From: Chloroflexota bacterium
GTDB lineage: Bacteria; Chloroflexota; Dehalococcoidia; UBA2247; RBG-13-53-26
Assembly: GCA_016875915.1 (NCBI GenBank)
Contig: VGOM01000003.1
Coordinates: forward strand, 1 to 64,000
DNA length: 64,000 nt
Direction: 5' to 3'
Below the pieces are notes generated by a model that worked only from the letters and a program-made list of their open reading frames with translations, was not told where the DNA came from and searched no databases. Each line of letters begins with the position of its first letter. Position 1 is the first letter of the stretch. Below, piece after piece: positions 1-64,000 of this stretch. A program made the position numbers and the translations under genes.

Positions 1-319
1 TTCTGGAGATGATGCTGATCACCGGTATCAGGTAGGCTATGCTCACCAGCGCCACCACCATGAGCCAGAACGCCTCTCCCCGTATGGACAGCGCCAGCGT
101 TGTTCCGTAGATGAGGGTGAAATCGGCCAGTCCGTCGAAGGTCGGTCCGTAGAGAGACTCCTTCGTGCCTCTCCTCGCACAAAGCCCGTCGAGCACGTCG
201 GACAGAGACCCGATAGCGAAGACGCAGAGCGCCGCCACCGCCTGGTCTGAGAAGACTAGCCACATCACCACGGGGGTGAGAGCGAACCTCAGGGCAGTCA
301 AGATGTCCGCCGTCCGCAT
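1..319 (-). CDS. CDP-alcohol phosphatidyltransferase (partial, C-terminus off the window)
   Basis: The first 106 residues of a membrane phospholipid-synthesis enzyme that transfers a phosphoalcohol group from a CDP-alcohol, as PgsA does. The family signature DG-x2-AR-x8-G-x3-D-x3-D is complete (DG, LC, AR, eight residues, G, PTF, D, GLA, D), and hydrophobic segments flank it. Translation starts at an ATG preceded by GATAGGA on the minus strand. The gene runs off the left edge, so the substrate alcohol (glycerol phosphate, inositol phosphate or another) cannot be told. The family call is firm from the motif; the subfamily is not. Confidence 0.85.
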   Translation of the reverse strand, partial: MRTADILTALRFALTPVVMWLVFSDQAVAALCVFAIGSLSDVLDGLCARRGTKESLYGPTFDGLADFTLIYGTTLALSIRGEAFWLMVVALVSIAYLIPVISIISR

Positions 320-383
320 TTGTTCCTATCCTATCAACACCAATATGCTCGACGCAATGCTCCCGGGGAGGAATTCTAGAAAG

Positions 384-459
<76 letters not shown>

Positions 460-521
460 ACCGATGAAGGTTGATGGAGCAGGCCTGCTCCATCGGGGGC
501 AGCTGCTTGAGTTGCTCAACT

Positions 522-551
522 AGTATATTGAAGCGGTGCCCCACTCGTCAA
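522..551 (-). promoter_or_regulatory. Promoter of tRNA-Phe
   Basis: On the minus strand, -35 TTGACG (546-551) and -10 TATACT (522-527) are separated by 18 bases. The tRNA 5' end lies about 60 bases downstream. Confidence 0.7.
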
Positions 552-590
552 TCAAGCGGGGATAGCCGGCGACCTCCCCTCCCCGCCCCA

Positions 591-617
591 CCTGGATGCC
601 TGCTTTCGCAGGCATGA
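591..617. repeat. Short palindromic repeat, copy 1
   Basis: Perfect inverted repeat ATGCCTGC-TTTC-GCAGGCAT (596-615) inside the frame CCTGGATGCC...GGCATGACAT. A second element with the same outer frame lies at 703-732. It resembles the intergenic palindromes common in GC-rich genomes; no transposase is near. Confidence 0.75.
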
Positions 618-702
618 CATCGGGGAGTGGGTCCCGCATCGAGCGGGGGATGCTCCTTCCCTGGCGGGAAAGACCTGACGGCATTGCGCCCCCCGCCCTG
701 GC

Positions 703-732
703 CCTGGATGCCGCATCAAGTGCGGCATGACA
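703..732. repeat. Short palindromic repeat, copy 2
   Basis: Inverted repeat ATGCCGCA-TCAAG-TGCGGCAT (708-728) in the same CCTGGATGCC...GGCATGACAT frame as the element at 591-617. A partial third arm, TGCGGCATGA, recurs at about 744-753. A degenerate relative lies near 29850-29875. Confidence 0.75.
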
Positions 733-830
733 TTTGAGAGGTAGTGCGGCATGAACCTTCCGTGGAAGGACCTGCGGCGCAGCCCCTGCGACAGTGAAAG
801 GTGGGTGGGGTGGCGGCGCCCCACCGGGCG

Positions 831-860
831 TTTACCGCCTTCTCGCCCTTGTGCTAGAAT
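831..860 (+). promoter_or_regulatory. Promoter upstream of the fmdB-like genes and thiDE
   Basis: -35-like TTTACC (831-836), an 18-base spacer, then extended -10 TGCTAGAAT (852-860). The transcript would have a leader of about 100 bases. The same TGCTAGAAT string occurs at the promoter of the minus-strand gene starting at 19973. Confidence 0.55.
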
Positions 861-971
861 CAGACTGTCAGGGCTGAATGCTCACCCGGCAATTGCATCT
901 CTCCTGGGACAGCAGGAAGTCAGATGCGTGGATCCGCCTGAGGCGGACGACATATCGATCAGGAGGAAGCC

Positions 972-1370
972 GTGCCGATCTACGAATATCGGTGCAAGAG
1001 TTGCCGCCGCAAGGTCCAGGTGTATGTCAAGGGGTTCTCCGGGACGCCGGAGGTGACCTGCAGCTTCTGCGGGGGCAAGGAGTTGGACCGCCTGTTCTCG
1101 ACCTTCGCCATGGTCAGGGGGGATTCGGACATCTATGATGACATCCTCTCTGATTCCAGTCTGGTCAACCGGATGATGGCCAATGACCCGAAGGCCCTGG
1201 TGGAGTGGTCGCGGAGGATGGGGGGGACCGAGGGGGAGGACACGCCGGAGTATCAGGAGATGATCGAGAGGATGGAGCGGGGCGAGAGCGTGGAGAGCGT
1301 GGCCTCCGACATGAAGCAGAGGCAGTTCGGCGGTGAGCCTGGCTCTGCGGACGATGGAGGAGAGGACTAG
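972..1370 (+). CDS. FmdB-like zinc-ribbon protein
   Basis: A 132-residue protein that opens with the FmdB/CxxC_CXXC_SSSS-type zinc ribbon: MPIYEYRC-x2-C near residues 8-11 and a second C-x2-C near residues 37-40. The rest is acidic and probably helical. FmdB relatives were first linked to formamidase/amidase gene regulation, but the general role is unknown. The start is GTG, chosen because AGGAGGAAG sits just upstream. The next gene encodes a second protein of the same family six bases downstream. Confidence 0.75.
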   Translation: MPIYEYRCKSCRRKVQVYVKGFSGTPEVTCSFCGGKELDRLFSTFAMVRGDSDIYDDILSDSSLVNRMMANDPKALVEWSRRMGGTEGEDTPEYQEMIERMERGESVESVASDMKQRQFGGEPGSADDGGED

Positions 1371-1376
1371 GTTGTC

Positions 1377-1739
1377 ATGCCGGTCTACGAGTTCCGCTGC
1401 CAGGCGTGTCGGAAGAAGTCCAGCTTCTTCGTTCGCAGCATCGGCGAGTCCCTGTCCCCGGTCTGCGCCGCCTGCGGCAGCCGTGAGATGAGCCGGGTCG
1501 TCTCGGGATTTGCCTACCACAAGTCCATGGCCACCATCCACGAGGAGTCGGGCGGGCCGGACAAGCCCGGCCCCGACTACTACAGGGACCCCCGCAACAT
1601 CGGCCGGTGGACGGAGAAGAAGTTCAAGGACTTGGGAATGGAGATGCCTTCACAGATTCAGGAGATGATCGACTCCGCCCGCGACGGGCAGATGCCTGAG
1701 TCAGTGAAGGACCTTCAGCCCAACCTGACGGATGTCTAG
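1377..1739 (+). CDS. Second FmdB-like zinc-ribbon protein
   Basis: A 120-residue paralogue of the preceding gene, with MPVYEFRC-x2-C and a second C-x2-C (CAACG region, near residues 32-35) forming a probable zinc ribbon. The tail is polar and differs from the first copy. The stop codon shares one base with the GTG start of thiDE, so the three genes probably form one transcript. No catalytic motif is seen. Confidence 0.72.
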   Translation: MPVYEFRCQACRKKSSFFVRSIGESLSPVCAACGSREMSRVVSGFAYHKSMATIHEESGGPDKPGPDYYRDPRNIGRWTEKKFKDLGMEMPSQIQEMIDSARDGQMPESVKDLQPNLTDV

Positions 1740-2776
1740 TGCTGCGCCTTGTCGATGCTAACCTCGACCGCCTCGGGGAGGGACTGAGGGTACTTGAGGA
1801 CGTGTCTCGCTTCCTTCTCGATGACGCCGCCCTCAGCCGCCGGCTGAAGGCCCTGCGGCACAGTCTGGTGAAGGACCTCGTCCCTCTGGAGCAGGAGCTT
1901 CTGGCGGCCCGCAGGGTGGCCGGGGACGTTGGAGCCCCCCGGAGCACGGCGGCGGTGCCGCACCATGAGGACCTGATGGCGCTGGTGACGGCCAACTCGC
2001 GCAGGGTGCAGGAGTCCATCCGGGTGCTGGAGGAGTTCGCCCGCCTCTCCGGCAGCCCCGTGGCCGCCAAGCCGGCCAGGCTGCAGCGGCTGCGCTTTGA
2101 GGTCTACGAGCTGGAGAGGGAGCTGGTCTCCCGGCTGCTGCGGCACGACAGGCTGGGCCGTCTCAGCGGTCTGTGCGTCATCGTGGACAGCGCGGCCCTG
2201 AAGGGCCGCGGCGAGGTGGAGGTGGCCGCTCGGGCGATCAAGGGCGGGGCCCGGGTGATCCAGTTCCGGGACAAGCACTCGGCTAGGGTAAGGCTGCTGT
2301 ACGTGGCCCGCTGGCTGAAGGAACTCTGTGCCGAGAAGGGGGCTCTGTTCATTGTCAACGATCACCTGGACATCGCCCTGGCCGTCGGGGCGGATGGACT
2401 GCATCTGGGCCAGGATGACCTGCCCGTGGGCGAGGCCCGCCGGATGCTGCCCATGGACACGCTGATCGGCTGCTCGGTTACCGGCGTGGCCCAGGCGCTG
2501 CGGGCCCAGGCCAGTGGGGCCGACTACATCGGCATAGGGGCCATATACCGCACGCCCTCAAAGAAGGAGTCCCGGCCGGTGGGCCTGGCGGCGCTGAAGC
2601 GGGTGAGGGCCAGGGTTTCCCTGCCTGTGATTGCCATCGGGGGCATCAACCACGGCAACGTGAAAGAGGTCATCAAGGCCGGGGCCGACGGCGTGGCGGT
2701 GATCAGCGCCGTGCTGGGAGCTGACGACATAGAGCGGGCCACCCGGAGGCTGGTGGCCAGGATAGGACAGAACTGA
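1739..2776 (+). CDS. thiE: Thiamine synthesis fusion protein ThiD2-ThiE
   Basis: A 345-residue two-domain enzyme. Residues 1 to about 135 match the ThiD2 domain (LVDANLDRLGEGLRVLEDV...), described in other bacteria as a hydroxymethylpyrimidine-phosphate kinase unrelated to classical ThiD. Residues about 145-340 are thiamine-phosphate synthase ThiE, a TIM barrel with QFRDK, NDHLDIALAVGADGLHLGQ, GIGAIYRTPSK and AIGGI motifs. The protein would phosphorylate the pyrimidine and join it to thiazole phosphate. The start is GTG overlapping the previous stop by one base. No other thi genes or TPP riboswitch are seen here. Confidence 0.92.
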   Translation: MLRLVDANLDRLGEGLRVLEDVSRFLLDDAALSRRLKALRHSLVKDLVPLEQELLAARRVAGDVGAPRSTAAVPHHEDLMALVTANSRRVQESIRVLEEFARLSGSPVAAKPARLQRLRFEVYELERELVSRLLRHDRLGRLSGLCVIVDSAALKGRGEVEVAARAIKGGARVIQFRDKHSARVRLLYVARWLKELCAEKGALFIVNDHLDIALAVGADGLHLGQDDLPVGEARRMLPMDTLIGCSVTGVAQALRAQASGADYIGIGAIYRTPSKKESRPVGLAALKRVRARVSLPVIAIGGINHGNVKEVIKAGADGVAVISAVLGADDIERATRRLVARIGQN

Positions 2777-2792
2777 CCGGGGAGGATTGAGC

Positions 2793-3422
2793 ATGGGTAA
2801 GTCGACATCAGGCCTGGAGGAGACCGTCCAGAAGATACGCACGGAGTTCGCGGCCAAGGACGCCGCCCGGGAGAAGGCGCTGCGGCAGTGCCGGGAGGCC
2901 ATCCGGTTCAGCTCCAACGCCATCCGCGCCGTTCACCGGAGCGAGTTCGACCGGGCCCGTTCCGCGCTGGATTCGGCGCGGGACCAGCTCCGCGAGGCGG
3001 GTCAGGAGCTGTCCCAGCACGCCGAGCTGAACCACCCCGGTTTCCTGCACGACTCGCAGAAGGAGTATGCCGAGGGCTGCATCACCCTGGCCCTGGTGCT
3101 CAACGACCTGCTGCCCACGCCGGAATCGCTGGGGGTGAGCTACGCCGCCTATCTCCACGGGATGGGCGAGGCGGTGGGCGAGATGCGCCGCCATCTCCTG
3201 GACACCATCAGGCGGGGCGATCTCTCCAGTTGCGAAGAGCTGCTGTCCAACATGGATGATATCTACGGCGTTCTGGTGACCATGGACTTCCCGGATGCTC
3301 TGACGTACGGGCTGCGGCGGGCCACCGACGTGGTCCGGGGCATCCTGGAGAAGACCCGTGGCGACCTGACCATGGCCATGATGCAGCGGGACCTGGAACG
3401 GAAGCTGGAGCACTTCAAGTAG
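2793..3422 (+). CDS. Translin-like protein
   Basis: A 209-residue all-helical protein that looks like the translin/TRAX family (haloarchaeal and bacterial members): an N-terminal charged coiled helix, a central segment with LRxAGQEL and YAEGCITLAL, and a C-terminal VVRGILEKTRGDLTMAM stretch. Eukaryotic translin forms a nucleic-acid-binding octamer; the role of bacterial members is unsettled. The ATG at 2793 is chosen over an in-frame TTG at 2787 because GGAGG lies eight bases before the ATG but only about one before the TTG. Confidence 0.7.
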   Translation: MGKSTSGLEETVQKIRTEFAAKDAAREKALRQCREAIRFSSNAIRAVHRSEFDRARSALDSARDQLREAGQELSQHAELNHPGFLHDSQKEYAEGCITLALVLNDLLPTPESLGVSYAAYLHGMGEAVGEMRRHLLDTIRRGDLSSCEELLSNMDDIYGVLVTMDFPDALTYGLRRATDVVRGILEKTRGDLTMAMMQRDLERKLEHFK

Positions 3423-3423
3423 C

Positions 3424-3453
3424 CCTCAAGCGGGGGCCCCTCTCCGCTTGAGG
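3424..3453. terminator. Stem-loop after the translin-like gene
   Basis: A perfect 10-bp stem CCTCAAGCGG/CCGCTTGAGG with a 10-base loop, directly after the stop codon. There is no T-run, so it may terminate weakly or protect an mRNA end. Confidence 0.45.
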
Positions 3454-3510
3454 CGGTCGGCGGCCAGCTTGACTGCGTGATGGCCGTGATGCGGCCGGGG
3501 AGGTGTGGCC

Positions 3511-4362
3511 ATGAGGAAGCCGGTGGTGGCCGGGGCGTTCTACGCCGGCACCGAATCGTCTCTCAGAAGGCAGATCGAGGACTGCTTCAGGCATGCCCTT
3601 GGACCGGGGGCACTGCCCGGTCCGGCCGGTAGGGCGGAGCAGCGCATCCTGGGACTGGTCAGCCCTCACGCGGGCTACATGTACTCCGGGCCGGTGGCCG
3701 CCCACGGGTTCTTCGGTCTGGCCTCGCAGGGGAAGCCGGGGACGGTGGTCGTCCTGGGGCTGAACCACAGCGGACTGGGGGCCGACGTGGCACTGAGCCG
3801 CCAGGACAGTTGGCAGACGCCGCTGGGCGAGGTGGAGCTGGACAAGGAGCTGGGTCAGTCCATCATCGCCGCCTCGAAGGTGGCCCAGTGGGACGACTTG
3901 GCCCACAGCGCGGAGCACTCCATTGAGGTCCAGGTGCCCTTCCTGCAGTACCTCTATGGGAGCACGGTCCGGCTGGTGGCCATCTCTATGCTGAGGCAGG
4001 ACCTGGGCACCAGCAGGGAGCTGGGCCAGGCGCTGGCGGCCGCCCTCAAGGGGAAAGACGCCCTGATCATTGCCAGCTCGGACTTCAGCCACTATGAGCC
4101 TCAGTCGTCGGCCAGCCGGAAGGACCACCTGGCGCTGGAGGCCATCCTCGAGCAGTCCCCGGAGCGCCTGGAGAAGACGGTCCGCAGCCAGGCCATCAGC
4201 ATGTGCGGTCCGGGGCCGGTGATGGCCATGCTCACCGCCTGCAAGGGTCTGGGGGTGGAGCAGGCCAGGCTCCTCTGCTATGCCACCTCGGGGGACATCA
4301 CCGGCGACTACTCCCGGGTGGTGGGCTATGCCTCGGTGGCGGTGACCGCCCGGCGGCCGTGA
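3511..4362 (+). CDS. amrB: MEMO family protein (AmmeMemoRadiSam system protein B)
   Basis: A 283-residue MEMO protein related to nonhaem dioxygenases of the LigB fold. Family landmarks: MRKPVVAGAFYAG at the N-terminus, SPHAGYMYSGPVAAHGF, LGLNHSGLGADVALS, HSAEHSIEVQVPFLQ, SSDFSHYEP and MCGPGPVMAM, which include the conserved His and Cys ligands. MEMO is one part of the AmmeMemoRadiSam set; the other two parts are found here at 20638-21189 and 21198-22235. The ATG at 3511 follows GGGGAGG at good spacing, better than an in-frame GTG at 3505. The substrate is unknown. Confidence 0.9.
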   Translation: MRKPVVAGAFYAGTESSLRRQIEDCFRHALGPGALPGPAGRAEQRILGLVSPHAGYMYSGPVAAHGFFGLASQGKPGTVVVLGLNHSGLGADVALSRQDSWQTPLGEVELDKELGQSIIAASKVAQWDDLAHSAEHSIEVQVPFLQYLYGSTVRLVAISMLRQDLGTSRELGQALAAALKGKDALIIASSDFSHYEPQSSASRKDHLALEAILEQSPERLEKTVRSQAISMCGPGPVMAMLTACKGLGVEQARLLCYATSGDITGDYSRVVGYASVAVTARRP

Positions 4363-4379
4363 TCTGTGACGGGCCGGAT

Positions 4380-4408
4380 TTGATCACGATTCAGGCTTGG
4401 GCTATCCT
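4380..4408 (+). promoter_or_regulatory. Promoter placing transcription start at the activase start codon
   Basis: -35 TTGATC (4380-4385), a spacer of exactly 17 bases, and -10 TATCCT (4403-4408). The GTG codon at 4415 would lie at or next to +1, predicting a leaderless mRNA. Confidence 0.65.
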
Positions 4409-4414
4409 ATAGCG

Positions 4415-5359
4415 GTGAGCCCCGAGACCGGATCATCGGCCGACCGGAAGGAGGTCCTGCCCAGGCGGGGCCTGCTTTTCAATATCCAGCGATTCAGCAT
4501 CCATGACGGTCCGGGGATCCGGACCACCGTCTTCTTCAAGGGCTGTCCCCTGCGCTGCCGCTGGTGCTCCAATCCCGAGTCCTGGCACGACCACCCCGAG
4601 ATCGCCACCTACGCTGCCAAGTGCACCCGCTGCGGACGCTGCCAGAAGGTCTGCCCGGTGAACGCCATCGCCGTCAGCGACAGGGAGAGGACCATCGATC
4701 GCCAGGCCTGCAATCTCTGCCTCAAGTGCGGCGAGGTCTGCCCCACCGGGGCCATCGCCATCACCGGCCAGTGGATGACCGTGGCGGAGGTGATGAAGGA
4801 GGTTGAGGCCGACGGCCTCTTCTACGTCAACTCCGGTGGCGGGGTGACCCTCTCCGGCGGCGAGCCCCTGGCCCAGTGGGAGTTCGCCCTGGACCTGCTG
4901 CGGGAGTGCCAGGCCAAAGCCTTTCACACCGCCCTGGACACCTGCGGCTACGCGCTGTGGGAGGTCCTGGACAAAGTGCTGGACTACACCGACCTGGTCC
5001 TCTATGACATCAAGCACATGGACCCCGGGCGCCACACCGAGGGGACGGGCAAGACCAACGGGCTCATCCTGGACAACGCCCGGCGGACGGCGGCCAAGAG
5101 GAGGACCTGGCTGAGGGTGCCGCTCATCCCCGGCTACAACGATTCCGTTGAGAACCTGGAGGCGGTGGCCAGGTTCGGACTGGAGATCGGGGCGGAGAAG
5201 GTCTCTCTGCTCCCCTATCACGTCTGGGGCCAGTCGAAGTGGGAACGGCTGGGCCGGAAGTATCCCCTGGAGGCCCTGCCCATGCCCCCGGAGAGCTGGG
5301 CCGGGGAGTGCCGGAAGGTCATCGAGTCCCTGGGCCTGAAGGCCACCGTGGGCCGGTAG
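4415..5359 (+). CDS. Glycyl-radical enzyme activating protein (PflA family)
   Basis: A radical SAM protein of about 314 residues. FSIHDGPGIRTTVFFKGC leads into the cluster motif C-x3-C-x2-C (C44, C48, C51). Two inserted ferredoxin-type 4Fe-4S motifs follow (CTRCGRCQKVCP and CNLCLKCGEVCP), then SGGEPL. This architecture is typical of activases that install the glycyl radical in PFL-like enzymes. No glycyl-radical enzyme gene lies in this window. The GTG at 4415 is preferred over an in-frame TTG at 4397 because the promoter -10 ends six bases before it and no ribosome-binding site is visible, suggesting leaderless translation. Confidence 0.88.
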   Translation: MSPETGSSADRKEVLPRRGLLFNIQRFSIHDGPGIRTTVFFKGCPLRCRWCSNPESWHDHPEIATYAAKCTRCGRCQKVCPVNAIAVSDRERTIDRQACNLCLKCGEVCPTGAIAITGQWMTVAEVMKEVEADGLFYVNSGGGVTLSGGEPLAQWEFALDLLRECQAKAFHTALDTCGYALWEVLDKVLDYTDLVLYDIKHMDPGRHTEGTGKTNGLILDNARRTAAKRRTWLRVPLIPGYNDSVENLEAVARFGLEIGAEKVSLLPYHVWGQSKWERLGRKYPLEALPMPPESWAGECRKVIESLGLKATVGR

Positions 5360-5417
5360 CCCCGGCAAGGACGGCCATGATGGCACCGGGGCCATTCAAG
5401 AAGCGGGAGCACCTTCT

Positions 5418-5867
5418 ATGAAGGACCTGAGCGGGGACCTCTCCCCGGTGGCGCTGGACCACTGCCGCCATCCCCGCAACGCCGGGGAATACGCCCAGCC
5501 CGACGGCTGCGGCCTGGCCAGCCGGCCCTGCGGAGATACCCTGCAGTTCTGCCTTCGGGTGCGGGAGGGCCGCATCGCCGGGGCCAGGTTCATGACCAAT
5601 GGCTGCGGACCGACGGTGGCCTGCGGCAGCGTGACCACAGAGCTGGTCAAGGGCAAGACCGTCACCGAGGCCCTGACCGTCACGGAAGAGGATATCCTGA
5701 AGGCCCTGGAGGGATTGCCCGAGTCCGAGGTCCACTGCGCCACCCTGGCGGCGGATGCCCTGAGGCAGGCCATCAGGGACTACCTCTCCCTGCAGCGGGA
5801 GCCGTGGAAGCGGAGCTACCGCAGAGTGGAACCCTTCCCCTGGGGCGAACGGGCCGGCTCAGACTAG
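5418..5867 (+). CDS. IscU/NifU-type iron-sulfur scaffold
   Basis: A 149-residue protein with the IscU fold signatures: DHCRHPRNAG near the start and the three conserved ligands in CGD (C38), NGCGP (C63) and EVHC (C107). It would hold a nascent Fe-S cluster before transfer to apoproteins. No cysteine desulfurase gene is adjacent. The last residues overlap the end of the convergent thioredoxin gene by four bases. It lies in a region rich in Fe-S proteins. Confidence 0.85.
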   Translation: MKDLSGDLSPVALDHCRHPRNAGEYAQPDGCGLASRPCGDTLQFCLRVREGRIAGARFMTNGCGPTVACGSVTTELVKGKTVTEALTVTEEDILKALEGLPESEVHCATLAADALRQAIRDYLSLQREPWKRSYRRVEPFPWGERAGSD

Positions 5868-6181
5868 AGCAGGGCCCGGACCTTCTCCCGGAGCGTCTTT
5901 TCGGGGACAAGCCCCAGGCTCTGGTCGGCCGACTTGCCGTTCTTGAAGAAGATCAGCGTGGGGATGCTCATCACCTGGTACTTGCCGGCCGTCTCCCGGT
6001 TCTGATCCACGTTCACCTTGCAGAACTTCACCTTGCCCTGGAACTCCTCCGAGAGCTTATCCACTATGGGGCCGATCATGCGGCAGGGATTGCACCAGGG
6101 AGCCCAGAAATCGACCACCACGGGCAGGGTGGACTTGACTACCTGCTGGTCAAAGTCCTTGTCGGTTATCTCGACTACCAT
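5864..6181 (-). CDS. trxA: Thioredoxin
   Basis: A classical 105-residue thioredoxin. FWAPWCNPCRMI holds the active site WCNPC (usually WCGPC), VDQNRETAGKYQVMSIPTLIFFKNG includes the cis-proline, and the length is normal. It reduces disulfides in cytosolic proteins. The start is the ATG at 6181, ten bases after AAGGAG; an in-frame extension upstream lacks a ribosome-binding site. Asn instead of Gly in the active site is a modest change that may alter redox potential. Confidence 0.92.
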   Translation of the reverse strand: MVVEITDKDFDQQVVKSTLPVVVDFWAPWCNPCRMIGPIVDKLSEEFQGKVKFCKVNVDQNRETAGKYQVMSIPTLIFFKNGKSADQSLGLVPEKTLREKVRALL

Positions 6182-6354
6182 TGCGGTCGTTCTCCTTCCA
6201 TGAGTATATTGACCGTCAGGCGGCACATACCGGCTTTGTTACCATAGCAGAGATCGTGATGGTAAAATGGACTGGTTTGTGCCGGACGGCTGCCATTATA
6301 GCCGCTGGATGAGAGGACTGACAACGGGCCCCGGGTGCTTGTCTGGAGAGAGCC

Positions 6355-7008
6355 ATAGCTGACACGGTTGTGTTGACCATCGACGGCAGGGAGGTCAGAG
6401 CCCGCAGGGGGGAGAGGCTGCTCTGGGCGGCCCTCGACAACGGCATCTACATTCCCAACCTGTGCGCCATCAGGGAAGCGGACCTCCCCTTCGGCAGTTG
6501 CCGGCTCTGCTTCGTGGAGATCGAGGGCCGGCGGGCCCCGTTGACGGCCTGCAGTCAGTTCGTCGAAGAGGGCATGGTGGTGAGCACCACCGGCCCCGGG
6601 GCGAAGCGGCTGCGCCGCACCGCCTTCGAGCTGCTGCTGTCGCATCATCACCTCGACTGCCGCAACTGTGCCCGGAACAAGAACTGCGAGCTGCAGCGGA
6701 TCGCCGCCCGCGAGGGATTCAAGCTGAAGCTGGAGAGATACCGGCGGATACCCCGTTCCCTGCCCGTGGATGACAGCCATCCTCTCTTCGTGTACGATCC
6801 CAACAAGTGCGTTCTCTGCGGCAAGTGCATCTGGGCCTGCCACGAGCACGGCATCGGCAGCATCGACTTCGCCCACAGGGGACTGGAGACCAAGGTGAGC
6901 ACCTTCGACAACATCCCCATGATTGACTCCAGCTGTGACTCGTGCCTGGAGTGCGTCCGGGTCTGCCCGGTGGGCTCCCTGGTGGAGAAGGAGGCCGGCG
7001 TTGCATAG
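6355..7008 (+). CDS. 2Fe-2S / 4Fe-4S electron-transfer protein (NuoG/HoxU N-terminal type)
   Basis: About 217 residues. An N-terminal 2Fe-2S ferredoxin domain (PNLC, FGSCRLCFV, LTAC) leads into the His-Cys segment (HHHLDCRNCARNKNCELQ) and a pair of 4Fe-4S motifs (CVLCGKCIWAC and CDSCLECVRVCP). This is the layout of the small subunit of bidirectional hydrogenases and of the NuoG N-terminus. It probably passes electrons to a partner not present here. Conserved-looking residues begin before the first GTG (6370). The best start is an ATA at 6355, which follows GGAG by six bases and gives MADTVVLTIDG. If AUA is not used, the GTG at 6370 is the fallback. Confidence 0.8.
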   Translation: MADTVVLTIDGREVRARRGERLLWAALDNGIYIPNLCAIREADLPFGSCRLCFVEIEGRRAPLTACSQFVEEGMVVSTTGPGAKRLRRTAFELLLSHHHLDCRNCARNKNCELQRIAAREGFKLKLERYRRIPRSLPVDDSHPLFVYDPNKCVLCGKCIWACHEHGIGSIDFAHRGLETKVSTFDNIPMIDSSCDSCLECVRVCPVGSLVEKEAGVA

Positions 7009-7065
7009 GGGGCGGATGTGCCGGGGCAAGTGCACGGCGGCCGTGGTGAGCGGGGAGGAGACCTG

Positions 7066-7530
7066 GTGAATAGAAGGGTGAGGTACCTGAGGATGGCCCT
7101 GTTCGTGCTGCTGGCGGTCTTGCCCGGAGCGGTGGGCTGCGTTATTGGAGGTGGAGAGGTCGAATCGAAGGTGGACTGGGTCTACAGCTTAGACGAGGCC
7201 CTGAGCTTGGCCCAGAGCGGCAACAAGCCGGTGATCATTGACTTCTACGCAGGCTGGTGCGCTCCGTGCAAGAAGATGGACTCGAACACCTATTCCGACG
7301 ATTCAGTGGGCGCCTTCATCAATGAGAACTTCGCCCCCCTGAAGGTCGATGTGGACCGTAGCAACGTCGACGGCCCATTCGGCATTTCGTCGATTCCCCA
7401 GGTGGTCTTCCTTTCACCTGACGGCAAGGAAATCGACAGGGGCCTGCGCATAATCGGCTATGTGCCCCCCGACGCGTTCCTGGGCAGGCTCCAGACGGCG
7501 CTGGATGCCTGGGACTCGGGAATCGGCTAG
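7066..7530 (+). CDS. Thioredoxin-like lipoprotein
   Basis: A 154-residue exported thioredoxin-fold protein. A basic, hydrophobic signal ends in LPGAVGC, a plausible lipobox. The mature part has DFYAGWCAPCKKM (active site WCAPC) and ISSIPQVVFL with the cis-proline. It should act on the outer face of the membrane as a thiol reductase or oxidase, like DsbD-gamma/TlpA relatives. The GTG start follows GGGGAGGAG. It is followed by a 48-residue CxxC membrane peptide and a membrane polyferredoxin, suggesting a reductant relay across the membrane. Confidence 0.83.
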   Translation: MNRRVRYLRMALFVLLAVLPGAVGCVIGGGEVESKVDWVYSLDEALSLAQSGNKPVIIDFYAGWCAPCKKMDSNTYSDDSVGAFINENFAPLKVDVDRSNVDGPFGISSIPQVVFLSPDGKEIDRGLRIIGYVPPDAFLGRLQTALDAWDSGIG

Positions 7531-7575
7531 GCTCGTTCCTGACGGTCTGGGCGGAATGGCCCGGAGTGTAGCGAG

Positions 7576-7722
7576 ATGAAGCAGAACCGCCGCCTCGCGG
7601 TCCGACTGGCCCTCCTGGCCGTCTTCGCCGTCTTCGTGGCCGTCTTCGCCGCGGACCAGTACGGCCAGGTGCGCAGCTTCGTCAGGTTCCTCTGCACCTC
7701 CTGTCTGGGTCTGGGCGACTGA
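7576..7722 (+). CDS. 48-residue membrane peptide with CxxC near its C-terminus
   Basis: A short frame: a basic start (MKQNRRLAVR), one hydrophobic helix (about residues 10-27, rich in A, V, F), then a tail FLCTSCLGLGD. Codon use matches the neighbouring genes, with nearly every third base G or C. It fits tightly between the thioredoxin-like lipoprotein and the polyferredoxin gene, which starts six bases after its stop. The CTSC pair could be a redox thiol carried by a membrane anchor. The ribosome-binding site is weak. I do not recognise a named family. Confidence 0.6.
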   Translation: MKQNRRLAVRLALLAVFAVFVAVFAADQYGQVRSFVRFLCTSCLGLGD

Positions 7723-7728
7723 TAGCCG

Positions 7729-8502
7729 ATGGCGAAGCTGAGATGGGCCACGCAGTTCCTGACCCTGGTTCTGGTCAACGTCGGCTTCGTCCAGGTCCTG
7801 AAGCTGGGTCTGCCCTGCCCCTTCTTCTACTGCTACGGCTGCCCCTGGGCCGCCTTCGCCTGCCCCATCGGCACCTTCCAGCACTATGCGGCGCTGCAGC
7901 AGTTCCCCTTCTACGCCCTGGGCGCGGTCGGACTGTTCGGCCTGGCGCTGGGGCGGTTCTGGTGTGGCTGGGGCTGCCCCTTCGGCACGGTGCAGGACCT
8001 GGTCATGCTGGTGCGGAGGCGCGGTGATGCCTTCAAAGTGCGGCGCGTCCCCTGGATGAAGTTTGCGGTCCTGGCCGGGGTCATCCTCGCGGCCGGGATT
8101 GCCGCCGAGACCCTCTTCTGCGAGGTGTGCCCATCGGGCAGCCTCTTCGCCGCCATCCCCCACCGCTTGGCCTCGTCTGAGCTCAGCTTCGGGACGTTCT
8201 TCTACGTCCATCTGGCCACCCTGGGTGCGGCGCTGGTGGCCTTCTTCATGGTGGGCCGGTTCTGGTGCCGCTATCTCTGTCCACTGGGGGCGGTGTTCGG
8301 GGCCTTCAACCCGGTGAGCCTGCTCAAGGTGAAGGTGGATCTCAGCAGGTGTCAGCACTGTGAGGAGTGCCTCAAGGTTTGCCCGGCCGGCATCGCCGAA
8401 GTGGAGGAGGTGGAGAGTTGCACCGACTGCACCCGCTGCGGCAAGTGCGTCGAGTCGTGCGGCAACGACGCCATGAAGATCGCCCCCTCCTTCAGGGACT
8501 AG
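7729..8502 (+). CDS. NapH/CcoG-like membrane polyferredoxin
   Basis: A 257-residue protein with about five hydrophobic segments. It has the repeated FWCGWGCPFG and FWCRYLCPLG motifs of NapH/NosR/CcoG proteins, extra Cys pairs near the membrane (CPFFYCYGCPW, CEVCPSG), and two C-terminal 4Fe-4S motifs (CQHCEECLKVCP and CTDCTRCGKCVESC). Proteins of this type move electrons between the quinone pool or cytosol and partners across the membrane. It closes the cluster of lipoprotein thioredoxin, CxxC peptide and polyferredoxin, so a role in extracytoplasmic thiol reduction is a reasonable inference. Confidence 0.85.
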   Translation: MAKLRWATQFLTLVLVNVGFVQVLKLGLPCPFFYCYGCPWAAFACPIGTFQHYAALQQFPFYALGAVGLFGLALGRFWCGWGCPFGTVQDLVMLVRRRGDAFKVRRVPWMKFAVLAGVILAAGIAAETLFCEVCPSGSLFAAIPHRLASSELSFGTFFYVHLATLGAALVAFFMVGRFWCRYLCPLGAVFGAFNPVSLLKVKVDLSRCQHCEECLKVCPAGIAEVEEVESCTDCTRCGKCVESCGNDAMKIAPSFRD

Positions 8503-8527
8503 CCGTCTTCCGCGCCGCGGCCGGACC

Positions 8528-9064
8528 TCAGAGCTGACTGAGTATCTCGGCCAACTTGTGCGCCGTCGTGCCTGTCAACCGGGCGCACTTCTCGATGGTC
8601 TCCGGGCCCCGGGGGCCGAAGTAGTGCCCGGCCACCTCGTTCATGTCGAACCAGTTGACCCCGGTGATCTCCGAGCAGACCGTGCTCTTGAACATGGGCT
8701 TGAACCACAACGCCAGCTTCTGTGATGGCTCGAAGGCGGGCAGGATGCCCTCGAATCCCTCGTCTATCCTCCGCCTTCCCGTCCTGGCCCCGATCAGTAT
8801 GAACCCCGTGGCCAGCGCGCCGCAGGTCAGGCCGGAGCTGCCCCCACCCTGAAGTCCCCCGATGGCCCTGAACCAGAAATCATCCCTGATGCCCAGGACC
8901 TCCTGGAAGGCCTGGAAGAGCGACTGGGAGCAACCGAAGGACTTGAGGTAGTTCTGGTAGGCCATCTCCGCCACCCTTTCCCTGTTGGCCTCAACGCTGA
9001 ACACCTCCCGTGTTCTCTCTTCGAACAACCTGGCGAACTCGCCGCTTCCCTCCGGTGTTGTCAC
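8528..9064 (-). CDS. C_GCAxxG_C_C family redox protein
   Basis: A 178-residue protein with the spaced cysteines of this family: FGCSQS, then GLTCGALATG, then STVCSEITG, and EKCARLTG. The family is thought to be redox active, often near flavin or Fe-S proteins, with unknown substrate. The GTG at 9064 is chosen because GGAGG lies seven bases upstream; a longer in-frame frame lacks such a site. It ends 25 bases from the polyferredoxin stop in convergent orientation. Confidence 0.82.
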   Translation of the reverse strand: MTTPEGSGEFARLFEERTREVFSVEANRERVAEMAYQNYLKSFGCSQSLFQAFQEVLGIRDDFWFRAIGGLQGGGSSGLTCGALATGFILIGARTGRRRIDEGFEGILPAFEPSQKLALWFKPMFKSTVCSEITGVNWFDMNEVAGHYFGPRGPETIEKCARLTGTTAHKLAEILSQL

Positions 9065-9167
9065 TTTGAAGCCTCCTCTATGCCGTAGCGGTCCTGTGCT
9101 CCATGAACTGTAGCACAAGTCGGCCCGGTCCACCAACGGGCGGGCCGGGCTGTCGCCGAGCGCACCG

Positions 9168-9176
9168 TGATAGAAT
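9168..9176 (+). promoter_or_regulatory. Extended -10 promoter of the MFS gene
   Basis: TGATAGAAT is an extended -10. No clear -35 is present. It ends ten bases before the first usable TTG of the transporter, so the leader is only a few bases. Confidence 0.5.
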
Positions 9177-9186
9177 AGGTGGCTGC

Positions 9187-10434
9187 TTGAGGTTGGGGCC
9201 CTTGTCTGCGGAACGGGAGAGGTCCGGGGTATTCTACGGCTGGTTCGTGGTCGCGGCCTGCTTCCTGCTCACCCTGACCCTGGGCGAGACCTTCTGGTCC
9301 TTCGGGGTGTTCTTCAAGCCCCTGGAGGAGGACTTCTTCTGGAGCAAATCCCTCGTCTCTTCGGGCTACACTGCCTTCCTCATCGGCTATGCCATATCCA
9401 TCGTGGCCAGCGGCACGCTGGTGGACAGGCTCAGCCCCCGGCCGATCGTCCTGGTCACGGGGCTGATCGCCGGACTGGGCATCGCCCTGTGCAGTCAGGT
9501 TCACTCCATCAATCAGCTCCGGCTCTTCCTCTTCATCGCCGGCGTCGGCGCCGGGCCGATCTGGACCGTGGCCAGCTCCACGGTCATGAGGTGGTTCCAC
9601 GGCCGGGAGCGGGAGGGACGCCTGGCCCTGGCCGTGACCAGCACGGGGGTGGGCGTGGGGGCCCTGGTCTTCGCCCCGCTGATCAACTACTTCATCCAGG
9701 AACATGGCTGGCGGAACGCCTTCATCTACGTGGGGATCATCTTCTCGGCCGTCCTCATGGCATCTGCCGTCATCATCCGGCGCAGTCCGCCAGTTCAAGA
9801 AGCGGCAGCAGGTTCAGCCTCCGGGGCCGGGCCCTCGACGCGGCCCGTTCGGACAATGGGCACACGCCAAATGGTCCGCTCCCCCGTCTACCTGGGCATC
9901 ACTTTGGTGGTCGCGGTGGCCATCATGTCGTTCCAGGCCCTGGCGGTCCACCTGTCACCCTACGCCCAGGAGGCCGGCGTTTCCGCCGGCGCGGCGGCCC
10001 TGGCCCTGGGCCTGCTGGGAGGATTCTCCATCCCCGGCCGCATCCTCTCCGGCGCGGTCTCGGACGCCGTCGGCTGGCGGCGGACCCTGGCCTTGGCCGT
10101 GTTCGGCATGGCCGTGTCCATACTCTGGCTGCTGTTCCTGGACGGCGGCTGGATGCTCTACTGCTTCGTCTTCTGCTATGGACTGTGCCACGGTCTGCGA
10201 ATACCGGCCCAGTTGGGCATAGTCAGCGATTTCTTCGGCGTGCGCTCGCTTGGGCTGCTCATCGGGATCACCACCGCGGTGGGCCAGATTGCCGGGGCTT
10301 TCGCCCCCTATGCCGCCGGATTCATCGTGGACAGCACGGGGGAGTACTCGCTGGCCTTCATCGCGCTCATGGTCATCCTGGCCGGCGCCGCCCTGGTGGC
10401 CATGGCCATACGGGAGCGGCGTCCGGCACTGTAA
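9187..10434 (+). CDS. MFS transporter (oxalate/formate antiporter-like)
   Basis: About 415 residues with 12 predicted membrane helices in two halves joined by a polar loop near the middle. The start FYGWFVVAACFLLTL and the GRRR-type loop (RWFHGREREGR) resemble the OFA/monocarboxylate branch of the major facilitator superfamily. The substrate is probably a small carboxylate, which cannot be fixed from sequence. The start is uncertain: TTGs at 9187, 9193 and 9202 are all possible, and 9187 is nearest the extended -10 TGATAGAAT. No ribosome-binding site is seen. Confidence 0.8.
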   Translation: MRLGPLSAERERSGVFYGWFVVAACFLLTLTLGETFWSFGVFFKPLEEDFFWSKSLVSSGYTAFLIGYAISIVASGTLVDRLSPRPIVLVTGLIAGLGIALCSQVHSINQLRLFLFIAGVGAGPIWTVASSTVMRWFHGREREGRLALAVTSTGVGVGALVFAPLINYFIQEHGWRNAFIYVGIIFSAVLMASAVIIRRSPPVQEAAAGSASGAGPSTRPVRTMGTRQMVRSPVYLGITLVVAVAIMSFQALAVHLSPYAQEAGVSAGAAALALGLLGGFSIPGRILSGAVSDAVGWRRTLALAVFGMAVSILWLLFLDGGWMLYCFVFCYGLCHGLRIPAQLGIVSDFFGVRSLGLLIGITTAVGQIAGAFAPYAAGFIVDSTGEYSLAFIALMVILAGAALVAMAIRERRPAL

Positions 10435-10473
10435 TGCAACACTATTGCATTTGTCATTTCACCGTGCTATAGT
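10433..10473 (+). promoter_or_regulatory. Fur-family operator overlapping the zur-znu promoter
   Basis: Palindrome AATGCAA-CACTA-TTGCATT (10433-10451) with perfect 7-bp arms. Its right arm contains the -35 element TTGCAT (10445-10450). A 17-base spacer follows, then extended -10 TGCTATAGT (-10 hexamer at 10468-10473). A repressor on the palindrome would block RNA polymerase directly. The first gene downstream encodes a Fur/Zur-type regulator, so autorepression with zinc is the likely reading. Confidence 0.75.
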
Positions 10474-10503
10474 CCGGCTCGGCAGGGGGTCAGGGGCCAC
10501 TCA

Positions 10504-10926
10504 ATGTCTTTTGTGCAACACTCCATCGCAGTGCTCCGGTCCAGGGGCTACAAAGTGACCAAACCCCGGAAGGAGGTCCTGCAGGCGGTGGAAAGGGCCA
10601 CCGTGCCGGTGTCGCCCTACGACATCGGCAGGATGATGGAGCGGCGGGGCAAGCACCTGGACCATGTAACCATCTACCGGGTGCTCGACCTGCTCTGTTC
10701 CCTGAACCTGGTCCACAAGGTCCTGTCGCGGGGGGGATTCGTCAAGTGCGGACTGCTGGACCGGCCGGGCTGTCACCGCTTCCTGGTCTGCCGGCAGTGC
10801 GGGGAGCTGCAGGAGTTCAGCGATGAGGCACTGTGCTATCAGGAGAGCCAGATCGCCCGCAACCTGGGATTCCAGCCCGAGCATCATCTGACGGAGTCAT
10901 CGGGGTTGTGCCGGCGCTGCCGTTGA
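10504..10926 (+). CDS. zur: Fur-family zinc-responsive regulator (Zur)
   Basis: A 140-residue regulator: winged helix (residues about 1-80, with KVTKPRKEVL and HVTIYRVLDLL) and a dimer/metal domain. Structural zinc pairs are C96-x2-C99 and C136-x2-C139; CHRFLVC supplies further ligands. The gene heads an operon with znuA, znuC and znuB, so Zur is a better call than Fur or PerR. It is read from a promoter whose -35 sits in a palindrome (10433-10451), consistent with control of its own operon. Confidence 0.87.
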   Translation: MSFVQHSIAVLRSRGYKVTKPRKEVLQAVERATVPVSPYDIGRMMERRGKHLDHVTIYRVLDLLCSLNLVHKVLSRGGFVKCGLLDRPGCHRFLVCRQCGELQEFSDEALCYQESQIARNLGFQPEHHLTESSGLCRRCR

Positions 10927-10956
10927 CGGCGACATCTCTGCTGAGAGGGGTGGTGC

Positions 10957-11898
10957 ATGTCTGAGATGAAGAAGGGACTGATTGTGAAGGCCTGCTGTCT
11001 CGCGGCGCTGGCGGTGGTCTTGATGGGGCTTCTCGCTGGCATTGCCTGCGACTCCAGCACAGACTCAGGGAAGCTCAAGGTGGTGGCTACCATTCTCCCC
11101 CTGGCCGATTTCGTGAAGAACGTCGGCGGGGGCATGGTGGAGGTGACTACCCTCATGTCAGCCGGGGACAGCCCGCACACGTGGGAACCCTCCCCTGGTC
11201 AGGTGAAGACCATCGCCGATGCCCGGCTCATGGTCATCAACGGTGCCGGGCTGGAGTTCTGGATGGGGAAGGTCATCGAGGCTGCAGCCAGTCCCGACCT
11301 CGTCGTAGTGGACACCTCGGTCTTCCCGGACATGGAGGGATTGCTGCTCACTGCCGACGAGGATGGCCTCGGCAACGACTCGGAGCACGGAGTCAACCCC
11401 CACATCTGGCTGGATCCCTTGCTGGCTCAGCAGCAGGTGGAAGCCATTGCCCAGGCCCTCATAATGGTGGATCCCGGGAACAAGGACAGGTATCTGGAGA
11501 ACGCCACCGCCTTCGTCGCCGAGTTGGAGTCCCTGGATGAAGAGATCAGGGACGCCACGGAGTCCTTCTCGATTCGGGAGTTCATCGCCTTTCACCCCGC
11601 CTGGACCTACTTCGCCAGGAGGTACGGGCTGGTCGAAGCGGCGGTGATCGAGGAGACCCCGGGACGGGACTCGTCGGCCCACAAGAAGGAGGTCATCGAC
11701 TTGGCCCGGGCCCTGGGCATCAGGGCCATCTTCGCCGAGCCCCAGTTCAATCCTCAGGCGGCGCAGAGCATAGCCGACGAGGTGGGCGCCGAGGTCCTCT
11801 TCCTAGACCCCATGGGCAGTCCTGATCTCCCGGACAGGGACAGCTATATCGATCTGATGAGGTACAACGTAGAGCAGATGAGGCTGGCCATGGCATGA
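10957..11898 (+). CDS. znuA: Zinc ABC transporter substrate-binding lipoprotein
   Basis: A 313-residue cluster 9 solute-binding protein. A basic hydrophobic signal ends at AGIAC, a plausible though imperfect lipobox. Metal-binding positions: SPHTWEPSP, NPHIWLDP, FHPAWTYFARRYGL and the late acidic site near IFAEPQFNP. It lacks the long His-rich loop of many ZnuA proteins. The next gene, znuC, overlaps by four bases. Zinc is inferred from the adjacent zur; manganese cannot be excluded by sequence alone. Confidence 0.9.
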   Translation: MSEMKKGLIVKACCLAALAVVLMGLLAGIACDSSTDSGKLKVVATILPLADFVKNVGGGMVEVTTLMSAGDSPHTWEPSPGQVKTIADARLMVINGAGLEFWMGKVIEAAASPDLVVVDTSVFPDMEGLLLTADEDGLGNDSEHGVNPHIWLDPLLAQQQVEAIAQALIMVDPGNKDRYLENATAFVAELESLDEEIRDATESFSIREFIAFHPAWTYFARRYGLVEAAVIEETPGRDSSAHKKEVIDLARALGIRAIFAEPQFNPQAAQSIADEVGAEVLFLDPMGSPDLPDRDSYIDLMRYNVEQMRLAMA

Positions 11899-12677
11899 CC
11901 AACCCGAGCGTCATCAGCCTGCGCGACGTCTGGGTCTTCTACGGCGAGACCCCAGCCCTGAAGGCCATCGATCTGGACATCGAGGATGGCGAGTTCCTGG
12001 GCCTCATCGGTCCCAACGGCAGCGGCAAGACCACCCTGATCAAGGTCATCCTGGGGCTGCTCAAGCCCGACCGAGGCAAGGTGACCGTCTTCGGGGCGCC
12101 GCCGGACAGGCTGGGCCGCAGCCGCGGCCTGATCGGGTACGTGCCCCAGAGGAGCCAGGGCGACTGGACCTTCCCCGTTTCCGTCCGCGACGTTGTCCTC
12201 ATGGGCCGCTACGGCCGGATCGGCCTGTTCAGGCGGCCGACCGCCGCCGATGAGGCGATCGCCCTGAAGTCGCTGGACGCCGTCCAGATGCGGGAATACG
12301 CCGGACGGCACCTGGGCCAGCTGTCCGGCGGCCAGCAGCAGAGGGTGATGATCGCCCGGGCTCTGGCCGGAGAGCCGCTGCTGCTGCTGCTCGATGAGCC
12401 CGCCGCCGGGGTGGACATCAGCGCCGAAGATCAGTTCTACGAGTTGCTTGGGGAACTGAAGGAGAAGCACGGCCTGACCATCGTGGTGGTCACCCATGAC
12501 ATAGCCGTGGTCTCTTCGCACGTGGAGAAACTGGCCTGCCTGAACCAGACCCTCTACATCCACGCATCGCCGGAGGAGGTGCTCACCGCCGGGACGCTGC
12601 AGAAGGTCTACGGCTGCGAGGTGGAGCTCCTGGCCCATGGCCGGATTCCCCACCGGGTGGTTGAGGAGCACGATTGA
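11895..12677 (+). CDS. znuC: Zinc ABC transporter ATP-binding protein
   Basis: A 260-residue ABC ATPase: Walker A GPNGSGKTT, Q-loop GYVPQRSQ, signature LSGGQQQR, Walker B LLLLLDEPAAGVD and the switch His in VVVTHD. It energises import through ZnuB. Both ends overlap its neighbours by four bases (ATGA type), showing translational coupling in the znu operon. Confidence 0.93.
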   Translation: MTNPSVISLRDVWVFYGETPALKAIDLDIEDGEFLGLIGPNGSGKTTLIKVILGLLKPDRGKVTVFGAPPDRLGRSRGLIGYVPQRSQGDWTFPVSVRDVVLMGRYGRIGLFRRPTAADEAIALKSLDAVQMREYAGRHLGQLSGGQQQRVMIARALAGEPLLLLLDEPAAGVDISAEDQFYELLGELKEKHGLTIVVVTHDIAVVSSHVEKLACLNQTLYIHASPEEVLTAGTLQKVYGCEVELLAHGRIPHRVVEEHD

Positions 12678-13495
12678 TGGATATCCTGGAATACGCCTTC
12701 ATGCAGAGGGCCCTGATCGCGGCCGTGCTGGTGGGCCTGGTCTGCTCGGTGATCGGCACCTACGTCGTCCTCAAGAGGCTGGCCTTCATAGGCGCCGGCA
12801 TCTCCCACTCCGCCTTTGGGGGCGTGGGCCTGGGCTACCTGCTCGGCGTGAGCCCCATAGGGGTGGCCATCCCCTTCTCCCTGGCCATCGCCATGGCCAT
12901 CGGCTGGGTTAGCCGCAGGGGCAAGGTTTCGGAGGACACCGCCATCGGCATCTTCTTCGCCGGGACCATGGCCCTGGGCGTGCTGTTCATCGGGCTGAGG
13001 GAGGGCTACAACGTGGATCTCTTCGGCTACCTCTTCGGCTCCATCCTCTCGGTCTCCACTACGGACATCTGGATCATCCTCGGCCTGGGACTGGGGGTCA
13101 TCGGCGTGGTGCTGCTCCTCTTCAAGGAGTTCTTCTTCATGAGCTTCGACGAGGAGATGGCGGCCGTCAGCGGTCTGCCCGTGGACCGCCTGTACTTCCT
13201 GCTGCTGGGACTGATGGCCCTCACGGTGATCGTCTCCATCAAGATTGTGGGCATCATCATGGTCGAGGCCCTGCTGGTCATCCCGGCTGCGGCAGCCTTT
13301 CAGTTGACCCGCAACTTCGTGCGGATGATGCTGCTATCGGTTCTCTTCGGGGTGGTGTCGGGGGTGGCCGGGCTGTTCATCTCGTACCACTTCGACCTGG
13401 CCTCCGGGGCCACCATCGTGCTCACCGCCGGGGCCATCTTCCTGCTGTGTTTCGGCCTCTCCCCCAAGCGCCGCGGGCGCCGGGTCTCGGCCTGA
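12674..13495 (+). CDS. znuB: Zinc ABC transporter permease
   Basis: A 273-residue ABC-3 family permease with about eight hydrophobic helices. It starts FMQRALIAAVLVGLVCSVIGTYVV and contains the family GAGISHSAFGGVGLGYLLG segment and the IKIVGIIMVEALLVIPAA segment that contacts the ATPase. It is the last gene of the zinc operon. A short stem-loop (13500-13517) follows the stop codon. Confidence 0.92.
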   Translation: MMDILEYAFMQRALIAAVLVGLVCSVIGTYVVLKRLAFIGAGISHSAFGGVGLGYLLGVSPIGVAIPFSLAIAMAIGWVSRRGKVSEDTAIGIFFAGTMALGVLFIGLREGYNVDLFGYLFGSILSVSTTDIWIILGLGLGVIGVVLLLFKEFFFMSFDEEMAAVSGLPVDRLYFLLLGLMALTVIVSIKIVGIIMVEALLVIPAAAAFQLTRNFVRMMLLSVLFGVVSGVAGLFISYHFDLASGATIVLTAGAIFLLCFGLSPKRRGRRVSA

Positions 13496-13835
13496 CCCCA
13501 GCGGGCTTGTTCCCGCTCCGGCGTTGGGTCAAGCAGGCGGTTGGATCCTCTGGCGTGTGGGCGTGGCTCGTCCACATAGATGCCGGTTCAGCAGAGGACC
13601 TGGGCCGTCATCTTCTGTCAACTCGAAGTCGCTTGTGACTTAGCCAAGGGGGGTGCTGTCGCCGTGCCCGTCAACCGGAAGCGGCAGAGAAAGACCGACC
13701 TGCGATCAGACTTGGTTCGGGTCCAGTATGGCCCACCGTATCCCAGTCAGCCCACAGTAGCCTTCGGCTTCCGCGCCAATGTGGTTCAGAGTCGGCGGGT
13801 CGTTCGCAGAACCTGTCTGCCTTTGCCATTCTCTC
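13496..13835. other. Gene-free region after znuB
   Basis: About 340 bases with no supported gene. A stem-loop AGCGGG-CTTGTT-CCCGCT (13500-13517) directly follows znuB and may mark the transcript end, although no T-run follows. A plus-strand frame (13580-13894) runs into the heliorhodopsin gene on the other strand and lacks a ribosome-binding site and coding-like composition. Confidence 0.6.
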
Positions 13836-14603
13836 CTAGGCCGGTGTCAGCACCGCAGCGAATACCTGCCAGGCCAGCAGCGCCTTCGCCGTAAGGCTCA
13901 GGATGATGTAGACCTTCTCCCCAAACAGGTAGTCCCGCCACGGTCCCACCTGCTTGTACTGCAGCACCATGTTGACCGCAAAGCAGTTGAAGAAGATGAA
14001 GAGCGAAGCGATGATGCCGTACACGAACCCGGGTGGGGATGCCTCAATGCCCGGTGCCCAGACGTAGACCACTATTGCGATCCACGGGATAATGCCCGCG
14101 AAGCAGCCAAACCAGAACGGGAGCCAATTGGCCTTGCCCGGTTCCTCGTACTTCTCCATCAGAGCCCCGAAAAGTATCATGCAAGCGTTGATGCCGAATA
14201 CGGCCGACAGGGCGGCGATGTCGCTGATGCCGCAGATCTGGGAGATCAGCACGATCATCACCGATGAACTGAAGAAGTACTCGATCCAGCGCCCGTAGTT
14301 GCGGTTCTGGAGCAGGTTGCGCTTGTACCATGGGAAAATGGGCGGCGACGCAATCAGCAGCAGAGCGCCGGCCGAGATGGCCATGAAGACGAATACCCCC
14401 CAACCGGTGGGTATGCTGAACAGGTCCTGCATCCCCGGTTCAGTGCCGGGCGGACCCTCCATGAACGTGCCTATCACCGGGAGAGAGAAGTCGTTGGTGA
14501 GCACTGCGATGATGGCTGCCTGGACCGCCAGGATCAGCCCGACGGCTATGTTCCAGATTCGCAGCTGACGAAGTCTCCGTTCAACGGGCTGGTCAATGGC
14601 CAT
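13836..14603 (-). CDS. Heliorhodopsin
   Basis: A 255-residue seven-helix retinal protein. Recognisable family blocks: LTNDFSLPVIGTF...GPPGTEP in the first loop, RWIEYFFSSSVMIVLISQICGI with the counterion Glu E108, GINACMILFGALMEKY, LPFWFGCFAGIIPWI, PGFVYGIIASLFIFFNCFA, and ILSLTAKALLAWQVF with the Schiff-base Lys K240. Heliorhodopsins differ from type 1 rhodopsins in having a cytoplasmic N-terminus; their physiological role is debated. GGGAGGGG precedes the ATG, and a TATAAT promoter lies 75 bases upstream. No carotenoid oxygenase or retinal-synthesis gene is nearby. Confidence 0.93.
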   Translation of the reverse strand: MAIDQPVERRLRQLRIWNIAVGLILAVQAAIIAVLTNDFSLPVIGTFMEGPPGTEPGMQDLFSIPTGWGVFVFMAISAGALLLIASPPIFPWYKRNLLQNRNYGRWIEYFFSSSVMIVLISQICGISDIAALSAVFGINACMILFGALMEKYEEPGKANWLPFWFGCFAGIIPWIAIVVYVWAPGIEASPPGFVYGIIASLFIFFNCFAVNMVLQYKQVGPWRDYLFGEKVYIILSLTAKALLAWQVFAAVLTPA

Positions 14604-14675
14604 GATTCCCCTCCCTTTCCTGCGGCCCTATGGAGTCTCCTCATCCCCCCAGGGCTGCAACATGGTATCGGTCAG

Positions 14676-14705
14676 ATTATATCCCACATAGCCAGCCGTT
14701 GAGAA
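14676..14705 (-). promoter_or_regulatory. Promoter of the heliorhodopsin gene
   Basis: On the minus strand, a perfect -10 TATAAT (14676-14681) and a weak -35 TTCTCA (14700-14705) with an 18-base spacer. It gives a leader of about 65 bases and shows the gene is transcribed alone. Confidence 0.65.
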
Positions 14706-14938
14706 TCGAGAGAGGGCTGTCAGGAGTCTGGAGAGATCACCGGCAGCGCCGACAGGACGCAGGCTGATCCCGGTGATTGTTCTGTCACGGGCAACTGCAC
14801 CGCCTGGCAGTCGGGCGTCACCAGACTGGAGGCCAGCTCGAAGCTCGGGGTTCTATATATCGTCCAGCATAGCCACCATGCCGGCCCCGAACCATGGCGG
14901 GGCAGACGCAGACACCCCTCACCCGAAGGACGGTGGAC
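14706..14938. other. Gene-free region between heliorhodopsin and gapA
   Basis: With the promoter part this makes 335 bases (14604-14938) without a gene. A stem GCCCCG/CGGGGC around 14883-14902 lies downstream of gapA on the minus strand but lacks a T-run. Nothing else is recognised. Confidence 0.5.
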
Positions 14939-16039
<1,101 letters not shown>

Positions 16040-16054
16040 TCAATTGGAGAAGAA

Positions 16055-16150
16055 CTACTTATGCCGTCGTTCCCAACGGGTCTTCTTCAGCATCTTCTTA
16101 TGCTTGTGTTTGGCCATCTTCTTCTTGCGCCACTTAAGCACAGAACCCAT
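16055..16150 (-). CDS. bS22/mS38-like (AURKAIP1/COX24 domain) ribosomal peptide
   Basis: A 31-residue, highly basic peptide starting MGSVLKWRKKKMAKHKHKKM and ending in KKTRWERRHK. This matches the AURKAIP1/COX24 domain, represented by bS22 of actinobacterial ribosomes and mS38 of mitochondria, where a single basic helix inserts into small-subunit rRNA. GAGAGGGAG stands five bases before the ATG. It lies between a HgdB-like gene and gapA. Its small size explains why it is easily missed. Confidence 0.85.
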   Translation of the reverse strand: MGSVLKWRKKKMAKHKHKKMLKKTRWERRHK

Positions 16151-16170
16151 ACACACTCCCTCTCACAAGA

Positions 16171-17174
16171 TCACGTACCGTCTTGCAGCGGTTGCCGGCT
16201 GCGATTGAGCATGTCGATGAAGGCCTCCAGCTTGGTCTGCAGGTGCGGAGTCAGGACGTAGTCGGCGTTGCCCTCAATGGTAAGGATGGGCGTCTTGATC
16301 ATACTTCGGAATATGATATCACCAATGGCGCGGTGACAGAAAGCCTGAACGTAGTGGATCACCCCGTCCACCCGCCGCCGGCGTATCTCCGCGGAGATGT
16401 CCTCCAGCCGGTTGAATATCGAATAGGGATAGGTGTAGTGGCTGTACTGTTCGGCCAGGGAATGGCCCGGCCGGGGCATGGCGAACTGACGCTGCACCTC
16501 ATTGAAGACCACCGCCGCCCCCTGCCATTCCAGGAAGCGGTAGAGGTCCCGGGCGAACACCGGAGGCACGCCGATGTAGGCCAAGCGGAGCCGGCCCCCG
16601 GGGGTCGGGCGCTGCCGGCACTGCGACAGCAGCTGCTCCAGATCCCGCTGGTACTGCTGGGGGTTTCCGTTGAAATCAGAGCTGGATACCAGCCAGAGGT
16701 GGTTCTCCCATCCGCTGACCAGATCCTCCTTCCAGGTGAGTTCGTCGAGCTGGCCGGCCAGCTCCCGGCACGGCGCCAGGTCATTCCTGACCGCCTCGGC
16801 GGCTGCCACGGTGGTGCCCAGCTGCCCGGCCAGGCTCTCCAGACATTCCTGCATCCGGCCGACGTCGGGCTGGTCGGGATAGGCGAAGGGGATGACCCTG
16901 ACCCCCTTCAGCCTGAGGACCTCCATCAGCATGATGGTGTTGGAGCAGTCGCCGGTGGTCACGCAGAGGACCGTGTCGATCTTCCGGTCGAGGCACACGC
17001 CGTAGATGCCCTTGATCCAGGTGCAGCAGTTCAGGGGGAAGCCGGAACGCTCGGCCAGGCCCACCAGCCGCTCCGGGTTGGGGTCGGTGACGAAGACGTT
17101 GTTCAGGTCAACGGCCGTGTGGCCGGCCGCCTGGAGTATCTCGATGGGGACGGTGGTGGTGATGCCGACCGGTT

Positions 17175-17178
<4 letters not shown>
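16171..17178 (-). CDS. 2-hydroxyacyl-CoA dehydratase D-component-like protein (HgdB type)
   Basis: A 335-residue protein resembling the HgdB/BcrB superfamily (COG1775 type). Candidate cluster ligands are in PLNCCTWIKG, VTTGDCSNT and VQAFCHRAIGD. It also has the YIGVPPVF and TPILTIEGNADYVLTPHLQTKLEAFIDML stretches typical of the C-terminal half. True dehydratases need two such subunits and an ATP-driven activator, neither adjacent here. It overlaps the upstream hydrolase gene by four bases. Its role in the enolase group is unknown. Confidence 0.75.
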
Positions 17179-19973
<2,795 letters not shown>

Positions 19974-20032
19974 ATAGGACACTTATCAGCGTCGGTGAAG
20001 CAGGTCCGGCCTTGCGGAACTCCGACGGGGGA

Positions 20033-20062
20033 ATTCTAGCATCTCGTTTCGCGTCATTACAA
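20033..20062 (-). promoter_or_regulatory. Promoter of the LOG-like/enolase group
   Basis: On the minus strand, -35 TTGTAA (20057-20062), an 18-base spacer and extended -10 TGCTAGAAT (hexamer at 20033-20038). The leader is about 50 bases. The -10 string is identical to that at 852-860. Confidence 0.65.
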
Positions 20063-20116
20063 CAGAGACCATTGTCGTTGCTCTGTCTGTACTTGGAGAA
20101 GCCCCGTCGCCTCTCG

Positions 20117-20145
20117 TTGACACTGCCGATCTGGCTGACTACCAT
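20117..20145 (+). promoter_or_regulatory. Promoter of gtrA-like gene
   Basis: Consensus -35 TTGACA (20117-20122), a 17-base spacer and -10 TACCAT (20140-20145). The GTG start lies nine bases after the -10, so the mRNA is leaderless or nearly so. It is divergent from the promoter at 20033-20062. Confidence 0.7.
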
Positions 20146-20154
20146 TAGGCCGTC

Positions 20155-20649
20155 GTGAACACGGGCAATCATGAATTGGACGGGAAGCAGCGGGGGCTTC
20201 CCGCTCGTCTGTCTGCTGCAGCGACTGGACCGACCGGACTGGGCCGCTTCATCAGGTTCGGTCTGGTGGGTCTGAGCGGCGTCTTCGTGGATATCCCCAT
20301 ATTCTGGGCTCTGAGCAATGTAGCTCATGTGCGTGATCTCATAGCCATACTTCCTGCCTACGCCGCCGCAACGGCGTGGAACTTCACGTTCAACGACCTA
20401 TGGACCTTCCGCGACAGGGGCGAGAAGACGCTGCGGGCGAGACTGATACGCGCCGGCAAGTTCGGCCTGGTCAGCTTGCTGCCTTTGGCCTACAGGATGG
20501 CGACGTACTACCCGCTCACCAGGGTCTCGGATGTCACTAGGCTGCTGGCCTATGCGATCGCCATTGCGGTGGGCATGTCGTGGAACTTCGGGGTCAACTT
20601 CCTGTGGACCTGGAGGAAGCGCAGTCACCAGATGGAGTCAGATAGCTGA
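20155..20649 (+). CDS. GtrA-like membrane protein
   Basis: A 164-residue protein with four hydrophobic segments. The GtrA family pattern is clear: FIRFGLVGLSGVFVDIPIFWAL, AAATAWNFTFNDLWTFRDRG and the repeated AVGMSWNFGVNFLWTWRKR. Members help move lipid-linked sugars across the membrane or assist cell-surface glycan synthesis. The GTG start has no ribosome-binding site and follows the promoter closely. Its last 12 bases overlap the end of the convergent AMMECR1 gene. Confidence 0.85.
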   Translation: MNTGNHELDGKQRGLPARLSAAATGPTGLGRFIRFGLVGLSGVFVDIPIFWALSNVAHVRDLIAILPAYAAATAWNFTFNDLWTFRDRGEKTLRARLIRAGKFGLVSLLPLAYRMATYYPLTRVSDVTRLLAYAIAIAVGMSWNFGVNFLWTWRKRSHQMESDS

Positions 20650-21189
20650 GTACCGCCGGACCTCGAAGCGGTAGAGCTTGACCGGCTCCCGGGGGTGGAT
20701 CCCCGCCTTGTGGCAGCAGATTTCGATCTGCTCTTGGGCGCTGTTCACCCCTTCCAGGTCGGGGAGGAGCAGTCCCCTCCGCCTGCCGCACTCCACAATG
20801 ACGCCGTACTTCTTGGGATCGAGCTCGTCGATGCCCTCGACAGGCTCCGGCTTGCTGAGCAGATCGACGCTGTATCTCAGGTCGGGCAGCTCGGCGGCGG
20901 TCACCGGAGAGAAGCGCGGGTCCCTTGTGGCGGAGTTGACGGCGTTGTTGATGATCTCCTCGGCCACGTTGTCCTGGGTGGGCTCGAACGTGCCGATGCA
21001 GCCCCGGAGGGCCCCGAATTTCTTCAGGGAGACGAACACCCCCGCCCGCTCCCTCATCTCAGGGGTCAGGCTGCCGGGCTTGATGACCAGCCCGTACTTG
21101 ACATAACTCTCGACGGTCTCCTTTGCCAGTTGGGCCAGCGGGTGCAGCCCCGCCCCCCGGTTCCCCTGTCCGCTGTCCGACTTGCCCAT
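20638..21189 (-). CDS. amrA: AMMECR1 domain protein (AmmeMemoRadiSam system protein A)
   Basis: A 183-residue AMMECR1 protein. The diagnostic block KFGALRGCIGTFEP is present, followed by NAVNSATRDPRFSPVTAAELPDLRYSVDLLSKPEPV and GLLLPDLEGVNSAQEQIEICCHKAGI. The ATG at 21189 lies eight bases downstream of the radical SAM partner gene stop. With that gene and the MEMO gene at 3511-4362 it makes up the three-part AmmeMemoRadiSam set, whose biochemical role is not established. Confidence 0.92.
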   Translation of the reverse strand: MGKSDSGQGNRGAGLHPLAQLAKETVESYVKYGLVIKPGSLTPEMRERAGVFVSLKKFGALRGCIGTFEPTQDNVAEEIINNAVNSATRDPRFSPVTAAELPDLRYSVDLLSKPEPVEGIDELDPKKYGVIVECGRRRGLLLPDLEGVNSAQEQIEICCHKAGIHPREPVKLYRFEVRRYSAI

Positions 21190-21197
21190 GGCCCGTC

Positions 21198-22235
21198 CTA
21201 CCTCCCGTCGGTCCCTGTTCTGATGTTGAGATCGGCCTTGCAGAACTTGCAGCGCGAGCCCTCCAGTCCCAACAGCTCGGTCTGGTAGCCCCGCCGGCGG
21301 ATGATCAGCTTGCCGCAGGAGTAGCACACCGTGTTCTCGCTGGGGTGCCCGGGCACGTTGCCGGCGTAGACGAAGCGCGGGCCGGCCTCGCGGCCGATGG
21401 TCAGGGCCCGCTCCAGGGTGGCCACCGGGGTGGGGGGCAGGTGGCCCATCAGGTGGTGGGGATGGAAGCGGGTGACATGCCAGGGCGTCAGTTCGCCCAA
21501 CTCAGTCCTGATCCACCCGGCTATGCCCCGCAGCTGTTCATCGTCATCGTTCATGGTGGGGATGATGTTGGTGACCACCTCCACGTGCATCCGCCACTTG
21601 TCCCTGGCCCGCTTGGCCACGTCGAGGATGCCCCGCCACTTCGAGACCTTGGCCAGCTTCCGGTACAGGTCGTCCGAGAAGCCCTTGATGTCCACCCGCC
21701 AGGCGTCCAGGAAGGGGCCGATCACGTCCAGGGCCTCGGCGGTGAGGAAGCCGTTGGTGACATAGACGGTGTAGAGCTTCTTCTCGCGGGCCAGTCTGGC
21801 CGAGTCCAGGGTGTATTCGAACCACATGGCCGGCTCATTGTAGGTCCAGGAGATGCCGGCGCAGTGATGCCGCATGGCGGCGTCCACGGCGGAGTCAGGG
21901 GACATGGTCTGGGATCCGGCCGGGAGTCCATCGATGCAGGCGATCTGCCAGTTCTGGCAGTCCTGGCAGTGGAAGTTGCAGCCCCACCCGCCCAGGGAGA
22001 AGCACAGGCTGCCGGGGAACATGTGGAACAGGGGCTTCTTCTCGATGGGGTCCACGGCGGCGGAGGACACCGCGGCGTAGTTCAGGGTGTAGAGGATGCC
22101 GCCTCTGTTCTGGCGCACCCTGCAGACGCCGAACTTGTCGGGGGCGATGGCGCACTCCCACTGGCAGACATGGCAGCGCACCCGCGAGCCGGGCAGCTTC
22201 TCGTAGAGCATCGCCTCCCGCAGGTTCTGTTTCAC
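21198..22235 (-). CDS. amrS: AmmeMemoRadiSam system radical SAM enzyme
   Basis: A 345-residue radical SAM protein. Cluster motif C-x3-C-x2-C within WGCNFHCQDCQNW; an N-terminal Cys pair (CHVCQWEC) plus C; the ISWTYNEPAMWFEY block characteristic of this subfamily; and a C-terminal zinc-like set (CYSCG...CKFCKAD). It is related to PflA-type activases but belongs to the AmmeMemoRadiSam branch. The AMMECR1 gene follows directly on the same strand. Confidence 0.92.
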   Translation of the reverse strand: MKQNLREAMLYEKLPGSRVRCHVCQWECAIAPDKFGVCRVRQNRGGILYTLNYAAVSSAAVDPIEKKPLFHMFPGSLCFSLGGWGCNFHCQDCQNWQIACIDGLPAGSQTMSPDSAVDAAMRHHCAGISWTYNEPAMWFEYTLDSARLAREKKLYTVYVTNGFLTAEALDVIGPFLDAWRVDIKGFSDDLYRKLAKVSKWRGILDVAKRARDKWRMHVEVVTNIIPTMNDDDEQLRGIAGWIRTELGELTPWHVTRFHPHHLMGHLPPTPVATLERALTIGREAGPRFVYAGNVPGHPSENTVCYSCGKLIIRRRGYQTELLGLEGSRCKFCKADLNIRTGTDGR

Positions 22236-22247
22236 CGCATCACCCCG

Positions 22248-22598
22248 TCAGATCATCTTGACGATAACCGGGGCGTGGCCCCAGAGGCTCTCCAGCTGGT
22301 AGTAGTCCCTCTCGAAGGGGGCGAAGATGTGGACCACGACATTGCCGATGTCCAGCAGCACCCATCCCGAGCTGGCGTCGCCCTCGCGGTGGTGCTTGGG
22401 CACCGCCTCCTCCTTCAGCAGCTTGCCAATGGCTTCCTGGATGGCCTTGATCTGCCGCTCGTTCTCGCCGCTGCAGATGATGAAGTAGTCGGCGAAGGAG
22501 CAGACCCTGCTGGTGTCCAGGATCACCACATCAGAGGCCTGCTTGTCTGCGGCCGTCTCAGCGATCTTTCTGGCTAGCTCTATGGCTTCCAGGGGCAC
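22248..22598 (-). CDS. rsfS: Ribosome silencing factor RsfS
   Basis: A 116-residue RsfS/Iojap protein. It binds uL14 and blocks subunit joining in starvation. Characteristic blocks: DKQASDVVILDTSRVCSFADYFIICSGENERQIKAI and GDASSGWVLLDIGNVVVHIFAPFERDYYQLE, including the conserved W and the phenylalanine/arginine face. It is 13 bases from the radical SAM gene downstream and 15 from the pnc fusion upstream. Confidence 0.95.
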   Translation of the reverse strand: MPLEAIELARKIAETAADKQASDVVILDTSRVCSFADYFIICSGENERQIKAIQEAIGKLLKEEAVPKHHREGDASSGWVLLDIGNVVVHIFAPFERDYYQLESLWGHAPVIVKMI

Positions 22599-22613
22599 TC
22601 TGTCCTTTCTGCC

Positions 22614-24176
22614 TCACATCACGCGCTTGAGGCGAGGGTTGGCGGTGATTCCGGGGATGCGGCCCCTCTTGGCCACCGGCCTGCCCTCCACTTCGTGCAG
22701 ATCGGCGGTGAAATCGATGGGCCCGGCCCCGCTAATGTAGCTGCCCACACCGAACGCATCGACGGGGGCCCCGGCATCGATGAAGGCCCGGATCCGCTCC
22801 GGGTCGATGCCGCCGGTGACCAGGATCTGCACCGCCGGGAAGCCGGCTTGGTCGAGCCTGGCCCTGGTCTCCCTGACCAGATCGGGGGTGACCTTGCCCC
22901 GTTCGGATGGGGTGTCCAGTCTGACCCCCTGGAGGCGGCCCTTCATGGCCCTGGCCACGGCGATACTCTCCTCCGGTTCGTCCCTGAAGGTGTCCACCAG
23001 GGCGATGCGGGGGATGTCCCCGGCCATATGCCTGTCGAAGGCCAGGGTGGCCGCGGCGGTGTCGCCCATGATGACGATCAGGGCATGGGGTATGGTGCCC
23101 GTGGCCGGGACTCCGGCCATCCGGGCACCGGCGATGCTGGAGCAGCCGGTGCACCCGGCGACGATGGCGGCGTAGTCCAGAAGGCCGGCCACCGAGGGGT
23201 GGACATGGCGGGCCCCGAAGCTGATGATGGGGATGCCCCGGGCGGCCTCAACGCACTCCCTGGCCGCCGTGGTCCATCCGCTGGACTGGGCCAGCATGCC
23301 CAGGTAGGCCGTCTCGTAGGCACCGTAGCTCTGGTAGGGGGCCTTGATGCGCAGCACCACCTCTTTGCGCTCGAAGGGATCGCCCTCAGAGAGGGACCAG
23401 ACATCCCTGTTGTCCGCCGGCAGTACCCTCTCCAGCAGCGAGTGGACCTCTCGCATGCCGCAGAGAAAGCCCGGCCTGGTGCCGAAGACCTCCATGGTGG
23501 CCACCGGATTGACCCCCTCGCGCTTCAGTATCTCCACTGTTCTGGTGAAGTAGACGTCGGCGGTATCGCCCGACAGGACGGCCTCCGGTGTCTCGAACAG
23601 CGGAGCCGGAGGGGCCTTGATTGCCGCGGCTCTGGTCAGCCTGGCCCCCAGGACCTTCTCCATGTGTTCCAGGGCGAAGGCGTGGGCGGAGACATCGAAG
23701 GAGGCCACGCAGTCGACGGGCACCTCCACTTCGTAGCCCCTGTTGCGGGCATCCGACACGGTGTGCATGACGCAGATGTCGGTGCACACCCCGCAGATGA
23801 TCAGCTTGGCAGGCTGCAAAGCCTCCAGTTTCTCGGCTAGGGTGGTGTCGAAGAAGGCGCTGTACCGGGTCTTGGGGATGATCTCGGCAGGGTACTTTGC
23901 CAGCTCAGGCACGATCTCTGTTTCCGGAGTGCCGGTGACGCAGTGGGGCGGGAACATGGTGAACTCCGGGTCGTCCGGGCGGTGGCTGTCGCAGATGAAG
24001 AAGGCCTTCGCCCCCTGGGGCAACTGTTCCTCAAGAAGGCGCCGAATAGCGGGGATGATGCGGCGGGCGCCGGGGCCGCAGTAGAGCGGGTGGCCTTCTT
24101 CCAGGAAGCCCCGGACCGGGTCAGCCACGATGATGGCCGCCGGCGTTCGCAGCTTGGCCCTCCTAGAGTGTGCCAT
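22614..24176 (-). CDS. Nicotinamidase-nicotinate phosphoribosyltransferase fusion (PncA-PncB)
   Basis: A 520-residue two-domain protein. Residues about 10-170 form an isochorismatase/nicotinamidase domain: Asp in IIVADPVRGF, Lys in IPKTRYSAFFDT and nucleophile Cys in CGVCTDICVMHT, with FICDSHRPDDPEF as metal site. Residues about 190-520 form a nicotinate phosphoribosyltransferase: GTRPGFLCGMREV, ISFGARHVHP, AGCTGCSSIAGARMAGVPATGTIPHAL and ILVTGGIDPERI. One chain would turn nicotinamide into nicotinate mononucleotide for NAD salvage. The ATG at 24176 overlaps the upstream unknown gene by 14 bases. Confidence 0.88.
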   Translation of the reverse strand: MAHSRRAKLRTPAAIIVADPVRGFLEEGHPLYCGPGARRIIPAIRRLLEEQLPQGAKAFFICDSHRPDDPEFTMFPPHCVTGTPETEIVPELAKYPAEIIPKTRYSAFFDTTLAEKLEALQPAKLIICGVCTDICVMHTVSDARNRGYEVEVPVDCVASFDVSAHAFALEHMEKVLGARLTRAAAIKAPPAPLFETPEAVLSGDTADVYFTRTVEILKREGVNPVATMEVFGTRPGFLCGMREVHSLLERVLPADNRDVWSLSEGDPFERKEVVLRIKAPYQSYGAYETAYLGMLAQSSGWTTAARECVEAARGIPIISFGARHVHPSVAGLLDYAAIVAGCTGCSSIAGARMAGVPATGTIPHALIVIMGDTAAATLAFDRHMAGDIPRIALVDTFRDEPEESIAVARAMKGRLQGVRLDTPSERGKVTPDLVRETRARLDQAGFPAVQILVTGGIDPERIRAFIDAGAPVDAFGVGSYISGAGPIDFTADLHEVEGRPVAKRGRIPGITANPRLKRVM

Positions 24177-24504
24177 TGCGTTCCGCCTGGCGGGCGAACT
24201 CCTCCAGCGACGACGCTGCCCCGGGGTAGTCCCCCCTGCGGAAGGCCTCCAGGGTGGCTTCCAGCAGGTGTACCTCTCCGAAGAGTGGGGCCGACATGCT
24301 GCGGCTGAGGCAGCAGGGCCCTGCATCGGCCCGCCAGGAGAGGACCTCCTTGATGCTCAGCATCTTCTCCAGTTCCCGGCGGCACTGGCCGGCCTGCTTC
24401 GGATCGAGCAGCCTGCTTCTGAGCGACTGGATGAGGTCTTTGCTGATGATCAGCATCTCATCGTCCTTGTCTGTCAAGTTGGCCACTGTTGACCCCTGAA
24501 ACAT
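24163..24504 (-). CDS. Unknown small protein translationally linked to the Pnc fusion
   Basis: A 113-residue soluble, helix-rich protein with no family I recognise. It contains several Cys (one in the middle, a CC pair near residue 71) and an acidic C-terminal helix (EATLEAFRRGDYPG). Its end overlaps the start of the pncA-pncB gene by 14 bases, so it is likely co-translated with NAD salvage. The ATG at 24504 is a provisional choice: a TATCCT -10-like element ends 15 bases before it, and no ribosome-binding site is clear. A later in-frame ATG (MLIISKD) is an alternative. Confidence 0.55.
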   Translation of the reverse strand: MFQGSTVANLTDKDDEMLIISKDLIQSLRSRLLDPKQAGQCRRELEKMLSIKEVLSWRADAGPCCLSRSMSAPLFGEVHLLEATLEAFRRGDYPGAASSLEEFARQAERNGTL

Positions 24505-24662
24505 TGTCGCATGGAGTTGAGGATAGCTTACTGCAAAGGCGTCGACGGTGTCCATCGGGGGCCGGAGGCGCGGGATGGCACCCGTGATCGCTTCGGCGCC
24601 CTTCACTGGGTGAAGGACCCCTGGCAATGACGCTGGGGAGGGCAAGATGCTGTGATAGTGCT

Positions 24663-26204
24663 CTAGTGCCGGAAGTGCCTCACCCCGGTGAAGAGCATGG
24701 CCATGTTGTACTTGTCGGCCATGGCGATGGCGTCGTCGTCCCTCAGCGATCCGCCCGGCTCGATGATGGCGGTGACGCCGCCCTTGGCGGCCAGTTCCAC
24801 GCCGTCGGCGAAGGGGAAGAAGGCATCCGACCCTAGAACGCTGCCGCGGGCGCGGTCTCCGGCCTTCTTCAGGGCCAGGTCCACGCTGACCACCCGGCTG
24901 GGCTGGCCGGCGCCCATGCCAAGAAGGGTGTTGTCCTTGGCCAGGACGATGGCGTTGGACTTGATCAGCTTCACCGCCTTCCAGGCGAAGAAGAGGTCCT
25001 CCCTTTCAGCAGGGGTCGGCTCGCGCTTGCTCACCGTGCGGGGACTGAACTCCTTCTCAGTGAAGTAGTCCGGGGTCTGGACCAGCAGCCCGCCGCCGAC
25101 GCGGCGGAGATCCCACCAGGGCACCTCGCCCTTCGTCGGCGAGACCTCGGTGCCCAGGGAGATGATGCGGAGGTCCTTCTTCCGCTTCAGTATGGCCAGG
25201 GCCTCGTCCGAGTACCCCGGAGCCACGATGCCGTCGTAGTGGGTCTTGTCTATCTCCTGGGCGGCAGCCAGGTCGATGGTCCGGTTGGAGGCGATGATGC
25301 CGCCGAAGGCGGCCACCGGATCGCCGGCCAGCGCCCGGCGGTAGGCTTCGGCCAGGTCCTTGTGGCTGCACAGGCCGCAGGGGTTGTTGTGCTTGATGAT
25401 GGCCACCGTGGGCAGAGGGAAGTCCATCACGGCGTTCAGGGCCGAGTCCATGTCCAGGATGTTGTTGAACGACAGGTCCTTGCCTCCCATCTGGGTGGCC
25501 GAGACCAGGCTGGCCTTGGGCTTCTTCAGGCTCTCCTCCTCGTAGAAGGCCGCCTGCTGGTGGGGGTTCTCTCCGTAGGTGAGGTTGCTCCGCTTCTTCA
25601 GGGCGATGGTCATCGCCTCGGGGAAGCCCTCCTCGTCTCCCCTGAGGTACTGGGCGATGGCCGTGTCGTAGTAGGCCACGTGCTGAAAGGCCTTCTGGGC
25701 CAGCTTGCGCCGCAGCTCCATGTCCACCTTGCCCTTGGTCAGAGCCTCCAGGACGGCACCATAGTCGGCCGGATCGACGACCACCAGGACATCGGGGAAG
25801 TTCTTGGCCGCGGCGCGGATCATGGTCGGGCCGCCGATGTCGATGTTCTCCAGGGCATCATCGAGGGTGACGCCCGGCTTGGCGATGGTCTTCAGGAAGG
25901 GATAGAGGTTGACTACCACCATGTCGATGGTGCCGATGCTCTTCTCGGCCAGCTGGGCCATGTGGTCTTTGAGGTTGCGCTTGGCCAGGATGCCTCCATG
26001 GACAGCGGGATGGAGCGTCTTCACCCGGCCGTTGAGGATCTCGGGGAAGCCGGTGATGTCGGAGACGCTATGCACCGGGACGCCGGCCTCCTTCAAGGCC
26101 CCCTTGGTGCCCCCGGTGCTGAAGATCTCCACGGCCAGCTTGGCCAGCCCCCGGGCGAAGTCGATCAACCCCGTCTTGTCGGAAACGCTCAGAATGGCCC
26201 GCAT
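24663..26204 (-). CDS. purH: Bifunctional AICAR transformylase / IMP cyclohydrolase
   Basis: A 513-residue enzyme of the last two steps of IMP synthesis. The IMP cyclohydrolase half begins AILSVSDKTGLIDFARGL with STGGT and GRVKTLHPAVHGG. The transformylase half has LTYGENPHQQAAFY, the catalytic KHNNPCG and ending AMADKYNMAMLFTGVRHFRH. Normal length. GGGGGAG precedes the ATG. It is third in a purF-purM-purH run. Confidence 0.96.
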   Translation of the reverse strand: MRAILSVSDKTGLIDFARGLAKLAVEIFSTGGTKGALKEAGVPVHSVSDITGFPEILNGRVKTLHPAVHGGILAKRNLKDHMAQLAEKSIGTIDMVVVNLYPFLKTIAKPGVTLDDALENIDIGGPTMIRAAAKNFPDVLVVVDPADYGAVLEALTKGKVDMELRRKLAQKAFQHVAYYDTAIAQYLRGDEEGFPEAMTIALKKRSNLTYGENPHQQAAFYEEESLKKPKASLVSATQMGGKDLSFNNILDMDSALNAVMDFPLPTVAIIKHNNPCGLCSHKDLAEAYRRALAGDPVAAFGGIIASNRTIDLAAAQEIDKTHYDGIVAPGYSDEALAILKRKKDLRIISLGTEVSPTKGEVPWWDLRRVGGGLLVQTPDYFTEKEFSPRTVSKREPTPAEREDLFFAWKAVKLIKSNAIVLAKDNTLLGMGAGQPSRVVSVDLALKKAGDRARGSVLGSDAFFPFADGVELAAKGGVTAIIEPGGSLRDDDAIAMADKYNMAMLFTGVRHFRH

Positions 26205-26223
26205 GGTACTCCCCCTTTCGAAT

Positions 26224-27249
26224 TCAGGATATGATCACCCTCTGGGCACCCTGCTGCTCAACTACCCGGCCGGACTGCTGGGCCTCCGGTATGGACTTCA
26301 TGATCTGGGCCGCGTCCTGAGGTGAGCAGATGATCACCATGCCCACGCCCATGTTGAACACCCGGTACATCTCGGCGTCGGCGATGCCCCCCTTCTCCTG
26401 GATCAGGGTGAAGATGGGCGGCACATCCCAGGAACTGCGGTCGAGGCGGGCTGCCAGGCCCGGGGGCAGCACCCGGGGGATGTTGCCCTCGAATCCGCCG
26501 CCGGTGATGTGGGCCAGGCCTTTGACCAGCTTCAGGACGGGCCTGACCAGATTGTAGTAGCAGCGGTGGGGCTCCAGCAGCGCCTCGCCCAGGCTCCGGC
26601 CCAGCTCCGGGGGGAACGCTTTGAGGGCGGAGGGCTCTTCCCCGAAGACCTTCCTGGCCAGCGAGTAGCCGTTGGTGTGCAGTCCGCTGGAGGGCAGGGC
26701 CAGGATGGTGTCTCCCGCTTTGATCTGCTGCTGGTCCAGGCGGCGGCCCTTCTCCACCACCCCCACGATGAACCCGGCCAGGTCGTAGTCCTCTCCAGAG
26801 TAGATGCCGGGCATCTCGGCCGTCTCGCCGCCGATGAGGGCGCAGTTCACCTCCCGGCAGGCGGCGGCCATGCCGGAGACAATGCTCTCCACCTTCGCCG
26901 GATCGAGGCGGCCCATGGCGATGTAGTCCAGAAAGAAGAGCGGCTCGGCGCCGCAGGTGAAGATGTCGTTGACGCAGTGGTTCACCAGGTCGATACCCAC
27001 CGTGTCGTGCTTTCCCAGGGCGCTGGCTATCTTCAGCTTGGTGCCCACGCCGTCGGTGCTGGAGACCAGCACCGGCTGGTCGTAGCCCTTCAGCTCGAAG
27101 AGGCTGCCGAAGAAGCCGGTATCGGCCAGCACCTCGGGACGGCGGGTGGTCCGGGCCAGCTTCTTGATCAGCTCCTTGGCCCGGTCCGCTGCGGCGATGT
27201 CAACGCCCGTAGCAGCATAGGTCTGGCCGGCCTTCTTCCCTTCCTGTAT
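26224..27249 (-). CDS. purM: Phosphoribosylformylglycinamidine cyclo-ligase, apparent ATA start
   Basis: A 341-residue AIR synthetase making 5-aminoimidazole ribotide. It has TYAATGVDIAAADRAKELI and RRPEVLADTGFFG near the start, SSTDGVGTKLKIA, CAEPLFFLDYIAMG-like and GGETAEMPGIYSGEDYDLAGF blocks, and GGGFEGNIPRVLP. The conserved N-terminal block lies before the first GTG (27132). The only well-placed start is ATA (27249-27247), six bases after a perfect GGGAGG; this gives normal family length. It lies 18 bases after the purF stop. Confidence 0.93.
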   Translation of the reverse strand: MQEGKKAGQTYAATGVDIAAADRAKELIKKLARTTRRPEVLADTGFFGSLFELKGYDQPVLVSSTDGVGTKLKIASALGKHDTVGIDLVNHCVNDIFTCGAEPLFFLDYIAMGRLDPAKVESIVSGMAAACREVNCALIGGETAEMPGIYSGEDYDLAGFIVGVVEKGRRLDQQQIKAGDTILALPSSGLHTNGYSLARKVFGEEPSALKAFPPELGRSLGEALLEPHRCYYNLVRPVLKLVKGLAHITGGGFEGNIPRVLPPGLAARLDRSSWDVPPIFTLIQEKGGIADAEMYRVFNMGVGMVIICSPQDAAQIMKSIPEAQQSGRVVEQQGAQRVIIS

Positions 27250-27267
27250 GAGAGTCCTCCCAGGGCG

Positions 27268-28686
27268 CTATTTCGAGGGGACGGCCTCTGTCGGTGGCAG
27301 GGCCTCCAGTGCCAGCTTGTCCATCTCCAACTGCACCGGGATGGGGTAGTTGCCCATGAGGCAGGCCAGGCAGAGGTTCTGCCTGGGGAGGTCCACCGCC
27401 CAGATCAGGCCGTCCAGGCTGAGGTAGCCCAGCGAATCGGCGCCGATGAGCTCCCTGATCTGGGGGACGCTCTTCCTGGCGGCGATCAGCTCCCAGCGGG
27501 TGGCCATGTCCACTCCGAAGAAGCAGGGATAGCAGATGGGCGGGGCGCAGACCCGCATGTGGATTTCCCTGGCCCCGGCCTTCCTCAGCAGGCTGATGAC
27601 GTGAGGGGTGGTCGTCCCCCGGACGATGCTGTCATCGACGACCACCAGCCGCTTGCCGGCCAGAAGCTCCCGCAGCGGGTTGAACTTGATGCCCACGCCG
27701 AGCTCCCTGATCTTCTGGTCGGGCTGGATGAAGGTCCGCCCCACATAGCGGTTCTTCAGCAGCCCCTCGGCGAAGGGGATGCCCGACTCCTTGGAATAGG
27801 CATGGGCGGCCACGGTGGCCGAATCAGGGACGCCGATGACCAGGTCGGCCTCCACAGGGTATTCCTGGGCCAGCCGGCGGCCCATGGCTTCGCGGGTGTG
27901 GTAGAGCAGCCGGCCGCCGATGGTGCTGTCGGGACGGGCGAAGTAGATGAACTCGAAGACGCACAGGGCCCGCTTGTCCGAGGCGGCGCCCTGGTAGGTC
28001 CTGGCCCCGCCGCCATCGATGACCACGATCTCCCCGGGCTCCACCTCGCGGAGTATACCCGTGCCGATGTGGTCCAGCGCGCAACTTTCTGAGGCCAGCA
28101 CCCAGCCGCCATTGAGTTTGCCCAGGCAGAGGGGCCGCACCCCCAGGGGATCGCGGACGCCGATCAGCTTGTCGTTGGTCAGTATGACCAGGGAGTATGC
28201 CCCCTGAAGCCGGCCCATGGCATGGCCGATCTTGTCCACCCAATCGTTTCCCGGCGAGTCTAGGATGAGCCGGGCGATGACCTCGGAATCGCTGGTGGTG
28301 TTGAAATGGTAGCCCTTGTCAGTCAGCTCCTGATGCAGGGGCAGGGCGTTGACGATGTTGCCGTTGTGAGCCAGGGCCATCTTCCCGATGGGCCCCTCCA
28401 CCACCACCGGCTGGGCGTTGGCCAGCCGGCTCGATCCGGCGGTGGAGTAGCGGTTGTGGCCGATGGCCATGGTCCCCGGCAGCCGGCCCAGGGCCGCTTC
28501 ATCGAAGACGTGGGAGACCAGCCCCATGCCGGTGTGCAGCCAGATGCCGTCGCCGCTGGTGGTGGCGATGCCGCTGCTCTCTTGGCCCCGGTGCTGCAGG
28601 GCGAACAGCGCGAAGAAGGTGAGCCTGGCTACATCTTCCTTCGGGGCGTAGACCCCGAAGATACCGCAGGACTCGTGCAAACTCAC
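27268..28686 (-). CDS. purF: Amidophosphoribosyltransferase
   Basis: A 472-residue enzyme of the first committed step of purine synthesis. The catalytic Cys appears in ESCGIFGVYA (a short propeptide MSLHES may be removed). Also seen: LQHRGQESSGIA, GHNRYSTAG, the PRPP motif VVVDDSIVRGTT, and Cys residues (CAPPICYPCFFG, NLCLACLMG) suggesting a structural 4Fe-4S cluster as in Bacillus-type PurF. The GTG start lies about 20 bases after the predicted transcription start. Confidence 0.95.
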   Translation of the reverse strand: MSLHESCGIFGVYAPKEDVARLTFFALFALQHRGQESSGIATTSGDGIWLHTGMGLVSHVFDEAALGRLPGTMAIGHNRYSTAGSSRLANAQPVVVEGPIGKMALAHNGNIVNALPLHQELTDKGYHFNTTSDSEVIARLILDSPGNDWVDKIGHAMGRLQGAYSLVILTNDKLIGVRDPLGVRPLCLGKLNGGWVLASESCALDHIGTGILREVEPGEIVVIDGGGARTYQGAASDKRALCVFEFIYFARPDSTIGGRLLYHTREAMGRRLAQEYPVEADLVIGVPDSATVAAHAYSKESGIPFAEGLLKNRYVGRTFIQPDQKIRELGVGIKFNPLRELLAGKRLVVVDDSIVRGTTTPHVISLLRKAGAREIHMRVCAPPICYPCFFGVDMATRWELIAARKSVPQIRELIGADSLGYLSLDGLIWAVDLPRQNLCLACLMGNYPIPVQLEMDKLALEALPPTEAVPSK

Positions 28687-28711
28687 CCTAGTGTCTCGGC
28701 TCCCAAGTCGA

Positions 28712-28741
28712 ATTCTACACCCGCCCTCCGCCTGGGGTCAA
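28712..28741 (-). promoter_or_regulatory. Promoter of the purF-purM-purH operon
   Basis: On the minus strand, -35 TTGACC (28736-28741), an 18-base spacer and -10 TAGAAT (28712-28717). The leader is short, with no room for a purine riboswitch. Confidence 0.68.
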
Positions 28742-28768
28742 TCGTAAACCGGCCCATCGGAGGTCAAA

Positions 28769-28798
28769 TTGACACACGAACGCCCTGAGTGCTAGGAT
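28769..28798 (+). promoter_or_regulatory. Promoter of the crotonase-like gene
   Basis: Consensus -35 TTGACA (28769-28774), an 18-base spacer and extended -10 TGCTAGGAT (hexamer at 28793-28798). It is divergent from the purine promoter; the two -35 boxes are 27 bases apart. Confidence 0.72.
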
Positions 28799-28835
28799 TG
28801 AGAACGATTCCCGGTAGTTTAGCGTGGAGGAAGGT

Positions 28836-29720
28836 ATGAGTCAGAAGAAGTACAAATATGTCATCTACGAAAAAGAGGGTGAGGTCGCCACCATCACCTT
28901 CAACAAGCCCGACAAGATGAACTCGTACGTCATCATCTCGGTGGGTGAGGACTTCGCCGAGGTGCTGGACGCCATTACCCAGGCGGAGGAAGACGACGAG
29001 GTCAAGGTGATCGTCTTCAAGGGGGCAGGGCGCTGCTTCTCGGCGGGCCAGGACCTGAGCAAGGTTGGTTTTGTCTATGGTTTCGGCACTGCCAAGGACG
29101 ACCGCCGTCCCAGCCAGAGGATAAGGCTGAAGATGGACAAAATGGGCATCAGCGAGGGCTACAAGCGGTTCTTCTTCTGTTCCAAGCTGACCATCGCCCA
29201 GGTGCATGGCTTTGCCCTGGAAGCAGGGCTGATGATAGCCATGCTGTGCGACTTCTTCATCTGCTCCGATGACTGCAAGATGGGCTTCCCCGGACAGAGG
29301 ATAGGGTTTGCCGGTGGCGGCGAGCACACCTTTGGCCACCTGATGATGACCATAGGTATGAGGCGGGCGCTGGACCTTTACATCAGCGGCAGACAGATAG
29401 ACGGTGTAGAAGCTGAGCGGATAGGGCTGGTAACCAGGACAGTACCCGCCGACAAGCTGGACAACGAAGTGAAGACGCTGGCCAAGGAGCTGTGCCTCAT
29501 GCCCCGCGACGGCATAGCCATCGGCAAGGCCTGCCGCCACCTGTTCTACGACCGGATGGGGCTGACGGACTCCTTCACCTATGCCTACATCACCCACACC
29601 ATGTTCACCAACGTGCGCCACGAGCCCGGCGAGTTCAACTTCTTCCGTGAGAGACGGGAGAAGGGGGCCAGGGCCGCCTTCCATGAGAAGGACGAGATCC
29701 GCGAGAAGACCAAGGAGTAG
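28836..29720 (+). CDS. Enoyl-CoA hydratase/isomerase family protein
   Basis: A 294-residue crotonase-fold protein. Oxyanion-hole residues sit in GRCFSAGQDLS and VHGFALEAGLMIAML; the segment MGFPGQRIGFAGGGEHTFG replaces the usual catalytic Glu loop, so hydratase activity is not assured. The later ISGRQIDGVEAERIGLV is typical. The ATG at 28836 follows GGAGG; an in-frame GTG 12 bases upstream overlaps that site. It is a single transcription unit ending at a strong hairpin (29768-29803). Confidence 0.85.
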   Translation: MSQKKYKYVIYEKEGEVATITFNKPDKMNSYVIISVGEDFAEVLDAITQAEEDDEVKVIVFKGAGRCFSAGQDLSKVGFVYGFGTAKDDRRPSQRIRLKMDKMGISEGYKRFFFCSKLTIAQVHGFALEAGLMIAMLCDFFICSDDCKMGFPGQRIGFAGGGEHTFGHLMMTIGMRRALDLYISGRQIDGVEAERIGLVTRTVPADKLDNEVKTLAKELCLMPRDGIAIGKACRHLFYDRMGLTDSFTYAYITHTMFTNVRHEPGEFNFFRERREKGARAAFHEKDEIREKTKE

Positions 29721-29767
29721 GGTTGCAGGTACCCTCAGACGCAATCTGAGGAACAATCAGTGGTCTG

Positions 29768-29805
29768 CAAGACGGGGCAGGGCTTCAACCCTGCCCCGTC
29801 TTGTT
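29768..29805 (+). terminator. Strong hairpin after the crotonase-like gene
   Basis: A perfect 15-bp stem, CAAGACGGGGCAGGG with its complement, around a 6-base loop CTTCAA (29768-29803), followed by a short T-containing tail TTGG. Likely intrinsic terminator. Confidence 0.75.
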
Positions 29806-30023
29806 GGTCCGCTGTCGTGAGGAGTGGGGACTTCCCGTCGGTGTCGCTGCGATTCCGCATCGAGTGCCGGATGATGCCGGGCGTGGGGGCTTGGCAGCTC
29901 GTTTGCTTTTTGGGTTTGGCCTCCCGTAACATGGGCCGAACTCCTCCATCACTGCGGCAAGGAGGGTGGTCTGGCCCAGACTGCCACATGTCACAGGCAG
30001 GTGCCCAATTCGGGAGGTGACGG
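29806..30023. other. Intergenic region with degenerate repeat and a promoter
   Basis: No gene. About 29850-29880 carries a worn palindromic repeat (TTCCGCATCGAGTGCCGGATGATG) related to those near 600-730. A promoter-like pair, TTGCTT (29903-29908) and TAACAT (29927-29932) spaced by 18 bases, precedes the acyl-CoA dehydrogenase gene. Confidence 0.5.
29903..29932 (+). promoter_or_regulatory. Candidate promoter of the acyl-CoA dehydrogenase operon
   Basis: -35 TTGCTT and -10 TAACAT with an 18-base spacer, about 90 bases before the start codon of the first gene. The match is moderate. Confidence 0.45.
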
Positions 30024-31265
30024 ATGTACAAGCATAGCCTGCTGAAATCACTCTGCAAGGAAGAAGACCTCATTCTTCAAGGATTGGCCAGGGACTTCGT
30101 AGACCAGGAGATCATGCCGGTGCGGGAGCGCATAGACGACGATGAACATCATGCCATCGTCACGGAGCTGCTGCAGGGTCTGGCCAACCTTGGTTTCATC
30201 AGGGCCATCTTCCCCGAGAGGCATGGGGGTTCGGACATCCGTTCCGCGGTGACCCTGGGCCTGCCCCTGGAGGAGATCGCCCGGGGGGACTCCGGCATTG
30301 CCGTGGCCCTGGCCTGCACCCTGTGGCCCTTCATGCCGGCCGTCTGGGTGCAGAACCGGGCGGTGCTGGAGCACTTCGGACCCATATTCTGCGGTGATGA
30401 GCTGAGAATCGGCTGCTTCAACATGACTGAGCCGGGTGGTTCGGCGGGAGGCGGAGGATGCGACATCGAGAACCTAGGGATGCAGGGGCGCAAGATCCGG
30501 ACCACGGCCAAGCTGGACGGCGACCACTGGGTGTTGAACGGCCAGAAGATCTGGGCCTCCAACTCCGGCATTGCCCATGCCTATCTCATGGTCTGCACCA
30601 CCGGCGCCAGCCTTGGAGATGAAGGCATTGCCCTGATCTACGTCCCGGGCGATGCTCCGGGGCTGTCCTTCGGCAACTTCGAGAGGAAGGCGGGCATGGC
30701 CGCCGACCGGAACACCACCACCTACCTGGACAATGTCCGGGTACCCAGGGAGTTCCGGGTCTCCGGGCCAGGAGCTGATGCCAGGTTGTTCCATGCCAAC
30801 CTGACCGTGGGCCGGCTGGCCAGCGCGGCCATGTCGGTGGGCAACGCCCAGGGCGCCTTCGAGACGGTCCTGGACTTCACTGGCGACCGGGTGGTGGGCA
30901 AGCCCGGCAAGCCCATCCGCGACCACTCCATAGCGGCCGGCATGATCGCCGACATGGCCATCGGCATCGAGACGGCCCGGACGGCCTATCTGACCGGGGC
31001 CTACCGCTTCGATCATCCCCAGGAGTACGGGGCCATCGAATCCCTGGAGCAGCTATCCTATGCCAGCATGGCCAAGGTCTATGCCGCGGACGTAGCGGTG
31101 ATGGTCACCAACCGGGCTATGGAGCTGATGGGCAGCTACGGCTACGTCAGGGAGTGCCATGTGGAGAAGTACTGGCGCGACTGCAAGATCATCCAGTTGT
31201 GGGAGGGTGGGGCCCAGTTGGGCCGCTTCGACGTGTGCCGGGCCTACTACGATCTGCCTCTGTGA
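30024..31265 (+). CDS. Acyl-CoA dehydrogenase
   Basis: A 413-residue flavoprotein of the acyl-CoA dehydrogenase family. FAD/substrate blocks: CFNMTEPGGSAGG, KIWASNSGIAHAYLMVCTT, TVGRLASAAMSVGNAQGAFE, and MELMGSYGYVRECHVEKYWRDCKIIQLWEGGAQ, whose Glu sits at the catalytic-base position of short-chain and glutaryl-CoA type enzymes. GGGAGG precedes the ATG. It heads an operon with two dehydratase/reductase-type subunits, an SCP-2 protein and an ACS-like domain, suggesting oxidation of an unusual acyl- or aryl-CoA. Confidence 0.93.
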   Translation: MYKHSLLKSLCKEEDLILQGLARDFVDQEIMPVRERIDDDEHHAIVTELLQGLANLGFIRAIFPERHGGSDIRSAVTLGLPLEEIARGDSGIAVALACTLWPFMPAVWVQNRAVLEHFGPIFCGDELRIGCFNMTEPGGSAGGGGCDIENLGMQGRKIRTTAKLDGDHWVLNGQKIWASNSGIAHAYLMVCTTGASLGDEGIALIYVPGDAPGLSFGNFERKAGMAADRNTTTYLDNVRVPREFRVSGPGADARLFHANLTVGRLASAAMSVGNAQGAFETVLDFTGDRVVGKPGKPIRDHSIAAGMIADMAIGIETARTAYLTGAYRFDHPQEYGAIESLEQLSYASMAKVYAADVAVMVTNRAMELMGSYGYVRECHVEKYWRDCKIIQLWEGGAQLGRFDVCRAYYDLPL

Positions 31266-31312
31266 GCTGTCAGGCCGCCGCATGAAGTCCCGAGGAGGAG
31301 GAGCATGAAGCC

Positions 31313-32446
31313 ATGAGCAAGGACGACATCCTGGCCACAATGCAGGCCGCCATCGAGAAGCCCCGAAACGCCTATCTCGACCAGTGGGTGGCGGAGGGCA
31401 GGAAGGTGATGGGCTACTACTGCTCCTACATCCCCGAGGAGCTCTTCAGCGCCGCCGGCCTGCTGCCTTACCGGCTGCGGGGGGCGGGCAGCGACAGCAG
31501 CGCCGAAGGCGATGCCTACATGAGCGCCCGGGTCTGCACCTTCGTCCGGCACACCATCAGCCTGGCCCTGCGGGGGGAACTGGACTTCCTGGATGGAGTG
31601 GTCCTGGCCCAGAACTGCGACCACATCCGCCGTGCCGGAGACCTGTTCCGGAAGAAGGTCAGGCCGTCCTTCTACGGCTTCCTGTCCATCCCCAGGGCCC
31701 CCAAGGAGAGGGTGTTCGACTGGTACCTGGCGGAGCTGAGGCGGCTCAAGGCGGAGCTGGAGGCGCACTACTCCAGAGCCATCACGTCACAGAGCCTGGA
31801 GGAGGCCATCGCCCTGCACAATGCTACCAGGGAACGCATTGCCCGGCTGTATGAGCTGAGGAAGAGGGAGTCGCCGCCGGTCACCGGCCGGGAGGCGCTG
31901 ACGGTCACCGTGGCCGCCCATGTCATGCCCCGGGCCCGGTTCAATGAGCTGATGGATGACTTGCTGGCCGATCTGGAGCAGGCCAAGGGCAACGGCGGCT
32001 ACCGGGCGCGGGTGATTGTCACTGGCGGGGTGATGGACGAGCCGGAGTACCTGGCGACTGTCGAGAAGCAGGGTGCCCTGTCCGTGGCAGAGCTGGTCTG
32101 TTTCGGGCAGCGTTCCTTCGGCAATCCCATTGAATCCGGTCCAGGCGATCCGCTGGAGCGGATAGCCAGGCAGAGGTTCTTCCAGGTGCCCTGTGCCCGG
32201 ATGGTGGAGTGCTTCGACGATCAGGTCTCTGAATTGATGAGAAGAATGAAGGAATACAGGGCCGACGGCATCATCTTCCAGCGGATGAAGTTCTGTGACC
32301 CGTGGGCGGGCGATGGGCACAACCTCTACTGGAGGATGAAGGAAGCGGGCATTCCGTTCCTCAGCCTGGACAGAGAATACCAGGTGGCGGCGGCGGGACA
32401 GGTGAAGACCCGAGTTCAGGCATTCATGGAACAGATGGGCAAGTGA
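31313..32446 (+). CDS. 2-hydroxyacyl-CoA dehydratase / benzoyl-CoA reductase type subunit (smaller)
   Basis: A 377-residue HgdB-superfamily protein of the BcrC/HgdC-beta size. Features: GYYCSYIPEELFSAAGLLPYRLRG at the N-terminus, Cys in ARVCTFVRH, VLAQNCDHIRR, and MKFCDPWAGDG followed by the C-terminal LSLDREYQVAAAGQVKTRVQAFMEQ. Such subunits bind a 4Fe-4S cluster and work in pairs, driven by a separate ATP-hydrolysing activator. The partner is the next gene; no activator gene is in this window. Confidence 0.88.
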   Translation: MSKDDILATMQAAIEKPRNAYLDQWVAEGRKVMGYYCSYIPEELFSAAGLLPYRLRGAGSDSSAEGDAYMSARVCTFVRHTISLALRGELDFLDGVVLAQNCDHIRRAGDLFRKKVRPSFYGFLSIPRAPKERVFDWYLAELRRLKAELEAHYSRAITSQSLEEAIALHNATRERIARLYELRKRESPPVTGREALTVTVAAHVMPRARFNELMDDLLADLEQAKGNGGYRARVIVTGGVMDEPEYLATVEKQGALSVAELVCFGQRSFGNPIESGPGDPLERIARQRFFQVPCARMVECFDDQVSELMRRMKEYRADGIIFQRMKFCDPWAGDGHNLYWRMKEAGIPFLSLDREYQVAAAGQVKTRVQAFMEQMGK

Positions 32447-32479
32447 GGCTCGTCTGACAGACATGGTCTAGGAGGAGAG

Positions 32480-33802
32480 ATGGCCATACTGGGCAGGGAA
32501 CGCAAGGCGGACTGGGAAGTGGTCTATGAGGGAGTGAACGGTCTGATGGATCTGTACGCCGATGACCCCGACTCGAAGGGCATGAATGCCATACTGAAGG
32601 GCTTTCGGGAGTATGTGCATGACCTGTTCGGGGCAGCTGACGAAGGACGGCCCATCGTGTGGCACAACTGCGGCTGCAGCCCGGAGTTGATCAAGGGTCT
32701 GGAGGGAGTCCAGTCCATGCCCATAGAGGTGCTCACGGTGCTGCAGGACCTGGTGGGCGACTCCCGGTATGTGATGGCCCTCATCGATGAGGCGGAGGCA
32801 CACGGGCTTGCCAGCGAGGTCTGCTCCATCGACAAGGCCGCTGTGGGCAGCGTCCTGGGCGGCCTCTATCCGGAGCCAACCTGCATGCTGTACCACAACA
32901 CGCCGTGCGATTCACAGGTCGCGGCCATCAAGACCACGGCTGCTCTCACCGGCAAGCCGATGCGGTTGATGGACGTCCCCTATCTCTACGGTGATCGTGA
33001 GGTGGAGTATCTGGCCCGGCAGATGGCCGAAGGGATTCCCTTCCTTGAGGAACACACGGGCCGGAAGTTCAGCTGGGACCGCTTCCGGCAGGTCTGCCAG
33101 GAATCGAACCGCACTGCCGAGTACCTCCGGGACTGGAATGACCTGCGTCGTCACACTCCCTGCCCGCAGGTGAGCAAGATCGTGGCCCTCTGCACTGCCC
33201 TGCTGGTGGCCTTCTCAGGTGATCCCGAAGGCACAGCCATAGCCAGGGCCTTCAGGGATGAGGCCAGAGAGCGCATTGAGCGGGGCGAGAGCGCCGTGGA
33301 AGGCGGTGAGAAGTACCGTGCAGTGTGGTACCAGGATCCGCTGTGGTGGGACCTGCAGTTCTACGATTGGATGGAATCCGAACTCAAGCTGGTCATCCCC
33401 ATGGACCTCTTCGGCTACTATGCTCCAGAGGCGCTGATCGATACCTCCACTCCGGAATCCATGCTCAGGGGGCTGGCCAGGAAGAGCCTCAGCGTGCTGC
33501 CCATGTCCCGGCAGTTCAAGGGGCCGATAGACAACTTCGTTGACGACTACCTCAAGATGTGCCATGAGTATGCAGCCGACTTCGGCATCTTCGCCGGGCA
33601 TGTGGCCTGCAAACACGCTCTGGGGGGCATCGGATTGTTCCGCGAGGCCTCCAGGGAGGCGGGGGTGCCCCTGCTCTACTTCGAGTTTGACATGTTCGAT
33701 CCCAGGGTGACGCCGGCGGAGACCATTCAGGCTGAGATCGCCAACTTCATCGAAGTGGTGGTCAAGCCTCAGAAGGAGCTCTCCGGGGCGGCCCGATCAT
33801 AG
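32480..33802 (+). CDS. 2-hydroxyacyl-CoA dehydratase / benzoyl-CoA reductase type subunit (larger)
   Basis: A 440-residue partner of the preceding gene, BcrB-like in size. Conserved stretches: HNCGCSPELIKGLEGVQSMPIEVLTVLQDL, EVCSIDKAAVGSVLGG, the Cys pair in CMLYHNTPCDSQ, VACKHALGGIGLFREASREAGVPLLYFEFDMFDPR and a C-terminal EIANFIEVV helix. The two proteins probably form the electron-accepting core for dehydration or ring reduction of a CoA thioester. AGGAGGAGAG precedes the ATG. Confidence 0.87.
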   Translation: MAILGRERKADWEVVYEGVNGLMDLYADDPDSKGMNAILKGFREYVHDLFGAADEGRPIVWHNCGCSPELIKGLEGVQSMPIEVLTVLQDLVGDSRYVMALIDEAEAHGLASEVCSIDKAAVGSVLGGLYPEPTCMLYHNTPCDSQVAAIKTTAALTGKPMRLMDVPYLYGDREVEYLARQMAEGIPFLEEHTGRKFSWDRFRQVCQESNRTAEYLRDWNDLRRHTPCPQVSKIVALCTALLVAFSGDPEGTAIARAFRDEARERIERGESAVEGGEKYRAVWYQDPLWWDLQFYDWMESELKLVIPMDLFGYYAPEALIDTSTPESMLRGLARKSLSVLPMSRQFKGPIDNFVDDYLKMCHEYAADFGIFAGHVACKHALGGIGLFREASREAGVPLLYFEFDMFDPRVTPAETIQAEIANFIEVVVKPQKELSGAARS

Positions 33803-33840
33803 ACGCCGGCGCCTGAAGCGCACCGGGAAAGGAGTTGAGG

Positions 33841-34278
33841 ATGGCCTATTTTAGGGACTCACAGGAGTGCGATGCCATGCTGGGAGGGTTCTTCCGGGAG
33901 ATGTCTCAGGGGGTGGCAGGCGGCGACGCCGAGCTGGTCAGGATACAGGGGAAACTGGCGGAGATCGAGCTGATCGTCAAGTTCGTCTGGCGCGAGCCGG
34001 TGCTGACGGTAACCCTGGACTTCACCAGGAACCCCTTCAAGGTGTCCATCAACGACGACAGCATCACTCCCACGGCCACCTTCACCTTGACTGCGGACGA
34101 GGCCCACCGGTTTTGGCATGGCAAGGTGAATCTGGCCAAGGCCCTGACCACCAAGGCCATTGTGGCCCGGGGGCCCATCCCCAAGATCCTCAAGCTCCTG
34201 CCGGTCATCGAGCCGATGTACCGCCGCTATCCGCTGTACCTGAAGGAGAAGGGCCGGGCTGATCTGGTTCTGACCTGA
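33841..34278 (+). CDS. SCP-2 sterol-transfer family protein
   Basis: A 145-residue SCP-2-like protein with a hydrophobic pocket fold: ELIVKFVWREPVLTVTLDF, PTATFTLTADEAHRFWHGKVNLAKALTTKAIVARGPIPKILKLLPVI. Family members bind lipids or fatty acyl-CoA. It may hold the substrate for the dehydratase system. The ATG at 33841, six bases after AAGGAG, is chosen over a TTG at 33835. Confidence 0.8.
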   Translation: MAYFRDSQECDAMLGGFFREMSQGVAGGDAELVRIQGKLAEIELIVKFVWREPVLTVTLDFTRNPFKVSINDDSITPTATFTLTADEAHRFWHGKVNLAKALTTKAIVARGPIPKILKLLPVIEPMYRRYPLYLKEKGRADLVLT

Positions 34279-34284
34279 GCGCCC

Positions 34285-35058
34285 ATGAATGCCCTCGACG
34301 CCTACATTGGCCGGCTGCGCGAGTACGAGTCCGGGCTGGTCTCCCGGGGCAGGGACCAGCGGATCTGGCTTGCCGATGCCCAGGGGCGAGGCCGGAGCCA
34401 CTCCGGCCGGGACGACGGACCGCTGATCCTGAAGGAGAACACCGCGGTGGAACTGGGCGGTCCCAGGAGCAGGGGCACCGGCTTCACCATCTGCACCGAG
34501 GACCCCGGGCAGGTCATCGATGGACGGATCATGCTCATCGGGCCGGACGTTCCCGACCTGCGCCGGTCGGGAGGGTGGGCAGTCCCCTTCGGGCAGGTGG
34601 TCCTGGCCGCCGGGCCGGGGGTGGGGGTGGGGACCTACCTGGAGCTGGAGCGGCAGCTGCACAGCGCCACCAGGATTCCCGGCTATATGGTCCGGGGCGG
34701 GGGCGAGAGACTCTGGGCCCGGGTCAGCGCCGAGGCCTGCGACGCGGGATTCTCCTTCCGCAATCTGGGCGGGGAGATCATGGCCCATATCCGCGGCGCC
34801 CTGGCCGGGATAGAGGCGGCGGAGGTCCTGTTCGTCACCTCCAGCCCCGATGACGTGGCCGGCCTGGAAGGCATCGGCTGCCAGGTGAGGAAGCTCTGCC
34901 ATGATCTGCGCCGCCAGCGGCTGAAGCTGGTGGCGGACGGGATCTACGAGTGCGAGGCGGCCGTTTCCTGCGAGGTCTGTCCGGACAACCCGGTCTGCGC
35001 TGAGATCCGCCAGATGGTGGTCATCCGCAAGAAGGGCGGGGAAGCGCAGCGCGCCTGA
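34285..35058 (+). CDS. Acetyl-CoA synthase beta-subunit-like domain protein (no full A-cluster)
   Basis: A 257-residue protein that reads like the central part of the CODH/ACS beta subunit (AcsB/CdhC): AVELGGP, ICTEDPGQVIDGRIMLIGPDVPDL, GGWAVPFGQVVLAAG, LELERQLHSATRIPGYM, LWARVSAEACDAGFSFRNLGGEIMAHI and AEVLFVTSSPDDV. It ends with four Cys (C223-x5-C229-x2-C232-x5-C238), spaced differently from the A-cluster ligands of true ACS; the remaining ACS domains are absent. It may bind an Fe-S cluster or zinc. It follows the dehydratase pair and SCP-2 gene closely, so it probably serves that system. Confidence 0.68.
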   Translation: MNALDAYIGRLREYESGLVSRGRDQRIWLADAQGRGRSHSGRDDGPLILKENTAVELGGPRSRGTGFTICTEDPGQVIDGRIMLIGPDVPDLRRSGGWAVPFGQVVLAAGPGVGVGTYLELERQLHSATRIPGYMVRGGGERLWARVSAEACDAGFSFRNLGGEIMAHIRGALAGIEAAEVLFVTSSPDDVAGLEGIGCQVRKLCHDLRRQRLKLVADGIYECEAAVSCEVCPDNPVCAEIRQMVVIRKKGGEAQRA

Positions 35059-35067
35059 CGCGGGCGG

Positions 35068-36747
35068 TCACTGGCCGGCCTTCTTGATCTCCTCCTCCCG
35101 TAGAGCCCTCTTGAAGATCTTCTCGGTCACTGTCAGGGGCAGCTCGTCCCGGAACTCGATGTACCTGGGCACGGCGATGGCCGGCAACTTCTCGCGGCAG
35201 TAGGCCATGATGTCATCGGCATTGAGCTTGCCCTTGAACTCCTCCCTCGGCTTGATGAAGGCCTTGATCCTCTCGCTGCCGGGCCGCTCGGGGTCGGGGA
35301 CGCCGATGGCGGCGGCCATGGCCACCCCGGGGTATTTGAACAGGACCTGGTCCACCTCGGTGGTATAGACCTTGTAGCCGGAGACGTTGGCCATGTCCTT
35401 GATCCGGTCCTCGAGGACGAAATAGCCGTTCTCGTCCATCCGGGCGATATCGCCGGTGTGCAGCCAGCCGTTGTCCAGTCCGCTCCCCGGCCTCGGCCAG
35501 TAGCCTTTCATGGTCTGGGGACCCCGGATGAGCAGCTCTCCGCTCTGGCCGGCAGCCAACTCCTCGCCGGTCTCCAGATCGACGATCCTGACCTCGGTGT
35601 CGGGCACGGGCAGGCCGATGCCCAGGGTCTCCCTGGCGGCCATTCCGGTGATCTTGGAGAAGGTGGACAGATTGGCGTGGGTCAGCGGACCGCACTCCGT
35701 CAGGCCGTAGCCCTCCGATACCGGCATCATGATGTCCTTCTTGATGGCTTCGAAGATCTGCTGGGGAAGGGGCGCCGCTCCGGACATGAACATGACCGGC
35801 AGGCGGCCCAGATTCCGCTCGGCGATGCGCATCAGGTGGGTGGGAACGACGTAGACCACCATGGGGCGGTTTTCCTTCAGTAGATTCACCGCCTGATCGA
35901 TATCCCTGGGATCGGAGACCAGCAGCAGCCTCAGCCCCAGGGCCATGCCTACCTGCATCCCCAGGTGCCCGTAGGAGTGGAACAGGGGAACCAGTGTCTC
36001 AATGGCACCTTTCCCCTTCATTCCGGGCCACAGGGGCTCTAGCAGCCACAGCGCTTGCCTGACGTTGCAGGCCCGGTTGTAGTGGGTGATCATCACCCCC
36101 TTGGGCACCCCGGTGGCCCCGCCGGTGAAAGAGAGATAGGCCAGATCCTCCCGGGGGTCGATGTCCACCTCAGGCGGGCGCGGCTCATGCCTGGCGATGA
36201 GGTCCTTGAAGCGGTGGGCGCCGGGGAACTGCTGGGGCTGCGGCTCCGCGGCAGCGTAGTCCAGGGGAGAGGTGACCACGATGGACTCCAGCTTGGTCGT
36301 GCCCTTGAGCTTCTCCACCAGGCCGAAGGCCTCATCGGAGCAGACTACGGCACGGGCCCCCGACTCGCCGATCTCGTACTCCAGGTCACGCACCTTGTGG
36401 AGGGTGCTGCAGGGGACCAGCGTGGCGCCGGCCTTGGAGACGGCGAAGTCGGTCATGATGAACTGGGGGCAATTGGGCAGGACGGTGGCCACCCTGTCCC
36501 CCTTGGCGATGCCCAGCTCAGCCAATGCCCGGGCCAGGCTGTTGACATAACTCCTGAGGTCCTCGTATTTGATCCTTCTGCCCAGGTACTCCACGGCGAT
36601 CTGAGTGGGATAGGCGTCGGCCGAGTCATCCAGGAAGCGGTGCACCGGCGTCAGCGGATACGGCTCCAGGGTCTGCTTCAGATGGTACGGTCCCAGCTTG
36701 TAGTTCTTGAGCCAGGGTCGGTCGCTGCCCTTCGGTTTGGCGGTCAT
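35068..36747 (-). CDS. Acyl-CoA ligase (AMP-forming)
   Basis: A 559-residue ANL-superfamily enzyme activating a carboxylic acid to its CoA thioester. P-loop-like LSFTGGATGVPKGVMITH, A5 motif EGYGLTECGPLTH, A7 GWLHTGDIARMDENGYFVLEDRIKDMANVSGYKVYTTEVD and the catalytic Lys in LPLTVTEKIFKRALRE. It lies convergent to the dehydratase operon, 10 bases away, and is likely to feed it or the beta-oxidation genes with CoA esters. Chain-length preference is not evident. Confidence 0.93.
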   Translation of the reverse strand: MTAKPKGSDRPWLKNYKLGPYHLKQTLEPYPLTPVHRFLDDSADAYPTQIAVEYLGRRIKYEDLRSYVNSLARALAELGIAKGDRVATVLPNCPQFIMTDFAVSKAGATLVPCSTLHKVRDLEYEIGESGARAVVCSDEAFGLVEKLKGTTKLESIVVTSPLDYAAAEPQPQQFPGAHRFKDLIARHEPRPPEVDIDPREDLAYLSFTGGATGVPKGVMITHYNRACNVRQALWLLEPLWPGMKGKGAIETLVPLFHSYGHLGMQVGMALGLRLLLVSDPRDIDQAVNLLKENRPMVVYVVPTHLMRIAERNLGRLPVMFMSGAAPLPQQIFEAIKKDIMMPVSEGYGLTECGPLTHANLSTFSKITGMAARETLGIGLPVPDTEVRIVDLETGEELAAGQSGELLIRGPQTMKGYWPRPGSGLDNGWLHTGDIARMDENGYFVLEDRIKDMANVSGYKVYTTEVDQVLFKYPGVAMAAAIGVPDPERPGSERIKAFIKPREEFKGKLNADDIMAYCREKLPAIAVPRYIEFRDELPLTVTEKIFKRALREEEIKKAGQ

Positions 36748-36820
36748 TGGCCTTTCCTGCCTTTCCCCGTAGGATTAAGAATCGGAACGCCTGAATCAGC
36801 ACACGGAGCCGGGGACTGCG

Positions 36821-37294
36821 CTACAGCAGTCCCTTGAGCTTGGCGTAGGTGGAAGCCAGGCCCTCCGGCAGCACCCTGGCGTCGGCTACCACGGGCATGA
36901 AGTTGGTGTCGCCCTGCCACCGGGGGACGATGTGAGTGTGAGTGTGGTCGGCGATGCCCGCGCCCGCCGAGCGGCCGATGTTGATGCCGATATTGAATCC
37001 TGAGGGGTCGAAAACGCCGCGCAGCGCTCTGGTCCCCCTTTGGACCAGCTCGAAGTGGTCCCGAAGCTCCTCGTCCTCCATGTCTTCAAGGCTGGGCACG
37101 TGGCGGTAGGGGGCCACCATGAGGTGCCCCGGGTTGTAGGGGTACTTGTTCAGAATGACGAAGTTCTTCTTCCCGCGGAAGAGGATGAGGTTGCATTCAT
37201 CATCATTCTCCGCCGGCTTCTTGCACAGGATGCAGTCCGTGGGTTTCTCGGTGAGGATGAACTCCATCCTCCAGGGTGCCCAGATGTGCTCCAC
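36821..37294 (-). CDS. HIT family hydrolase (Ap4A-type)
   Basis: A 157-residue histidine-triad protein with DHTHTHIVPRW (the H-x-H-x-H-x2 motif) and an N-terminal CILC that probably binds zinc with downstream His. NKYPYNPGHLMVAPYRHV is characteristic of the Ap4A phosphorylase/hydrolase-like branch (FHIT-related). It would cleave dinucleoside polyphosphates or AMP conjugates. GTG start with GGAGG upstream. A stem-loop (36812-36833) spans the stop codon. Confidence 0.9.
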   Translation of the reverse strand: MEHIWAPWRMEFILTEKPTDCILCKKPAENDDECNLILFRGKKNFVILNKYPYNPGHLMVAPYRHVPSLEDMEDEELRDHFELVQRGTRALRGVFDPSGFNIGINIGRSAGAGIADHTHTHIVPRWQGDTNFMPVVADARVLPEGLASTYAKLKGLL

Positions 37295-37309
37295 TTGCCC
37301 TCCAGCGGT

Positions 37310-37338
37310 ATTGTAGTCGGGGGTGGCCGGATAGTCAA
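37310..37338 (-). promoter_or_regulatory. Promoter of the HIT gene
   Basis: On the minus strand, -35 TTGACT (37333-37338), a 17-base spacer and -10 TACAAT (37310-37315). The start codon is about 15 bases after the -10. Confidence 0.72.
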
Positions 37339-37362
37339 AGGAGGTGGGGCGCGGGGGCGGAT

Positions 37363-37392
37363 TTGATTCCGAGCACGCGGGGAGCTTACAAT
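37363..37392 (+). promoter_or_regulatory. Promoter of the small Cys-rich protein and thiolase
   Basis: -35 TTGATT (37363-37368), an 18-base spacer and -10 TACAAT (37387-37392). It is back-to-back with the HIT promoter. Confidence 0.65.
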
Positions 37393-37428
37393 AGACGGCA
37401 AGCGGACGACGTCCCCTCCGAGTTGACT

Positions 37429-37611
37429 ATGCCCACCGATATCGAGCGCCGGCCGGGCTGGCTGGACAGAATGAAGATCCGGGTGAAGAAGACCCTGGGC
37501 ATGAAGACCATCCTCTGCGACACCTGCAAGTGGGACTGGCGCAGCGCCTGTCACCACTCGGAGAGGCCCAACGCCACCTGGTGCGCCGACTACGAGAAGC
37601 GCGGGACGTAG
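37429..37611 (+). CDS. 60-residue Cys-rich protein of unknown function
   Basis: A short basic protein with CDTCKWDWRSACHHSERPNATWC near its C-terminus: four Cys and two His in C-x2-C-x7-C-HH-x9-C spacing, suggesting a zinc or Fe-S site. The N-terminal half is basic and amphipathic (GWLDRMKIRVKKTLGMK). It has its own promoter and lies 30 bases before the thiolase gene. No ribosome-binding site is obvious. I do not recognise the family. Confidence 0.65.
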   Translation: MPTDIERRPGWLDRMKIRVKKTLGMKTILCDTCKWDWRSACHHSERPNATWCADYEKRGT

Positions 37612-37641
37612 TCCATCGTATTGACGTGAGGAGGACCAGGA

Positions 37642-38973
<1,332 letters not shown>

Positions 38974-38991
38974 GCCGGGCCGAGTCGCCGG

Positions 38992-39756
38992 CTAGGCCAC
39001 GGGCGCGGTGATGGCCACCAGTGGCAACTCCCCGGGGCAGCCATCGAAGAGGTAGGGCTGCTGCGACCGCGCCTGACGCGCGGTGTTGTCGAGCAATTCC
39101 TCCACGGAGACCAGCCCATCGGAGTTGAGGTCCAGCGGGCCCGGTTGAAGGAGGGCCTGGACGATGCGGTTGGACAGCTCGCCCCTGGCGTCCCGGTTCT
39201 GGCCGCAACTGGCCAGGACCACCCGGCCATTGCAGGCCAGCTCCATGGCGTAGCCGCCGGCCTTGCATGAGTCGATGATGACCACCACCCTCCTGGAGCT
39301 CAGGGCGTCCAGCCACCGGTCCAGCACCTCCGGCGCGATGTCGTGGGACGAAGAGTCCTTCTGGGCATCATGGGGCGCCAGACCTTCGGCGTCGCCGTGA
39401 CCGGTGAAGTAGAACAAGGTCAGGTCGTCCTCATCCACGGACGAAGCCAGCCAGTAGACGGCCTCGCCGATGCGGTTCCGGGTGGCCTCCCCGTTGAGCA
39501 ATAGCCGCAGATGAGCCCTGCTGCCCCAGATCTCCTGGAGCTGATGTGTGATCTGACGGGCCCCGTCGTCCGGGGTGTGGAGGTCGTCGATGTGGCGGTA
39601 GGCTGAAACGCCGACGATGACTGCGTGGATCTCGCCCACCGGTTCAACCAGATCGGAGGCGCTGGTCGTCGGGGTGGAGTCCGCCAGAAGGAGCAGAGCG
39701 GACGCCATGACCAGGCAGACCATGCCCACCGTGGCCTTCCACTTCACCCTGCACAT
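38992..39756 (-). CDS. Secreted caspase-like (peptidase C14) protein with EF-hand-type loop
   Basis: A 254-residue exported protein: a signal peptide (residues 1 to about 33), then a caspase p20-like domain with the catalytic dyad His (H120 in YFTGHGD) and Cys (C164 in IIDSCKAGGY). Residues 209-220 form a textbook calcium loop, D-x-N-x-D-G-x-V-S-x-x-E, inside the same chain. Bacterial relatives are metacaspase-like (orthocaspases), often Arg/Lys specific and calcium activated. It is a single gene convergent to thiolase. Localisation outside the membrane is inferred from the signal. Confidence 0.85.
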   Translation of the reverse strand: MCRVKWKATVGMVCLVMASALLLLADSTPTTSASDLVEPVGEIHAVIVGVSAYRHIDDLHTPDDGARQITHQLQEIWGSRAHLRLLLNGEATRNRIGEAVYWLASSVDEDDLTLFYFTGHGDAEGLAPHDAQKDSSSHDIAPEVLDRWLDALSSRRVVVIIDSCKAGGYAMELACNGRVVLASCGQNRDARGELSNRIVQALLQPGPLDLNSDGLVSVEELLDNTARQARSQQPYLFDGCPGELPLVAITAPVA

Positions 39757-39939
39757 CGGCGCCTCTCCTTCGACCGGGTCACGGAGCTGCAGCGGAGCCC
39801 GCGACTGGTCCTCCCCTCTGCATCCCCATTCTACCCCGCCGGCGGGCCGTGTAAAGACTCCGGCGGATGCTGAACACGGGGTTGCACATCCGCCGGATGC
39901 TGTCCTCTATCGGCCGGGGGTCCACCCTCGGTAGGGGTA

Positions 39940-40791
39940 CTACTTGTAGTCGTAGAAGCCCTTGCCGCTCTTGCGGCCCAACTGCCCCGCGATGACCATC
40001 TTCTTCAGCAGCACGGGGGGCAGGTAGGCCGGGTCCTTCAGCTCGTCGTACATGGCGCAGGCGATGAAGTAGAGCGTGTCCAGACCGATGAAGTCGGCCA
40101 GCTCCAGCGGCCCCATGGGGTGGTTCAGCCCCAGCTTCATGGTCAGGTCGATGTCCTCCTTGGTGGCCAGACCCTGCTCGTAGGCCCGGATGGTGGCGAT
40201 GACCACGATGATAGCCAGCCGGTTGGCGATGAAGCCCGGCGTGTCCTTGCAGAGCACCGACTTCTTGTCGATGGAGTCGCAGAAGGCCCTGCCGGCGGCG
40301 ACGACATCGTCAGAAGTGAGGATGGTCTTCACGATCTCGACGATCTTCATCACCGGAACGGGATTGAAGAAGTGGAGTCCCAGGACCTGCGACTGCCTCC
40401 TGGTGGCCATGGCCATGTCCAGGACGGACAGGCAGGAGGTGTTGCTGGCCAGGATGGCGTGGGGCGGGCAGGCCTTGTCCAGGGCGGCGAAGACCCGCTT
40501 CTTCTCCTCCATGTTCTCGATGACGGCCTCGATGACCAGGTCGCAGTGCTTGAAATCATCGAAGCTGGTGGTCCCCTTGATCCGGCCCAGGATCTTGTCC
40601 TTCTCCTCTTCGGTTATCCGCCCCTTCTTGGCTGCCCTGTCCAGTGATGCGGTGACGTTGGCCATTCCTTTGTCCAGGAAGGCCTGATTCACCTCGAGCA
40701 CCACCACGTGGTAGCCAGCCTTGGCGCTGACCTCCACGATGCCCCCGCCCATCTGACCGCAGCCCACCACACCGACGTTCTTGATGTTCAT
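39940..40791 (-). CDS. 3-hydroxybutyryl-CoA dehydrogenase
   Basis: A 283-residue NAD(P)-dependent 3-hydroxyacyl-CoA dehydrogenase. NAD site VGVVGCGQMGGGIV, SNTSCLSV, catalytic His in GLHFFNPVPVMKIVEIV and KDTPGFIANRL, then LGLNHPMGPLELADFIGLDT. Normal length for the short bacterial Hbd type. It is downstream of an enoyl-CoA hydratase gene on the same strand and completes a beta-oxidation set with the thiolase. Confidence 0.95.
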   Translation of the reverse strand: MNIKNVGVVGCGQMGGGIVEVSAKAGYHVVVLEVNQAFLDKGMANVTASLDRAAKKGRITEEEKDKILGRIKGTTSFDDFKHCDLVIEAVIENMEEKKRVFAALDKACPPHAILASNTSCLSVLDMAMATRRQSQVLGLHFFNPVPVMKIVEIVKTILTSDDVVAAGRAFCDSIDKKSVLCKDTPGFIANRLAIIVVIATIRAYEQGLATKEDIDLTMKLGLNHPMGPLELADFIGLDTLYFIACAMYDELKDPAYLPPVLLKKMVIAGQLGRKSGKGFYDYK

Positions 40792-40847
40792 CTCGAGCTT
40801 GCTCCTTTCTTGATCCGGTTCCTGTTCAGTCTACCGTACCCCGGCCG

Positions 40848-41618
40848 CTACCGGCCTTTGAGATCGGGCTTCCGCTTCTCCAGCCAGGCGTCCCTGGCCT
40901 CCCTGTGGTCCTCGCTGGCGACGACGACGTCCATCAGCCTCGACTCCAGCATCAGGCCTTCTTCGAGGCTCATCTCCGTCCCCCTGATCATGGCCTCTTT
41001 GGCTGCCCTGATGGCCAACGGGGGCATCTCGCACAGCTTCTGCGCCCATTCCTCGGCCGTGGCCATGAGTTGGTCCTGGGGCACCACCTTGTTCACCAGT
41101 CCGATGCGGTAGGCCTCCTGGGCGTCGATGCGCTGCCCGAAGAAGATCATCTCGGCCGCCTTGGCGAAGGGGACGGACCGGGGCAGCCTCTGTGTGGCGC
41201 CCCAGCCGGGGATGATGCCCAGGTTCACCTCGGGCGCCCCGAAGGTGGCGTGCTCGGCGGCGATCCTCAGATCGCAGGCCAGCACCAGCTCCAGGCCTCC
41301 GCCCAGGGCATGACCGTTGACGGCGGCGATGATCGGCTTCCACAGCTCCAGTCCCCGGAGTATCGTGGGGGGCAGCCGCCACCATTCGTTGCGGATGCTG
41401 CCCAGCATGGGCAGCATGTCCTTGATGTCGGCGCCCACGCAGAATGCCCGGCTGCCGCTGCTGGTGAGGATGGCCGCCCAGAGGTCGCTATCGTCGCGGT
41501 AGCTTGTCAGCGCGTCGCTCAGCTCCTTGAAGGTCTGAGGGTCCAGGGAGTTCAGCGACCGGGGACGGTTGATGGTGATCTGGGCGATCTTGCCCCGCTT
41601 CTCGTACAGAAGTGCCAT
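40848..41618 (-). CDS. Enoyl-CoA hydratase (crotonase)
   Basis: A 256-residue crotonase. AFCVGADIKDM and VNGHALGGGLELVLACDLRIAAEHATFGAPEVNLGIIPGWGATQRLPR are present, the latter including a Glu at the first catalytic position (PEVNLG). The second Glu position is Gly (IPGWGA), so it may be an isomerase or a partial hydratase. AAGGAGGA precedes the ATG. The dehydrogenase gene follows 56 bases downstream. Confidence 0.9.
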   Translation of the reverse strand: MALLYEKRGKIAQITINRPRSLNSLDPQTFKELSDALTSYRDDSDLWAAILTSSGSRAFCVGADIKDMLPMLGSIRNEWWRLPPTILRGLELWKPIIAAVNGHALGGGLELVLACDLRIAAEHATFGAPEVNLGIIPGWGATQRLPRSVPFAKAAEMIFFGQRIDAQEAYRIGLVNKVVPQDQLMATAEEWAQKLCEMPPLAIRAAKEAMIRGTEMSLEEGLMLESRLMDVVVASEDHREARDAWLEKRKPDLKGR

Positions 41619-41729
41619 TGCCCCAGTCCTCCTTCTGTCTGCAGACTCCGTCTGGCCGTCCCCTCAGTCTGGCTCTGCCCTGGCGATGGTCACCGCCATG
41701 GAAGAGGCCGGCGGGAGACCGGCCCTGCC

Positions 41730-42497
41730 TCAGGTGCTGGCGCCCTGAGAGATGGGCACGAAGCTGTGCCGCAGGGAACGCAGGGTCACCTCGTTGTCCA
41801 GCTTGGCCTCTCTGGCATAGGCCTTGACTATCTGCCAGAACCCCTGCCTGGTCAGCCTCTGCCCCAGTCTGTTGAGGAAGAGGGCCTTCTCGTCTCTGTG
41901 GTGTACCAACTGGGGGCGGACCTCGTCCAGGTAGCTCTTCAGAGCGGGCACGTTGTTCCGGCTGACGGAGGTGTTCCGGTCCCTGGATCCGGTGACGATG
42001 ATCGGTTCTCCCTGCAGGTTCAGATCATCCACGTTGAGCGAGGTGATCTCGCTGACCTGCATGCCGCTGGCGCAGAGGAGTTCGATCATGGCCTTATCGC
42101 GCTTGGCCTCGGGGGTGGGGTACTTGTCGGGCTGCTTCAGCAGTTCCTTCACCTTGTTCTGTGGCAGCGGTTGGGGCAGGCTCCTCTTCACCCTGGGGGT
42201 GCCGATGTTGTCGGTCAGGTTGTTCCGGATCACCCCTTCCTTCTCCAGGTACTTGAACAGAGTTCGGGCAGAGGCGGTCTTGCGGGCGATGGTTGTCAGC
42301 GCATAGCCGCGCTGCTTCAGCTCAATGAAGTAGCTCATGATCATCTGGTGGTCCACGTCGGGCCAGTCCTTGGCCCCCTTGCTCTGCAGGAAGTCGGCCA
42401 TCTGAAGGAGGTCGTTGCTGTAGGCGGCCACCGTGTTGGCCGAGCAGTTCTTCTCAGAGGCAAGATGACGCAAGAAACTATCTATTCCCTGTTTCAT
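41730..42497 (-). CDS. XerC/D-like tyrosine recombinase fold protein lacking catalytic residues
   Basis: A 255-residue protein with a normal SAM-like core-binding domain (residues about 1-90) and most of the catalytic domain. The Arg of the GLRxSE motif is Gln (Q147 in GMQVSE), the box normally containing the catalytic Lys lacks it (TGSRDRNTSVS), and the His of HxLRH is Arg (R240), with only R243 kept. The chain stops ten residues after RHSF, before the LGH box and the nucleophile Tyr. It can probably bind DNA but not recombine it. Its start has AAGGAG, and its promoter overlaps that of uvrC. Confidence 0.82.
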   Translation of the reverse strand: MKQGIDSFLRHLASEKNCSANTVAAYSNDLLQMADFLQSKGAKDWPDVDHQMIMSYFIELKQRGYALTTIARKTASARTLFKYLEKEGVIRNNLTDNIGTPRVKRSLPQPLPQNKVKELLKQPDKYPTPEAKRDKAMIELLCASGMQVSEITSLNVDDLNLQGEPIIVTGSRDRNTSVSRNNVPALKSYLDEVRPQLVHHRDEKALFLNRLGQRLTRQGFWQIVKAYAREAKLDNEVTLRSLRHSFVPISQGAST

Positions 42498-42538
42498 CGG
42501 AGGTCTCCTTCAAGGTGCGATTTATGAGGGCGGGGACT

Positions 42539-42568
42539 ATTTTAGCATAAGGGCTGCCAACAATGTAA
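42539..42568 (-). promoter_or_regulatory. Promoter of the XerC/D-like gene
   Basis: On the minus strand, -35 TTACAT (42563-42568), an 18-base spacer and extended -10 TGCTAAAAT (hexamer at 42539-42544). It occupies the same DNA as the opposing uvrC promoter. Confidence 0.6.
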
Positions 42569-42571
42569 AAT
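42542..42571 (+). promoter_or_regulatory. Promoter of uvrC
   Basis: -35-like TTAGCA (42542-42547), an 18-base spacer and -10 TAAAAT (42566-42571). The uvrC ATG starts six bases after the -10, so the transcript should be leaderless. Confidence 0.6.
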
Positions 42572-42577
42572 TGCCTC

Positions 42578-44404
42578 ATGGCGGTACGGCAAGACCATCT
42601 CCAGCAGCAATGGCGCACGCTGCCGGCCAAGCCTGGAGTGTACCTGATGAAGGATGAACAGGACAATGTCCTGTACGTGGGCAAGGCGGCCAGCCTCCAC
42701 CACCGGGTGGCGTCCTACTTCGGCTCTCCGGATGGCCTATCTCTGAAGACGTCGCGTATGATGGCTCAGGCCGCGGACGTAGACTTCTATGTCACCGATT
42801 CGGAACAGGAAGCCATGCTTCTGGAGTGCAGCCTGATCAAGAAGTACCATCCCCGCTATAACATCCGCCTCAAGGATGACAAGAGCTACCCCTACCTGAA
42901 GATAGGCCTCAACGAGGACTGGCCCCGGGTGTACGTCACCCGCCGCGTGGAGAACGACGGAGCCCGGTACTTCGGCCCGTACGCCAGTGCTGGTTCCCTG
43001 CGGACCACCTTGGCTCTGCTCAGGAAGCTCTTCCCCGTCCGCCACTGCCGAAGCCCCATCGCCGGCACGGCGCTGCGGCCCTGCCTAGAATACGACATCC
43101 GGCGCTGCCTTGGCCCGTGCATCGGCGCGGTCAGCCGCCAGGAGTACGCGGCGATGGTCCACCGGGTGGTCCTCTTCCTCGAGGGCAGGCACGAGGCGAT
43201 ACTGAGGGAGCTGCAGGGCAGGATGAGGCAGGCAGCGGAGGCTCTGGACTTCGAGAAGGCGGCCACGTTGCGCGACCAGATCCAGGCCGTCAACAGGGTC
43301 ACCGAGGAGCAGAAGATAGCCCAGGCGGAAGGGGAAGCGGATGTCATTGCCTTCGCCCAGACCGGCGACCAGGCCTACGTGCTGATCTTCTTCATCCGGC
43401 AGGGGAAGCTCATCGGGAGGGAGCATTTCATCCTCACAGGGACCAGGGATGAAGAGCCCTCCCGGATCATGACCAGCTTCGTGGAGCAGTTCTACGTCTC
43501 GGCCTCTCACATACCCCGGCGGATACTGCTGGAGCATCCCGTGGACGACATGCCGCTGGTCGGGGCGTGGCTTGCCGGCAGAAAAGGGAGGAAGGTGCAG
43601 CTCCGGGTGCCCCGACGGGGATTGGGGAGGGGGCTGGTGGATATGGTGGCCCGGAATGCCCGGCTGGGCCTGGAGCAGGCCAGGGTCAAGTCGCTGGCCA
43701 CCCCCGACGCGCTAGCCGAGGCCCTGGAGGAGTTGCGGCGGGTGCTGTCGCTGCCGGCGCTTCCCGAGAGGGTGGAGGGCTACGACGTGTCCAACATCCA
43801 GGGCACCTCGGCCGTAGGCAGCATGGTGGTCTTCGAGGGGGGTCTGCCCAGGAAGGCCCGTTACCGGCTGTTCCGCATCAAGTCGGTCGCCGGGGCCAAC
43901 GACTACGCTATGCTGCAGGAGGTGCTCAGGCGCCGTTTCAGGAGAGTCCCCCGCGAGCCCCGGGAGGGGGGCTGGGGGACAATGCCCGACCTGGTCCTCG
44001 TCGACGGCGGCCGGGGTCAGTTGAACGCCGCTGTCGAGGCCCTGGGGGAGACCGGGGCCGGTGCCATTCCCTGCGTCGGCATCGCCAAGGAGAACGAGGC
44101 CCTCTGGGTGCCCGGCGTTGCCCAACCCATCATGCTTCCCCGCCAGTCGGCGGCCCTCCAGTTCGTGCAGAGGGTGAGGGACGAGGCGCATCGCTTCGCT
44201 GTGGGCTACTACCACAAGGTCCACCGCAGAGGCGCCTTCTCGTCGTCGCTGGACGGCATACCGGGCGTTGGAGCCAAGAGAAGGCGGGCCTTGCTGAAGC
44301 GGTTCGGGTCAGTCAGAAGGATCAGGGAGGCCACTCTCGACGAATTGGCCGCCGTGCAGGGGATGAACAGACTCGTGGCCAGGAAGGTCAAGGAGCAGAT
44401 CTGA
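42578..44404 (+). CDS. uvrC: Excinuclease ABC subunit C
   Basis: A 608-residue nucleotide-excision-repair endonuclease. The N-terminal GIY-YIG domain reads PGVYLMKDEQDNVLYVGKAASLHHRVASYF; a UvrB-binding UVR motif lies in LDFEKAATLRDQIQAV; the C-terminal RNase H-like domain has EGYDVSNIQGTSAVGSMVVF and LVDGGRGQLNAA; tandem helix-hairpin-helix motifs end the protein (IPGVGAKRRRALLKRFG). The ATG has no ribosome-binding site and lies at the predicted transcription start. CLEYDIRRCLGPC carries conserved Cys. Confidence 0.97.
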   Translation: MAVRQDHLQQQWRTLPAKPGVYLMKDEQDNVLYVGKAASLHHRVASYFGSPDGLSLKTSRMMAQAADVDFYVTDSEQEAMLLECSLIKKYHPRYNIRLKDDKSYPYLKIGLNEDWPRVYVTRRVENDGARYFGPYASAGSLRTTLALLRKLFPVRHCRSPIAGTALRPCLEYDIRRCLGPCIGAVSRQEYAAMVHRVVLFLEGRHEAILRELQGRMRQAAEALDFEKAATLRDQIQAVNRVTEEQKIAQAEGEADVIAFAQTGDQAYVLIFFIRQGKLIGREHFILTGTRDEEPSRIMTSFVEQFYVSASHIPRRILLEHPVDDMPLVGAWLAGRKGRKVQLRVPRRGLGRGLVDMVARNARLGLEQARVKSLATPDALAEALEELRRVLSLPALPERVEGYDVSNIQGTSAVGSMVVFEGGLPRKARYRLFRIKSVAGANDYAMLQEVLRRRFRRVPREPREGGWGTMPDLVLVDGGRGQLNAAVEALGETGAGAIPCVGIAKENEALWVPGVAQPIMLPRQSAALQFVQRVRDEAHRFAVGYYHKVHRRGAFSSSLDGIPGVGAKRRRALLKRFGSVRRIREATLDELAAVQGMNRLVARKVKEQI

Positions 44405-44527
44405 CCGCCGGCTTCAGTGGCCAGAACTATCGCATAGACTATACTTCGCAGTCATAGAATCCCAGGTGTATTGCCTCGAGGCGGACCACTTCGTATTCTG
44501 CTGTCCCGCTGCTGCCGCACGCTCAGA

Positions 44528-44556
44528 TTGCATTGTCGGCTCAGTTGTGATACATT
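44528..44556 (+). promoter_or_regulatory. Promoter of the nusA operon
   Basis: -35 TTGCAT (44528-44533), a 17-base spacer and extended -10 TGATACATT (hexamer TACATT at 44551-44556). Transcription would begin near 44563, just ahead of the leader hairpin. Confidence 0.58.
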
Positions 44557-44578
44557 ATGGCCAAACCTGGCCTGCGTG

Positions 44579-44605
44579 AGGAGTGGGTTTCATCCCACTC
44601 TTTTT
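44579..44605 (+). promoter_or_regulatory. Terminator-like leader hairpin (putative attenuator) before nusA
   Basis: Stem GAGTGGG/CCCACTC (44581-44587 and 44594-44600), loop TTTCAT, followed at once by TTTTT (44601-44605). This is a standard intrinsic-terminator form located between the promoter and nusA. In other bacteria nusA operons are autoregulated by NusA-stimulated termination in the leader, so attenuation is the likely role here. Confidence 0.7.
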
Positions 44606-44657
44606 GGTTAGGGGATGGATAGGTGGTAGAGAGACAGATGGGAGGAACGCTCGGGAG

Positions 44658-46223
44658 ATGAAGACTGAGTTCGTCATTGCTCTCACCCAACTCGCGGCGG
44701 AGAGGAACCTGCCCAAAGAGGTGATCCTCAAGACCGTTGAGTCGGCCCTGGTGCCGATATTCAAGAAGACCAGCTTCGCGCCTGACCAGGAAATCAGCGT
44801 CAAGATCCTCTCCCAGACGGGCGATGTTAAGGTGTACGCCCAGAAGAAGGTGGTCAAGAGGCGGTCGGATCCCCGGAAGGAGATGCTGCTTTCTGAGGCC
44901 AGGAAGCACAGGCCCGAGGCCCAGGTCGGCGATATCATCGAGGTTGAGTGCACCCCGGAGAATGCCGGTCGCATCGCCGCCCAGACCGCGAAGCAGGTCA
45001 TCCTGCAGCGGTTGCGCGACGCTGAGCGGGACGCCATCTTCGGCGAGTACGCCGACAAGGAAGGAGACGTCGTCAGCGGCGTGGTCAACGCCATAGATGC
45101 CAGGCACATCATGGTTGATCTGGGCAAGGCGGAGGCCATTCTTCCGCTGCCCGAGCAGATGGCCACGGACCGCTACCGCCTTGGCCAGAGGCATCGCTAC
45201 TACCTGCTGAAGGTGCTGCGCACCCCCAGAGGTACGCAGTTGGTGGTCTCGCGGACCCACCAGAGTCTGCTGCGACGTCTCTTCGAGATCGAGATCCCGG
45301 AGGTCTACAACGGCACCGTGGAGATCAAGGCAGTGGCCCGCGAGCCGGGCCATCGGAGCAAGGTGGCCGTGTCATCCCGTCAGGAAGGGGTCGACGCTGT
45401 GGGATCGTGCCTGGGATTGCGCAGCATCAGGATTCAGAACATCACCAAAGAGCTCGGCGGAGAGAAGATCGATGTCATCCAGTGGCATCCCGACCCGGCC
45501 GTCTTCATCGGCAACGCCCTGAGCCCGGCCTCCGTCGTCAAGGTGGACATCAATGGCGACGAGAAGAGCGCCAGCGTTGTTGTCCCCGACAAGCAGCTCT
45601 CCCTGGCCATCGGCAAGGGAGGGCAGAATGCCCGACTGGCAGCCAGGCTGACCGGCTGGAGAATTGATATCAAGAGCACCTCCATGCTGGAGGGGGTGGT
45701 GGCACCCAAGGCGGAGGCGGCTCCTCCGATTGAAGAGGTGGCGCCGGTGGCTGAGGCAGCGGCCGAGATTGTGGCCGTGGAAGGCCCGGCGGAGACTGTG
45801 GCTGCGGCGGCTGTTGAAGCGGAGGCTGTGGTTCCGGCGGTAGAGGAAGCGCCGCCGGCGGCAGAGGTGGCGGCGCCGGTGGAGTTCACCGCTGAACCCG
45901 AAGCTGAGGCTCCGCAGCGGGTCTACTCCTTCGAGGAGATACTCTCGGAGATAGAGGTGGTCACCGGGAACCTCAAGGGCCGCTACTCTAAGAAGAAGGT
46001 GGAGGAGAAGCCGGTGGTCATCCTGGACACCAAGGGCAAGAAGGGCAAGAAGGGGAGCCCGGTCAAGGAGGACGACGTCGCCGGCAAGCCCAAGGCCAAG
46101 AAGGGAGCGCGGCGGGTCGTGGCCGACGATTTCGATGACTACACCTCTGAGGCGGATCTAGAAGCGGAGGCCGACCTGGACGTCGCGGCAGAGGAGGAGC
46201 CAGAGTCGGACAGCAAGCCCTGA
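44658..46223 (+). CDS. nusA: Transcription termination/antitermination factor NusA with long acidic tail
   Basis: A 521-residue NusA. The N-terminal RNA-polymerase-binding domain is followed by S1 ([29 protein letters not shown]) and two KH domains (VKILGLR-type [19 protein letters not shown] and [23 protein letters not shown]). From about residue 345 a low-complexity tail of Ala, Glu and Pro leads to a Lys-rich segment and an acidic end. The ATG at 44658 is chosen because NusA proteins begin with MKTEFxxAL here. rimP, usually upstream, is absent. Confidence 0.95.
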
Positions 46224-46528
46224 AACACATCCCGCAGCGCACCTGCATCGCCTGCCGCGAGGTGAAGCCGAAGCGGCAGCTCATCCGTGTCGTCTACAGC
46301 AGCGCCGCCGGAGTGGCCGAAGTGGACCGTTCGGGCAGGAAGCCCGGAAGAGGGGCCTACCTCTGTTCGGCTCCGTCCTGCTGGGGCAAACGGTTGACCA
46401 GGAACAGACTGGAGCACGTGCTGCGGGGCAGGATCGCCAATGAGAACTGGGCCGACATCGTCCGGTTCGGCGCTGAGCTGACTCACAGTGCGGAGGAACC
46501 ATCCTCCGGAATCGGAGACCCTGAATGA
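46220..46528 (+). CDS. ylxR: YlxR family RNA-binding protein, CTG start
   Basis: A 102-residue YlxR (DUF448) protein: [24 protein letters not shown] at the start and GRKPGRGAYLC later are the family signatures. The conserved N-terminus begins before any ATG, GTG or TTG; the codon at the right place is CTG at 46220, overlapping the nusA stop as CTGA. Translation is probably coupled to nusA. It ends in an ATGA overlap with infB. YlxR is a small basic protein associated with transcription/ribosome factors. Confidence 0.85.
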   Translation: MKHIPQRTCIACREVKPKRQLIRVVYSSAAGVAEVDRSGRKPGRGAYLCSAPSCWGKRLTRNRLEHVLRGRIANENWADIVRFGAELTHSAEEPSSGIGDPE

Positions 46529-48324
46529 CGAGAACTGCTGGCAAGAGGGATTCGGCGGCCAAGAAGGACAGCCCGCGCCGGCTGGAGATCCCAGCCCTGC
46601 TGACGGTGAAGGAACTGGCCGGCATGCTGAGTGTCAGCGGCGTGGAGATCATCAAGCTGCTGATGAACTACCGGATCATGGCCAATCTCAACCAAACCAT
46701 TGACTATGACACCGCTGCAGTGGTGGCTTCGGACCTGGGCTACGAGGTGGTGGAGAAACAGGCGCCCAAGGTGGAGGCCGTGGCCAAGAAGGAGGCCCGG
46801 GAGGAGAACCTGCAGCCGCGGCCCCCGGTGGTCACCGTGATGGGGCATATCGACCACGGCAAGACCAAGCTCCTGGATGCCATCCGGCTGGCCAACGTGG
46901 TGGCCTCCGAGGCAGGGGGCATCACCCAGCACATCGGTGCCTATCAGGTTGAGGTATCCGGGAGGAAGATCACCTTCCTGGACACCCCGGGACACGAGGC
47001 CTTCACGGCCATGCGGGCAAGGGGGGCCAAGGTCACCGACGTGGCCGTGCTGGTGGTTGCTGCCGACGACGGCGTGATGCCGCAGACACGGGAGGCCATA
47101 TCGCATGCCCGCGCCGCCGGCGTTCCCATTGTGGTGGCGCTGAACAAGATCGACAAGCCCGGCATCAATGTGGACAGGATCAAGCAGCAACTGGCCGAAG
47201 AAGGGCTGGTCATCGAGGAGTGGGGTGGTGATACCGTCTTCGTCCCCGTCTCGGCCAAGATGAAGCAGGGGATCCCCGATCTTCTGGAGAACATCCTGGT
47301 GGTGGCCGAGATGCTGGAGCTCAAGGCCGATCCGGACGCGTCGGCCAACGGAGTGGTCATCGAGGCGGGACTGGACAAGACCAAGGGCGCCTTGGCCACC
47401 GTCTTGGTCCAGAAGGGCACCCTCAAGCCCGGGGATGCCGTGGTTGTCGGCGATGCCTGGGGGAAGATCAAGGCCATGTTCAATGATGCGGGCAAGCGGG
47501 TGAAGAAGGCCGAGCCCTCCTCTGCAGTGAAGATACTCGGCCTGAGCGGCGTGCCGCATGCCGGGGACGATTTCGAGGTCTTCGCCAGCGATAGGGATGC
47601 CCGCTCCGTGGTGGAGAAACGGCAGCAGGAGAAGCAGCAGAGACTGCTCAGGCCGGTGAGGCCGGTCAAGCTCGACGATGTCTACGCCCAGATCCAGGCC
47701 GGACAGGCCAAGGACTTGAACCTGATCCTGAAGACCGATGTTCAGGGCAGCATCGAGCCCATAAGGGACTCCCTGGAGCGTCTGGGGTCGGAGGAGGTCC
47801 GGCTGAAGGTCATTCACACCGGCAGCGGCGCCATCACCGAAGGGGATGTGCTGCTGGCTCTGGCCTCCAAAGGGATCATCGTCGGATTCCACACCGCTCC
47901 CACCGTGGGGGCCCAGAGAATGGCGGACTCCGACGGAGTGGACATCCGGCTGTATGACATCATCTACGACCTGATAGCCGACGTGGAGAGGGCGCTGAAG
48001 GGCATGAGGGAGCCCACCTACCTCGAGGTGGTTGAGGGGCATGCCGAGGTCAGGGCCATCTTCTCGGCGGGGCGCCATGCCAAGGCGGCCGGCGTCTATG
48101 TCAGCGACGGTGTCCTGAAGAGGAATGCCTTCATCAGGGTCATCCGGAACAAGGAAGTCATACTCCAGTCCAGCATTGCCAGCCTGAGGCGATTCAAGGA
48201 CGATGTCAAAGAGGTGGCTGGTGGCATGGAATGCGGCGTTGGAGTGGACGGATTCAACCAGTTCGCCGTCGGCGACGTCATCGAGGCCTACCGCAAGGAC
48301 AAAGTCGATGAGTCGGCGCACTGA
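46525..48324 (+). CDS. infB: Translation initiation factor IF-2
   Basis: A 599-residue IF-2 of the short form. After one N-terminal IF2N-like helix bundle (LLTVKELAGMLSVSGVEIIKLLMNY) comes the GTPase: GHIDHGKTKLLD, EAGGITQHIGAY, DTPGHEAF, NKIDKP and SAK. Domains II-IV follow with TKGALATVLVQKGTLKPGD and FSAGRHAKAAGVYVSDGVLKR. The residue after GKT, usually T or S, is Lys; the Mg-binding Thr itself is kept. It overlaps ylxR by four bases and rbfA by 17. Confidence 0.97.
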   Translation: MTRTAGKRDSAAKKDSPRRLEIPALLTVKELAGMLSVSGVEIIKLLMNYRIMANLNQTIDYDTAAVVASDLGYEVVEKQAPKVEAVAKKEAREENLQPRPPVVTVMGHIDHGKTKLLDAIRLANVVASEAGGITQHIGAYQVEVSGRKITFLDTPGHEAFTAMRARGAKVTDVAVLVVAADDGVMPQTREAISHARAAGVPIVVALNKIDKPGINVDRIKQQLAEEGLVIEEWGGDTVFVPVSAKMKQGIPDLLENILVVAEMLELKADPDASANGVVIEAGLDKTKGALATVLVQKGTLKPGDAVVVGDAWGKIKAMFNDAGKRVKKAEPSSAVKILGLSGVPHAGDDFEVFASDRDARSVVEKRQQEKQQRLLRPVRPVKLDDVYAQIQAGQAKDLNLILKTDVQGSIEPIRDSLERLGSEEVRLKVIHTGSGAITEGDVLLALASKGIIVGFHTAPTVGAQRMADSDGVDIRLYDIIYDLIADVERALKGMREPTYLEVVEGHAEVRAIFSAGRHAKAAGVYVSDGVLKRNAFIRVIRNKEVILQSSIASLRRFKDDVKEVAGGMECGVGVDGFNQFAVGDVIEAYRKDKVDESAH

Positions 48325-48682
48325 GCGGTTGAGCCACTTCATTCGGGACGAGATCAGCGATCTGCTCCACCGCGAGGCCAAGGACCCCAGGCTAGGCGCC
48401 TTCGTCACCGTCACCCGGGTGGCGGTTTCCCCGGACCTGCAGCATGCCAGGGTGTTCGTGAGTGTCATGGGCACTGAGGCCGAGAAGGCCGCCGTGATGA
48501 CGGCCCTGGACGCCGCCTCAGGCTTCCTCAGGAGAGAGCTGGATGCGCGTCTGCGTCTGCGGCACAGCCCTGTGCTGAGCTTCTGCTACGATGATTCCCT
48601 TGAGCGGGCGGGCAGAGTCCTTCAGATGATGAGCGAGCTGTCCGCCGGCGAGACCGAGGGACAGCAATCAGGTGAGCATTGA
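48308..48682 (+). CDS. rbfA: Ribosome-binding factor A
   Basis: A 124-residue RbfA: RRTERLSHFIRDEISDLLHREAKDPRLGAFVTVTRVAVSPDLQHARVFVSVMG is the KH-type core needed for 16S rRNA 5' end maturation. The C-terminal part is acidic. The ATG at 48308 lies inside the end of infB, and a longer frame upstream overlaps infB without support. It overlaps truB by 11 bases. Confidence 0.95.
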   Translation: MSRRTERLSHFIRDEISDLLHREAKDPRLGAFVTVTRVAVSPDLQHARVFVSVMGTEAEKAAVMTALDAASGFLRRELDARLRLRHSPVLSFCYDDSLERAGRVLQMMSELSAGETEGQQSGEH

Positions 48683-49610
48683 CGGCATCCTCAACATCGA
48701 CAAGCCTGCCGGACTGACCTCCTTCGCTGTGGTCTCCCGTATCCGGCGGCTCACCGGCGAGCGACGTGCCGGTCATGCTGGCACCCTGGACCCCGAAGCT
48801 ACCGGCGTGCTGGTGGTCTGCCTGGGCCAGGCCACCCGGATCGTCGAGTTCCTCTCCAAGGCCAGCAAGACATACCGGGCGGAGATTGTGCTGGGCACCG
48901 ACACAGACAGCTACGACGCCACCGGCAGAGTGGTCTCGCAGGGTGACCCCTCCGGCGTCACCGCGGAGCAGGTGGCCCGGACACTGGAACAGTACCGGGG
49001 CGTCACGGCGCAGATCCCGCCCATGCACAGCGCCTTGAAGCACAAGGGGAAGCGGCTCTACCAGTTGGCCCGGGAGGGCAAAGAGGTAGCCAGGGAGGCC
49101 CGGCGGGTCGAGATATCCCGCCTGGATCTGGTGCAGTGGCAGCTGCCTCAGTTCACCATCGAGGTGGAGTGCGGGGCTGGCACGTATGTCCGTTCCCTGG
49201 CTCATGACATCGGCCAGACGCTGGGCTGCGGCGCCCATCTGCGGAAGCTGGCCCGGCTGAGGAGTGAGCCCTTTGCCATTGATGACGCCGTCTCGCTGGA
49301 GGTGCTGGAGCAGGCCTGCCGGGAGGGCTGCCTTGAGAACCTGCTCCGCGCCATGGATGAAGTGCTTCTGCACTGGAGGGCGGTCATTCTGGACAGGGCC
49401 ACCGAGGCCCTGGTGAGGCAGGGCCGCGACGTTGTTCTCGACGAGGTGGGAATGACGGGGAGCGGCGACTGGTGCCGGGCCTACACCGTCGACGGGCATT
49501 TCGTGGCTGCCCTGAGGCTGACCGGTGAGGGCTCGTGGCATGCGGAGAAGGTCTTCCGGGAGACTGGCTCTCCGTCGGGTTGCCGGCGCTGCTGCGGGGC
49601 CGGAGACTAG
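48672..49610 (+). CDS. truB: tRNA pseudouridine-55 synthase
   Basis: A 312-residue TruB that makes pseudouridine in the T-loop of tRNAs. DGILNIDKPAGLTSF begins the core; the catalytic Asp is in HAGTLDPEATGVLVV; PPMHSALKHKGKRLYQLAREG and VECGAGTYVRSLAHDIGQTLGCGAHL are typical. The GTG start sits inside rbfA. It ends the nusA operon. The extreme C-terminus (GCRRCCGAGD) carries three Cys and is unusual. Confidence 0.94.
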   Translation: MSIDGILNIDKPAGLTSFAVVSRIRRLTGERRAGHAGTLDPEATGVLVVCLGQATRIVEFLSKASKTYRAEIVLGTDTDSYDATGRVVSQGDPSGVTAEQVARTLEQYRGVTAQIPPMHSALKHKGKRLYQLAREGKEVAREARRVEISRLDLVQWQLPQFTIEVECGAGTYVRSLAHDIGQTLGCGAHLRKLARLRSEPFAIDDAVSLEVLEQACREGCLENLLRAMDEVLLHWRAVILDRATEALVRQGRDVVLDEVGMTGSGDWCRAYTVDGHFVAALRLTGEGSWHAEKVFRETGSPSGCRRCCGAGD

Positions 49611-49631
49611 GCCGCCGGGAGCCTGTCCTAT

Positions 49632-49660
49632 TTGACTGCATGATGAGCTTGTGCTAAAAG
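49632..49660 (+). promoter_or_regulatory. Promoter of the ilvC-leu operon
   Basis: -35 TTGACT (49632-49637), a 17-base spacer and extended -10 TGCTAAAAG (hexamer at 49655-49660). The leader to ilvC is about 48 bases, too short for a T-box. Confidence 0.65.
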
Positions 49661-49713
49661 TTAATGTCAAAATCCCAGCGCCGCGGGGCGGACCAGCCAG
49701 AAGAGGAGGAGTG

Positions 49714-50706
49714 ATGCCCAGGATCTATCGCGATCGCGATGCCAAGATGAATCTGCTCAAGGGCAAGACCATTGGCATCATTGGCTACGGCAGCCAGGGA
49801 CATGCCCATGCCAACAACCTGAAGGACAGCGGCTGCACGGTGATGGTGGCCGAGGCGCCCGGCACCGAGGGGTGGAAGAACGCCCAGAAGGCCGGCTTCA
49901 AGGTGGCCACGGCGGACAAGGTGGCCAAAGCGGCCGACATTATCGTCATGCTGGTTCCCGACAACCTCCATCCGGCGGTCTATCGGGAGTCTATTGAGAA
50001 GGGACTGTCCGCTGGCAAGACCCTCATGTTTGCACATGGCTTCAACATCCACTACGGCCAGATCGTGCCCCCGGCCAATGTCGACGTCAGCATGATTGCC
50101 CCCAAGTGCCCGGGTCACATGCTGCGGAGGCTCTACACGGAGGGCAAGGGGCCTCCGGCGCTGGTGGCTGTCTACCAGGATGCCTCCGGCAAGGCCAAGG
50201 ATGTGGCGCTGGCCTATGCCAAGGGCATCGGCTGCGCCCGGGCCGGGGTCATCGAGACTACCTTCGCCGAAGAGACGGAGACCGACCTCTTCGGGGAGCA
50301 GACCGTGCTCTGCGGCGGCGTCTCGGCGCTGATCAAGGCCGCCTTTGAAACGCTGATCGAGGCCGGCTATCAGCCGGAGATCGCCTATTTCGAGGTCCTC
50401 CATGAATTGAAGCTGATCACCGACCTGATCTATCAGGGCGGACTGAGCTACATGCGCTATTCGGTCAGCGACACGGCTGAATACGGCGACTACACCCGCG
50501 GACCCCGGGTCATCGATGAGATGGTCAAGGAGGAGATGAGGATCATCCTGGAGGAGATCCAGGACGGCAGCTTCGCCCGCGAGTGGATCTTGGAGAACCA
50601 GGCCGGCCGGCCGTGCTTCAACACCATCAAGAGGAACGAGGCCTCGCATCCCATCGAGATAGTAGGCAAGAGCCTGCGGGATATGATGCCCTGGCTCAAG
50701 GGCTGA
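49714..50706 (+). CDS. ilvC: Ketol-acid reductoisomerase
   Basis: A 330-residue class I enzyme of branched-chain amino-acid synthesis. Nucleotide site [20 protein letters not shown]; metal site in [16 protein letters not shown] and the late E/D-rich block. The cofactor loop after the second strand reads [13 protein letters not shown], lacking the Arg and Ser that bind the NADPH phosphate and carrying Glu instead (E47, E52). This may mean NADH use. AGGAGGAG precedes the ATG at 49714. It is followed by leuA, leuC, leuD and leuB. Confidence 0.95.
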
Positions 50707-50805
50707 CACGCACTCCCCGGAGGAACGGCGCTTCACTGCCGGGCTGGGCTACCCTTATCGGCGGTGGTGGCTGGGACGGCGGGCACCATCTTCTGAAGGA
50801 CTGAC

Positions 50806-52338
50806 ATGAACAGAGTCATCATTTTCGACACCACCCTCCGCGATGGGGAACAGGCGGCGGGAGGCATGCTCAACGTCCAGGAGAAACTGGGCATAGCCAG
50901 ACAGCTGGAGTGCCTTGGTGTGGACGTCATCGAGGCCGGCTTCCCGGCCAGCTCCAAGGGCGATTTCGAGGCGGTGCGACACATCGCCCTGGAGGTCCGC
51001 CGCTCCAGCGTCTGTGCGCTGGCTCACGCTAACCCCAAGGCCATCGACACCGCCTGGGAGGCCATCGGCGAGGCGGAGCATCCCCGCATCCACGTGTTTC
51101 TTTCCGCCTCGGATGTCCATCTGGCCCATCAGCTCAGGAAGAGCCGTGAAGAGGTGCTTGGCCAGGCGAGGGACATGGTGGCCCGGGCCAGGAAGTATGT
51201 CGGCGACGTGGAGTTCTCCCCCATGGACGCCAGCCGGACCGAGCCGGCGTATCTCTACACCATCCTGGAGGCGGTTATCGAGGCCGGTGCCACCACGGTG
51301 AACATCCCTGACACCGTGGGCTACGCCATACCTCAGGAGTTCGGGGGGCTGATCCGGGGCATCCTGGACAACGTGCCCAACATCGGCAGGGCCACCATCA
51401 GCGTTCACTGCCACAACGACCTGGGTCTGGCCGTGGCCAACAGTCTGGAAGCCGTCCGGCAGGGGGCCAGGCAGGTGGAGTGCACCATCAACGGCATCGG
51501 GGAGCGGGCGGGCAATGCCTCCATGGAGGAGATCGTCATGGCCATCAAGACCCGCCACGACCTCTTCGACCTGAGCACCGGGATCGACAGCACTCAGATC
51601 TACAAGACCAGCCGGATGGTGAGTGACCTTACCGGCTTCATGGTCCAGCCCAACAAGGCCATCGTCGGGTCGAACGCCTTCCGTCACCAGTCGGGCATCC
51701 ATCAGGATGGTGTGCTCAAGAAGGCCATCACCTACGAGATCATGGACCCCCGGGACGTGGGCATTCCGGCCAGCAGTCTGGTGCTGGGCAAGCTCAGCGG
51801 ACGCCACGCCTTCAAGGAAAGGCTGGCCGAACTGGGCTTCGCCCTGGCCGAAGAAGACCTGAATCGGGCCTTCCTGGCCTTCAAGGATCTGGCCGACAAG
51901 AAGAAGGAGGTCACCGACCGGGACATCGAGACACTGGTGGCCGAAGAGATGCGCACCTCCTCTGAGACGTACCACCTGGACCATGTCGGCGTGTCCTGCG
52001 GCGACCACGGCATGCCCACGGCCACGGTGAGGCTGATCGGGCCGGGCGGCCAGGTCTCCGCCGACGCCGCCCTGGGCACCGGTCCGGTGGATGCGGTCTA
52101 CAAAGCCATCAACCGGATCATCGGCGTGCCCAACAGGCTGACGGAGTTCAGCGTCAGCTCGGTCACGGCGGGCATCGACGCCATCGGCGAGGTGCTGATC
52201 AGGATCGAGAGCGATGGTGTCACCTACACCGGACGCGGGGCGGCCACCGACATCATCGTGGCCAGCGCCCGGGCCTACATGAATGCCCTCAATCGGCTGC
52301 TGGCCGCCAAGAAGAGGAACTCGGTTGACGCTGGCTGA
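50806..52338 (+). CDS. leuA: 2-isopropylmalate synthase
   Basis: A 510-residue Leu[26 protein letters not shown] opens the HMGL-like barrel; [50 protein letters not shown] includes the metal His pair; [13 protein letters not shown] lies at the lid; the C-terminal regulatory domain (from about 390) has the leucine-feedback fold. It condenses acetyl-CoA with 2-oxoisovalerate. Length favours LeuA over citramalate or homocitrate synthase. Confidence 0.94.
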
Positions 52339-53581
52339 GAAGATCCTGGCCGCCCATGCCGGAAAGGCAAGGGTCGACCCTGGCGAGCTGGTGAACGCCA
52401 GAGTGGACCTCGTCCTGTCCAATGACATCACCGCCCCCATCGCCATCAGGGAGTTCCGCCGCATCGGCGTCAGCCGGGTCTTCGATCCCCGGAAGGTGGT
52501 CATGGTCCCTGATCACTTCACCCCCAACAAGGATATCCTCTCCGCGGAGCAGGCCAGGCTGGTCCGGGACTTCGCTCTGGAGCAGGGACTGGTCTACTTC
52601 GAGGTCGGTAGAATGGGCATCGAGCACGTGCTCCTGCCGGAGCAGGGGCTGGTCCTCCCCGGAGATGTGGTCATCGGCGCCGATTCCCACACCTGCACCT
52701 ACGGGGCGCTGGGGGCCTTCTCCACCGGCATGGGCTCCACGGACATCGCCTCGGCCATGGCCAGCGGCGAGATCTGGATGAAGGTGCCTGCCACCATCAG
52801 GTTCGTCTACCGCGGCTCGCTGCCTCAGTGGGTGGGCGGGAAGGACCTCATCCTGCACACCATAGGCGACATCGGTGTGGACGGCGCCCTCTACTCCGCC
52901 ATGGAGTTCTCCGGCGAAGCGGTGAGGAATCTCTCCATGGACGGACGCTTCACCATGGCCAACATGGCCATCGAGGCCGGGGCCAAGGCGGGCCTCTTCG
53001 CGGTAGATGAAGCAACCGAGGAGTATGTCAGGGACCGGGCCAGGCGGCCCTACCAGGTCTATCAGCCGGACAGGGACGCCGGATATGAGAGGGTGGTGGA
53101 GTACGATATCTCCCGGATCGAGCCCCAGGTTGCCTGCCCCCATTCACCGGCCAACACCAGGCCGGTCAGCCAGGTGGGCGGCATCGAGATCGACCAGGCG
53201 GTCATCGGCAGCTGCACCAACGGCCGGCTGGAGGATCTCCGTATTGCCGCCCGGGTGCTCCGGGGCCGGCAGGTGCATCCCAGGGTCCGCTGCATCGTCA
53301 TCCCCGGCTCCCAGCGCGTCTATCTTGAGGCTTTGAGAGAGGGCCTGATGGAGGTCTTCGTCGGTTCGGGGGCCGCGGTGAGCACCCCTACCTGCGGCCC
53401 GTGTCTGGGAGGCTACATGGGGGTGCTGGCTGCCGGCGAGCGCTGCGTGTCCACCACGAACCGCAACTTCGTGGGCCGGATGGGCAGCCCTCAGTCCGAG
53501 GTCTATCTCAGCAATCCCGCGGTGGCGGCGGCCAGTGCCGTGGCGGGCAGGATCGTCAGTCCCGTTGAGGTGGCCGGTTGA
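52325..53581 (+). CDS. leuC: 3-isopropylmalate dehydratase large subunit
   Basis: A 418-residue aconitase-family subunit of the shorter, archaeal-like form. Cluster ligands: Cys in [12 protein letters not shown] and the CGPC pair in [13 protein letters not shown]. Other blocks: [37 protein letters not shown] and [28 protein letters not shown]. The start is TTG at 52325 within the end of leuA. It overlaps leuD by four bases. Confidence 0.94.
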
Positions 53582-54087
53582 AGCTCAGCGGCACGGTGCA
53601 CAAGTATGGCGTCAATGTGGACACGGACGCTATCATCCCGGCGCGCTATCTCAATGTCTCCGAGGGGGCGGAGCTGGCCAAGCATGCCATGGAGGGCATT
53701 GACGTCCAGTTCGTGAATAGGGTCAGCGCCGGGGACTTCATCGTCGCCGGGGCCAACTTCGGCTGCGGCTCCTCGCGGGAGCATGCCCCTCTGGCCATCA
53801 AGGCCTCCGGCGTTGCCTGCGTAGTGGCCGGGAGCTTTGCCCGGATCTTCTTCCGCAATGCCATCAACATCGGCCTGCCCATACTCACCTGTGAAGAAGT
53901 GGTGGCCGGAACGGAATCCGGCGACACCCTTGAGATCGATCTGGAGACCGGCCGGATCAGGAATGTCACCAGAGGCACGGTCTATCGTGCCCAACCCTAC
54001 CCCCAGTTCATGCTGGAGCTCATCGCCGCGGGCGGACTCATCGAGCACACCAGGGCCAGACTCAAGGCCAGGGGGGTGATTCCATGA
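53578..54087 (+). CDS. leuD: 3-isopropylmalate dehydratase small subunit
   Basis: A 169-residue swivel-domain partner of LeuC. The family pattern is clear: [20 protein letters not shown] and [49 protein letters not shown] start overlapping the leuC stop; ends in ATGA with leuB. The heterodimer isomerises 2- to 3-isopropylmalate. Confidence 0.95.
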
Positions 54088-55178
54088 AGTTCAGTATCGC
54101 CGTGCTGCCCGGCGATGGCGTTGGTCCCGAGGTGGTGGCCGAGGCGGTCAAGGTTCTGGAGGCGGTGTCACAGCGATTCGGCCACGAGTTCCGGCTCCAC
54201 TACGGCGCTGTCGGCGGAGCCGCCATCGACGAGTCGGGCGTGGCCCTGAGCGATGACACCCTGAGGCTGTGCAAGCGCTGCCATGCTGTCCTGCTGGGCG
54301 CGGTGGGCGGCCCCAAGTGGGACGATCCCCTGGCTAGGGTCCGTCCTGAGGATGGCCTCCTGGCGCTGCGCAAGGGACTGCGGCTCTTCGCCAATCTCCG
54401 GCCGGTGAAGGTCTTCCCCATGCTGGTCGATTCCACCACCCTGAAGCCCGAGATCGTCAGGGGGGTTGACCTCCTGGTGGTGCGCGAACTTACTGGCGGA
54501 CTCTACTTCGGCCGGCCCAAGAAGCGCTGGCAGGCCGCCACCGGCAGGAGGGCTGTGGACAGCATGGTCTACTCGGAGAAAGAGATCGAGCGGATCCTCA
54601 GGGTGGGATTCGAGCTGGCCATGGGCCGCCGCCGGAAGCTGGTGTCAGTGGACAAGGCCAATGTTCTAGAATCCTCCCGGCTGTGGCGGCAGGTGGCCAC
54701 GGAGGTGGCGGTGGACTACCCCGGGGTGGAACTGGAGCACATGCTGGTCGATGCCTGCGCCATGAGGCTGATCCAGCGCCCCACCTACTTCGATGTTCTG
54801 GTCACCGAGAACACCTTCGGCGATATCCTGACTGATGAGGCATCGATGCTGGCGGGCTCGATGGGCATGCTTCCCTCGGCCAGCCTTGCCGGCGTGCCCG
54901 GGGCGGGGGCGACGGCCTTCGGACTCTACGAGCCGATCCATGGCAGCGCCCCCAGGAGGGCGGGCCAGAACATGGCCAACCCGGTGGCTACCATCCTGAG
55001 CGGCGCCATGATGCTGCGCTACTCCTGCGGACTGGAGGAGGAGGCGGGCGTCGTCGAGGATGCGGTGATCGCCGCCCTGGAGTCCGGCTGCCGCACCTAC
55101 GATATCATGGATGAGGGTGGGACGATGGTGGGAACCAGGGAGATGGGGGACCGGATCGCCGGACGGGTCAAGGCCTGA
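54084..55178 (+). CDS. leuB: 3-isopropylmalate dehydrogenase
   Basis: A 364-residue NAD-dependent oxidative decarboxylase. Landmarks: [110 protein letters not shown] and [36 protein letters not shown]. Normal length. Last gene of the ilvC-leu group. Confidence 0.96.
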
Positions 55179-55289
55179 TCCCCGGGTGCGGGGTGGCTTC
55201 CGGAACAGATGCAGCCCGCGTTCCTTCCCAGCCGAGGCGGAGCATCCCTGCATTCCATCCGCAAGGCGGTTTCTGGCTCACCGGTCTTT

Positions 55290-55317
55290 TTGATTGCGAA
55301 GTCAATTCAGCTATAAT
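55290..55317 (+). promoter_or_regulatory. Promoter of rsmD-coaD
   Basis: -35 TTGATT (55290-55295), a 16-base spacer and a perfect -10 TATAAT (55312-55317). The rsmD ATG begins 12 bases after the -10, leaving a leader of about five bases. Confidence 0.72.
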
Positions 55318-55329
55318 GGTAGTCTGAGC

Positions 55330-55881
55330 ATGCGAGTAATCTCCGGCAGCGCCAAAGGCGCCAGGCTCAAGTCCCCGAGGAGTCACACCCGCCCCACAAC
55401 CGGCATGGTTCGCGGGGCCATGTTCTCCATACTGCAGTCCATGGTCGGCGAGGACTGGCATGCCATTGACCTCTATGCTGGCAGCGGTGCCCTGGGCATC
55501 GAAGCCCTCAGCCGTGGTGCCAGCCGGGTGGATTTCGTGGAGCGCAGTGCCAGGTCCTGCGACGTGATCCGGGACAACCTGAAGAAGACGGGGCTACAGC
55601 CCCAGGCCTCGGTCTATTGCTGCAGCGTCAACAGGGCCCTGTCCTTCATCGACAGAGCCTACGATGTCGTCTTCCTGGACCCGCCCTATTCGGACACCTC
55701 GCTTGGCGGGGTCCTGGACAGCCTCTTTGAGTCCCGGGTGGTCTCGCCGGACTCCACGGTGGTGGTCCAGCACTCCACCCGCCAGCCGCTGCCCCAGAGG
55801 TATGGGCTCTTCGCCCTGACAAAGAGCCGGCGGTACGGCGATACCTGCCTTTCATTCTATCGACAGGAGGGTGAGAATTGA
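55330..55881 (+). CDS. rsmD: 16S rRNA (guanine-966-N2)-methyltransferase
   Basis: A 183-residue RsmD. MRVISGSAKGARLKSPRSHTRPTTGMVRGAMFSIL is the family N-terminus; SAM site in AIDLYAGSGALGIEALSRGAS; catalytic DPPY in VVFLDPPYSDTSL. The ATG at 55330 has no ribosome-binding site and follows the promoter closely. It overlaps coaD by four bases, the usual pairing in many bacteria. Confidence 0.95.
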   Translation: MRVISGSAKGARLKSPRSHTRPTTGMVRGAMFSILQSMVGEDWHAIDLYAGSGALGIEALSRGASRVDFVERSARSCDVIRDNLKKTGLQPQASVYCCSVNRALSFIDRAYDVVFLDPPYSDTSLGGVLDSLFESRVVSPDSTVVVQHSTRQPLPQRYGLFALTKSRRYGDTCLSFYRQEGEN

Positions 55882-56390
55882 GGATAGCGCTCTATCCCGG
55901 CAGCTTTGACCCGGTCACCAAGGGGCATGTGGACGTGGCCGCGAGGGCGGCCTCCCTATTCGACAGGCTGGTCATCGGAGTGTTCGACACGCCTCCGAAG
56001 AATCTCCTGTTCACGACCGCAGAGCGTGTGAAGCTCATGGAGGAGGCCACGGCGCACCTCCCCAACATCCGCGTCCAAGCCTATAGCTCGCTCACCATCG
56101 AGTTCGCCAGGCGCATTGGGGCCAAGTTCATCGTCCGCGGTCTGCGCATGGGGTCAGATTTCGAGCGGGAATTCGACATGGCCCTGATGAACTGCAAGAT
56201 GGCGCCATCCATAGACACCATCTGCCTCATGTCCCATGCGGAGTACCAATTCATCAGTTCCAGCTTGCTCAAGGAGGCGGCCCAGGGCGGTGGCGATGTC
56301 AGCGTCTTCGTGCCCGAATGCTCGGCCAAAGCCCTGCTGAAGAAGCTCAAGATCAAGCCCGGGAAGAAGTCCACCGGAACGAAGAAATAG
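55878..56390 (+). CDS. coaD: Phosphopantetheine adenylyltransferase
   Basis: A 170-residue CoaD of the CoA pathway. ALYPGSFDPVTKGHVDVAARAASLFDRLVIGVF holds the T/HxGH-like nucleotidyl-transfer motif (KGHVDV region); FIVRGLRMGSDFEREFDMALMN and YQFISSSLLKEAAQGGGDVSVFVP are typical. TTG start inside rsmD. The tail is Lys-rich. Confidence 0.96.
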   Translation: MRIALYPGSFDPVTKGHVDVAARAASLFDRLVIGVFDTPPKNLLFTTAERVKLMEEATAHLPNIRVQAYSSLTIEFARRIGAKFIVRGLRMGSDFEREFDMALMNCKMAPSIDTICLMSHAEYQFISSSLLKEAAQGGGDVSVFVPECSAKALLKKLKIKPGKKSTGTKK

Positions 56391-56415
56391 GACAAACACA
56401 GAAGGAGGAGGTTGC

Positions 56416-56682
56416 ATGGCTTACAAGATCACGGACGAGTGTATCAGCTGCGGCGCCTGCGAGGTTGAGTGCAAGAACGGCGCCATCAAGGAAGCGGATA
56501 CTATCTACGTCATCGACCCCGAGAAGTGCACCGAGTGCATCGGCTGGTACTCCACCGCCAAGTGCGTGGAACAGTGCCCGGTGGACTGCTGCGTTCCTGA
56601 CCCGGCCCACAAGGAGACCAAGGAGCAGCTGATCGAGAAGTGGAAGAAGCAGAACCCGGGGAAGACTCCGGCCGCTACCTAG
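56416..56682 (+). CDS. 2[4Fe-4S] ferredoxin (YfhL/Alvin type)
   Basis: An 88-residue ferredoxin. First motif CISCGACEVEC; second CTECIGWYSTAKCVEQCPVDCC, with an insertion between the second and third Cys typical of the YfhL/Allochromatium type, which have very low redox potentials. AAGGAGGAGG precedes the ATG. It lies alone between coaD and the convergent cvpA gene and ends at a hairpin. Confidence 0.93.
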   Translation: MAYKITDECISCGACEVECKNGAIKEADTIYVIDPEKCTECIGWYSTAKCVEQCPVDCCVPDPAHKETKEQLIEKWKKQNPGKTPAAT

Positions 56683-56699
56683 AGAGGCTCACTGACCAC

Positions 56700-56727
56700 G
56701 GGCAGGAAGGCGCTGGCTTTCCTGCCC
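56700..56727. terminator. Hairpin between the convergent ferredoxin and cvpA genes
   Basis: A 9-bp stem GGGCAGGAA/TTCCTGCCC with a loop of about 10 bases. Being between convergent genes it may serve both, though neither side has a long T-run. Confidence 0.6.
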
Positions 56728-56736
56728 CGATCCACA

Positions 56737-57240
56737 TCACGCGAAGAAGTCCCTGACCACCTCGAAGCGGCCAGGGAGGAGAAGAAGCAGGAAGCGGAAG
56801 CTGTCCATCAGCAGCTCGGCCAGTGGAGAGTTGCCGATGGCCTCCTCCACCCCGGTTGCCCCAACCCTGGCGGCCCATTTGCCTACGGCGATGAGCACCG
56901 CCGTGGCCAGCAGCGACCCCACGAACAGCCCCAGCATCGCTCCGCCCAGGGAGTCCACCCACCCCAGCATGATCAACTTGACGAACTGCTTGATGATCAT
57001 GCCGGCGATGTGGAAGGCCACCATGACGATGACCAGGATGATGATGAAGGCCAGCACATGGGCCCACTCCGCTCCGTCGGAAGAGATCCTGCCGGCCAGC
57101 GGGTCCGACGCCCAGCCGGCGAAGGCCACCCCGGCGATCAGTCCCAGAAGGCCGAAGACGGCCATGATCAGTCCCTGCCTCAGTCCCGAGAAGGCGGCGA
57201 TCAGGGCCACGATGATGATCACCCCGTCAACCCAGTTCAT
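56737..57240 (-). CDS. cvpA: CvpA family membrane protein
   Basis: A 167-residue protein with four hydrophobic segments. NWVDGVIIIVALIAAFSGLRQGLIMAVFGLLGLIAGVAFAGW at the start and VDSLGGAMLGLFVGSLLATAVLIAVG later are the CvpA pattern. CvpA is needed for colicin V production and purF-linked fitness in E. coli; the general role may be envelope homeostasis. It is last in a run with proC and yggS. Confidence 0.85.
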   Translation of the reverse strand: MNWVDGVIIIVALIAAFSGLRQGLIMAVFGLLGLIAGVAFAGWASDPLAGRISSDGAEWAHVLAFIIILVIVMVAFHIAGMIIKQFVKLIMLGWVDSLGGAMLGLFVGSLLATAVLIAVGKWAARVGATGVEEAIGNSPLAELLMDSFRFLLLLLPGRFEVVRDFFA

Positions 57241-57356
57241 GGTTCACCTCGCAAGTCTGTGGATTGCCCCGCAGTGGGGCCGGGCCGGATTGGCGTCACT
57301 CATATCATATACCAGATGCGCACCTTGAAGTCCAGGGAGGGGGGTATCTTGGGGGC

Positions 57357-58160
57357 CTATTCCCCTCGCAGTGCCTTCGCCTTCTCGTAGGCGGCGATGA
57401 TGGCCCTCCCCAGGAGGGCTCTCAGACTGCCCTCCTCCAGAACGTGCAGGCCTTCGGCCGTCGTGCCCCCGGGGGAAGTGACCAGATTCCTCAGCTCGGC
57501 CGGGTGCCTGTCCGACTTCTGGACCAGGTGGGCCGACCCCAGGACCGTCTCCAGCACCAACTCCTGAGCCAAGTCGCGGGGCAGGCCGATCCGCACGGCG
57601 GCGTCCACGAATGACTCAATGATCAGGAAGACATAGGCCGGCCCGCTGCCGCTGACAGCCGTGGCCATGTCTATGAACCGCTCATCGGGCACGAAGGCCT
57701 GCCTGCCCAGCGCCTCCAGCACCAGTCGCGCCCTGCGTCTGTCCTCCTCGTTTACCTCCTCGGTGGCCGTCCACACCGTCATCCCTTGGCCGATCTGCGC
57801 CGGCATGTTAGGCATGGCCCGGACCACCGACTTGCGGCCCAGTCCCTGGCTGAGCCTGGCCAGGGTCACCCCGGCGGCGATGGAGATCACCGTCTGCCCC
57901 GCCTTCAGCGAGCCCTTCAGTTCCTCCATCACCTGAGGCAGCGAGCCCGGTTTGATGGCCAGGATGATGACCTCGGCCCTCTCTGTGGCAGAGCGATTGC
58001 TGTCCGTGACCGCCAGCCCGTACTTCTGGGCAAGGTGCGAACGCCGGGCCTCGCTGATGTCGCTGACCCGGATCTCTCTGGCCTTGGCCGTGCCTCGGTC
58101 CAGGATGCCGCGGATCATGGCCTCGCCCATGTTGCCCCCGCCGATGAACGCCATTCTCAT
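57357..58160 (-). CDS. proC: Pyrroline-5-carboxylate reductase
   Basis: A 267-residue ProC making proline. MRMAFIGGGNMGEAMIRGIL is the NAD(P) site; VILAIKPGSL, ISIAAGVTLARLSQ, VVRAMPNMPAQIGQGMTVW and the signature AVSGSGPAYVFLIIESFVDAAVRIGLPRDLAQEL...TSPGGTTAEGL follow. It lies four bases after yggS, a common pairing. proA is upstream on the same strand; proB is not in the window. Confidence 0.95.
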   Translation of the reverse strand: MRMAFIGGGNMGEAMIRGILDRGTAKAREIRVSDISEARRSHLAQKYGLAVTDSNRSATERAEVIILAIKPGSLPQVMEELKGSLKAGQTVISIAAGVTLARLSQGLGRKSVVRAMPNMPAQIGQGMTVWTATEEVNEEDRRRARLVLEALGRQAFVPDERFIDMATAVSGSGPAYVFLIIESFVDAAVRIGLPRDLAQELVLETVLGSAHLVQKSDRHPAELRNLVTSPGGTTAEGLHVLEEGSLRALLGRAIIAAYEKAKALRGE

Positions 58161-58164
58161 CGTG

Positions 58165-58866
58165 CTAGTCCCCCCTCTCTCCGAAGATGGCCCTTCCGAT
58201 CCTCACCATGGTGGCCCCTTCCTCGATGGCCACTTCGAAGTCATCGGTCATGCCCATGGAAAGGTGCTCCAGCCCCAGTGCGTCCCTCAACTCCCTGAGC
58301 TTCCGGAATACCGGCCTGACCTCCTCAGGGCGGCTAGTGTATGGGGCGACGGTCATCAACCCCCTGACATCCAGGTGGTGCAGCCGGGCCACCTGCTCCG
58401 TCGCCGGGCCCACCTCATCTGGCCTGAATCCGTACTTGCTGGCCTCGCCGGAGACATTGACCTCGATGAGGATGGGCATGACGCGGCGGGCGTTCTGGCT
58501 GATGGCCTCCGCCAGCCTGACGGAATCTACGCTGTGGATGACGTCAAAGATCTCCACGGCCGTCTTCGCTTTGTTAGTCTGGAGATGACCCACCATATGC
58601 CAAGTGGAACGGGGCTGCAGCGCTGACAGACCGGTGATCTTCTCCTTCGCTTCCTGGATGCGGCTCTCCCCGAAGTGCCTCATCCCCGCCTCAAAGGCCC
58701 GCTGGATGACCGTGAGATCCACCGTCTTGGTCACCCCGATCACGGTGATCTCGTCGGCAGCCCTGCCCGCTCTGTGGGCCGCCGCGGCCACCCGCCTCTC
58801 GATTTCTCGGACCCTGCGGTCGACGCCCGCCGCCCCGGCATCCGGCTCTGCCGTATTCCCGCACAT
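58165..58866 (-). CDS. YggS family pyridoxal-phosphate homeostasis protein
   Basis: A 233-residue alanine-racemase-fold protein. PLP Lys in VIGVTKTVDL; FGESRIQEAKEKI; WHMVGHLQTNKAK; VDSVRLAEAI; ILIEVNVSGEASKYGF; LRGLMTVAPYTSRPEEVRPVFRKL-like; LSMGMTDDFEVAIEEGATMVRIGRAIFG. Members control free PLP. The ATG lies ten bases after a TATACT -10 and lacks a ribosome-binding site, suggesting a nearly leaderless transcript. Confidence 0.93.
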   Translation of the reverse strand: MCGNTAEPDAGAAGVDRRVREIERRVAAAAHRAGRAADEITVIGVTKTVDLTVIQRAFEAGMRHFGESRIQEAKEKITGLSALQPRSTWHMVGHLQTNKAKTAVEIFDVIHSVDSVRLAEAISQNARRVMPILIEVNVSGEASKYGFRPDEVGPATEQVARLHHLDVRGLMTVAPYTSRPEEVRPVFRKLRELRDALGLEHLSMGMTDDFEVAIEEGATMVRIGRAIFGERGD

Positions 58867-58876
58867 GATGGGTTAG

Positions 58877-58882
58877 AGTATA
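58877..58882 (-). promoter_or_regulatory. -10 element of the yggS-proC-cvpA transcript
   Basis: TATACT on the minus strand, ten bases before the yggS start. The -35 is weak (TTCTGC at 17 bases). Confidence 0.5.
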
Positions 58883-58970
58883 CCGTGGCGTAGCCCAAAG
58901 CAGAAGTTATGGGGGCATGGACTGCGATGGGGTGGGGCCCGTTGGCCCCGTGTCTTTCGCGGCGCCCTGG

Positions 58971-60245
58971 CTAGGGCCGCACCTGTCCGGTGCCGAGGAT
59001 GATCCACTTGTAGCTGGTCAGCTCCTTCAGCCCCAGTGGGCCGCGGGCGTGGAACTTCTGGGTGCTGATGCCCACCTCCGCCCCCAGCCCGAACTGCCCC
59101 CCGTCGGTGAAGCGGGTGCTGGCATTGGCATAGACGCAGGCGGCGTCAACCTCGTTGAGGAAGCGCAGCGCTGCGGAGTAGTCCTCCGTGACGATAGCCT
59201 CGGAGTGCCCCGAACCGTAGCGGTCGATGTGCTCCAGGGCCTCATCCAGGGAACCCACCACCTTCACGGCGGCTGTCAGTGCCAGGAACTCCTTGCCCCA
59301 GTCCTCGTCAGTAGCCGGGACTACCTTCAGGTCAGGCGAGCCCTTGAGTATCCGGTGTGAAGCCTGGTCGCAGTGCATCTCCACTCCGGCCTTGAGGAAC
59401 GCCGCGGCTATCGCCTTCAGGAATCGCTCGGCCACGTCAGCGTGAACGATGATGGTGTCCAGGGCATTGCACACCGTGGGCCGCTGCACCTTGGCGTTGT
59501 AGACAATGGCCACTGCCTTGTCCAGGTTGGCACTGCTGTCAACGTAGGTATGACACACCCCGATCCCCCCGGCCAGAACCGGCATGGTGGCCTGGCCGAC
59601 CACAAACCTGATCAGCTCCGCCCCTCCCCGGGGCACCACCAGGTCGATGGTTCCGTTCATCTTCAGCAGGTGGTCCACCACCGTCCGCTCGGTGGACTCG
59701 ATGATCTGCACGGCCCCTTCAGGAATGCCGGCCTGATAGGCTGCCTTCTGGACCACCCCGGCCAGTGCCAGATTCGAGTAGATGGCCTCCTTGCCGCCGC
59801 GCAATATCACCGCGTTTCCCGATTTGAGGCACAGTGAGGAGATGTCCACCGTGACATTGGGCCGGCTCTCGTAGATGGTGGCCAGCACCCCCAGGGGCAC
59901 CCGCTTCCGGCCCATCTGAAGCCCGTTGGGCAGCGTGCGCATGTCGAAGACCTCCCCGACAGGATCGGGAAGTCCGGCCACCACCCGCACGTCGGCGGCC
60001 ATGCCTTCGATTCGGTTGTGGTTGAGCAGCAATCTGTCCAGCATGGCCGCGCTCATCCCTGAGGATTCCGCTGCCGCCCGGTCCCGCTGGTTGGCGGCGA
60101 TGATCTCCTTCTCGGCTGAGATCAGTCCATCGGCGATGGCCATCAGGGCCTTGTTCTTGGCTTCTGTGGAGAGGCGGGCCAGTTTCCTGGCAGCATCCCT
60201 GGCTGCTCCGGCCTTGGTCTCCAGTTCCTGTACAGCGGATGACAT
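58971..60245 (-). CDS. proA: Gamma-glutamyl phosphate reductase
   Basis: A 424-residue aldehyde-dehydrogenase-fold enzyme making glutamate semialdehyde for proline. Catalytic Cys in QRPTVCNALDT; VPLGVLATIYESRPNVTVDI; GNAVILRGGKEA; VPRGGAELIRFV; GLGAEVGISTQKFHARGPLGLKEL. The ATG at 60245 is preferred to the ATG at 60260 because GAGGAG lies seven bases before it. The usual partner proB is not adjacent. Confidence 0.96.
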   Translation of the reverse strand: MSSAVQELETKAGAARDAARKLARLSTEAKNKALMAIADGLISAEKEIIAANQRDRAAAESSGMSAAMLDRLLLNHNRIEGMAADVRVVAGLPDPVGEVFDMRTLPNGLQMGRKRVPLGVLATIYESRPNVTVDISSLCLKSGNAVILRGGKEAIYSNLALAGVVQKAAYQAGIPEGAVQIIESTERTVVDHLLKMNGTIDLVVPRGGAELIRFVVGQATMPVLAGGIGVCHTYVDSSANLDKAVAIVYNAKVQRPTVCNALDTIIVHADVAERFLKAIAAAFLKAGVEMHCDQASHRILKGSPDLKVVPATDEDWGKEFLALTAAVKVVGSLDEALEHIDRYGSGHSEAIVTEDYSAALRFLNEVDAACVYANASTRFTDGGQFGLGAEVGISTQKFHARGPLGLKELTSYKWIILGTGQVRP

Positions 60246-60269
60246 CTTCTCACTCCTCATGTTGACCTG

Positions 60270-60683
60270 CTATCCCTCAATCTTCTTCTTGAAAGACCGG
60301 ACTATCTCGTTTGACAGCCGCTGGCCTCCCCGGCCGACCAGACAGGCCAGCGCACCGGTGGCCTCGCCGCCGGCAGTCACCCTGGTCTGGCGTTCGCCGC
60401 CGTTCAGGGCATAGTAGCGGGTCAGCCCTGTGCCCAGAACACGGCCCTGCATCACCACCCGCTGCCCGGGGACGAACTCCGTGATAGTCATCAGCAGCTT
60501 CACTGTGAACAGGCCAGCCCTTGCGGTGACGCGGAGTCTCGCTCCAACCCCCAGGGTCCCCGCTGAGAGCCTCTCTATCCTCTTCAGTGAGGCGATCCAT
60601 TCCGGCCATTCCTCAGGATTGCCCAGAGCGGCCCAGATCGCCTCCGGAGAGGCGCTGATCTCGGCGGAGCTCTCGAATCTCAT
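60270..60683 (-). CDS. SRPBCC (START-like) domain protein
   Basis: About 137 residues of the polyketide-cyclase/CoxG-like fold: MRFESSAEISASPEAIWAALGNPEEWPEWIASLKRIE, then LGVGARLRVTARAG, ITEFVPGQRVVMQGRVLGTG and a final helix LSNEIVRSFKKKI. Such domains bind hydrophobic ligands. The start at 60683 follows family alignment; no ribosome-binding site is seen and an upstream extension has poor composition. It ends 24 bases before proA and may share its transcript. Confidence 0.72.
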   Translation of the reverse strand: MRFESSAEISASPEAIWAALGNPEEWPEWIASLKRIERLSAGTLGVGARLRVTARAGLFTVKLLMTITEFVPGQRVVMQGRVLGTGLTRYYALNGGERQTRVTAGGEATGALACLVGRGGQRLSNEIVRSFKKKIEG

Positions 60684-61166
60684 GCGGCGTCGGTTCTGGC
60701 AGCTGCAGCACTGGCGGCGGGCCCTGCGCAGCCCCTCAAAGTTAGCAAATATCGTCCTGGAGTTCAAGGTTCGACTCTGTTGGGGATGGGCACGTCTTCG
60801 AGAAGAGCGATTCTTCGATTCGACCATTGACATGCTCGTATCTCTCCTATATGATGAATCCCAGGCGCACGATCGGGGCCGGGGGTGTGGGACTGAGGAA
60901 GATCTGCACCTGCTGGCGCTAGTACCGCCTGCTGGGGACGACTGTAGAAGGTAGCGTCTATCGCCCGAGGGGTCAGGAGTGGGCCGAAGGGGATCGGCAT
61001 GTCAGCGTGATGGGCATCTGCCGTCAGGATGCGGCACGCGTGCCGGCGCCCTCCCCCTCCGCCTCTCTATAGCCAGTCGCCAGCCTCCTCCCGCCGCTGA
61101 CCACAGCGGTGCCTGCACTGCATCGGTGTCTGCACGGCGAATCGCCAGTCTCCGGAGACCATGACC
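60684..61166. other. Long gene-free region with a near-consensus promoter
   Basis: About 480 bases without a supported gene. A near-consensus plus-strand promoter at 60827-60855 would give a leader of about 300 bases before the glycosyltransferase gene. Frames in this stretch are short or have wrong composition. I recognise no riboswitch, tRNA or SRP RNA in it, but an unlisted small RNA is possible. Confidence 0.55.
60827..60855 (+). promoter_or_regulatory. Near-consensus promoter upstream of the glycosyltransferase
   Basis: -35 TTGACA (60827-60832), exactly 17 bases, -10 TATGAT (60850-60855). This is the best sigma-70-type match in the window. Confidence 0.75.
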
Positions 61167-62579
61167 ATGGCCGATGTCACCTTCGTCATGCTCAGCTTCG
61201 AAGGCCCCGATGGCTACTCCCGCGCCGGAGGCTTGGGCACCCGGGTGACCGACCTCTCCCGGGCCCTGGCCAGGACGGGCTTCGAGACGCACCTCTTCTT
61301 CATTGGCGACCCTGATCTGCCGGGCCACGAGGTGCTGGAGAACGGCCGACTCCATCTCCACCGCTGGTGTCAGTGGATCAGCCACTACCACCCCGGCGGG
61401 GTGTACGATGGTGAAGAGGGCAAACTGCGCGACTGGAACCGCTCCCTGCCGGATTGGCTGGTCAGGGAGTTGCTCTGCCCCAGGGTCTCCGCAGGCGGGT
61501 CCGTTGCCGTCCTGGCCGAGGAGTGGCACACCGCCGATTCCATCATCACCCTTCACGACATCCTCAGCCGTCTGGGCATCAGAAACCGCGTCCAGTTGCT
61601 GTGGAATGCCAACAACACCTTCGGCTTCGACCGCGTGCCCTTCGGCCATCTGGGCAGCAGTGCCACGGTGACCACGGTCAGCCGCTACATGAAGCACCTG
61701 ATGTGGCGCTACAAGGTCGATGCCCGGGTGGTACCCAACGGGATAGACGACCAGTGGCTCCGTCCCGTGGATCGCGGAGCGGCCTGCGGTCTGCGCCGTC
61801 TGCTCGGGGACCGGCTCACTTTGGTCAAGGTGGCCCGCTGGGATCCGGACAAGCGCTGGGACATGGCCGTCGATGCTGTGGCTTTCATGAAGGGACCGGG
61901 CCTGCGGCCGCTCTTCCTGGCCCGGGGTGGCGTGGAGTATCACGGGCAGGAGGTCATCGCCAGGGCCACGCAGCTTGATCTGAGTCTGGCCTTCGCCCGC
62001 TGGACCGGGAGCGATGCCGAGTCCATGATCGAGGCCATTCGTCCTCTGCTGGGCGCGGACATGGTGGTTCTGGAGAACTACCTCTCGGAGGAACAGCGCC
62101 GGGTGCTCTTCCGGGTGGCCGATGCGGTGCTGGCCAACAGCGGCATCGAGCCCTTCGGGCTGGTGGGGCTGGAGACCATGGCAGTAGGAGGCGTCGCCTT
62201 CGTGGGCTGCACCGGAGAGGACTACGTGACCCACCGCCAGGATGCCATCTCCCTGCAGAGCAGTGATCCCAGGGAGATCGTCCATCAGCTCTCCTACCTC
62301 AGGCGCTCCCGGGAGGCGGCGCGTCGGCTGCGGCGGGCTGCCAGATGCTCCGCGGCCAGGTACACCTGGGCTTCTGTTATCAGGAGAGTGCTGCTGCCCT
62401 TCCTGCAGGAGTTGGGCATCGACTTCGGACTCCGTCCCTGGTTTGACGAGGGCGTCCCTCTGCACGGCAGGGAGCCAGCTCTCAATCTGCCGGCGGCGGC
62501 CCGGCCCCCAATCATCCGGCCCCCGCGCTTCGACATTGAGCGCGGACTTCCGGTGGCCGGCTCCGTGCGCGGGGTCTGA
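61167..62579 (+). CDS. Glycosyltransferase (GT4-like)
   Basis: A 470-residue GT-B-fold enzyme. The N-terminal half opens VTFVMLSFEGPDGYSRAGGLGTRVTDLSRALARTGFETHLFF, like glycogen-synthase-type nucleotide sites; it has VVPNGIDDQWLRP and LTLVKVARWDPDKRWDMAVDA; the C-terminal donor site is NSGIEPFGLVGLETMAVGGVAFVG, the E-x7-E motif region of GT4. It probably transfers a sugar to a lipid or polysaccharide. ATG at 61167 (GGAG nine bases upstream) is preferred over 61161. The last 60 residues are Pro/Arg-rich and lack obvious fold. Confidence 0.87.
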   Translation: MADVTFVMLSFEGPDGYSRAGGLGTRVTDLSRALARTGFETHLFFIGDPDLPGHEVLENGRLHLHRWCQWISHYHPGGVYDGEEGKLRDWNRSLPDWLVRELLCPRVSAGGSVAVLAEEWHTADSIITLHDILSRLGIRNRVQLLWNANNTFGFDRVPFGHLGSSATVTTVSRYMKHLMWRYKVDARVVPNGIDDQWLRPVDRGAACGLRRLLGDRLTLVKVARWDPDKRWDMAVDAVAFMKGPGLRPLFLARGGVEYHGQEVIARATQLDLSLAFARWTGSDAESMIEAIRPLLGADMVVLENYLSEEQRRVLFRVADAVLANSGIEPFGLVGLETMAVGGVAFVGCTGEDYVTHRQDAISLQSSDPREIVHQLSYLRRSREAARRLRRAARCSAARYTWASVIRRVLLPFLQELGIDFGLRPWFDEGVPLHGREPALNLPAAARPPIIRPPRFDIERGLPVAGSVRGV

Positions 62580-62718
62580 TCCCGGTTCCGACTCAACTCC
62601 CTTCTCGCTTTGCCCCGTGTCCATGGCTGCACATCCCGCTGCATTCTGTTGCATGCCGGCATGGCTGCTGAGGTGGCGGTATTCTGCCAGAGTCGACACC
62701 GGACCGTGCTCGGGTCTG

Positions 62719-62727
62719 TGCTATAAT
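62719..62727 (+). promoter_or_regulatory. Extended -10 of the MgtC-like gene
   Basis: TGCTATAAT: a perfect TATAAT with an extended TG. The -35 is weak. An ATG inside this element is therefore not the gene start. Confidence 0.65.
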
Positions 62728-62767
62728 GTCTGCCGACGCCAGGCAGGGAGACAGGAGGCCGCGACCT

Positions 62768-63199
62768 ATGGAAGTGTGGGAGCTCACCCCGTGGACGGAA
62801 GTCGATGCTGTGATTCGCCTTCTCATCGCCGCCATCGTGGGCGGCGCCATTGGATATGAGCGGGAGCACGCCGGGAAAGCCGCCGGACTGCGCACCCTGG
62901 TGCTCGTCTGCATCGGGGCTGCCCTCTTCACCGTCGCCTCCATCTACGGCTTCGGTGAACCGGCGGACCCCTCCAGAATCGCCGCAGGTGTGGTCGTCGG
63001 CGTGGGCTTCTTGGGAGCGGGGACCATCCTTCACGGCGAAGGCGGCATCGTGGCCGGACTGACCACTGCGGCTACCATCTGGACGGTGGCGGCCATCGGC
63101 TTGGCCATAGGCAGTGGTCTATACATCATCGGCGTGGTGACTGCCGCCATCATTCTGGTGGCGCTGCGTTTCCCCAAGGCCCCTCGGCACCCCGATTGA
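62768..63199 (+). CDS. MgtC/SapB family membrane protein
   Basis: A 143-residue protein with about four hydrophobic segments. RLLIAAIVGGAIGYEREHAGKAAGLRTLVLVCIGAALFTVAS and IAAGVVVGVGFLGAGTILHGEGGIVAGLTTAATIWTVAAIGLAIGSG are the MgtC/SapB core, including the conserved Glu-Arg-Glu and GAG motifs. Family members affect magnesium and acid stress. The ATG at 62768 lies nine bases after ACAGGAGG. Confidence 0.9.
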   Translation: MEVWELTPWTEVDAVIRLLIAAIVGGAIGYEREHAGKAAGLRTLVLVCIGAALFTVASIYGFGEPADPSRIAAGVVVGVGFLGAGTILHGEGGIVAGLTTAATIWTVAAIGLAIGSGLYIIGVVTAAIILVALRFPKAPRHPD

Positions 63200-63258
63200 G
63201 GCAGTCCCTCGTTGCACCCGCCCACGGAGTCCGGGAACGCATCCATCTTGCGCGGGAG

Positions 63259-64000
63259 CTACGTCCCCAGTTCGGCCCGGCTGTGCACGAAGGCGAGGAG
63301 GTTCTCGCGGGCCACCATGCCGATGATCCGGTCGCCCTCCACCACCGGCAATTGGTTGACATCCTCATCGGTGAGCAGTTGCATGGCACTGGATAGGTCC
63401 TCATCCGGACCGACCCTCTTCAGCTTGTCCATGGGGGTCATCACCTCCCTCACCGTCCGGCTGTGCCAGACCTCTCGGGGCACCACCTTCACGTTATGAA
63501 TGGTGATCAGTCCCAGGCCGCGGCCGTCTTCCACCACCGGGAAGCACCGGCGGCCCGAAATGAGGATGTACTGGTTGACCAGTTCCTCAATTGTGGTCCG
63601 GGGTGAGACAGCCGGGCAGTCCCGGGTCATGATCTCGCTGATCTTGTGTCCCCGGAGCTGATCCTGCAGGGCCACCTGGCGGTAGCTGCCCACGGCGGCG
63701 TTCTCCAGGAACCAGCCCACGAAGGCCAGGAACAGGCCCTGGAAGAGGTTGTCCAGATCCACGAAGATGTAGTAGATGCCGCCGAAGATCAGCAGGTAGC
63801 CGAAGCCCCGCCCGATGGTGCTGGCGATGCGGGTGGCGCTGCGCAGGTTCCCGGAGCGCCACCACAGGATGGAGCGCAGGACACGCCCCCCGTCCAGGGG
63901 AAATCCTGGGATGAGGTTGAACGCTGCCAGAGACAGGTTGATGTACCCCAGCCAGAAGGCCATGGCCGATAGCGGTTCGATGGGATCCTCCGTGGCGAAG
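63259..64000 (-). CDS. Site-2 protease family (M50) protein with CBS domains (partial, N-terminus off the window)
   Basis: About 247 residues of the C-terminal part. [27 protein letters not shown] holds the second half of the M50 active site (the DG motif); further membrane helices follow, then two CBS domains ([21 protein letters not shown]...[21 protein letters not shown] and [13 protein letters not shown]...[22 protein letters not shown]). The HExxH motif should lie beyond the right edge. CBS pairs suggest control by adenine nucleotides. The reading frame is open to the window end. Confidence 0.9.

What the first reader, a model, noticed from the sequence alone, without database searches (positions are those of the whole stretch)
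13836..14603. Heliorhodopsin in a largely anaerobic-looking gene neighbourhood
Seen: seven hydrophobic helices with heliorhodopsin blocks, Schiff-base Lys (K240) and counterion Glu (E108) intact, plus its own TATAAT promoter. Known: heliorhodopsins occur mainly in single-membrane microbes and their job is debated (signalling, or partners such as photolyase or glutamine synthetase). Here no retinal-synthesis gene or known partner is adjacent; neighbours are zinc uptake and GAPDH. Retinal may be scavenged, or made from a distant locus. A light-sensing protein in a genome otherwise rich in Fe-S and radical-SAM enzymes is noteworthy.
Basis: partly seen in the sequence, partly recalled or inferred. 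Interest (0 to 1): 0.75.

Follow-up and report, generated by a model that had tools for sequence, protein, structure and literature searches.

The report
Heliorhodopsin clade lacking both cavity histidines
This is a real light-sensor-type protein (a heliorhodopsin) in an anaerobic bacterium that appears unable to make the pigment it needs, and it belongs to a distinct branch of the family in which two histidines thought to handle the light-driven proton are both replaced by leucine.

Summary
The ORF at 13836-14603 is a heliorhodopsin (HeR) on the minus strand: PF18761 E=1.6e-96, NCBIfam equivalog over cut-off, TM-score 0.92 to 48C12. An HeR in an anaerobic Dehalococcoidia genome is not itself new: 61 of 294 class genomes carry one, and a Dehalogenimonas HeR is in the literature. 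Phytoene synthase, RPE65-type oxygenase, haem-copper and bd oxidases were not found in its family, so retinal is probably scavenged. The same double change occurs in all 23 distinct full-length members of one strongly supported clade (100/99). All 115 other HeR rows keep H80. The rest of the hydrogen-bond network is intact, and dN/dS is 0.03-0.24. ZnuABC and GAPDH adjacency is not conserved. I read it as a working retinal-binding photosensor with a natural H23L/H80L cavity: a new variant of a known kind. Its photocycle is untested.

The parts
13836..14603 (-). heliorhodopsin, 255 aa, seven TM helices
13884..13886 (-). K240, retinal Schiff-base lysine (K241 of 48C12)
   Evidence: invariant in all full-length clade members and in all others that reach it
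14280..14282 (-). E108, counterion (E107 of 48C12)
14529..14531 (-). L25, replaces H23 of 48C12
14361..14363 (-). L81, replaces H80 of 48C12
14676..14705 (-). promoter-like site TTCTCA-18-TATAAT, inside the remnant below; not shown to be functional
14631..14852 (-). decayed 3' end of a glutaredoxin-PDZ gene (PDZ part only, with an insertion); intact homologue directly upstream of HeR in L024 3558-4085
   Evidence: alignment score 76 against a shuffle maximum of 52 in 2000 shuffles; Pfam of the intact gene
14939..15988 (-). type I GAPDH, upstream on the same strand, gap of 335 bp; adjacency not conserved
10504..13495 (+). Fur/Zur-type regulator plus zinc/manganese ABC transporter (SBP, ATPase, permease), convergent with HeR; adjacency not conserved

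Best explanation
The gene encodes a working, retinal-binding heliorhodopsin that most likely acts as a light sensor in an anaerobic Dehalococcoidia bacterium, using retinal (or a retinoid) taken up from outside. It belongs to a clade in which the two histidines that are thought to hold the Schiff-base proton in characterised HeRs (H23, H80) are leucine, while lysine, glutamate, serines and the intracellular network N16-Y92-E230-R104-E149 are kept. The predicted cycle: light isomerises retinal; the Schiff-base proton goes to E108 and then to the remaining water/E229 cluster instead of a histidine; the later intermediate that depends on H80 (O) is weak or missing; the cycle is slower; output runs by the intracellular hydrogen-bond network. 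Shown: family, fold, residue pattern, clade, purifying selection, lack of known carotenoid and retinal genes. Inferred: retinal scavenging, sensory role, altered photocycle.
For: Family and fold. L/L in all 23 distinct full-length clade members, H80 in all 115 other rows. L/L is one clade, 100/99 support, one change on the tree. Retinal pocket and counterion invariant across the clade. dN/dS 0.03-0.24. No PSY or RPE65 in clade genomes, while three actinobacterial HeR genomes have RPE65. No COX1 or bd oxidase in the family genomes searched. Literature: H23F and H80F slow the photocycle, H80F lacks O, H23F/H82F of TaHeR still forms M (PMC9726877). Redox partners recur beside related HeRs: PerR-like Fur, glutaredoxin-PDZ beside the closest relative.
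Against: No spectroscopy. One report finds H23 and H80 not essential for the pigment (PMC6951262), so the phenotype of the L/L form could be mild. Retinal supply is unproven. The only glutaredoxin-type partner gene near this copy has decayed and no conserved partner remains next to it. The BCD (Blh) search had no positive control.
Confidence: 0.6

Rival explanations
1. Ordinary light-sensing heliorhodopsin in which the His-to-Leu changes are nearly neutral: the water cluster already acts as the proton reservoir, and function is unchanged.
For: H23A, H23S and H80A of 48C12 keep the 550-nm pigment (PMC6951262); M forms in single and double His mutants (PMC9726877).
Against: Neutral sites would drift: instead H80 is kept in all 115 other rows and Leu in all 23 distinct clade members. 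Both changes occur together, and no H/L or L/H intermediate was sampled.
Confidence: 0.2
2. Retinal-free or non-photic use: the protein is maintained as a binder or carrier of a retinoid or other lipid, or as a scaffold, since the host lives without oxygen and cannot make retinal by known routes. Recurrent DegV (fatty-acid-binding family) neighbours fit a lipid role.
For: No carotenoid or retinal genes; DegV within 1 kb of HeR in 7 of 17 clade genomes against 0.16 expected (not corrected for shared ancestry); DUF1295 and SDR neighbours.
Against: Schiff-base lysine, counterion and retinal-pocket residues are invariant in the clade, which a non-photic carrier would not need. The DegV link also holds for histidine-type HeRs and is already reported for some HeRs (PMC9385722).
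Confidence: 0.12
3. Relic or binning artefact: a foreign contig or a decaying gene in this genome.
For: Genome bin 4.4% contaminated; the neighbouring glutaredoxin-PDZ gene has decayed; one family member (G001) has a broken HeR.
Against: The closest relative (89% identity) is another Dehalococcoidia MAG of the same family; 8 of 10 family genomes have HeR; intact ORF with dN/dS 0.07 to the nearest relative.
Confidence: 0.04

Closest known systems
HeR 48C12 (Actinobacteria; PDB 6su3, 6su4, 6uh3)
   Same: fold (TM 0.92), about 50% identity, K241/E107/S237/R104/W105/M115/Y92/E149/E230 kept, GPPG motif in the A-B loop
   Different: H23 and H80 are Leu25 and Leu81; host is an anaerobic Dehalococcoidia without carotenoid genes
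TaHeR (Thermoplasmatales; PDB 6is6, 7u55)
   Same: fold (TM 0.88), lysine and counterion
   Different: TaHeR has H23 and H82 and a YDEI loop motif; its engineered H23F/H82F double mutant (cited in PMC9726877) is the nearest made analogue of the natural L/L form
Histidine-type HeRs of Dehalococcoides/Dehalogenimonas and of the same family (L119-L121, L123, L124, L131, L002-L004, L007)
   Same: same class of anaerobic hosts; some with DUF2177, PerR-like and DegV neighbours
   Different: keep H23 and H80, 44-52% identical, separate branches; G005 and G006 carry both types

Membership tests
Heliorhodopsin (PF18761 / NF038020) | full-length profile match over the curated cut-off | tested here: met
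Heliorhodopsin (PF18761 / NF038020) | SxxxK motif with the retinal lysine in helix 7 | tested here: met
   S236-L-T-A-K240
Heliorhodopsin (PF18761 / NF038020) | Glu counterion in helix 3 (E107 of 48C12) | tested here: met
   E108
Heliorhodopsin (PF18761 / NF038020) | seven TM helices and long extracellular A-B loop with strands | tested here: met
   helices and strands at 40-47 and 57-65, TM 0.92 to 6su3
Heliorhodopsin (PF18761 / NF038020) | inverted topology (N-terminus inside) | not testable with these tools
   assumed from homology
Heliorhodopsin (PF18761 / NF038020) | binds retinal, absorbs light, slow photocycle | not testable with these tools
Characterised HeR mechanism (H23/H80 proton-accepting group) | His at positions 23 and 80 | tested here: not met
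   Leu25 and Leu81; same in the whole clade. This limits the claim on mechanism, not family membership
HeR with known partner operon (glutamine synthetase, photolyase, DUF2177, ABC transporter and others) | partner gene in the same operon | tested here: not met
   nearest same-strand gene is GAPDH 335 bp upstream; ABC transporter is convergent

The most novel reading that the evidence does not exclude
A clade of heliorhodopsins in strict anaerobes works as a photosensor without either histidine of the canonical proton-accepting group, on retinal that the host cannot make, so the light switch of heliorhodopsins does not require histidine protonation.
Probability: 0.4. Interest if true: 0.7.

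Novelty: new variant of a known kind. Interest (0 to 1): 0.5.

Why it matters
What H23 and H80 do is disputed: simulations make them the terminal proton acceptor and trigger of the signal (PMC9726877), while one structural paper calls them non-essential (PMC6951262). A natural clade that fixed Leu at both sites is an evolutionary test of that question. Some genomes (G005, G006) carry both types, and closed genomes whose sizes match cultured Dehalogenimonas strains carry one type or the other, so paired comparisons are possible. It also poses the retinal-supply question: retinal-forming oxygenases need O2, and these hosts lack both the RPE65-type enzyme and the carotenoid precursors.

Tried and rejected
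(1) Retinal made elsewhere in the genome: rejected for known routes by PSY and RPE65 searches with ringing controls. BCD searches never rang, even in controls, so they are uninformative. (2) ZnuABC or GAPDH as partner: of the window's neighbours only the ABC ATPase and the MBL-fold hydrolase have any homologue near another clade HeR, and these are generic families at other positions. (3) DegV link as a new finding: strong in my data but already reported for some HeRs (PMC9385722 citing an earlier analysis), and absent from this window. (4) Presence in viral contigs: none confirmed. (5) Plain tblastn for the glutaredoxin-PDZ remnant gave no hit; only the direct alignment with shuffles showed it. 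(6) TATAAT as a conserved promoter: the upstream region is not conserved in the relatives compared. (8) Some key papers (Chazan 2022, Kovalev 2020, Singh 2018) are not held, so I cannot exclude that the L/L pattern has been noted.

Full report
OBSERVATION. The 255-aa ORF at 13836-14603 is read on the minus strand. It is a heliorhodopsin by Pfam PF18761 (E 1.6e-96), the NCBIfam equivalog NF038020 (319 bits against a cut-off of 100), solved structures (48C12 chains, E about 1e-77) and fold (AlphaFold2 model, pLDDT 87.5; TM 0.92 to 6su3). K240 and E108 are the retinal lysine and the counterion.

HOST. The closest HeRs are from Dehalococcoidia MAGs (L024, 89% identity). The genome (2.16 Mb, 93% complete, 4.4% contaminated) has 9 other genomes in its GTDB family; 8 of the 10 have HeR. 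No haem-copper oxidase was found in any of the ten. No bd oxidase was found in the own genome or the six family members that search covered. Both controls rang. The anaerobic reading is supported.

RETINAL SUPPLY. No match was found in the own family for RPE65-type oxygenase, none over cut-off for phytoene/squalene synthase (one sub-threshold match in G005), and none for photolyase. In HeR-bearing Dehalococcoidia and clade genomes, phytoene synthase was absent from all 27 searched. RPE65 was absent from the 24 searched, while 3 of 5 actinobacterial HeR genomes used as controls have it. BCD searches never rang anywhere and carry no weight. Known retinal synthesis needs carotenoids and O2 (established knowledge), so scavenging, an unknown route, or use without retinal remain. 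Scavenging is my inference.

THE NEW FEATURE. On an alignment with 48C12, H23 and H80 are Leu25 and Leu81 in the window protein. The same L/L pair is in every member of its clade and in no other HeR sampled: 26 L/L rows, 111 H/H and 4 F/H (a few loci were fetched twice; 23 distinct full-length L/L sequences). In a 99-row maximum-likelihood tree the L/L sequences form one group with 100/99 support, in 100% of bootstrap trees. In the 16 clade members first compared, N16, S76, Y92, R104, W105, E107, M115, E149, E230, S237, K241 and W246 are invariant, and Q26 and S111 nearly so; later members agree. Within the mapped hydrogen-bond network the change is therefore confined to the two histidines. 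Other clade-specific columns also exist, for example S109F and A70F. Pairwise dN/dS is 0.03-0.24, so the gene is maintained. Members include closed genomes G232 (2,092,789 bp), G222 (2,068,322) and G101 (1,725,728). Their sizes match Dehalogenimonas strains NSZ-14, GP and WBC-2 in Table 1 of PMC13390414; this identification is an inference from size. In the same genus group, G173 (1,772,240 bp, exactly the size of Ca. D. loeffleri W, PMC11737167) has the H/H type; so does G129 of the sister genus (1,469,720 bp, exactly D. mccartyi 195, PMC4918011).

WHAT THE HISTIDINES DO. In 48C12 and TaHeR they line the Schiff-base cavity. Simulations put the released proton on H80/H23 and derive the signal from it; H23F and H80F slow the photocycle, H80F lacks O, and the TaHeR double mutant still forms M (PMC9726877). 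Another group found them non-essential for the pigment (PMC6951262). The natural L/L clade resembles the double mutant. The expected outcome is that M still forms with the proton held by E108 and waters, and the later conformational intermediate is altered. This step is not shown.

NEIGHBOURHOOD. In the window, GAPDH lies 335 bp upstream on the same strand and a zinc-type ABC operon with a Zur-like regulator is convergent. Neither arrangement recurs next to related HeRs. Between GAPDH and HeR, 14852..14631 encodes 'NPELRAGLQSGD...ITGISLRPVGAAGDLSRLLTALSR'. This aligns with the PDZ domain of an intact glutaredoxin-PDZ gene (L024 3558-4085) that sits 73 bp upstream of the HeR of the closest relative (score 76, shuffle maximum 52 of 2000; Pfam). 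The glutaredoxin half is missing: the 86 bp between the remnant and the GAPDH gene are too short for it. Elsewhere in the clade and in the H/H HeRs, recurrent neighbours are DegV (7 of 17 clade genomes within 1 kb against 0.16 expected, not corrected for kinship), a small Pfam-less membrane protein, DUF2177, and PerR-like Fur regulators. DegV and DUF2177 links are already reported (PMC9385722; PMC11109279); glutaredoxin links too (PMC8612252). These fit a role in redox or light stress, but the window copy has no such partner left beside it.

VERDICT. A genuine heliorhodopsin, probably a functional photosensor using scavenged retinal, in a clade with a naturally histidine-free cavity. It is a new variant of a known kind. 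I found no mention of the L/L clade in the papers held, but key papers are not in that library.

Noticed in passing
window 14631-14852 (-): Decayed 3' end of a glutaredoxin-PDZ gene directly upstream of HeR; intact in L024 3558-4085.
   Followed up: yes
L025 8822-9667, L033 8798-9637, L145 4774-5619, L142 4816-5646, L170 4327-5160, L164 7222-8028: DegV-family gene directly beside HeR in both L/L and H/H types, often followed by a small membrane protein without a Pfam match (L025 9687-10220, L170 3783-4292).
   Followed up: partly
L170 3783-7226: PerR-like Fur regulator, DUF2177, HeR, DegV and the small membrane protein all on the same strand in a Dehalogenimonas-type genome: a candidate light/redox operon.
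   Followed up: partly
L032 7567-8001, L034 3243-3626: PerR-like Fur regulator ends within 1 bp of, or about 50 bp before, the HeR start.
   Followed up: partly
L034 4455-4973: Staygreen-family protein (PF12638, the family of chlorophyll Mg-dechelatases) 21 bp downstream of HeR in a Dehalococcoidales MAG.
   Followed up: no
G001:C239:920-1662 (L112): HeR split over two frames with an internal TAG: broken gene or assembly error in a family member.
   Followed up: no
L029, L030, L035: L/L HeRs in MAGs titled Thermoleophilia or actinobacterium; the HeR of L029 gives the same match as that of G029 (L148), which the genome set places in the window's own class, so that title looks wrong. L035 is unresolved.
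   Followed up: partly
window 16171-18182 (-): HGD-D / double-cubane-type reductase and an MBL-fold hydrolase between enolase and GAPDH on the HeR strand; an MBL-fold homologue also lies near HeR in L034 (2013-2987).
   Followed up: no
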